A stretch of DNA of 37,464 nucleotides from Alphaproteobacteria bacterium (GTDB lineage: Bacteria > Pseudomonadota > Alphaproteobacteria > UBA2966). Numbering within the stretch: the stretch's first letter is position 1; every line of letters begins with the position of its first letter. A program made the translations under genes and the position numbers. The notes under the pieces were generated by a model. That model saw only the letters and a list, made by a program, of their open reading frames with translations. It ran no database searches and was not told where the DNA came from. The DNA lies in contig JASLXG010000146.1 in NCBI GenBank assembly GCA_030740435.1, forward strand, positions 1-37,464, given 5' to 3'. This document shows positions 1 through 37,464 of the stretch, one piece after another.

Positions 1-402
1 GGTTGGGCGATATTTCTGTGGTCGACCTTTCTCATCGATCATTTCGATCTCTTTGGCGTCAAGCAGGTCTGGCGTAATTTCCGCGGAATCACCCCACCGG
101 CGCCTGATTTTTGCACCCCAGCACTTTATAAAATGTGCCGCCATCCCATGATACGGGGCTTCATCATAGCCTTCTGGGCAACGCCCCTGATGACCATCGG
201 ACACCTCTTCTTCGCCTTCGCCGTGACGGTCTTCTTCACCACAAAATCGACGGGGGAGGGCACTGGGCTCGGTCTCTCCATCAGCCACGACATCGTTGTG
301 CAACAGCACGCCGGAGAGTTGGCGGTGGAGTCCGAGCCCGGCGCTTTCACTCGGTTTTGCATAACCCTACCCCGGTCGTGCGCTGCTGCCGATAAACCTT
401 GA
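1..402 (+). pseudogene. Chimeric remnant: MddA/NnrU-like methyltransferase fused to histidine-kinase C-terminus (5' end off window)
   Basis: One open frame runs from base 1 to the TGA at 400-402. The first ~75 codons resemble the middle of the MddA/NnrU/isoprenylcysteine methyltransferase-like membrane family: [12 protein letters not shown], then an RHP-like motif (CRHPMIRGF) and [18 protein letters not shown]. At about base 226 the frame passes directly into [17 protein letters not shown], which is the F/G2 box of a GHKL histidine-kinase ATPase domain. It then runs to the usual kinase end ([14 protein letters not shown]). The methyltransferase part lacks its conserved C-terminal segment, and the kinase part lacks the H, N and G1 boxes, so neither activity is expected. 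The stretch is visibly less GC-rich than the genes to its right. I infer a recombination or deletion scar. A real but undescribed fusion protein is the alternative, and the true 5' end lies outside the window. Confidence 0.6.
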
Positions 403-429
403 CATTCCAGTAACTGGAACCTTTATTAG
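399..429 (+). promoter_or_regulatory. CueR/MerR-type copper promoter-operator of copA
   Basis: A -35 box TTGACA (399-404) and a -10-like box TATTAG (424-429) are separated by 19 bp. This overlong spacer is the hallmark of MerR-family promoters that are untwisted by the activator. Centred in the spacer is the perfect dyad TTCCAG-TAA-CTGGAA (405-419), close to known CueR operators. The cueR gene is the second gene of the operon. The -35 box overlaps the stop codon of the upstream remnant. Confidence 0.85.
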
Positions 430-459
430 GGTACGGACGCCAACCGCAAAGGAAGCGCC

Positions 460-2859
460 GTGGCCCTTGCCGAACACATCTCCGCCGATCTCGTGCTGCC
501 GGTGCGCGGCATGACCTGCGCCGCCTGCGTCAGCCGGGTGGAAAAGGCCTTGTCCGCCGTGCCCGGCGTGCAGGCCGCCAACGTCAACCTGGCCGCCGAG
601 CAGGCCTTGGTGAGCTACGAAGCCGCTACCACGGGGCCCCTCGAATTGGCCCAGGCCATCCAGCGTACCGGCTTCCAGGTACCCGATGAAGAGCTCGAAC
701 TGCACCTCAGCGGCATGACCTGTGCGTCCTGCGTGGGCCGCGTCGAGGCGGCCTTGAGCCGTTTGCCCGGGGTTCATTCGGTACAAGTCAACCTGGCCAC
801 GGAATTGGCCGCCGTGCGCCTGACGGCCGGCGCTCTCACGCCGGCCGAGCTCGTTGCCACGGTCGAGAAGGCGGGCTATGGCGCCACGCTCAAGACCTCG
901 GATGCGGCCCGCGAAAAGGCCCTCGAGGAAGACGCCGAACGGCGCTTGCGGCGCGAGGGTTGGATGGTCCTGGGGGCGGCGGTGCTGAGCCTGCCCTTGG
1001 TCGGGCAGATGATCCTGATGCTGCTGGGCGCGCCCGTGCAGTTGCCGGCCTGGGTCGAATTGGTGCTGGCCACGCCGGTGCAGTTCGTCTTCGGGTTTCG
1101 TTTCTACCTGGCGGCCGGCAAGGCACTCAGGGCGGGCAGCGGCAACATGGACCTGCTGGTGGCGCTGGGCACCTCGGCGGCCTATTTCTTCAGCCTCTAC
1201 CAGATGACGGGCGGTGGAGATCTCTATTTCGAGGCGGCGGCCGTGGTCATTACCCTGGTGCTGTTCGGCAAGTGGCTCGAGACCCGGGCCAAACGGGGCA
1301 CCACGCGGGCCATCCGGGCGCTGATGGATCTCAGGCCCGAAACCGCGCGGGTGTTGCGGGGTGGCGCCGAGCTTGAGCTGGCCATCGCCGAAGTGATCAG
1401 CGGCGACACGGTGATCGTCAAGCCAGGCGAACGCCTGCCGGTTGACGGCACCGTGCTGTCGGGCTCGAGCGCGGTCGACGAATCCCTGATCACCGGCGAA
1501 AGCCTGCCCGTGGCCAAAGCCGAGGGCGATGCCGTGGTCGGCGGCGCCATCAACGGCACCGGACTGTTGCGCCTGCGCGCCACCACGGTGGGTGCGGCCT
1601 CGACGCTGGCCCGCATCATCCGCCTGGTCGAGGGCGCCCAGGCCAGCAAGGCACCGGTGCAGAAGCTGGTCGACCGGGTCAGCGCCATCTTCGTGCCGGT
1701 CGTCGTGGCCATCGCGCTCGGCACCCTGATCGCCTGGTGGGCTATCGGCGGCGATTTCGAGGCCGCCCTGGTGGCCGCCGTCTCGGTGCTGGTCATCGCC
1801 TGCCCCTGCGCGCTCGGTCTGGCCACACCCACCGCCATCATGGTCGGCACCGGCGCCGCCGCCCGGGCCGGTATCCTGATCAAGGACGCCCAGGCGCTGG
1901 AGGCCGCCCATAAGGTCGACGCCATGGTGCTCGACAAGACCGGAACCTTGACCGAGGGCCATCCCGCGGTAACCGATGTCGTGACACTGGAGGGCGACGA
2001 AGACGCCTTGTTGGCCCTGGCCGCGGCGGCCCAGAGCGCCAGCGAACATCCCCTGGCCCGGGCGGTTCTCGATCAAGCCGAGGAACGTGGCCTGAGCCTG
2101 GCGCCAGTCGACGACTTCGCCAGCCTGACCGGCAAAGGTCTGACGGCATCGGTCCAGGGCCGCGTATTGGGGCTGGGAAATCGTGCCCTGATGGCCGAAT
2201 TGGGCGTGGCGACGGCGGCCCTGGAGGAGCAGGCATCGGATCTCGAGACCGCCGGCCGTACGGTGATGTGGCTGGGCTTGACCGAACCCAACCCGCAACC
2301 TCTCGGTCTTATTGCCGTGGCCGATCCCATCAAGCCGGCGGCAACAGCGGCGGTGGCGCGCCTGCACCGCCTCGGCATCAAGACCGTGATGCTGACCGGC
2401 GACAACCAACGCACCGCCCAGGTGGTTGCCGACGAGGTCGGCATCGACGAGGTGGTGGCCGGGGTTCTGCCCGAGCAGAAGGCGACTGAGGTGGAACGGT
2501 TGCGCCGGGCCGGAAACACCGTGGCCATGGTCGGCGACGGCATCAATGACGCGCCGGCTTTGGCTGCCGCCGACATCGGGTTTGCCATGGGCAGCGGCAC
2601 CGACGTCGCCATGGAAACCGCCGGGATGACCCTGATGCGCGGCGATCCCAGCTTGCTGGCGGACGCCGTCGGGGTGTCGCGGGCGACCTACAACAAGATC
2701 AAGCAGAATCTGTTCTGGGCCTTCATCTACAACCTCATCGGCATTCCCCTGGCGGCGCTGGGAATGCTCAGTCCGGTCATCGCCGGCGCCGCCATGGCCT
2801 TTTCCAGCGTCAGCGTGGTTTCGAATTCGCTGCTGCTCAGGCGCTGGAGGGCATCATGA
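460..2859 (+). CDS. copA: Copper-exporting P1B-type ATPase CopA
   Basis: This 799-residue inner-membrane pump uses ATP to export Cu(I) from the cytoplasm. Two N-terminal heavy-metal-associated domains are present, with the metal motifs C20xxC23 and C88xxC91, each following GMT. The transmembrane ion site is CPC at 448-450. The phosphorylated aspartate is D492 in DKTGT. Further P-type signatures are TGES, SEHPLA (the P1B HP motif), LTGDN and [10 protein letters not shown]. Length and domain order are normal for CopA. The start is a GTG at 460 with AAAGGAAG (448-455) just upstream. It is the first gene after the MerR-type promoter, and its stop overlaps the cueR start (ATGA), so the two are translationally coupled. 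The CPC motif and CueR context argue for copper or silver rather than zinc. Confidence 0.96.
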
Positions 2860-3257
2860 ACATCGGCCAGGCGGCGGAGCGCTCGGGCGTCACACCCAAG
2901 ACCATCCGCTATTACGAACAGATCGGCCTGATCGGTCCGGCCGAGCGCCGGGCCAACGGCTATCGCGCCTATTCGAGCCACGAAGTGGAGACGCTGCGCT
3001 TCATCAACCGGGCCCGCGGCCTGGGTTTCGCGGTGCCCGAGATCGCCGAACTCCTGGAACTTTACCGCGATCGCAACCGTGCCAGCGCCGACGTCAAGGC
3101 CATCGCCCTGGCCCGCATCGACGACATCGAACGCAAGATCGGCGAACTCGAAGGCCTGCGCAACACGCTGCGCCAGCTCAGCGAACGCTGCCACGGCGAC
3201 CAGCGCCCGGATTGCCCGATCCTTGACGATCTGGCGGCCGGGCCGCATTCCGAGTAG
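2856..3257 (+). CDS. cueR: Copper-responsive MerR-family regulator CueR
   Basis: A 133-residue dimeric transcription activator that senses cytoplasmic Cu(I). The N-terminal winged helix ([20 protein letters not shown]) is typical of the MerR family. It is followed by the long dimerisation helix and a C-terminal metal loop with C112 and C120 (CHGDQRPDC). This is the same cysteine spacing, and by my count the same positions, as in E. coli CueR, which supports a monovalent copper or silver sensor. The ATG overlaps the last bases of copA by four (ATGA). It should activate the 19-bp-spacer promoter at 399-429 and so regulate its own operon. The family assignment is certain; the metal is inferred from the cysteine pattern and the neighbours. 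Confidence 0.93.
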
Positions 3258-3270
3258 GTTTGGCGCCAAC

Positions 3271-4326
3271 ATGTTGCCGGACAGAGTCAAATCCTTCCTT
3301 CAGCGGGCCGACACCCCGACGCTGCGCTACTTGGCCATCGGCGCCGGCGCCTTGGCGGCCGGGCTGGTCATCGGCGTCGGTATCGGAGCCTGGATGGCCC
3401 CGCAGTCGATGTCCAACGGGGTGTCGTTGGTCACGGCCAGCGGGGACGAGCGAGGGGTTTTCAAAGGCTCGATCATTCCCATCCGCCGGGCCGTGGCGGC
3501 CATCCCGCCGGGGCCCGGCAAGGCTTGGCAGACGCCGGCCAAATTCACATCGACCCCTTCCCGCGGCAACTGGCGGCACCATGCCGTGGCTGCGCCCGAG
3601 ACCGCCGGTCGGCCGATGATCGCCGTGTTGATCGACGATCTCGGTCTCAACCGGTACAACACCAGGCGCACCACCGCCTTGCCGGCGCCGCTCACCCTTG
3701 CCTTCCTGACCTATGCCGAGGATCTGGCGCGGCAAACCGCTCGGGCCCGAGCGGCCGGCCACGAGTTGCTGCTGCACGTGCCCATGGAACCGGTCAGTGA
3801 ACGCGAGGATCCCGGCCCCAACGTGCTGGCCGCCGAGCACGGCCCCGAGGAGGTGCTGCGCCGCCTGCGCTGGGGCCTAGGGCGTTTTTCCGGCTACGTC
3901 GGCGTCAACAATCACATGGGCAGCCGCTTTACTACCAGCGTCCCGGCCATGACCGCAGTGCTCTCGGAGATCCACAAGCTGGGCTTGGCCTATGTCGATT
4001 CCCGCACCAGCCGCGATAGCGTGACCGCCGGCATCGCCCGCCACCTGGGCCTGCCGCACGCCGTGCGCGACGTCTTTCTCGACAACCATCCAGTGGTCGA
4101 GAAAGTGGCGAGGCAACTGAGGCAGGCCGAAAATGTGGCGCGCGAGCGGGGCTACGCCGTGGCCATCGGCCACCCCCGTGACGGCACGCTCGACGCTTTG
4201 GAGGTCTGGCTGCAAGATCTCGAACAGCGCGGATTTGCCCTGGTGCCGGTCAGCACCATCATCGATCTCACCGGCGGCGTTCCCGGCAAGACGCTGCGGC
4301 TCAGCCGGGCCGAAACCAGCCAATAA
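3271..4326 (+). CDS. Divergent polysaccharide deacetylase family protein (membrane-anchored)
   Basis: A 351-residue protein of the YibQ/DUF610 divergent polysaccharide deacetylase family. One N-terminal transmembrane helix (about 20-42) suggests the catalytic domain faces the periplasm. The NodB-like fold begins at IAVLIDDLG (D122-D123) and continues through LHVPMEP, NNHMGS (213-218) and YVDSRTS (241-247), ending near AIGHP. The substrate is not known for this family. I start it at ATG 3271, because the longer open frame to the left lies inside cueR. It sits 13 bp after cueR and 11 bp before copZ, so it is almost certainly transcribed with the copper operon. This is an unusual place, since in related bacteria such genes are usually near cell-envelope peptidase genes. 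Whether it has a copper role is unknown. Confidence 0.85.
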   Translation: MLPDRVKSFLQRADTPTLRYLAIGAGALAAGLVIGVGIGAWMAPQSMSNGVSLVTASGDERGVFKGSIIPIRRAVAAIPPGPGKAWQTPAKFTSTPSRGNWRHHAVAAPETAGRPMIAVLIDDLGLNRYNTRRTTALPAPLTLAFLTYAEDLARQTARARAAGHELLLHVPMEPVSEREDPGPNVLAAEHGPEEVLRRLRWGLGRFSGYVGVNNHMGSRFTTSVPAMTAVLSEIHKLGLAYVDSRTSRDSVTAGIARHLGLPHAVRDVFLDNHPVVEKVARQLRQAENVARERGYAVAIGHPRDGTLDALEVWLQDLEQRGFALVPVSTIIDLTGGVPGKTLRLSRAETSQ

Positions 4327-4337
4327 GGAGAAGCATC

Positions 4338-4550
4338 ATGAGCAAGACCTACCTCGTCGGCGGCATGTTTTGCCAGGGCTGCGTCAACGCCGTGACCAAC
4401 GCCATCAAGACGGTGGTGCCCCAGGCCGAAGTCAGCGTCGCCCTCGATGCCGAGGCCGACAGCCGGGTCACGGTGGCCGGCAGCGAGGACGAGGCTCCGG
4501 TGATCCAGGCCATCGGCGATGCCGGATTCGAGTTCCACGGCAACGCCTGA
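4338..4550 (+). CDS. copZ: CopZ-like heavy-metal-associated copper chaperone
   Basis: A 70-residue single-domain protein with the ferredoxin-like HMA fold. The metal motif is C12xxC15 within GGMFCQGCVNAV. It is expected to bind Cu(I) in the cytoplasm and pass it to CopA, whose own HMA domains carry the same CxxC. The start at ATG 4338 follows a good ribosome-binding site AAGGAG (4325-4330). It is the last gene of the copA operon and ends four bases before the stop of a convergent gene. The family is clear from motif and size. The name copZ rests on similarity to chaperones and on context, and its mercury-binding relative MerP is less likely because there is no signal peptide. Confidence 0.85.
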   Translation: MSKTYLVGGMFCQGCVNAVTNAIKTVVPQAEVSVALDAEADSRVTVAGSEDEAPVIQAIGDAGFEFHGNA

Positions 4551-4554
4551 GCCC

Positions 4555-5433
4555 CTATGCCGGGCGGCGCCAACCTGCCAACGATTGGAACACCACGGCC
4601 GCCAGCACCATGGCGCCGCCAAACAGCGCCAAGGCTTCCGGCGTCTCGCCGACCGCCAGCCACACCCAGACCGGCCCCAGCACAACCTCTGTCAGGGCCA
4701 GCAGGCCAAGCTCGGCCGCCGGTACGTACTTGGAACCGAAGGTGTAGAAGGCCAGGCCGCTGCCGACGATAAATACGCCCAGTGCCAGGCACAGCACCAG
4801 GTCGTGCAGCGAGACCACGAAGCTCTCCATCATCAAAGCGCAGAGCAGCATGGAGAAGACGGCCCCCAATACCACGGTGGGCAGCATCTCGGTCTGCTTG
4901 CCGGCGCGTAGCGAGACGGCAAAACCGGCCAGGCAAAAGGCGGCGAGAAGCGCGCTCAGATCCCCCAGCAGGCGGCCGCCGCCGATCGAGCCGCCGACCA
5001 TGGTGGCGACCCCGATCACGGCCACCGACATGGCCAGCCAGGTGCGCAAAGCCACCCGCTCGCCCAGTACCAGGCGCGCCAGTACGGCGATCAGGAACGG
5101 CCCGGCGGCAAAGATGAAAAGCGTATTGGCGACCGTCGTGTTGACCAGCGCGAAGATCATGCTGGTGAAACCGCCGGCCAGAAAGAGGCCGCCGATCGCG
5201 GCGGTCCAGCCGGCCGCCCGAAAGGCCGTTACGATGCGGCCCCGGCGGCGCAATGCCAGCAGCAGCAGCATCATCGGCAGCAGACCGGCCGAGCGGTAAA
5301 AGACGATCTGCCAGCCGTCGGCGTTGTCGACAAAACGCACCACCACGCCGACGAAGCTGAAGGCCACTCCGGCCAGCATGACCAGGATGACGCCGCGGCC
5401 GTGGCCCACTGGGCGTCCCGGTTGAAGGGACAT
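4555..5433 (-). CDS. EamA/DMT-family membrane transporter
   Basis: A 292-residue integral membrane protein with about ten hydrophobic helices in two EamA repeats, the standard layout of drug/metabolite exporters. The first repeat begins at VILVMLAGVAFSFVG. The second ends with the characteristic ALTEVVLGPVWVWLAVGE segment. The substrate cannot be read from sequence; relatives export amino acids, metabolites or drugs. The start is ATG at 5433-5431, two bases after the stop of the upstream foldase gene, so the two are probably co-transcribed and translationally coupled. It converges with copZ with only a 4-bp gap and no visible terminator. Confidence 0.88.
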   Translation of the reverse strand: MSLQPGRPVGHGRGVILVMLAGVAFSFVGVVVRFVDNADGWQIVFYRSAGLLPMMLLLLALRRRGRIVTAFRAAGWTAAIGGLFLAGGFTSMIFALVNTTVANTLFIFAAGPFLIAVLARLVLGERVALRTWLAMSVAVIGVATMVGGSIGGGRLLGDLSALLAAFCLAGFAVSLRAGKQTEMLPTVVLGAVFSMLLCALMMESFVVSLHDLVLCLALGVFIVGSGLAFYTFGSKYVPAAELGLLALTEVVLGPVWVWLAVGETPEALALFGGAMVLAAVVFQSLAGWRRPA

Positions 5434-5435
5434 AT

Positions 5436-7319
5436 TTAGTACGACTGCTCGAGGGCCTGGCGGTTGACGGTGACACCGAATTCGCGGCGCAGAGCCGCCT
5501 CGAACTGCTGCATGAGGTCGGCGGCGATGCCGCCGCGCAGTTGGTTCCGCAGGTTATCGAGCGCTTCCTTGTCGGCGCTGGGATCGGCCGCCTTGATCTC
5601 GACCAGCGTGGCCACGGCGTGGCCGTCGCCGTTCGTCGTCGGGGCCTCGGCCGCGCCGCCCATCGGGGCGGCAAAAAGGGCGGCCAGGAGGCCGCCCGAG
5701 ATGGCCGCCTCGGTGCCGGCCTGGTGACGGGTCAGCGCCTTGCTGCGCTTGACCTTCAGGCCGCGAGCCTGGGCCAGGGCCTGGAGGCTTTGGCCCTGTT
5801 TGAGCTGGTCGACGATTTCCTTGGCCTGGCGCGCCGTGGCCTGCTGCTGCTGACGCGCTGTCCAGTCGGCAATGAGCTGCTGGCGAACGCTCGCGAGCGG
5901 TTTGAGGGCGGGCGCCGTGACGGCGTCGACCCGGAGCACGAAATAGCCCCCCGAGGGGATCTCCACCAATTCGCTTTCGCGGCCCTGCTCGGCGGCAAAG
6001 GCGGTCTCGAGAAAAGCGGGATAGGAAGGCAGCGCCGTGACCGCGCCGCCGGCCCGGTCGCGGCCCTCGGGGTCGACGCCTTGGATGCGGCCGATCTCCA
6101 GGTTCAGGCGGTTGGCCGTCTCCTCGAGGCTGGCGCCGCTGGCCAGTTCGTCCTGCAGTTTGTTGGAAAGTTCATAGGCGTCGTCGGTGGCGGCTTGCAG
6201 GGCCAATTCCTTGCGGATCTTGTCGCGCACCGCTTCAAAGCTCTGGGTGCCGCCCGGCTCCACCTTGTTGGCGCGGAAGATGTGCCAGCCCAAGGCGCTT
6301 TCGAGGGGCGCGCTGACCTCGCCCTGGGCCACGGCAAAGGCCGCATCGGCGACCTCGGGCGGCAGGCCGTTGGCGGTGAGTACGCCGAGCTCTGTGGAAT
6401 CCGGGATCAGGCTGCCGCCGCTGGCGGCGACGACCTCGAAGGCATCGCCGCCCTTGAGCCGGTCATAGGCGGCTTGGGCCTTGGCCTTGTCGTCGAACAG
6501 CATCTGCGAAAGATCGCGCCGCTCGGGACTGGTGAACTCGCTGAGGCGCTGCTCGTAATCCTCGCGCAAACGTGATTCGGGGATCTCGATATCCCGCGAC
6601 AGCACCACCGGATCGAGCGTCAGGTAGGCGAAGCCGCGATATTCGGGGGCCGTGTAGCGGCTGGCGTTTTCCTTATGCAGCGCTTCCAGCGCAGCCTCGT
6701 CGGCCGAGGCCTCGAGCTTGGCCTTGGCGTTATCGAGCACGACGACGTCGGCGACGCGCTTTTCGGCGCGATGGCGGTAGAGCGCATCGACCAGGTTTTG
6801 CGGCGACACCGCGCCGACCTGGATGCTGGTGGACACCTGTTCGCGCACCAGATCGCGGCGCGTGATGTGTTCGAAATATTCCTTGCTGAAGCCGTTGTTG
6901 CGCAGCACGTCCTCGTAAACCGCCGGGTCGAAGCGGTCGAGGTTCTGGAAGGCCCGGTTGCCATGGATATTGCGCAGAAGCACCGAGTCGGGAACCGTCA
7001 CCCCGAAGTCCTTGGCCACCTGATCGATGAGCGCGCCGCGGACCATCTTCTGCAAGGTGAATTCAGGCAGGCCGAACTGGCGCGCCTGGTCGCTGTCGAG
7101 CTGGCTGCCGAGCTGGTTTGAGACTCGATTGACCTCGCGCCGGTAGGTCTCGTTGAAATCATTGCGCAGAATCTCGATATCGCCGACCACCGCCACCGCG
7201 GCGTCGGATGGGCCGCGGAAGATGTCACCGACGCCCCAGACGGCGAAGCTGATGACCAAGAGACCGAGCAGGCCCTTGACCAGAATGGATCCGGTGCCTC
7301 TGCGTAGTGCGTCGAGCAT
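5436..7319 (-). CDS. ppiD: PpiD-like periplasmic foldase (SurA_N / parvulin peptidyl-prolyl isomerase)
   Basis: A 627-residue protein anchored by one N-terminal helix (about 14-32, KGLLGLLVISFAVWGVGDIF) with the rest in the periplasm. The segment after the anchor (VVGDIEILRNDFNETYRR) is the SurA/PpiD N-terminal chaperone domain. A central parvulin-type PPIC domain lies about residues 250-365, with the closing signature PLESALGWHIFRANKV. The C-terminal part is a second chaperone-like region. It helps newly secreted proteins fold near the Sec translocon. The length matches the PpiD family. A promoter with a 17-bp spacer is seen upstream (7385-7413), and a tandem 11-bp repeat fills the leader. 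The gene is transcribed divergently from tpiA and leads into the EamA transporter. Confidence 0.9.
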   Translation of the reverse strand: MLDALRRGTGSILVKGLLGLLVISFAVWGVGDIFRGPSDAAVAVVGDIEILRNDFNETYRREVNRVSNQLGSQLDSDQARQFGLPEFTLQKMVRGALIDQVAKDFGVTVPDSVLLRNIHGNRAFQNLDRFDPAVYEDVLRNNGFSKEYFEHITRRDLVREQVSTSIQVGAVSPQNLVDALYRHRAEKRVADVVVLDNAKAKLEASADEAALEALHKENASRYTAPEYRGFAYLTLDPVVLSRDIEIPESRLREDYEQRLSEFTSPERRDLSQMLFDDKAKAQAAYDRLKGGDAFEVVAASGGSLIPDSTELGVLTANGLPPEVADAAFAVAQGEVSAPLESALGWHIFRANKVEPGGTQSFEAVRDKIRKELALQAATDDAYELSNKLQDELASGASLEETANRLNLEIGRIQGVDPEGRDRAGGAVTALPSYPAFLETAFAAEQGRESELVEIPSGGYFVLRVDAVTAPALKPLASVRQQLIADWTARQQQQATARQAKEIVDQLKQGQSLQALAQARGLKVKRSKALTRHQAGTEAAISGGLLAALFAAPMGGAAEAPTTNGDGHAVATLVEIKAADPSADKEALDNLRNQLRGGIAADLMQQFEAALRREFGVTVNRQALEQSY

Positions 7320-7328
7320 GATGGACGA

Positions 7329-7350
7329 TGGTCCCGTTGTGGTCCCGTTG
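7329..7350 (-). repeat. Perfect tandem duplication of an 11-bp unit in the ppiD leader
   Basis: The plus-strand unit TGGTCCCGTTG occurs at 7329-7339 and again, without change, at 7340-7350. On the minus strand this gives two copies of CAACGGGACCA just upstream of the ppiD start codon at 7319. The GGGA of the nearer copy is the only purine-rich ribosome-binding-like stretch close to the start. Confidence 0.9.
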
Positions 7351-7384
7351 CGAATGTCGGCCCGGCCGCGGCGCGGGGCGCGCC

Positions 7385-7413
7385 ATAATAGGGGGGCGGC
7401 CTGGCTCAGGCAA
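7385..7413 (-). promoter_or_regulatory. Sigma70-like promoter for ppiD
   Basis: On the minus strand TTGCCT (7413-7408) and TATTAT (7390-7385) are separated by exactly 17 bp. The -10 matches five of six consensus bases and the -35 four of six. It points at ppiD, about 65 bases upstream of its start. A weaker opposing promoter for tpiA may lie at 7415-7444 but is not convincing. Confidence 0.5.
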
Positions 7414-7481
7414 CTTGCCGTCGCAGGTATGGTTTTGCTAAATCAACGCCAGTCATTTGCATCCAGTCGGGAAATATCGCC

Positions 7482-8228
7482 ATGGCCCCCAGAGCGCTCG
7501 TCGCCGGCAATTGGAAAATGAACGGAAGCCGCCAAAGCACCCGCGCGCTGGTGGCGGCGCTGCGTCAGGCGGCGGCCCAGCCATTTCGCGCCGAGGTGCT
7601 GATTTGCCCGCCGACGCCGCTGTTGGCGGAAGCGCGAGAGGTGCTGGGCGAGGCTGCCATCGCGCTCGGTGCCCAGGATTGCCACGCCGCGGCCAGCGGC
7701 GCCCATACCGGCGACGTGGCGGCCGAGATGCTGGCCGATCTCGGCTGTACCTACGTCATCGTTGGCCATTCGGAACGGCGCAGCGACCACGGCGAAAGCG
7801 ACGCCGAAGTGAAGGCCAAGGCCGAGGCGGCGCAGCGGGCGGGCCTTGTCGCCATCGTTTGCCTGGGCGAGACCGAGGCCGAGCGTGACGCCGGCCAGGC
7901 GCTGACCGTGGTGGGCCGCCAGTTGGCGGCTTCGTTGCCCGAGGGCGCGACGCCGGCCAACTCCGTCGTGGCCTACGAGCCGGTCTGGGCCATCGGCACC
8001 GGGCGCACGCCCAGCGAGGAGGAAATCGTCGCCGTCCACGCCGAACTGCGGGCCCGGCTGGTGGAACGTTTCGGCGCCGCCGGAAACGATTTCCGGCTGC
8101 TCTACGGCGGTTCGGTCAAGCCCTCGAACGCCGTCGCCATCATGGCGCTACCGAACGTCGACGGCGGCTTGATCGGCGGTGCCAGCCTCAAGGCCGAGGA
8201 CTTCTGGCCCATCGTCGAGGCCTGTTAA
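7482..8228 (+). CDS. tpiA: Triosephosphate isomerase
   Basis: A 248-residue cytosolic TIM-barrel enzyme that interconverts dihydroxyacetone phosphate and glyceraldehyde-3-phosphate. All the catalytic residues are in place: N10 and K12 in GNWKMN, H96 in GHSERR and E166 in [11 protein letters not shown]. The phosphate-binding YGGSVKP and the terminal GGLIGGASL are also present. Length is standard. Its stop codon TAA shares its last base with the ATG of the GST gene. In many alphaproteobacteria tpiA lies directly before secG; here the GST gene separates them. Confidence 0.97.
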
Positions 8229-8829
8229 TGCGGGTCAGGATCTACGGCGATATCCGTTCGGGCAACTGCTACAAAGTAAAGCTCGCCCTCGAGCTTCTGG
8301 GCCGGCCCTATGAATGGTGCTTCGTTGATATCCTGGAGGGCGAAAGCCGCCGCCCGGACTTTTTGGCCATGAATCCCAACGGCCGCATACCGCTGCTGGA
8401 GATCGAGCCCGGCATTTACTTGCCCGAATCAAACGCCATCCTGTGGTACCTGACCGAGGGCTCGCCCTACGTACCCGACGAGCCCCTGGCCCGGGCCCGG
8501 ACGCTGCAGTGGATGTTCTTCGAGCAGTACAGCCACGAGCCCTACATAGCTACCGTGCGCTATTGGATCCATTTGCTGGGCGAAGAGCAGAAATACAGAA
8601 CCGAGATCGAGCGCCGGCGGGGGCCGGGATATGCCGCCCTCGCGGTCATGGAAGGCGAACTTGCCGAGCGTGACTTCTTCGCCGGCACCTTCGGCATCGC
8701 CGACATCGCGCTCTATGCTTATACCCACGTCGCCCACGAGGGCGGCTTCGATCTGGCCGATTTTTTGCTGCCGTGCGGGCCTGGATCGAACGCATCGAGG
8801 CCATTCCCGGCCATGTGCCGATGGCTTGA
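8228..8829 (+). CDS. Glutathione S-transferase family protein, frameshifted at a T6 tract
   Basis: The N-terminal half is a thioredoxin-fold GST domain (SGNCYKVKLALELLG, NPNGRIPLLE, LPESNAILWYL). The C-terminal half is the helical domain (FAGTFGIADIALYAYTHVAH). In the starting frame the conserved ending is lost after LADF and the frame runs on to 8950, six bases into secG. In the -1 frame the expected GST ending follows at once: AAVRAWIERIEAIPGHVPMA, with a stop at 8827-8829. The change falls on TTTTTT at 8761-8766, which reads as the slippery heptamer T TTT TTG. I therefore give 8829 as the natural end. It may be a sequencing error, a true mutation, or slippage that yields both forms. The enzyme's substrate is unknown. 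Confidence 0.8.
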
Positions 8830-8943
8830 GGGCCGCCGCCTGGCCGCAATAGTGGGTACTAGCTTTGGGCCAAACGTCTGGTGTATAAGCGCGCAGCCTC
8901 GGCCCCGGGACAGCACCCGGCGCACAGCAGGGCATAGGACCCC

Positions 8944-9279
8944 ATGGTAGCCGTCATTCTCGTCATTCATCTGCTGCTGGCCATCTCGCTGGTCATCACG
9001 GTGCTGTTGCAGCGCAGCGAAGGCGGTGCCCTGGGCATGGGCGGGGGCGGTGGCGGCGGTTTGATGACCGGGCGCGGCGCCGCCAATCTGCTTACCCGAA
9101 CCACCGCCATCCTGGCCGCCTGCTTCATGACGACCAGTATTTTGCTGGCGATTCTGGCCGGCGGCGATCGGGGGCCGGGTTCGATCATCGACCGCGAGGC
9201 AACTTCGGGCCAACCGGCCCAGGAACAGCCGGCCGAGCCGGCCGAACCGGCCGGGCCCAAGGTGCCGATTTCCCAGTAG
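8944..9279 (+). CDS. secG: Preprotein translocase subunit SecG
   Basis: A 111-residue inner-membrane protein that assists SecYE in protein export. The first helix (about 2-20, VILVIHLLLAISLVITVLL), the conserved QRSEGGALGMGGG turn and the second helix (about 51-70) are the whole SecG signature. The tail is a Pro/Ala/Glu-rich extension common in alphaproteobacteria. The start ATG 8944 lies 114 bases after the repaired GST stop. A possible -10 TATAAG at 8884-8889 could give it its own transcript, but I see no good -35. An intrinsic terminator follows the gene. Confidence 0.93.
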   Translation: MVAVILVIHLLLAISLVITVLLQRSEGGALGMGGGGGGGLMTGRGAANLLTRTTAILAACFMTTSILLAILAGGDRGPGSIIDREATSGQPAQEQPAEPAEPAGPKVPISQ

Positions 9280-9307
9280 GGCGGTAGAGAAAAGAGAAAA
9301 ATCACCC

Positions 9308-9333
9308 GGGGCGGCCCTCAAGCCGCCTCTTTT
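9308..9333 (+). terminator. Rho-independent terminator after secG
   Basis: The arms GGGGCGGC (9308-9315) and GCCGCCTC (9322-9329) form an 8-bp stem with one G-T wobble around the loop CCTCAA. TTTT (9330-9333) follows at once. It closes the tpiA-GST-secG transcript 29 bases after the secG stop. Confidence 0.75.
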
Positions 9334-9372
9334 GCTTGGGCTGGTGAACATAGTGTTGTAGGGTGGCGGTCC

Positions 9373-11001
9373 ATGACGCGGTACATATTTATCACCGGCG
9401 GCGTGGTCTCCTCACTGGGAAAAGGCTTGGCTTCGGCGGCCCTCGGTGCGCTCTTGCAGGCGCGGGGCTATAGCGTCCGGCTGCGCAAGCTGGACCCTTA
9501 CCTCAACGTCGATCCCGGCACCATGAACCCCTTCGAGCACGGCGAGGTCTACGTCACCGACGATGGCGCCGAAACCGATCTCGACCTGGGACATTATGAA
9601 CGTTTCACCGGCGTCGCGGCGCGCCAGAGCGACAATGTCACCTCGGGCGGCATCTACCAGAGCATCATCAGCCGCGAGCGCCGCGGCGACTATCTCGGCG
9701 GCACGGTGCAGGTTATTCCCCATGTCACCGGGGCCATCAAGGACTTCATCCTGGCCGCTGCCGAGGAGCAGGATTTCGTGCTTTGCGAGATCGGCGGCAC
9801 GGTCGGAGATATCGAAGGCCTGCCGTTTTTCGAGGCTATTCGCCAGTTGGGTAACGAGCTGGAACGCGACCAGGCGGTTTTCGTCCACCTCACGCTGATC
9901 CCCTATATTGGCTCGGCCGGCGAGCTCAAGACCAAGCCGACGCAGCATTCGGTCAAGGAGTTGCGCTCGATTGGCATCCAGCCCGACGTGTTGCTCTGCC
10001 GCTGCGACCGCCCCTTTCCCGACAAGGAGCGGCGCAAGATAGCGCTCCATTGCAATGTGCGCGAGGAAGCGGTGATCCCGGCACTCGATGTTTCCTCGAT
10101 CTACGAGGTACCGCTGCGCTACCATGAACAGGGCATGGATGAACAAGTCCTGCGCTGCTTTGGCATCGAAGACCCGCCGGCCCCGGACCTGACGGCCTGG
10201 CAGGAAATCCAGCCGCGCATCGAAACCCCCGAGGGCGAGGTCAAAATCGCCGTGGTGGGCAAGTACACCGGCCTCAAGGACGCCTACAAATCGCTCGACG
10301 AGGCGCTGGGCCACGGCGGTATCGCCAACAACGTGCGCGTCGGCGTCGAGTGGATCGAGTCCGAGACCTTCGAACACGATGGCACGCTGCACCATCTCGA
10401 GGGCGTCAACGGCATCCTGGTGCCCGGCGGTTTCGGCGAACGCGGCGCCGAGGGCAAGATCTCGGCCGTGCGCCTGGCTCGCGAGCGCCGCATCCCCTAT
10501 TTCGGCATCTGCTTCGGCATGCAGATGGCGGTCATCGAGGCGGCCCGCAACATGGCCGGCATCAAGGGCGCCAACTCGACCGAGTTCGGACCCTGCGACG
10601 AGCCCGTAGTCGGGCTGTTAACCGAGTGGGAGCGCGAGGGCTGGATCGAGCGCCGCCAGGAGGGCGACGACATGGGCGGCACCATGCGGCTAGGCGCCTA
10701 CGATTGCCTGGTCAAACCGGGCAGCGGCGTACACCGGATCTACGGCAGCGACGAGATCAGCGAGCGCCACCGCCACCGCTATGAAGTCAACTTCCGCTAC
10801 GAGAACAAGCTGGCCGACGCCGGCCTGATATTTTCCGGCCGCTCGCCCGACGGCATGTTGCCCGAGATCCTTGAAATACCGGATCACCCCTGGTTCGTGG
10901 GCGTGCAGTTTCACCCCGAACTCAAATCCAAGCCCTTCGATCCCCATCCCCTGTTCGCCTCGTTCATCAAGGCGGCGGTGGATCAGTCGCGGCTGGTTTG
11001 A
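9373..11001 (+). CDS. pyrG: CTP synthase
   Basis: A 542-residue cytosolic enzyme that makes CTP from UTP, ATP and glutamine. The N-terminal synthetase domain (about 1-265) starts with [15 protein letters not shown] and carries [15 protein letters not shown]. The C-terminal class-I glutaminase domain carries the nucleophile C380 (GICFGMQ), with H514 and E516 (QFHPE) completing the triad. Length is typical. It is the first gene after the secG terminator. Its stop TGA overlaps the next reading frame, and kdsA follows directly. Confidence 0.98.
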
Positions 11002-11015
11002 GGGAAGTCCTGGCC

Positions 11016-13144
<2,129 letters not shown>

Positions 13145-13219
13145 GCCTTCGAGCGGGATGGGGGTGAATCAAACAGGCAATAAGTCGCTCTAAGCACAAG
13201 ACTCTATTGCATTTTTTTC

Positions 13220-13248
13220 TTGACGCAGTCGAATCTGTTGTGATTCGA
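13220..13248 (+). promoter_or_regulatory. Possible promoter/operator before ftsB
   Basis: A TTGACG (13220-13225) resembling a -35 box is followed by the inverted repeat TCGAATC (13229-13235) / GATTCGA (13242-13248) with loop TGTTGT, just before the ftsB start at 13256. No good -10 is seen at the right spacing. If the repeat is real it would sit on the leader or the transcription start. Confidence 0.25.
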
Positions 13249-13255
13249 TCCGGCC

Positions 13256-13573
13256 ATGGGCATGACCTCCGAGCTCCGCCGCCGGGCCAAGTTCGCGGCA
13301 CTGCCGCTGCTGGCGGTGGCCTGCATCGCCTATTTCGGCTATCACGCCGTCGAGGGCGACCGCGGCCTGGTGGCCTGGTTGCGCCTGGGCCAGCAGGTGC
13401 AGAAGGTCGAGGCCCGCATCGGACTCAACAAGATCGAGATCGATCGTCTGGAGCGCCGCGTCGCGCTTTTGAATGCCAAGTCGCTGGATCGCGACATGCT
13501 GGACGAGAGGGCCCGCGCCGTGCTCGGCCTGGCGCACCCCGATGAAATCACCATCATCGTTCCGCCGAATTAG
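13256..13573 (+). CDS. ftsB: Septum formation initiator FtsB/DivIC-family protein
   Basis: A 105-residue bitopic cell-division protein. One transmembrane helix (about 14-31) is followed by a heptad-rich coiled coil (QQVQKVEARIGLNKIEIDRL) and a short C-terminal domain with ARAVLGLAHPDE, the typical FtsB/DivIC ending. It would join FtsL and FtsQ in the divisome. Placement between eno and the pdh genes is the usual alphaproteobacterial order. ATG 13256 or the ATG two codons later (13262) could be the start. Confidence 0.88.
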   Translation: MGMTSELRRRAKFAALPLLAVACIAYFGYHAVEGDRGLVAWLRLGQQVQKVEARIGLNKIEIDRLERRVALLNAKSLDRDMLDERARAVLGLAHPDEITIIVPPN

Positions 13574-13585
13574 CCCACGAATCAC

Positions 13586-13604
13586 TTAACTCACATCGAG
13601 TTAA
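13586..13604 (+). promoter_or_regulatory. Perfect AT-rich inverted repeat between ftsB and pdhA (possible operator)
   Basis: TTAACTC (13586-13592) and GAGTTAA (13598-13604) form a perfect 7-bp dyad with a 5-bp centre. It lies 13 bases after ftsB and just upstream of the likely pdhA promoter. The AT content and symmetry look like a transcription-factor site. I cannot name the factor. Confidence 0.35.
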
Positions 13605-13621
13605 TCCGTATTTTCTGCAGA

Positions 13622-13650
13622 TTTTCAATACCTTATCACGAAATTATTAG
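13622..13650 (+). promoter_or_regulatory. Likely promoter of the pdhABC-lpdA-lipA operon
   Basis: TTTTCA (13622-13627) and TATTAG (13645-13650) are 17 bp apart; each matches four of six consensus bases. It lies in the AT-rich part of the 178-bp gap before pdhA, about 100 bases upstream of its start. Confidence 0.4.
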
Positions 13651-13751
13651 ATCCAAAAAGGGTTCCGGTGGGGCGCTATCCCGGAGTAAGATGAGCCCGC
13701 GTCGAGGCCTAGCCCGCATTTCCCACCGGGTCACGGCTAGCGGGAGGAAAA

Positions 13752-14816
13752 ATGGCGAAATCCCAGCGAGGGGGCCAAAGCAAGGCCCCGACGGGCCGAA
13801 AATCGGCCGCCGGGCGCAAGGCCCGGGTCAAGAAAGCACCACCGCCGGCGGTCGCCAGCAGCCAGGAGTTGCTGCGCCACTATCGCGCCATGCTGCTGAT
13901 CAGGCGCTTCGAGGAAAAGGCCGGCCAGCTTTACGGTATGGGCCTGATCGGCGGCTTTTGCCATCTCTACATCGGCCAGGAGGCGGTCGTGGTGGGCTTG
14001 GCCGCGGCCAAGCAAGAGGACGATTCGTTCATCACCACCTACCGCGACCATGGCCACATGCTGGCCTGCGGCATGGCGCCGCGTGGCGTCATGGCCGAAT
14101 TGACCGGGCGGCGCGGCGGCTATGCCAAGGGCAAGGGCGGCTCGATGCACATGTTCTCCCGCGAGCGCAATTTTTTCGGCGGCCACGGCATCGTCGGCGC
14201 CTCGGTGCCGCTGGGCACGGGCCTCGCTTTCGCCGAGAAATACCGCGGCTCCGACAACGTCGTGCTGGCCTTTTTCGGCGATGGCGCCGCCAACCAGGGC
14301 CAGGTCTACGAGGCCCTCAACATGGCGGCGCTGTGGACGCTGCCGGTGCTCTACGTCATCGAAAACAACCAATATGCCATGGGTACGGCGGTCTCGCGGG
14401 CTTCGGCCCAGACCGAGCTTTCGCGCCGCGGCGAAAGCTTCGGTATTCCCGGCATGCAGGTCGACGGCATGGACGTGCTGGCCGTCAAGGCGGCCGGCGA
14501 GGAGGCCCTGGCGCACTGCCGGGCCGGCCGCGGGCCGCTGGTCATGGAGGTCATGACCTATCGTTACCGTGGCCATTCGATGTCGGATCCGGCCAAATAC
14601 CGGACCCGCGAAGAGGTCCAGAAGGTGCGCCAGGAACGTGACGCCATCGACCGCGTCCGCGACCTGCTGCTGGCCGCCGGCGAGATCAGCGAGAGCGATC
14701 TCAAGGAAATCGACCGCGAGGTCAAAGGCGTGGTCTCCGAGGCCGCCGAGTTCGCCCAGCAAAGCCCCGAGCCCGAGCCGGACGAGCTTTACCGCGACGT
14801 CCTGGTCGCGGTCTGA
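13752..14816 (+). CDS. pdhA: Pyruvate dehydrogenase E1 component, alpha subunit
   Basis: A 354-residue subunit of the thiamine-diphosphate E1 enzyme that decarboxylates pyruvate. Visible are [20 protein letters not shown], the [18 protein letters not shown] block and the ThDP/Mg motif [17 protein letters not shown] ending in ENNQYAMGT. The phosphorylation-loop region [16 protein letters not shown] is also present. Residues 1-37 are a basic Lys/Arg/Ala/Pro extension before the catalytic fold, similar to tails in other alphaproteobacterial PdhA proteins. The start ATG 13752 follows GGGAGG (13742-13747). It is the first gene of the PDH operon, with pdhB 11 bp downstream. Confidence 0.96.
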
Positions 14817-14827
14817 GAGGCGCCACC

Positions 14828-16240
14828 ATGGCGGTTCCCATCCTCATGCCGGCGCTCTCGCCCACCATGACCGAGGGCAATATCGCGCGCTGGCTGAAGA
14901 ACGAGGGCGATAGCGTAGCGGCCGGCGAGATCATCGCCGAGATCGAGACCGACAAGGCGACCATGGAACTGGAAGCGGCCGAGGACGGCGTGCTGGGCCG
15001 TATCGTGCTGGCCGCCGGCAGCGAGGGCGTGGCCGTCAACAGCGTCATCGCCGTGTTGCTGGAGGAGGGCGAGGGGCCCGAGGCCATCGCAGCCGCGCTC
15101 GACGCGCCGTCGCCGCTGGCCGCGCCGACGGCCTCAGAGCCTGCCCCGGAGCCAGTCCCTATGCCAGCCCCTATGCCGGCTCCTGAACCAGCCTCGCCGC
15201 CGGCTACCGCGCCCGGACCGGGGGAAATCGCCTCCGGCCCGACCGTCAGCCAGACCGTGCGCGAGGCGCTGCGCGATGCCATGGCCGAGGAAATGCGCCG
15301 CGACGACACGGTTTTTTTGCTGGGCGAGGAGGTAGCCGAATACCAGGGCGCCTACAAGGTCAGCCAGGGCCTGCTGGAGGAATTCGGCGCCCGGCGCGTC
15401 ATCGATACGCCGATCACCGAGCATGGCTTTGCCGGCATCGGCGTCGGCGCTGCCTATCAGGGACTCAGGCCGATCGTCGAGTTCATGACCTTCAATTTCG
15501 CCATGCAAGCCATCGATCACATCATCAATTCGGCGGCCAAGACGCTCTACATGTCGGGCGGCCAGATGCCGTGCCCCATCGTCTTCCGCGGCCCCAACGG
15601 GCCGGCCGCCCGGGTCGCCGCCCAGCATTCCCAGTGCTACGCCAGTTGGTACGCCCATTGCCCCGGCCTCAAGGTGGTGGCGCCCCACTCGGCGGCCGAC
15701 GCCAAGGGACTGTTGAAAGCCGCCATCCGCGATCCCAACCCGGTGATCTTTCTGGAGAACGAGATCCTTTATGGCCGCAGCTTCGAGGTCCCCGAGAACA
15801 CAGGGGAGCAGGGCGGCGACGACGGCATCATTCCGCTGGGCCTGGCGCGCATCGTGCGGCCGGGCCGCGACGTCACCATCGTCAGCTTCTCGATCTCGGT
15901 CGACCACGCCATCACGGCGGCTGAGGTGCTGGCCGGCGAGGGCATCGAGGCCGAAGTCATCGATCTGCGCACCATCAGGCCCTTGGACCTCGACACCTTG
16001 GCGGCCTCGGTGCGCAAGACCAACCGGGCCGTGACGGTGGAGGAGGGCTGGCCCACTTGCGGCGTCGGCAGCGAGCTCTCGGCGCTGCTGATGGAACACT
16101 GTTTCGACGATCTCGACGCCCCGGTGCTGCGCGTCAGCGGCGTCGACGTACCCATGCCCTACGCCGCCAACCTCGAACAACTGGCGCTGCCGCAGCCCGA
16201 GCAGGTGGTCGCGGCGGCGCGTTCCGTCTGTTATCGCTGA
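14828..16240 (+). CDS. pdhB: Pyruvate dehydrogenase E1 component, beta subunit, with N-terminal lipoyl domain
   Basis: A 470-residue subunit that completes the E1 heterotetramer. Residues 1-80 are a lipoyl domain with the modified lysine K43 (ETDKATMEL). An Ala/Pro-rich linker (about 95-135) leads to the transketolase-like E1-beta domain (about 138-470). This domain shows [52 protein letters not shown] and [11 protein letters not shown]. The extra lipoyl domain on E1-beta is a known alphaproteobacterial arrangement. Its DNA closely resembles the lipoyl domain of pdhC, which suggests duplication. It lies between pdhA and pdhC with short gaps. Confidence 0.96.
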
Positions 16241-16264
16241 GCTTTCCCGGCGCAGGAGAATCTT

Positions 16265-17692
16265 ATGCCCCTGACCATCACCATGCCGGCGCTTTCGCCC
16301 ACCATGACCGAGGGCCGCATCGCGCGTTGGCTGGTCAAGGAAGGCGACAGCGTGGCGCCGGGCGACGTCATTGCCGAAATCGAGACCGACAAGGCAACCA
16401 TGGAACTAGAGGCTGACGAGGAGGGCGTGGTCGGCTCCATCATGGTGGCCGAGGGCGGTGATGCCGTGCCCGTCAATACGCCCATCGCCATCATCCTGGG
16501 CGACGGCGAGAGCGCATCGGCGCCGGCGGCGCCGCAAGTTGCTCCGGCTCCGGCCCCGACCCCGGAGCCGGCTCCAGCAGCGGCCCCGGCGCCAGCACCA
16601 GCGGCCCAAGAACAGGACAAATCGGCGCCGGCCGGCGGCGGCGGGCGCATCGCCGCCAGCCCGGCGGCGCGGCGCCTGGCCAAGGAGAAGGGCCTCGAGC
16701 TCTCGGCCATTCAAGGCAGTGGCCCCGGCGGCCGCATCGTCAAAACGGACGTCGAGGCCGCCACGGCTGTTTCTCAGGCTGCAGCCGTGACTGCGGCTCC
16801 GCCGCCCAGCGCGGCCCAATCCAAGGTTTCACCGCTGGCCGGCCGCATGGCGGCCCAGGCCGGCATCGACCTGGCGACGCTGGCCGGCAGCGGTGCCGAG
16901 GGCAAGATCGTCAAGGCCGACATCGACGCGGCGCTGGCTGGCGGAACCCAGGCCGGCGCCGTCTCGGCAGCGCCCACAGCGGCCGCCCCGGCCCCGGCCC
17001 CGGCCACGGGTGACACCGAGGTGCCGCTCAGCCTGATGCGCAAGACCATCGCCCGGCGGCTCACGGAATCGAAGCAAACGGTGCCGCACTTCTACCAGAT
17101 CGTCGAGTGCGACATCGAACGCCTGAACGAGCTGCTGGAAGAGCTCAACGGCCGCGAGGGCGCCGCTTACAAGCTCACCATCAACGATTTCCTGGTGCGT
17201 GCCCTGGCCTTGGCCCTGAAGGCCCAGCCCGAGGTCAACGCCAGTTGGGGCGAGACGGTAATGTTGCAGCACAACTCGGTCGACGTGGCGGTGGCGGTGG
17301 CCACCGAGGGCGGCCTGATCACGCCCATCGTCCGCCAGGCCGACCGAATGGGGCTGGCGGAGATCTCGACCGCGGTCCGCGAACTGGCCGGCCGGGCCCG
17401 CCAGGGCAAGTTGGCGCCCGAGGAATACCAGGGCGGCAGCTTCACCATTTCCAACCTCGGTATGTTCGGTATCACCGAATTCTCGGCCATCATCAACCCG
17501 CCGCAATCGGGCATCATGGCGGTTGGCGTCGGTCAACAGCGGCCCCTGGTGCGTGACGGCGCCCTGGCCATCGCTACCTTGATGACCTGCACCTTTTCCT
17601 TCGACCACCGTGTCGTCGACGGCGTCCTGGGCGCCCACTTCGCCAACGCCTTCAAGGGCTTCGTCGAAGATCCCTTGAGCATGCTGCTGTAA
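16265..17692 (+). CDS. pdhC: Pyruvate dehydrogenase E2 (dihydrolipoyl acetyltransferase) with two subunit-binding domains
   Basis: A 475-residue core enzyme that moves the acetyl group from lipoate to coenzyme A. The lipoyl domain (1-80) has K43 in [10 protein letters not shown] long Ala/Pro linker is followed by a peripheral subunit-binding domain at about 128-165 (ASPAARRLAKEKGLEL, GSGPGGRIVKTDVE). Unusually, a second such domain follows at about 187-225 (SPLAGRMAAQAGIDL, GSGAEGKIVKADID). The catalytic CAT domain (about 245-475) carries H448 and D452 in DHRVVDG. Most E2 proteins of this group have a single binding domain. The gene lies 24 bp after pdhB and 16 bp before lpdA. Confidence 0.96.
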   Translation: MPLTITMPALSPTMTEGRIARWLVKEGDSVAPGDVIAEIETDKATMELEADEEGVVGSIMVAEGGDAVPVNTPIAIILGDGESASAPAAPQVAPAPAPTPEPAPAAAPAPAPAAQEQDKSAPAGGGGRIAASPAARRLAKEKGLELSAIQGSGPGGRIVKTDVEAATAVSQAAAVTAAPPPSAAQSKVSPLAGRMAAQAGIDLATLAGSGAEGKIVKADIDAALAGGTQAGAVSAAPTAAAPAPAPATGDTEVPLSLMRKTIARRLTESKQTVPHFYQIVECDIERLNELLEELNGREGAAYKLTINDFLVRALALALKAQPEVNASWGETVMLQHNSVDVAVAVATEGGLITPIVRQADRMGLAEISTAVRELAGRARQGKLAPEEYQGGSFTISNLGMFGITEFSAIINPPQSGIMAVGVGQQRPLVRDGALAIATLMTCTFSFDHRVVDGVLGAHFANAFKGFVEDPLSMLL

Positions 17693-17708
17693 GCGGGAGG
17701 GGCGGGAT

Positions 17709-19103
17709 ATGGCCGAGGCCTATGATCTGGTTGTGGTGGGCGGCGGGCCGGGCGGCTACGTGGCTGCCATCCGGGCCGCCCAGTTGGGCTTGAAGACGGC
17801 GCTGGTGGAAGCCCGGGAGCTTGGCGGCGTCTGCCTCAATTGGGGTTGCATCCCGACCAAGACGCTGTTGCGGGCGGCCGAGATCCACCATCTCGGCGGC
17901 CGCCTCGAGGAATTCGGCCTCAGCGGCAGCGTCGGCTTCGATCTCGAAAAAGTCGTGGCCCGCAGCCGGGCCGTGGCCGGCCAGCTCTCGCAGGGTGTGC
18001 AGTATCTGCTGAAGAAGAACAAGGTGACGGTGATTTCCGGGTACGGCCGGCTGGCCGGAGGCGGCCGGCTGGCGGTCGAAAGCGATGCCGGGACAAGCGA
18101 AATCACCGCGCCGCACATTATTTTGGCCAGCGGCGCCCGGCCCCGCGACCTGCCGGGTCTGGCCGTCGATGGCAAGCTTATCTGGAGCTATCGCAAGGCC
18201 ATGGTGCCTGATCGCCTGCCCAAATCGCTGCTGGTGGTGGGTTCGGGCGCCATCGGCATCGAATTCGCGAGCTTCTACCACGAACTCGGGGCCGAGGTGA
18301 CGGTGCTCGAGGTGCTTGATCGGGTGCTGCCGGTGGAGGACGAGGAGATCTCGGCGCTCTTGCAAAAGGCCCTGGAAAAGCAGGGACTGGCAATCCACAC
18401 CGGTGCTGGCCTGGAGAGCCTGACGGTCGGCGGCGACAGTGTCGCGGCGCGCTTCAAGACCGCCGACGGCTCCGCTCACGAAGCTGACTTCGAACGCGTC
18501 ATCATGGCCGTTGGCATCACCGGTAATGTCGAGAACATGGGTCTCGAGGAAGCCGGCGTGAAGATCGACCGCGGCCACGTGGTGATCGATCAATGGTGCC
18601 GCACCGGGGTCGACGGCATCTACGCCATCGGCGATCTCGCGGGGCCGCCGTGGCTGGCCCACAAGGCCAGCCACGAGGGCGTGATTTGTGTCGAGAAGAT
18701 CGCCGGTGTGGCCGACGTTCATCCCCTGAATACCCTGAATATTCCCGGCTGCACCTACTGCCGGCCCCAGGTCGCCAGCCTCGGCCTGAGCGAAACCGGG
18801 GCCCTGGCCGCCGGCCACCAGGTTCGCGTCGGCCGTTTTCCGCTCATCGGCAACGGCAAGGCGGTAGCGCTGGGCGAGCCCGAGGGCCTGATCAAAACTG
18901 TCTTTGACGCCACCACGGGCGAGCTTCTAGGGGCCCACATGATCGGCGCCGAGGTTACCGAGATGATTCAGGGCTTCGTCGTGGCCAAAACCTTGGAGAC
19001 CACCGAGGCGGAACTGATGGCCACGGTCTTCCCCCACCCGACGATCTCGGAAGCCATGCACGAATCGGTGCTTGACGCCTTCGACCGGGCCCTACATTTC
19101 TAG
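17709..19103 (+). CDS. lpdA: Dihydrolipoyl dehydrogenase (E3)
   Basis: A 464-residue FAD flavoenzyme that reoxidises dihydrolipoate with NAD+. The N-terminal FAD motif is [13 protein letters not shown]. The redox disulfide is C42 and C47 ([16 protein letters not shown]). A second dinucleotide motif, [14 protein letters not shown], binds NAD. The C-terminal dimer domain ends with H443 and E448 (PHPTISE), the catalytic pair. It completes the PDH complex encoded just upstream, and may also serve 2-oxoglutarate dehydrogenase. A perfect 9-bp stem-loop covers its stop codon. Confidence 0.96.
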
Positions 19104-19109
19104 GGCCCG
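19086..19109 (+). other. Perfect 9-bp stem-loop over the lpdA stop codon
   Basis: CGGGCCCTA (19086-19094) pairs without mismatch with TAGGGCCCG (19101-19109) around the loop CATTTC. The lpdA stop TAG is the first three bases of the 3' arm. No T-run follows, so it is unlikely to be an intrinsic terminator by itself. It lies 20 bases before the lipA start and might protect the upstream mRNA or lower lipA expression. Confidence 0.65.
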
Positions 19110-19128
19110 ACACGAGTTCGAGCCCCTT

Positions 19129-20046
19129 ATGACCAAGTCCTCGCAAGCAGCCAAATCGCGGACGCCAGGCAAGCCGGATTGGATCCGGGTGCGGGCCCCG
19201 ACCTCGGCTGCCTATGGCGATACCCGCCGGCTGATGCGCCGCTTGGGTCTCAACACGGTGTGCGAGGCGGCGGCCTGCCCCAACATCGGCGAATGCTGGC
19301 AACGCCGCCACGCCACGGTAATGATTCTGGGCGACATCTGCACCCGGGCCTGTGCTTTTTGCAACGTCGCCACTGGCAAACCGGGGCCGCTCGATGGCGA
19401 CGAGCCCGGCCACGTCGCCGAAGCCGTGGCCGAGCTTGAGCTGCGCCACGTCGTCATCACCTCGGTCGATCGCGACGACCTCGAGGATGGCGGGGCAGGG
19501 CAGTTCGTGGCCTGCATCGAGGCCGTGCGAACCCGCTCGCCGCAAACCACGATCGAGGTGCTGACGCCCGATTTCCTGCGCAAGGCCGGCGCCCTGGAGG
19601 CGGTGGTGGCGGCCCGGCCCGACGTCTTCAACCATAACCTCGAAACCGTGCCCCGGCTCTATCCCGACATCCGGCCCGGGGCGCGCTATTTCCATTCGCT
19701 GAGGCTGCTCGACCGGGTCAAGGAGAACGACCCGGATATGTTCAGCAAATCCGGAATCATGGTGGGGCTTGGCGAAAGTCGCGGCGAGGTCCACCAGGTG
19801 ATGGATGACATGCGTAGTGCCGGCGTCGACTTCATCACCATCGGCCAGTACCTGCAGCCCACACCGCGGCATGCGCCGGTACTCGATTTCGTCACCCCCG
19901 AGGAGTTCGCCGATTACCAGCGCGCGGCCTTGGGCAAGGGTTTCCTGTTGGCCTCGGCGACGCCGCTGACGCGCTCGTCCTACCATGCCGACGATGATTT
20001 CCGCGCCTTGCGCGAAGCCCGTGCCAGGCATGCCGACCCACGCTGA
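19129..20046 (+). CDS. lipA: Lipoyl synthase
   Basis: A 305-residue radical-SAM enzyme that inserts two sulfurs into octanoyl groups to make lipoate. The auxiliary-cluster motif is [12 protein letters not shown] (CX4CX5C). The radical-SAM motif is CTRACAFC (CX3CX2C). Also present are [12 protein letters not shown] and [10 protein letters not shown] start it at ATG 19129, 25 bases after lpdA, because the longer frame would begin inside lpdA. Its product modifies the lipoyl lysines of the PdhB and PdhC encoded upstream, so the operon couples complex and cofactor. The 3' end overlaps the next gene by 17 bases. Confidence 0.96.
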
Positions 20047-20515
20047 GAAACGCACCCTTCCCCACACGCCCGAGCAGCTTTTCGAGCTGGTAGCAGGGAT
20101 CGATCGCTATCCCGAGTTCCTACCTTGGTGCAAAAGCGCCTGCATCACCAAGCGCGAAGGTGGCGTGCTGCACGCCGATATCACGGTTGGCTTCAAGCTG
20201 TTTCGCGAGAAATTCGGCTCGCGTGTGACCCTCGATCGACCTCACCGCATCGACGTTAAATATCTCACCGGACCCTTTCGCCATCTCGATAACCACTGGA
20301 TCTTCCATCCCGAGCCCGAGGGCCGCTGCACCATCGAGTTCTTCATCGATTTCGAGTTCCGCTCGCGCCTCCTGCAACGCCTGATCGGGGCGCTTTTCAA
20401 TGAGGCGGTGCGGCGCATGGTGCGGGCCTTCGAGGTGCGGGCCGGGCGGCTTTACGGCGTCCAGGGCCAAGTGGCGGCAAAACGCGGCCGCCTCAGGCGC
20501 CACCCCCGTCGATAG
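20030..20515 (+). CDS. COQ10/RatA-like START-domain protein (ubiquinone-binding)
   Basis: A 161-residue single-domain protein of the START/Bet v1-like polyketide-cyclase family. It begins [23 protein letters not shown] and has the pattern [14 protein letters not shown] and [11 protein letters not shown] typical of COQ10 and E. coli RatA. Mitochondrial COQ10 binds ubiquinone and supports respiration. RatA was reported as a ribosome-association toxin, but in alphaproteobacteria the COQ10 role is the more likely. Start ATG 20030 lies within the end of lipA, suggesting coupling. Its last 23 bases overlap the end of the convergent protease gene. Confidence 0.88.
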
Positions 20516-21239
20516 CCAGCGAGGCGTAGATGGCGGCCACCACGGCCGAATTGTAGGCGCCGTGAATGCCGACCGCGGCCCATAACGAGCCGCTGCGTTC
20601 ATAGGCCAGCGCGAAGACCGCACCCAGGCAGGCCACCAGCAGCATCACCGGCAGGGGATAGTAAAAATGGCTGATGCCGAAGACCAGGGCGCTGGCTGGG
20701 ATGGCGATGGCCGGCCGCCAGCGGCTGCGCATCCAGCCGTAGAGCACGCCGCGGAAGTAGATCTCTTCGCAAAACGGCGTGGCGATGCCGACCAGCAGCA
20801 GCATGCCCAAGAGCCCCGACCAGGAAAAGCCCTGGGGCGCCACGATATGGGCCACCAGGCCGCTGACCGAAAGGCCGAGCAGGCGTTCCGCCGCCTCCAT
20901 CACGGCCACCAGGGCGAGGCCGGCCAAGGCGGCCAGGGCGAAATGGCGCTGGCGCAAGGGCTGTAAACCCAGGTCCGCCCAGTTGAAGCCCTTGCGCAAC
21001 TGCAAGACCAGATATACCGCCGCCACGATGGCCGTCACCTGGACACTGAGGATCAGCAGCATGTGGCCCAGCGAAAGTCCCCGCAGCCGGCCCATATCCG
21101 CCACCGTCATGGCGATGACCACACTGACCACGGTGATGCCGATGGCCACGAAAATGATGATGGCGGCGGTGACCAGCAGCATGTCGTAGCCGTCGATGCG
21201 GCGCTTCGGATTTGCCTCGTGCAAGCCTGCCATGGTCAT
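20493..21239 (-). CDS. CPBP-family (CAAX/Abi) intramembrane metalloprotease
   Basis: A 248-residue multi-helix membrane protein. The family's motifs are present: E158-E159-x3-R163 (CEEIYFRG), H191 (FGISHFYYP) and H226/N230 (HGAYN). These glutamates and histidines form the metal site of the Rce1-like glutamic intramembrane protease fold. Roles of bacterial members vary (bacteriocin immunity, membrane-protein processing) and cannot be read here. It is the last gene of the ispDF-pgpA-pncC operon. Its ATG overlaps the pncC stop by four bases, and its 3' end overlaps the convergent COQ10-like gene by 23 bases. Confidence 0.87.
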   Translation of the reverse strand: MTMAGLHEANPKRRIDGYDMLLVTAAIIIFVAIGITVVSVVIAMTVADMGRLRGLSLGHMLLILSVQVTAIVAAVYLVLQLRKGFNWADLGLQPLRQRHFALAALAGLALVAVMEAAERLLGLSVSGLVAHIVAPQGFSWSGLLGMLLLVGIATPFCEEIYFRGVLYGWMRSRWRPAIAIPASALVFGISHFYYPLPVMLLVACLGAVFALAYERSGSLWAAVGIHGAYNSAVVAAIYASLAIDGGGA

Positions 21240-21754
21240 GCCCGGGTGCTTCCCGAGGCCAGGGCAGTTTGCCTTTCCAATAACATGTCGAGGGCGCTAC
21301 GGACGGTTTCCAGGCGCACGTTGGTGCGCCCGATATCGCCGAATTCACAGCGCTGGTGCCGTGTCTCGAGGCCTTCGCCGGCAGCCGCCATGTGCACCAG
21401 ACCGACGGGTTTGCCCGGGCCACCGCCGCCGGGGCCGGCGATGCCGGTGACGGCGACGCTGAGGCTGGCCCGGGCGCGTTCGCGCGCCCCTTCGGCCATG
21501 GCCCGGGCCACCGCTTCGTCGACGGCGCCGCGGTTGGCCAGCAGCTCGCGGTCGACACCCAGAAAGTGCTGCTTGGCGCTGTTGGCGTAGACCACGAAGC
21601 CGCCGATGACGACGTCGGAGGAGCCGGCGATCTCGGTGAGCGCACCGCCGATCAGGCCGCCGCTGCAGGATTCGGCAAACGCCACGGTTTGGCCGGCCTG
21701 ACGGCAGGCCGCCAACAGGCGCTCGGCCCGATCGAGAATGTCTTTGGCATACAT
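21236..21754 (-). CDS. pncC: CinA-type nicotinamide-nucleotide amidohydrolase
   Basis: A 172-residue stand-alone CinA C-terminal domain. It converts nicotinamide mononucleotide to nicotinic acid mononucleotide in NAD salvage. Conserved motifs are FAESCSGGLIGGALT, VVYANSAKQHFLGV and VTGIAGPGGG. There is no N-terminal MoCF-like domain, as is usual for proteobacterial PncC. It lies four bases after pgpA and overlaps the downstream protease gene by four bases, so it is within a coupled operon. Confidence 0.92.
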   Translation of the reverse strand: MYAKDILDRAERLLAACRQAGQTVAFAESCSGGLIGGALTEIAGSSDVVIGGFVVYANSAKQHFLGVDRELLANRGAVDEAVARAMAEGARERARASLSVAVTGIAGPGGGGPGKPVGLVHMAAAGEGLETRHQRCEFGDIGRTNVRLETVRSALDMLLERQTALASGSTRA

Positions 21755-21758
21755 GATC

Positions 21759-22244
21759 TCAAATCCAATTTAGGGCCAAGGCCAGGACGGCCATGGCGGC
21801 CAGCGCCGCCGCCACGTCGTCGAGCATCACGCCCAGCGCGCCCGGCACCCGCCGTTCGAGCCAGCCGATGGGCCAGGGCTTGAGGATGTCGAAAAACCTA
21901 AACAGCACGAAAGCCAGGGCATACCACGCGATTTCCCGGGGCGCCAGCAGCAGCGTCAGCCATTGTCCGGCAACCTCGTCGATGACCACGGGCGAGGGAT
22001 CGGGGTCGTCGCCGGCGGCGATGTAGACGCCCGAGGCCCAGCAGCCCGCCAGGAAAGCCAGCATTGCCGCCCCGGCCAGCCCGGCCGGGCCCAGCCAGCC
22101 CGCTATCAGCCAGGCCAGCGGCAGCGCCGCCAGCGAGCCCCAGGTGCCGGGCCAGCCCGGCAAGCGGCCCGAGCCCAAGCCGGTGGCGATCAACACCGCC
22201 GGGTGGCCGGGCCGCAGGCCGGGTGGAAGAGGGGTCCAAGCCAT
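21759..22244 (-). CDS. pgpA: Phosphatidylglycerophosphatase A
   Basis: A 161-residue membrane enzyme that removes phosphate from phosphatidylglycerophosphate to give phosphatidylglycerol. It shows the PgpA features: GSGRLPGWPGTWGS near the N-terminus, the acidic motif VVIDEVAGQW, FRFFDILKPWPIGWLE and a terminal VMLDDVAAAL helix. I place the start at ATG 22244-22242, giving MAWTPLPPG and a seven-base gap from ispDF. A longer frame reaches 22349 but would lie inside ispDF. Confidence 0.92.
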   Translation of the reverse strand: MAWTPLPPGLRPGHPAVLIATGLGSGRLPGWPGTWGSLAALPLAWLIAGWLGPAGLAGAAMLAFLAGCWASGVYIAAGDDPDPSPVVIDEVAGQWLTLLLAPREIAWYALAFVLFRFFDILKPWPIGWLERRVPGALGVMLDDVAAALAAMAVLALALNWI

Positions 22245-22251
22245 GGCGGCC

Positions 22252-23415
22252 TCAACCGGGCAGGCGCACCGTGGCCGTGGCCTGCACGGCAATGCCTTCG
22301 CCACGGCCGGTGAAACCCAGGCCCTCGCTGGTGGTGCCCTTGACGGCAACGCGCCCGGGTTCGATATCCAGGATTTCCACCAGCCGGGCCCGCAAGGCCT
22401 GGCGCTGGGAGGCGATCTTGGGCTGCTCGCAGATGATGGTCAGGTCGACGTGGGCCAGGCGGCCGCCGCGGGCCGCCAGGCGGGCCAAAGCGAAGCGCAC
22501 GAAGGTGGCCGAATCCTCGTCCTGCCAGCGCGCCTCAGCGGGCGGAAAGTGGCTGCCGATATCGTCCTCGGCCAAGGCCGAAAGAACAGCGTCGGTTAGC
22601 GCATGCAGCGCCACGTCGGCATCGGAATGGCCGACCAGGCCGCGCTCAAAGGGCAGCGCCAGGCCGCACAGCATGACATGGTCGCCGGGGCCGAAGCGGT
22701 GGACGTCGAAGCCTGAACCCACGCGGACGTCGCCCAGGCGGGAATCCAGCAGCCGGCGGGCGCGCTCCAGGTCGGCGGCCGTAGTGATCTTGAGGTTTTC
22801 ATCGTCGCCCGCTACCAGGGCCACCGCCAGGCCGGCGGCCTCGGCCACGGCGGCATCGTCGGTGAAGTCGGGGCCAACTGACTTAGCGGCCGCCCGGTGG
22901 GCCGCCAGGATCTCGGGATAAGCGAAACCCTGGGGCGTCTGGGCCCGCCACAGGCCGGCCCGCTCCAGGGTGCCGGCGATATCGCCGGAGGGCGCCTGGC
23001 GCTTCAGGGTGTCGGCCAGCGGCAAAGCGGCGATGGCGCCGGGGCCACGGTCAAGGGCCGTCAGCACCCGGTCGATCAGTGTGGCCGCCACGAAAGGCCG
23101 GGCGGCGTCGTGGATCAGCACCCGATCGGGATCCAAATCGGCCAGGCTCTCGAGCCCCAGACGCACCGATTCCTGGCGGCTGGTGCCGCCGCTTACCGGC
23201 TCCAGCAAGTCGAGCCCGGCCACGGCGGTGCGGTAGGGTTCTTCATCGCCAGGCGCAATGACGACGCGTACCGGCCCCACGGCGGCATGCCCGGCAAAGG
23301 TGGCCGCGCTGTGGGCCAGCAGGGCGCGCCCGCCGAGTTCCAGATATTGCTTGGCCTGGGCGCCGCCGAGGCGTTGGCCCCGCCCGGCCGCCACGATCAA
23401 CGCCGCCGTCGTCAT
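22252..23415 (-). CDS. ispDF: Bifunctional IspD/IspF (MEP cytidylyltransferase / MEcPP synthase)
   Basis: A 387-residue fusion enzyme of the non-mevalonate isoprenoid pathway. The IspD half (about 1-225) has the CTP-binding AAGRGQRLGG with AKQYL, then GGTSRQESVRLGL, HDAARPF and TPQGF. The IspF half (about 230-387) begins RVGSGFDVHRFG, with metal ligands D237 and H239, followed by GHSDADVALHALTDA and IGSHFPP. The fused form is common in alphaproteobacteria. It is the first gene of the minus-strand operon and is divergent from the P460-like gene. Confidence 0.96.
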   Translation of the reverse strand: MTTAALIVAAGRGQRLGGAQAKQYLELGGRALLAHSAATFAGHAAVGPVRVVIAPGDEEPYRTAVAGLDLLEPVSGGTSRQESVRLGLESLADLDPDRVLIHDAARPFVAATLIDRVLTALDRGPGAIAALPLADTLKRQAPSGDIAGTLERAGLWRAQTPQGFAYPEILAAHRAAAKSVGPDFTDDAAVAEAAGLAVALVAGDDENLKITTAADLERARRLLDSRLGDVRVGSGFDVHRFGPGDHVMLCGLALPFERGLVGHSDADVALHALTDAVLSALAEDDIGSHFPPAEARWQDEDSATFVRFALARLAARGGRLAHVDLTIICEQPKIASQRQALRARLVEILDIEPGRVAVKGTTSEGLGFTGRGEGIAVQATATVRLPG

Positions 23416-23548
23416 GACCGCAGCCTAGCCCGATCCAGATCAAGCCGTCACGGATTCTTGAAGGCATGTGATTTCCGTCGCCCGTGTTCATACCCAAATA
23501 TCTCTGTCGTGACGCGCCGGACGTGGCGGCAACAACGAGGTAACAATC

Positions 23549-24178
23549 GTGCGCATCTGGATGATCTTGGTCGCGGTGCTGCTGGCGGTCCCGGTGGGGG
23601 CGGCCGAAAAAGACAGCAAAAACCCCCTGAATCCCACCGGTGGCGGCCATTTCGAAGTTGTTGACCCGGCCGAGAAATTGGCCCCGGACAAGGCCGAACG
23701 GATCTATCGCCGGCTGCGGCCGCGCCTGCGGGCGGCCTATGCCCTGTCAGCCGACCGCACGGCCGGCGGCTATGCCAAGTGGCGGCGCTTCAACCGCGCG
23801 CCCTATGAATCCAAACAGCATGGCGGACGCTATCTCAGCAATTACGGCAACCAGGCCGCCCAGGCCTATGGCCGCTTCGAAAAGGCCGGCAAACTGCCGC
23901 CGGGAGCCATCATCGCCAAGGATAGCTCCTCGGTCGGCAAGGACGGCCAGGTGCTGCCGGGGCCGCTTTTCATCATGGAAAAGATGGCGCCCGGGTTCGA
24001 CAAGGCGAGCGGCGACTGGCGTTACAGCCAGATCATGCCCGATGGTTCCATCCTCGGTGTCAGCAAAGGGCCGGGTGCCGAGAACGTGGGATATTGTGGG
24101 CCCTGCCACGCCCGCGTGGCCCGTCGCGACCACCTCTTTTTCATCCCCAGGGCCTATCGCCTCGGCCCTGCTGAATAG
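23549..24178 (+). CDS. Cytochrome P460-like secreted haem protein
   Basis: A 209-residue protein with a signal peptide (about 1-19, cleavage near VGAAEK). It has one haem-attachment motif, C183-G-P-C186-H187, near the end, followed by VARRDHLFFIP. This C-terminal CxxCH plus the FIMEKMAPGFDKASGDWRY block is the pattern of the cytochrome P460 family. Known members oxidise hydroxylamine or bind NO; whether this one has the special haem-crosslinking lysine cannot be judged without an alignment. The start is GTG 23549, with AACGAGG upstream. It stands alone between ispDF and dusB, which are often direct divergent neighbours in related genomes, so it may be an insertion. Confidence 0.82.
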   Translation: MRIWMILVAVLLAVPVGAAEKDSKNPLNPTGGGHFEVVDPAEKLAPDKAERIYRRLRPRLRAAYALSADRTAGGYAKWRRFNRAPYESKQHGGRYLSNYGNQAAQAYGRFEKAGKLPPGAIIAKDSSSVGKDGQVLPGPLFIMEKMAPGFDKASGDWRYSQIMPDGSILGVSKGPGAENVGYCGPCHARVARRDHLFFIPRAYRLGPAE

Positions 24179-24197
24179 CGACCCGCCTTGAGCGCCA

Positions 24198-24226
24198 TTG
24201 CAACGGCGTCACGACCGGCGTATTTT
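24198..24226 (+). promoter_or_regulatory. Likely promoter of the dusB-ntr operon
   Basis: TTGCAA (24198-24203) and TATTTT (24221-24226) are 17 bp apart, 39 bases before the dusB start. Each matches four of six consensus bases. It is the best sigma70-like pair in the 87-bp gap. Confidence 0.45.
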
Positions 24227-24265
24227 CTGCCTAATTATTAAGCACCCGAAGGTGTTGCCCAGGCA

Positions 24266-25285
24266 ATGAGCGATTTCGGCCGCCCGGCCCCCATCCTGGC
24301 CCCCATCGACGTCGGCCCCGTGCGCATCAATGAACCGGTGATGCTGGCGCCCATGTCGGGTATCAGCGACTTGCCCTTCCGGCGTCTGGTCAAGCGCCAG
24401 GGCGCCGGCCTGGTGGTTTCGGAAATGATCGCCAGTCAGGCCCTGGTGCGCAATTCGCGCAAAACCTTGCGCATGCTCCAAAGTTGCGCCGAGGAATTCC
24501 CCATGGCCGTGCAACTGGCCGGCTGCGAGCCCGCGGTAATGGCCGAGGCGGCCCGCTTCAACGCCGATCGCGGCGCCGCCATCATCGACATCAACATGGG
24601 CTGCCCGGTCAAGAAAGTGGTGCGTGGCGAGGCCGGCTCGGCGCTTATGCGTGACGAGGACCTTGCCGCCCGGATCATCGCCGCCGTGGTGGCGGCGGTG
24701 GAGTTGCCGGTGACCCTGAAGATGCGCCTGGGCTGGGACGAAAACTCGCGCAACGCCCCGGAATTGGCCCGCATCGCCGAGGATCTTGGCGTCGCCATGG
24801 TGGTGGTGCACGGCCGCACGCGCCAGCAGATGTTCAGCGGCCAGGCCGACTGGCCTTTCATTTCCCGGGTCAAACAGGCGGTGACCATCCCGGTCATCGC
24901 CAATGGCGACGTGCGCAGCTACGACGACGCCGGCGAAATCTTGGCGCAATCGGGCGCCGACGGCCTGATGGTGGGCCGCGGCTGCTACGGCAAGCCCTGG
25001 CTGCCGAGCCACATCGGACATTACCTGCAGAGCGGCGAACGTTTGGCGCCACCGACCCTGGTCCAACAGCTGGCCATCTTGCAGGAGCACTACGAGGCCA
25101 TACTCGAGCATTACGGCGACGCTATCGGCGTGCGCACGGCGCGCAAGCACATCGGCTGGTACACCAAGGGTCTGCCGGGCTCGGCCGCCTTTCGCGCCGA
25201 GGTCAATGGTCGCGCCGACAGCGCTTTGGTACGCCGCCTGATCGGCGACTTTTTCGCCCGCCTGCTGGATCGCCAAGCGGCATGA
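24266..25285 (+). CDS. dusB: tRNA-dihydrouridine synthase DusB (NifR3)
   Basis: A 339-residue FMN enzyme that reduces specific uridines in tRNA to dihydrouridine. The TIM barrel begins [15 protein letters not shown]. The catalytic cysteine is C113 in [11 protein letters not shown], and the FMN-phosphate region is VIANGDV...[10 protein letters not shown]. It was named nifR3 because it heads the ntr operon in Rhodobacter and relatives, as it does here. The stop overlaps the ntrB start by four bases (ATGA). Confidence 0.95.
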
Positions 25286-26418
25286 GCGAAGCCCTGCCCA
25301 AATCCCCGCCCGATTCCCTCGCCGAGCTCGAACTGGGCGCCGAAGCCATCGTCAATGCCTTGCCCCAGGCGGTGCTGGCGGTGGCTGCCGACGATGGCAT
25401 CCGTTTCGTCAATCAGGCCGCCGAGCACTTCTTCGCGGCCGGCCGGGCGACGCTTTGCAGCCGCGGCATCGGCGATCTCTTCGCCTTCGACAGCCCCGTC
25501 GTGACGCTCATCGCCCAGGTCCGCGAACGCGGCCTCAGCGTCGTCGAATACGGCCTCGATTTGAACCTGCCGCGCCTCGGCACGCGGCCCGTCGATGTGC
25601 AGATGCAGCCCTTGGCCGAGGATCCGGACACCGTGCTGATCGCCATCCAGGAACGCACCATCGCCCAAACCATGGACCGCCAGCTCAATCACCGCGGCGC
25701 GGCACGTTCGATCGTCGCCATGGCGGCGGTGCTGGCCCACGAGGTCAAGAACCCGCTCTCGGGGATCCGCGGCGCGGCGCAACTGCTGGAACAAGGCGCG
25801 GCCGAGGAGGATCGCAACTTGACCCGCCTGATCTGCGACGAAACCGATCGCATCTGCGCTCTGGTGGATCGCATGGAGATGTTTTCCGACGACCGCCCCA
25901 TCGAACGCGGCCCGGTCAACATCCACGAGGTGCTGAATCACGTGCGCGACCTGGCGGCCAGCGGTTTTGCTGCCGGCATACGCATCATCGAAAACTTCGA
26001 CCCCTCGCTGCCGCTGGTGCTGGGCAACCGCGACCTGTTGATCCAGGCGCTCATCAATCTGGTCAAGAACGCCGCCGAGGCAGCGCCCTCGGGCAACGCC
26101 GAGATCATCCTGGGCACGGCCTATCGCCAGGGTGTCTGGGTGGCGGTGCCGGGGAGCCGGGACCGCCTCAACCTGCCGCTCGAGGTCAGCATCCAGGACA
26201 ACGGCGAGGGCATCGCCGAGGAACTGCGGCCCCACCTTTTCGAGGCCTTTGTCTCGAGCCGCGCCACGGGCACCGGGTTGGGCCTGGCCTTGGTGGCCAA
26301 GATCGTGCGCGACCATGGCGGCCTGATTGAATTCCAGAGCCAGCCCAGGCGCACCGTATTCCGGCTCAACCTGCCGGTTATGGCGGATTCCAGGGGGGCG
26401 GAGGAAAACCATGGATAG
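25282..26418 (+). CDS. ntrB: Nitrogen-regulation sensor kinase NtrB (GlnL)
   Basis: A 378-residue soluble histidine kinase/phosphatase that phosphorylates NtrC under nitrogen limitation and is controlled by PII proteins. A PAS domain (about 20-110, [18 protein letters not shown]) precedes the H-box with H153 ([16 protein letters not shown]). The ATPase domain has N-box [11 protein letters not shown]1 DNGEGI and G2 GTGLGLALV. It has no membrane segments, as expected. It overlaps dusB by four bases and ntrC by eight. Confidence 0.94.
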
Positions 26419-27856
26419 TGCCACCATCCTGGTCGCCGACGACGATCAGGCCATCCGCACCGTGCTCGAGCAAACTTTGGGCCGGGCCGGCTACGAGGTG
26501 CGTTGCACCGGCAACGCCGCCACCTTGTGGAACTGGATCAGCGATGGTATCGGCGATTTGGTGATCACCGACGTGGTGATGCCCGACGAGAATGGCCTCG
26601 ACTTGCTGCCCCGCATCAAGCGGCTGCGGGCCAAGTTGCCGGTGGTCGTCATGAGCGCCCGCAACACCATGTTCACGGCCATCACCGCGGCCGAGCGCGG
26701 CGCTTATGAATATCTTCCAAAACCTTTTGATATCAATGAATTAGTAGTAATAGTTAAACGAGCATTTGAATCTCCGCAAGGAAGCCCCAGCAGCCCCGCC
26801 GAGGACCCCGGGGATGAGCAAACGATGCCGCTGATCGGGCGCTCGCCGGCGATGCAGGAGATCTATCGCCTTTTGGGCCGGCTCATGAGTACCGACCTGA
26901 CGGTGCTGATTTCCGGCGATTCCGGTACCGGCAAGGAGCTGGTGGCCCGCTCGCTGCACGATTATGGCCGCCGCCGCCACAGCCCCTTCGTGGCCGTCAA
27001 CATGGCGGCGATACCCCGCGAATTGATCGAAAGCGAGCTCTTCGGCCACGAAAAAGGCGCCTTTACCGGTGCCACGGGGCGCGGCATCGGGCGTTTCTTG
27101 CAGGCCGAGGGGGGCACCCTCTTTCTCGACGAGATCGGCGACATGCCGGTCGAAGCCCAGACCCGCCTGTTGCGGGTCTTGCAGCAAGGCGAATACACCG
27201 CCGTCGGCGGCCGCCAGAACATCAAAAGCGACGTTCGCATCATCGCCGCCACCAACCGCAACCTGCGCCAGCAAGTGCGCCATGGGCTGTTCCGCGAAGA
27301 CCTCTTCTATCGCCTCAACGTGGTGCCGATCCGCCTGCCCAGGCTGGCCGAACGGCCCGAGGACATTCCCGATCTGGTGCGCCACTTTCTGACCAAGGCG
27401 GCGGCCGAAGGTCTGGGGGAAAAGGTGCTCGACGGCCTGGCCATGGAAAAGCTGCAGGCCTACGCCTGGCCGGGCAACGTGCGTGAGCTGGAAAACCTGG
27501 TGCGTCGCCTGACAGCGCTTTATTCCGAGGAACTGATCGGGCCCCAGGTGATTACAGCCGAACTGGCCGAGGCGCGCCACCACGGCGCCGACCCCGACGG
27601 CGCCGCCGGGGACAGCCTGGGGGCCGCCGTGGAAAGCCATTTGAGCCGCTATTTCTCGGCCCATGCGGACGCTCTGCCGCCCACCGGGCTCTATCAGAGG
27701 GTGCTACGGGAAGTAGAGAGGCCGCTAATCGCGCTCAGCCTGACGGCGACCCGGGGTAACCAGCTACAAGCCGCCAAACTGCTGGGCCTCAATCGCAATA
27801 CTTTGCGCAAGAAAATCCGCGAGTTCGATATTCCACTGTCCCGTGGCGTTGAGTGA
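26411..27856 (+). CDS. ntrC: Nitrogen-regulation response regulator NtrC
   Basis: A 481-residue sigma54 enhancer-binding activator. The receiver domain has phospho-acceptor D54 ([12 protein letters not shown]) and K104. The AAA+ domain has Walker A GDSGTGKE, the sigma54-contact motif GAFTGA, Walker [12 protein letters not shown] and R-finger region [11 protein letters not shown] Fis-type DNA-binding helix-turn-helix ends the protein ([20 protein letters not shown]). Start ATG 26411 follows GGAGG and overlaps ntrB. Codons 99-121 (26705-26773) are startlingly AT-rich against the rest of the gene although the protein sequence is normal; see the separate entry. Confidence 0.95.
26705..26773 (+). 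other. AT-rich codon patch inside ntrC (probable recombination tract or assembly artefact)
   Basis: These 23 in-frame codons (residues 99-121, [14 protein letters not shown]... to FES) contain 18 G+C in 69 bases (26%), and only one codon (ATC) ends in G or C. Codons such as TTA, ATA, GTA and CGA are rare elsewhere in the window. The flanking codons return at once to GC-rich usage. The encoded residues match what NtrC normally has here, including K104, so the frame and function are kept. Confidence 0.9.
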
Positions 27857-27874
27857 TGCACATTTGCAACAATA

Positions 27875-27883
27875 TGGTATGAT
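27875..27883 (+). promoter_or_regulatory. Possible extended -10 promoter before ntrY
   Basis: TG at 27875-27876, one base, then TATGAT (27878-27883) forms an extended -10 element 61 bases before ntrY. No strong -35 is seen, which extended -10 promoters tolerate. It would allow ntrYX to be expressed apart from ntrBC. Confidence 0.35.
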
Positions 27884-27944
27884 TGCGTGACTTTAGGGCA
27901 TCGATAGCGATTGCCAGCGTCACACACGAACGTCAGAAGCAGCC

Positions 27945-30224
27945 ATGTCCTCCAGCGTTCAGCCGCCGCCAGGCTTCTTGCTCAGCCGACTCAGCCAATG
28001 GGTCCAGCGCCTGGCGCTGGGCCGCAAGCTCGCGGTTACGCTGGCGCTGGCGGCCGTGGGTTTCGCCGTCATCACCTATGTCGCCCTGACGGGCTCGCTG
28101 ACGGCGCTCGATCCCGGAGCCGGAACGGTTCGGGTGCTGCAGCTCATCGACATCGTGCTGGCGCTCAGTCTGGGGGCGCTGGTGGCGGTGCGGCTGGTGC
28201 GGCTGTGGCTGGAACGGCGCCGCGGCGGTGTCGGCTCGCGTTTGCGCACCAATCTGGTGGGGCTTTTCAGCATCGTTGCCGTCGCTCCGGCCATCGTCGT
28301 CGCCGTCTTGGCCGCCATGTTCTTCGAGCTCGGTGTGCAGACCTGGTTCGACGATCGCGTGCGCACGGCATTGCACGAATCGGTCGAGGTGGCGCGGGCT
28401 TACACCGAAGAGCACCAAAAGGGCATTTTCGGCGACGCCCTGGTGATCGCCAATGAGCTCAACCGGGCCGAAAGCCGGCTATTGCGCAACCCGGCCCGCT
28501 TCCGCCAACTGGTGGCGGCCTTGGCCGGGCTGCGCTCGCTGGCCGAGGTCGTGGTCTTCCAACGTGACGGCCGCGTACTGGCGCGGTCGCGCCTTTCCTT
28601 CACCACGCCGCTCGACATCGTGCCCGACGACGCCTATGAAAAAACCGCCAAGGGCGCCGTCGTCATGTTGCCAGGCAGCGGCGACGACCGGGTGCGGGCG
28701 CTGGTCCGCCTCGACCGCATCGCCAACGGCTATCTTTACGTCGCCCGCTACATCGACCCCCAGGTTCTGGACCACGTCTCCCGCACCAAGGGGGCGGTGG
28801 CGCTTTATGAGCGTATGGACCGCGAGCGCTGGGAAGTCACTTTCGCCTACGCCTACATCTTTTTCGTCGCCGTATTGCTGTTGCTGCTGGCGGCGGTGTG
28901 GTTTGCCCTGTCGCTGGCGACCCGCCTGATCGGCCCGGTTTCCGATCTGGTCGACGCCGCCGGCAAGGTGCGTGACGGTGACCTTACGGTGCGCGTTTCG
29001 GAGGGCCCGCAGAGCGATGAGATCTCCACCCTCAGCCGGGCCTTCAATCGCATGACCGGACAGCTTTCCGAGCAGCGTCGTGAACTGGTCGATGCCAACC
29101 AGCAGCTCGACGAGCGCCGCCGCTTCACCGAGACCGTGCTGTCGGGCGTCTCGGCCGGTGTCATCAGCCTCGATACCGAGGGCCGCATCACGCTGCCCAA
29201 CCGCTCGGCCACGCAACTGCTGGAAACCGCCGCCGCCGACCTGAACGGCCGGCTGTTTTCGCAGGCCCTGCCGGAAATGGCGGAATTGCTGGCCGAGACC
29301 CGGCGCCAGCCTAATCGCGTTGCCCAGAGCCAGATCTCGGTGGTGCGCAAGGGCAACCCCCACACCCTGCTGGTCTCGATCGCCGCCGAAGGCGCCGGAG
29401 CCGACCTCTCGGGCTTCGTGGTCACCTTCGACGACATCACCGAACTGGTCTCGGCCCAACGCACCGCCGCCTGGGCCGACATCGCACGGCGCATCGCCCA
29501 CGAGATCAAGAACCCGCTGACGCCGATCCAACTGGCGGCCGAGAGGCTGCGGCGCAAATACGGCGGCGAAGTCCAAAGCGACCCCGACATCTTCAACCAG
29601 TGCACCGAAACCATCATCCGCCAAGTCGGCGATATCGGCCGCATGATCGACGAATTCTCCTCCTTCGCCCGCATGCCGGCGCCCGCGTTCGAGACCGAGA
29701 ACCTGCCTGACCTGGCCCAGCAGGCGCTCTTTCTGCAACAAGCGGCACATCCCGAAATCAACTATCGCAGTTTCCTCGACGGCCAATCGATGAGGCTATC
29801 GTGCGACCGTCGCCAAGTCGCCCAGGCGCTCACCAATCTGCTGCAGAACTCGGCCGATTCCATCGAGGAGAGGGCGCGGCGCAACGGCACTCCGGTGGCC
29901 GGCGAGATTGAGCTTAAGCTCGAGGAAAGCGCGGGCCGCATTGCCGTCGAAGTCATCGACGACGGCATCGGGCTGCCGCTGGAGCAGCGCGGCCGGCTGA
30001 TGGAGCCCTATGTCACCACCCGCGACAAGGGTACCGGCCTGGGCCTGGCCATCGTGCGCAAGATCATGGAAGACCATGGCGGCCAGTTGGCGCTGGAGGA
30101 CCGCAGCACAGGGGGCGGGCAGGGGGCTCGGGCGCGGCTCACCTTCTACCGCGATGGCGTGGCCGAAGAACCGCCCGCCGCCACCCCCCCGCAGCCCGGC
30201 AAGGTGGCCGTCCATGGCGCATGA
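27945..30224 (+). CDS. ntrY: Membrane sensor histidine kinase NtrY
   Basis: A 759-residue sensor kinase. Three N-terminal transmembrane helices (about 28-50, 62-84, 100-128) and a fourth near 302-325 frame a periplasmic sensing region. A HAMP domain (about 326-380), a PAS domain (about 395-495) and the kinase core follow. The phospho-accepting histidine is H519 in IAHEIKNPLTPIQLAAERL. The ATPase domain shows LLQNSADSIEE, DDGIGLP and GTGLGLAIV. NtrYX is linked to nitrogen use, redox control and envelope functions in alphaproteobacteria. It lies 88 bp after ntrC with a possible own promoter, and overlaps ntrX by 11 bases. Confidence 0.95.
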   Translation: MSSSVQPPPGFLLSRLSQWVQRLALGRKLAVTLALAAVGFAVITYVALTGSLTALDPGAGTVRVLQLIDIVLALSLGALVAVRLVRLWLERRRGGVGSRLRTNLVGLFSIVAVAPAIVVAVLAAMFFELGVQTWFDDRVRTALHESVEVARAYTEEHQKGIFGDALVIANELNRAESRLLRNPARFRQLVAALAGLRSLAEVVVFQRDGRVLARSRLSFTTPLDIVPDDAYEKTAKGAVVMLPGSGDDRVRALVRLDRIANGYLYVARYIDPQVLDHVSRTKGAVALYERMDRERWEVTFAYAYIFFVAVLLLLLAAVWFALSLATRLIGPVSDLVDAAGKVRDGDLTVRVSEGPQSDEISTLSRAFNRMTGQLSEQRRELVDANQQLDERRRFTETVLSGVSAGVISLDTEGRITLPNRSATQLLETAAADLNGRLFSQALPEMAELLAETRRQPNRVAQSQISVVRKGNPHTLLVSIAAEGAGADLSGFVVTFDDITELVSAQRTAAWADIARRIAHEIKNPLTPIQLAAERLRRKYGGEVQSDPDIFNQCTETIIRQVGDIGRMIDEFSSFARMPAPAFETENLPDLAQQALFLQQAAHPEINYRSFLDGQSMRLSCDRRQVAQALTNLLQNSADSIEERARRNGTPVAGEIELKLEESAGRIAVEVIDDGIGLPLEQRGRLMEPYVTTRDKGTGLGLAIVRKIMEDHGGQLALEDRSTGGGQGARARLTFYRDGVAEEPPAATPPQPGKVAVHGA

Positions 30225-31644
30225 CATCCTGGTCATCGACGACGAAGCGGACATCCGGGAGCTGATTTCCGGCATTCTGGCCGATGAGGGTTTTGAGACC
30301 CGGGTGGCCGGCGACAGTTGCACGGCGCTGGACGAGATTGGCGCCCGGCGTCCCTCGCTCCTGGTGCTCGACATCTGGCTGCAAGGCAGCAAGATGGACG
30401 GCCTTGAATTTCTCGACCTGGTCAACGCCGAGCACCCCGACCTGCCGGTGGTCATCATCAGCGGTCACGGCAATATCGAGACCGCGGTGTCAGCCATCAA
30501 GCGCGGCGCCTACGATTACGTCGAGAAACCTTTCAAGGCCGACCGCCTGATCACCATCGTGGCCCGTGCCATCGAGGCCGCGGAACTGCGCCGCGAGAAC
30601 CGCGAGCTCAGATTGCGGGCCGGCCAGGCCAACGAGCTGATCGGCCGCTCGCCACCGCTGGTGGCGCTGCGCCAGGCCATCGAAAAGGTGGCGCCGACCG
30701 GATCGCGGGTCCTGATCACCGGTCCGGCGGGCGCCGGCAAGGAGGTGGCGGCGCGCATCCTGCACGGCCTCTCACGCCGCGCCGAGGGACCCTTCGTGGT
30801 GCTCAACGCCGCGGCCATGGCACCGGAGCGCATGGAGGTCGAGCTCTTCGGCATCGAAGCCACGGAATCCACAGGATCCACAAAATCCAAAGGCCCGCAG
30901 GCGGTGCGCAACGTCGGCACCTTCGAGCAGGCCCATGGCGGCACCCTGTTTATCGACGAGGTTGCCGACATGCCGCTGGAGACCCAGGCCAAGATCCTGA
31001 GGGTGCTGCAGGACCAGACCTTCGAACGAGTCGGCGGCAGCGCCACGATCGTGGTCGACGTGCGCGTGGTCAGCGCCTCGACCCGGGATCTGATGGCGGG
31101 GATTGCCGAGGGCGCCTTTCGCGAGGATCTTTTTCACCGCCTCAACGTGGTGCCCATCAAGGTGCCGGCCCTGAAGCAGCGCCGCGAGGACGTACCGCTC
31201 TTGTTCGACCACTTCATGCGCCACATGGCCGATGCCGCCGGCCGGCCGCCGCGGGGCATAGCCGACGACGCCATGAGCGTGCTGCAGGCCCACGACTGGC
31301 CGGGCAATGTGCGTGAGTTCAAGAACCTGGTCGAACGCCTGCTGATCATGGCTCCCGGCGACCCGCGCAGCCCAATCCGGGCCGACATGCTGCCACCGGA
31401 ACTTGGTGCCTTGCCGCTTGACGGCGTACGGCGCGGCGATAGCGATGCCGATTTCATGTCCCTGCCGCTGCGCGAGGCCCGCGAGGTCTTCGAACGTGAA
31501 TACCTCAGCGCCCAGATCACCCGCTTCGGGGGCAACGTCTCGCGCACCGCCGGCTTCGTTGGCATGGAGCGCTCGGCGCTGCATCGCAAGCTCAAGGCAC
31601 TGGGCGTCGGTGGCACCGATCGGCCGCAGGAATTGGGCGGCTAA
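30214..31644 (+). CDS. ntrX: Response regulator NtrX
   Basis: A 476-residue partner of NtrY. The receiver domain has D53 (VLDIWLQGSKMDG). The AAA+ domain has a Walker A variant ITGPAGAGKE and Walker B GTLFIDEVADM. A Fis-type helix ends it (GGNVSRTAGFVGMERSALHRK). The GAFTGA sigma54 loop is absent: after ELFGIEA comes a short TES-TGS-TKS repeat, then VGTFEQAHGGTLF. Loss of GAFTGA is usual for alphaproteobacterial NtrX, so it probably regulates without classical sigma54 activation. Start ATG 30214 overlaps the ntrY end by 11 bases. Confidence 0.94.
   Translation: MAHDILVIDDEADIRELISGILADEGFETRVAGDSCTALDEIGARRPSLLVLDIWLQGSKMDGLEFLDLVNAEHPDLPVVIISGHGNIETAVSAIKRGAYDYVEKPFKADRLITIVARAIEAAELRRENRELRLRAGQANELIGRSPPLVALRQAIEKVAPTGSRVLITGPAGAGKEVAARILHGLSRRAEGPFVVLNAAAMAPERMEVELFGIEATESTGSTKSKGPQAVRNVGTFEQAHGGTLFIDEVADMPLETQAKILRVLQDQTFERVGGSATIVVDVRVVSASTRDLMAGIAEGAFREDLFHRLNVVPIKVPALKQRREDVPLLFDHFMRHMADAAGRPPRGIADDAMSVLQAHDWPGNVREFKNLVERLLIMAPGDPRSPIRADMLPPELGALPLDGVRRGDSDADFMSLPLREAREVFEREYLSAQITRFGGNVSRTAGFVGMERSALHRKLKALGVGGTDRPQELGG
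30862..30888 (+). repeat. Three tandem 9-bp units in ntrX
   Basis: ACGGAATCC, ACAGGATCC and ACAAAATCC follow each other at 30862-30870, 30871-30879 and 30880-30888. They encode T-E-S, T-G-S and T-K-S (residues 217-225), at the position where sigma54 activators carry the GAFTGA loop. Confidence 0.85.
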
Positions 31645-31669
31645 AACCGGTCAAGACTGATCCCGGCGA

Positions 31670-31696
31670 TTGTTATCATTCCCGAAATGCTATAGT
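31670..31696 (+). promoter_or_regulatory. Likely promoter of trkA
   Basis: An extended -10 (TG at 31688-31689, one base, TATAGT at 31691-31696) is preceded by TTGTTA (31670-31675) at a short 15-bp spacing. It lies 31 bases before the trkA ATG in the 82-bp gap after ntrX. Confidence 0.45.
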
Positions 31697-31726
31697 CCCC
31701 AGCCACGGAGAGCCGGGTAGGGTTCA

Positions 31727-33103
31727 ATGAAAGTCATTGTCTGCGGTGCCGGTCAGGTCGGCTTCAACATCGCCCGCCACTTGGCCGGCGAGCAAAACGA
31801 TGTCACCGTCATCGACCAGTCGCCGGAACTGATCAAGAAAGTGGGCGACCAGCTTGACGTCCAGGCCAGGATCGGCCATGCCGCGCGGCCCGACGTGCTT
31901 GATGCCGCCGGCGCCGCCACGGCCGACATGATCGTCGCCGTGACCTTCGCCGACGAGGTCAACATGGTGGCCTGCCAGGTGGCCCACGCGCTCTTCAACG
32001 TACCCACCAAGATCGCCCGGGTGCGGGCCCAGGCCTATCTGCAACCCATGTGGCAGGACCTGTTTTCCCGCGAACACCTGCCCATCGACGTCATCATTTC
32101 GCCCGAAATCGAGATCGCCCGGGCCGTGCTCAGGCGCCTCCAGGTGCCGGGCGCCATCGACATGACGCCTTTTGCCGACGATCGCGTGCGCATGATCGCG
32201 GTGCGGCTGGACGAGGATTGCCCCATCATCGACACGCCGCTCAGGCAGTTGACCGAGCTCTTTCCCGATCTTCACATCCGGGTGGTCGGCATGATCCGCC
32301 GGGGCAAGGTCATCGTGCCCGGCGGCAACGACGAAATGGAGATCGGCGATGAGGTCTATTTCGCCGTCGACACCGAACACGTCAGCCGCGCCATGGCCGC
32401 CTTCGGCCACGAGGAGCGCGAGGCCCGGCGCATCATTATCGTCGGTGGCGGCAATGTCGGCCTCTTTCTGGCCCAGGAGTTGGAGGCCACCCAGCCCGGG
32501 GTGATGCTGAAACTGATCGAGGCCAGCCAGGAGCGCGCCGAGCAGGTTGCCGAGGCGCTCGGCCGCACCGTGGTGCTGCACGGCGATGCCCTGGACAGCG
32601 AAATCCTCGACGAGGCCAACGTGCGCGCCACCGAAACCATCGTTGCCGTGGCCAATGATGACGAGGCCAACATCCTGTCCTCGCTGCTGGCCAAGCGCGA
32701 AGGCTGCCAACGTGCTGTGACGCTGGTCAACGACGCCAGCTACGGCCCGCTGATGACTTCGCTGGGCATCGATGTTGTGGTCAACCCCCGGGCCATTACC
32801 GTCTCGCGCATCCTGCAGCACGTCCGTCGGGGCCGCATCCGGGACGTCTATTCGCTGCCCGACGGCGTCGCCGAGGTGCTCGAGGCCGAAGCCATGGAGA
32901 CCTCGACCCTGATCGGCAAGACGATCAGCGAGTCCAACCTGCCGGCCGGCGTCATAATCGGCGCCCTGGTGCGCGGCGACGAGGTCATCATCCCCCGCGG
33001 CGACACCATCATCGAGCCCCATGACCGGGTCATCATCTTTACCATTGCCGACATGGTGAAGAAGGTGGAGAAGATGTTCTCGGTGCGCCTGGAATACTTC
33101 TAG
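31727..33103 (+). CDS. trkA: Trk potassium uptake regulatory protein TrkA
   Basis: A 458-residue cytoplasmic gating subunit that binds NAD(H) or nucleotides and controls the Trk channel. It contains two RCK units. The first Rossmann domain begins KVIVCGAGQVGFNIARHL and the second IIIVGGGNVGLFLAQEL (near residue 234). Each is followed by a TrkA-C domain, the second ending near IIEPHDRVIIFT. Length is typical of the double-unit TrkA. trkA after ntrX is the common alphaproteobacterial order, and the channel gene trkH follows. Confidence 0.95.
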   Translation: MKVIVCGAGQVGFNIARHLAGEQNDVTVIDQSPELIKKVGDQLDVQARIGHAARPDVLDAAGAATADMIVAVTFADEVNMVACQVAHALFNVPTKIARVRAQAYLQPMWQDLFSREHLPIDVIISPEIEIARAVLRRLQVPGAIDMTPFADDRVRMIAVRLDEDCPIIDTPLRQLTELFPDLHIRVVGMIRRGKVIVPGGNDEMEIGDEVYFAVDTEHVSRAMAAFGHEEREARRIIIVGGGNVGLFLAQELEATQPGVMLKLIEASQERAEQVAEALGRTVVLHGDALDSEILDEANVRATETIVAVANDDEANILSSLLAKREGCQRAVTLVNDASYGPLMTSLGIDVVVNPRAITVSRILQHVRRGRIRDVYSLPDGVAEVLEAEAMETSTLIGKTISESNLPAGVIIGALVRGDEVIIPRGDTIIEPHDRVIIFTIADMVKKVEKMFSVRLEYF

Positions 33104-33141
33104 GCGCCGAACGAGACACGGCCCGAGCGACATTGGCCGCC

Positions 33142-34593
33142 ATGTATTTCGCCTCCGCCTTCTACACCCTGGGCAGCGTGCTGCTGGCCTTTGCCGCCAC
33201 CATGGTACTGCCGGCCTTGGTGGCCTTCGGCTATGGCGAGGTCGACCAGGGCTGGACTTTCCTCGGCGCGCTGGGACTGACGGTGTTTGCCGGCGGCGCC
33301 CTGATCATCGCCACCCAGGGAGAGAGGCCGTTGCCCAGGCGGCGGGAAGTCTTTTTCATGGCCTTCCTGATCTGGCTGCTGGTGCCCGCCTTCGGGGCCC
33401 TGCCGTTCTATTTCATCGCCGTCGTGCCGAGTTTCACGGACGCCTATTTCGAGGCCGTTTCAGGTTTCACCACGACCGGTGCCACGGTGCTCAGTCAGCT
33501 CGAGATCATCGAGCGCAGCGTGCTGCTCTGGCGGGCCTTGCTGCAGTGGCTGGGGGGACTCAGTGCGGTGCTGCTGGCGATGGTGGTGCTGACGCCCTAC
33601 GACGCCGGCGGCATGCAGCTTTTTCGCTCCGCCGTGCCGCACGGCGAAAGGCTCAGTGCGCCCAACCACCTGGGTCAGGCCCTGACCACCATCTGGTGGG
33701 TCTACGTCGGTCTGAGCTTGCTCTGCGCGGCGCTGCTGTGGCTTGTCGGGATGCCGGCCTTCGACGCCGTCTGTCACGCGCTGAGCACGCTGTCCACGGG
33801 CGGCTTCGGCACTCGCGACGGCTCGCTGGCGGCCTTCGCCAATCCCCTGGCGGAGAGCGTGATCGCCGTCTTCATGTTGGTCGGCGCGATCAACTTCACG
33901 CTGCACTGGGCCGTGCTCAGCGGTCGCGGCACCCGGGCGCTACGCCAGGATCCGGAACTGCCGCTGTTGCTCATCGTGGCCGGCGTTGCCGTTCTGGCCA
34001 TCGTCGCGGCCCTGATGCTGGGCGGCGGCCAGGGTCCCTTGGCGGCCTTGCGCCATGGTCTTTTCGCCACGATATCGATGCTGACGACCACCGGCTATTT
34101 CAGCCAGGAGTCCGGAAACTGGCCCTTGTTCGTGCCGCTGCTGCTGCTGTCGCTGGTACTGCTGGGCGGCTGTTCGGGTTCCAGCGCCGGCGGCCTCAAG
34201 ATTTTTCGCGGTTTCCTATTGCTCAAGCTTGGGCAACGCGAACTGGCCCGGCTGTCGCACCCGCACGGCGTGGTACCTGTGGCTTACGGCGGCCACGTCG
34301 TCGACGACGCCGCCAAACTGGCTGTCTGGAGCTTCTTCTTCACCTATATCTTCGGCCTGGCGCTGATGTCCCTGGTGTTGGCGGGATTGGGACTGGACCT
34401 GGCCGATGCCACCACCGCCGCCGCCGCTGCGCTCGCCAACACCGGCCCGGCGCTGGCGTTGCTGCCGGGCGCTGGGCCTTATGAAACCATGCCCGAAGCA
34501 GTCAAGTGGGTGCTGCTGGCGGGCATGCTGCTGGGCCGGCTGGAATTCTTCGTGATCTTCGTGCTGGCCAGCCCGCGGCATTGGCGCGGCTGA
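33142..34593 (+). CDS. trkH: Trk potassium transporter membrane subunit TrkH/TrkG family
   Basis: A 483-residue potassium-translocating membrane protein with four pore-loop repeats. The selectivity-filter segments are visible as TTTGAT, STGGFG, TTTGYF and NTGPAL. SGSSAGGLKIFR in the third repeat is a family signature. It works with TrkA encoded 38 bp upstream. ATG 33142 is preferred; an in-frame TTG at 33133 would add three residues, and neither has a strong ribosome-binding site. The gap to hfq (106 bp) holds no gene or convincing terminator. Confidence 0.94.
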   Translation: MYFASAFYTLGSVLLAFAATMVLPALVAFGYGEVDQGWTFLGALGLTVFAGGALIIATQGERPLPRRREVFFMAFLIWLLVPAFGALPFYFIAVVPSFTDAYFEAVSGFTTTGATVLSQLEIIERSVLLWRALLQWLGGLSAVLLAMVVLTPYDAGGMQLFRSAVPHGERLSAPNHLGQALTTIWWVYVGLSLLCAALLWLVGMPAFDAVCHALSTLSTGGFGTRDGSLAAFANPLAESVIAVFMLVGAINFTLHWAVLSGRGTRALRQDPELPLLLIVAGVAVLAIVAALMLGGGQGPLAALRHGLFATISMLTTTGYFSQESGNWPLFVPLLLLSLVLLGGCSGSSAGGLKIFRGFLLLKLGQRELARLSHPHGVVPVAYGGHVVDDAAKLAVWSFFFTYIFGLALMSLVLAGLGLDLADATTAAAAALANTGPALALLPGAGPYETMPEAVKWVLLAGMLLGRLEFFVIFVLASPRHWRG

Positions 34594-34699
34594 ATAAGGG
34601 GAGGCGGGACTGAAGTGCGGGCACGTTGTGGCCGGGCCGGAATTGCACTAGGCTTGGCGCCATGGTTGCATGGCCCCAATAACACCTGCGAGAAACAAA

Positions 34700-34963
34700 A
34701 TGGCCGCCGAAAAATCAAACAATCTTCAGGACGTGTTCCTCAATCACGTCCGCAAGAACAAACTGCCGGTTACGGTTTTTCTGGTGAACGGCGTCAAGTT
34801 GCAAGGCGTCATCAGTTGGTTCGACAACTTCTGTGTCCTGTTGCGCCGCGACGGGCATGCCCAGCTGGTATACAAGCATGCCATCTCGACGGTCATGCCG
34901 GGCCAGCCGATCCAACTTTTCGAGCAAGCCGAGACCGCGGACACGGACGCTGAAGCAGACTGA
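34700..34963 (+). CDS. hfq: RNA chaperone Hfq
   Basis: An 87-residue Sm-like protein that forms a hexamer and pairs small RNAs with mRNAs. Sm1 ([19 protein letters not shown]) and Sm2 ([10 protein letters not shown]) motifs are intact, with the RNA-binding N-terminal block [17 protein letters not shown]. The tail is short and acidic, as in other alphaproteobacteria. I use ATG 34700; an upstream in-frame ATG at 34670 would add ten poorly conserved residues. hflX follows. Confidence 0.96.
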
Positions 34964-35009
34964 TCCCAAAGCTGGCCGGGCCGGACCGGCGTCGACCGCC
35001 GGCGGCCGT

Positions 35010-36287
35010 GTGCTGGTGCTGCATCCCGACCTGCGGCAGCGCCGGAATCGACCCCAAAACCAGTTGCGCCAGCCCCAGGCGCGGCTCGAGGAAGCTCGCG
35101 GACTGGCTGCCGCGATTGGCCTCGAGATCGTCGATAGCGCCATCGTGGGGCTGTCGCGGGCGCGGCCGGCGACGCTTTTCGGTCGCGGCAAGGTGGACGA
35201 GATCGCCAGCTTGGTCGGCGCCCTCGAGGCCGGGCTGGTGGTTGTCGACGGCCAGCTTTCGCCGATCCAGCAGCGAAACCTGGAGCGCGCCTGGTCGTGC
35301 AAGGTGATCGATCGCTCCGCTCTCATCCTGGAGATCTTCGGGGCCCGGGCCCGCACCCGGGAGGGGCGCTTGCAGGTCGAGTTGGCGGCGCTCGAGTACC
35401 AGCGCGGCCGGCTGGTGCGCTCTTGGACCCACCTCGAGCGACAGCGCGGCGGTTTCGGCTTCCTCGGCGGCCCGGGTGAGACCCAGATCGAGGCCGACCG
35501 GCGCCAGATCGCGGGCCGCCTGGCGAAAATCCGTCGCGAACTGGAGGCGGTCCGCCGCACCCGGCAGTTGCACCGCGCCAGCCGTCAGAAGGTGCCCTTT
35601 GCCGTGGCCGCCCTGGTGGGCTACACCAATGCCGGCAAGTCGACGCTGTTTAACCGCCTCACCGAAGCCCGGGTGGAGGTCGCAGATCAGCTGTTCGCCA
35701 CCCTCGACCCGACCATGCGCGGCATCACCCTGCCCGGCGGCCGGCGCCTCATACTGTCCGACACCGTGGGTTTTATTTCGCAATTGCCGACCATGCTGGT
35801 GGCTGCCTTCCGGGCGACGCTCGAGGAAGTGCTCGAGGCCGACCTGATCGTCCACGTGCGCGATGTCGCCCACCCCGATGCCGAGGCCCAAAAAGAGGAC
35901 GTAATCAAGGTTCTGCGTGAGCTGGGTATCGGCGAGGACGATGAACGCCCGCTCATCGAGGTTCTGAACAAAACCGACCTGCTGGCGCAGACAGAAGTAC
36001 AGCGGTGGCAAAACCATAGCCGGGAGCGGGCCGGGCAGGTGGCGCTGTCGGCGCTCTCGGGCCAGGGCTGCGATGACTTGCTCGGTCTTTTCGAAATTCA
36101 CCTGGCGCGCCATAGCCAGATCCTGCAAGTCACGCTCGACCCCGGCGACGGGGCGACGCTGGCCTGGCTCTACCGCCACGGCGAGGTCCTCAGCCGGCAC
36201 CAGATCGAGGACCGGATTCAGCTCGAGGTCGGCCTCGACGCCGCCAATATGGAACGTTTTCGCCGCCGATCCATAGTTGCCGGTTGA
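35010..36287 (+). CDS. hflX: Ribosome-splitting GTPase HflX
   Basis: A GTPase that binds the 50S subunit and splits stalled ribosomes during stress. The N-terminal HflX domain contains RPATLFGRGKVDEI and the glycine-rich GGFGFLGGPGETQIE. The G domain has G1 GYTNAGKSTLFNRL, G2 in the FATLDPT loop, G3 DTVGF and G4 NKTD. The start is uncertain. GTG 35010 gives 425 residues, opening with VLVLHPDLR. The open frame continues upstream through hfq, with a CTG at 34950 and ATGs only deep inside hfq. Its stop codon lies in the -35 box of the groES promoter. Confidence 0.92.
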   Translation: MLVLHPDLRQRRNRPQNQLRQPQARLEEARGLAAAIGLEIVDSAIVGLSRARPATLFGRGKVDEIASLVGALEAGLVVVDGQLSPIQQRNLERAWSCKVIDRSALILEIFGARARTREGRLQVELAALEYQRGRLVRSWTHLERQRGGFGFLGGPGETQIEADRRQIAGRLAKIRRELEAVRRTRQLHRASRQKVPFAVAALVGYTNAGKSTLFNRLTEARVEVADQLFATLDPTMRGITLPGGRRLILSDTVGFISQLPTMLVAAFRATLEEVLEADLIVHVRDVAHPDAEAQKEDVIKVLRELGIGEDDERPLIEVLNKTDLLAQTEVQRWQNHSRERAGQVALSALSGQGCDDLLGLFEIHLARHSQILQVTLDPGDGATLAWLYRHGEVLSRHQIEDRIQLEVGLDAANMERFRRRSIVAG

Positions 36288-36312
36288 CAGCGCCGGGAGC
36301 TTTCCATATATC
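36284..36312 (+). promoter_or_regulatory. Sigma70-like promoter of groESL
   Basis: A consensus -35 TTGACA (36284-36289) and TATATC (36307-36312) are separated by 17 bp. The -35 overlaps the hflX stop, and the CIRCE operator begins two bases after the -10. This is the arrangement expected for HrcA repression. Confidence 0.8.
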
Positions 36313-36313
36313 C

Positions 36314-36340
36314 TTGGCACTCACGAACACCGAGTGCTAA
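36314..36340 (+). promoter_or_regulatory. CIRCE element (HrcA operator)
   Basis: TTGGCACTC (36314-36322), a 9-bp spacer, and GAGTGCTAA (36332-36340) match the CIRCE consensus TTAGCACTC-N9-GAGTGCTAA with one change (G for A in the left arm). HrcA binds this site and represses groESL until heat or misfolded protein draws GroEL away. Confidence 0.93.
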
Positions 36341-36415
36341 CAAAGCCGCCCGACCTCAGGTGGGACGGGGTGTGGGCGGATCACACAAGCTAACCAAAGA
36401 CATCGGAGGTTATTG

Positions 36416-36706
36416 ATGAGCATCAAACCTTTGCACGATCGCGTACTGGTCCGGCGCATCGACGAGGAAGAGAAGACGCCCAGCGGCATCATCATACCGG
36501 ACACGGCCAAGGAAAAGCCGATGGAAGGCAAGGTGATGGCGGTAGGCAGTGGCGCCCGTGACGATGGCGGCAACATTCACGCCCTGGACGTCAAGGTCGG
36601 TGACCGCGTGCTGTTTGGCAAATGGTCGGGCACCGAGATCAAGGTTGACGGCGACGAGCTGTTGATCATGAAGGAATCCGACATCATGGGCGTACTCGCC
36701 GGTTAA
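36416..36706 (+). CDS. groES: Co-chaperonin GroES
   Basis: A 96-residue Hsp10 lid that caps the GroEL folding chamber. It reads [20 protein letters not shown] and has the mobile-loop region [16 protein letters not shown] and the C-terminal [23 protein letters not shown] 36416 is chosen over a TTG three bases earlier, because GGAGGT (36405-36410) is well spaced for it. It is controlled by the promoter and CIRCE element upstream, and groEL follows after 14 bp. Confidence 0.98.
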
Positions 36707-36714
36707 GGGGATAA

Positions 36715-37464
<750 letters not shown>

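Follow-up and report, generated by a model that had tools for sequence, protein, structure and literature searches.

A GST gene whose conserved end stands in another frame than its beginning, with the change falling on a run of six T residues, raises the question of whether it is read through by recoding or has been broken by an insertion or deletion. Such a gene lies in the stretch of DNA analysed here (the window), 37,464 nucleotides that form contig G000:C146 of a draft genome of 236 contigs; the species is represented by this one genome. A preliminary description had listed sequencing error, genuine mutation and programmed or transcriptional slippage as possible causes, choosing none. Our comparisons make it very probable that a private frame-changing indel near the 3′ end of the gene, real or artefactual in origin, explains the break, with no programmed frameshift. 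The first two of the listed causes accordingly stand, and slippage is not supported.

The GST gene and its frame break

The gene order is tpiA, GST, secG (Table 1), and the GST start codon (8228) and the tpiA stop codon have one base in common. The starting frame, 8228–8950, encodes 240 amino acids and overlaps the start of secG (8944) by 7 bases; the preliminary description was thus right that the unshifted product carries an unrelated tail reaching into secG. Over 8228–8767 three GST_N models exceed their Pfam cut-offs (GST_N_2, 3.3e-14; GST_N, 9.9e-13; GST_N_3, 6.2e-12), showing that a GST_N domain is present. GST_C_2 (5.8e-5) stays below its cut-off of 24.9 bits, with 23.5 bits over 8228–8767 and 23.0 bits over 8228–8947; in the copy of a same-genus genome, GST_C and GST_C_2 are both above cut-off. 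None of the named GST classes maiA, PRK11752, PRK13972, GstA and FzlA is reached at the NCBIfam equivalog cut-off: the best score of the window gene, for maiA, is 58.4 bits against a cut-off of 171.05, and the same-genus copy also falls short at 62.9 bits. The best solved relative by sequence is 3m3m, deposited as Glutathione S-transferase (E = 1.1e-59, residues 4–178); compared with it, the unshifted product of the window lacks the end that follows residue 178.

Table 1 Features of the GST locus (window coordinates)
Feature	Coordinates	Strand	Evidence
tpiA (triosephosphate isomerase)	7482–8228	+	Upstream neighbour of the GST gene; Pfam TIM, 4.7e-89
GST gene up to the break, comprising the thioredoxin-like N-domain and the greater part of the helical C-domain	8228–8764	+	Pfam matches; 147/174 residues match those of the same-genus copy
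T6 tract, where the frame-changing indel lies	8761–8769	+	Net two extra bases relative to the same-genus gene (alignments)
Conserved C terminus of GST, read in the other frame and closed by TGA at 8827–8829	8767–8829	+	14/19 residues match the same-genus protein
Tail in the unshifted frame, some 60 unrelated residues, extending into the secG start	8768–8950	+	Frame open to a stop ending at 8950
Small stem GGCCT/AGGCC	8778–8802	+	Not beyond chance; z −0.23 (40-nt piece)
secG	8944–9279	+	Downstream neighbour of the GST gene; Pfam SecG, 3.3e-18

Similarity to the GST family ends at codons 178–180, GAT (8759–8761), TTT (8762–8764) and TTG (8765–8767). The T6 tract occupies 8761–8766 and is followed by a G at 8767, placing the heptamer T_TTT_TTG (8761–8767) in slippery register. 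In the other frame, 8767 onwards encodes AAVRAWIERIEAIPGHVPMA up to the stop; its residues AVRAWIERIEAIPGHVPMA, followed by TGA, agree at 14 of 19 positions with AIRSWIQRIEAIPGYVPLA, with which the same-genus protein ends. The loss of the GST frame at T6 with the conserved end in the other frame, the position and register of the heptamer, and the potential stem (GGCCT, 8778–8782; AGGCC, 8798–8802) are all as the preliminary description had them. Of these, the frame break is beyond chance; the heptamer and the stem are not.

Comparison with the same-genus genome and other relatives

The same-genus genome (G001) carries an intact GST gene, 84% identical in amino acids, adjoined by tpiA, secG and pyrG. 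Alignments at the T tract give the window two more bases than G001. The 174 codons that precede the break give pS 0.48 and pN 0.07, a ratio that indicates purifying selection and therefore use of the GST gene through most of the period after the two species diverged. The 19 codons after the break hold 3.5 synonymous and 5.5 non-synonymous differences (pN/pS 0.13/0.24), too few sites to judge.

Window positions 5449–37464 align with a single G001 contig (C90) at 84%, and we compared 30 syntenic gene pairs (28 together with hfq and a CPBP/Rce1-like protease gene; the last pair is cut by the window's end). These cover the window to the right of about 5436, the left part being without same-genus contig coverage. 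Only the GST pair has an internal frame-changing gap: the pair at 27945–30224 is in frame when aligned from its proper start, and hfq and the protease gene have gaps of only 6 and 3 bases, respectively. Eight other homopolymers of 6–7 bases in syntenic genes show no frame change. General assembly trouble in the contig was rejected as an explanation, none of the other 29 syntenic pairs having a frame-changing indel.

The wider comparison used 91 relatives, comprising the 11 best loci (L003–L013) from a set of genomes, in which 50 of 61 contain some match (the window's own included), and, from named genome records, the best 80 of at least 577 stretches encoding a relative; 18 weaker loci (L014–L031) were left out. 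All 91 were aligned, and the eight codons around the break were scanned for T-runs and heptamers. Every one of these relatives (the 11 and the best 80 of at least 577) stays in a single frame up to its stop, which falls at 197–218 residues in query numbering. The 12-residue block around the break is gap-free in all 91 rows; L and W are present in each, Y or F stands in 89 rows and P in 81. At the site itself the longest T-run is 1 to 4 bases, and a run of five or more, or a broken frame, occurs in none of the 91. The preliminary description had proposed such a comparison of tract length among orthologues, taking relatives with a single normal frame to mean an error or a private mutation and not slippage; it is against slippage that the comparison comes out. 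Another in-register slippery-type heptamer is present in 7 of the 91 rows (TTTCCCG in four), all in unbroken genes, and such a motif alone therefore means little. The GST gene stands beside tpiA and secG in only one of the 91 loci, that of G001, although flanks were short and sometimes cut. A close second copy in the genome was also considered and dropped: among the gene's 12 matches there (itself included), the next is 35% identical.

The ends of the relatives bear equally on the tail of the unshifted product. This tail is open for about 60 codons, as would be expected of a functional replacement C terminus kept by selection. It spans, however, the stretch between GST and secG, including a promoter-like block that is conserved with the same-genus genome and is non-coding for GST there, and such a tail is found in none of the 91 relatives; selection for it is extremely unlikely. 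The block (41 bases before secG, 8865–8905, from TTGGGCC to CGGCCC) differs from the same-genus genome at one base, its surroundings differing more. Being better conserved than what surrounds it, the block may contain a signal, either the secG promoter or some other.

Recoding at the T tract

Programmed −1 ribosomal frameshifting at T_TTT_TTG, aided by the stem, would make the conserved GST end, and the heptamer is in the register that it calls for. By the rules of a survey of all heptamers in E. coli (PMC4066793), GGCGG at 8741–8745 lies at the edge of the distance for a stimulatory Shine–Dalgarno sequence, and the stem (−12.9 kcal/mol for a 40-nt piece) begins at the eleventh base after the motif, just past the 4–10-nt rule. 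The same survey found 61% of heptamers shift-prone above background when no stimulator was present and 95% when a strong pseudoknot was, which makes some leakage plausible. Since most heptamers shift somewhat, and GGCGG and the stem sit at the limits of distance, some capacity to shift has to be granted.

Programmed frameshifting here is nevertheless very unlikely. The site is absent from all 91 relatives, the same-genus one included, and with two extra bases relative to that gene a −1 slip would add one residue, found in none of them. GGCGG encodes a conserved Gly-Gly, and the same-genus gene has GGTGG at that place. The pseudoknot-free structure downstream is no better than that of dinucleotide shuffles (z 0.08, −0.49 and −0.23 for 80, 50 and 40 nt). 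TTTTTTG occurs at chance frequency in the window (2 on both strands against 1.63 expected from shuffles), and the 30 genes contain 26 in-register X_XXY_YYZ heptamers in 10,483 codons, overlapping genes being counted twice. As far as the material drawn on from the E. coli survey goes, the motifs efficient in bacteria include H_HH.U_UU.Y, and U_UU.U_UU.G figures with the most efficient ones for eukaryotes only (PMC4066793). T_TTT_TTG is also in register at 15313–15319, in a gene that is unshifted. Programmed frameshifting was rejected on these grounds of conservation, spacing, structure and the second, unshifted heptamer. That second heptamer arises from a T7 run at 15312–15319 and offers a usable internal control; its gene has a lipoyl domain at the start and transketolase domains, by which it is assigned as a pyruvate dehydrogenase E1 beta type subunit.

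A weaker form of recoding would be unprogrammed, with transcriptional slippage on T6 or low-level ribosome leakage partly rescuing a recent real indel. The tract does lie at the break itself, and the GST end has kept its conservation in the old frame. The run is only six long, however, in a contig of 66% GC, as against about 8–9 or more for slippage-prone A/T runs (PMC1088944), and the T6 and T7 runs in two other window genes, in frame with their same-genus counterparts, give no hint of use. In the part of that study drawn on here, a large share of bacterial genomes shows evident selection against such runs once they reach about nine bases, and a run of eight is suggested for some IS elements (PMC1088944). 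Transcriptional slippage was rejected because the run is too short, and rescue of either kind is very unlikely. For this the indel would have to be fixed in the species and T6-dependent slippage to give a little full-length GST. To a rescue of that kind, young and private to this broken gene, we give very little probability; if real, it would reveal such a system just as it arises.

Origin of the frame break

In our preferred explanation, a private indel would have hit a short T tract in a GST gene that is an ordinary chromosomal one, some 20 codons ahead of the normal stop. About 60 out-of-frame residues would then be translated, up to a stop just inside secG, and the encoded protein would be without its conserved last 20 or so residues; recoding would be unnecessary to account for the break. 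Counted against this explanation is the conservation of the post-break stretch in the old frame (14 of 19 residues), which slippage rescue would give as well. With one genome representing the species, the indel may also be fixed there and hence conceivably in use.

As to how the indel arose, the compared remainder of the contig is clean, and homopolymer errors of two bases are not the most usual kind. About half the weight may be given to a recent real mutation, and an assembly or sequencing error appears nearly as likely, so that we favour the real mutation very slightly. According to the portions of the GeneTack survey used here (PMC3711429), a frameshift in one genome only points to a recent indel or a sequencing error; where a single genome has the shift and proteins support both sides of it, a sequencing error is expected in preference to a real indel, and shifts near the 3′ end are expected to be real indels more often than those elsewhere.

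The case carries little weight beyond offering a clean instance of a homopolymer frame break that can pass for recoding, and a warning to those who call genes in a draft genome. Among bacterial genes, dnaX is one with a −1 programmed frameshift. With dnaX, and with IS3 and IS911 as described in PMC4066793, the GST site shares an X_XXY_YYZ motif in register and a small stem after it; unlike them, it is unconserved, its stem is at chance level, a slip would leave one extra residue, and, in what we draw from that survey, its motif does not appear with those given as most efficient for E. coli. The closer likeness in kind is to the singleton frameshifted genes of GeneTack, as far as they are described in the portions used (PMC3711429): as in those, the break is in one genome only and near the 3′ end, similarity persists on both sides and the relatives are intact. 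The difference is that here the indel lies inside a slippery-looking T6, which invites a reading as recoding.
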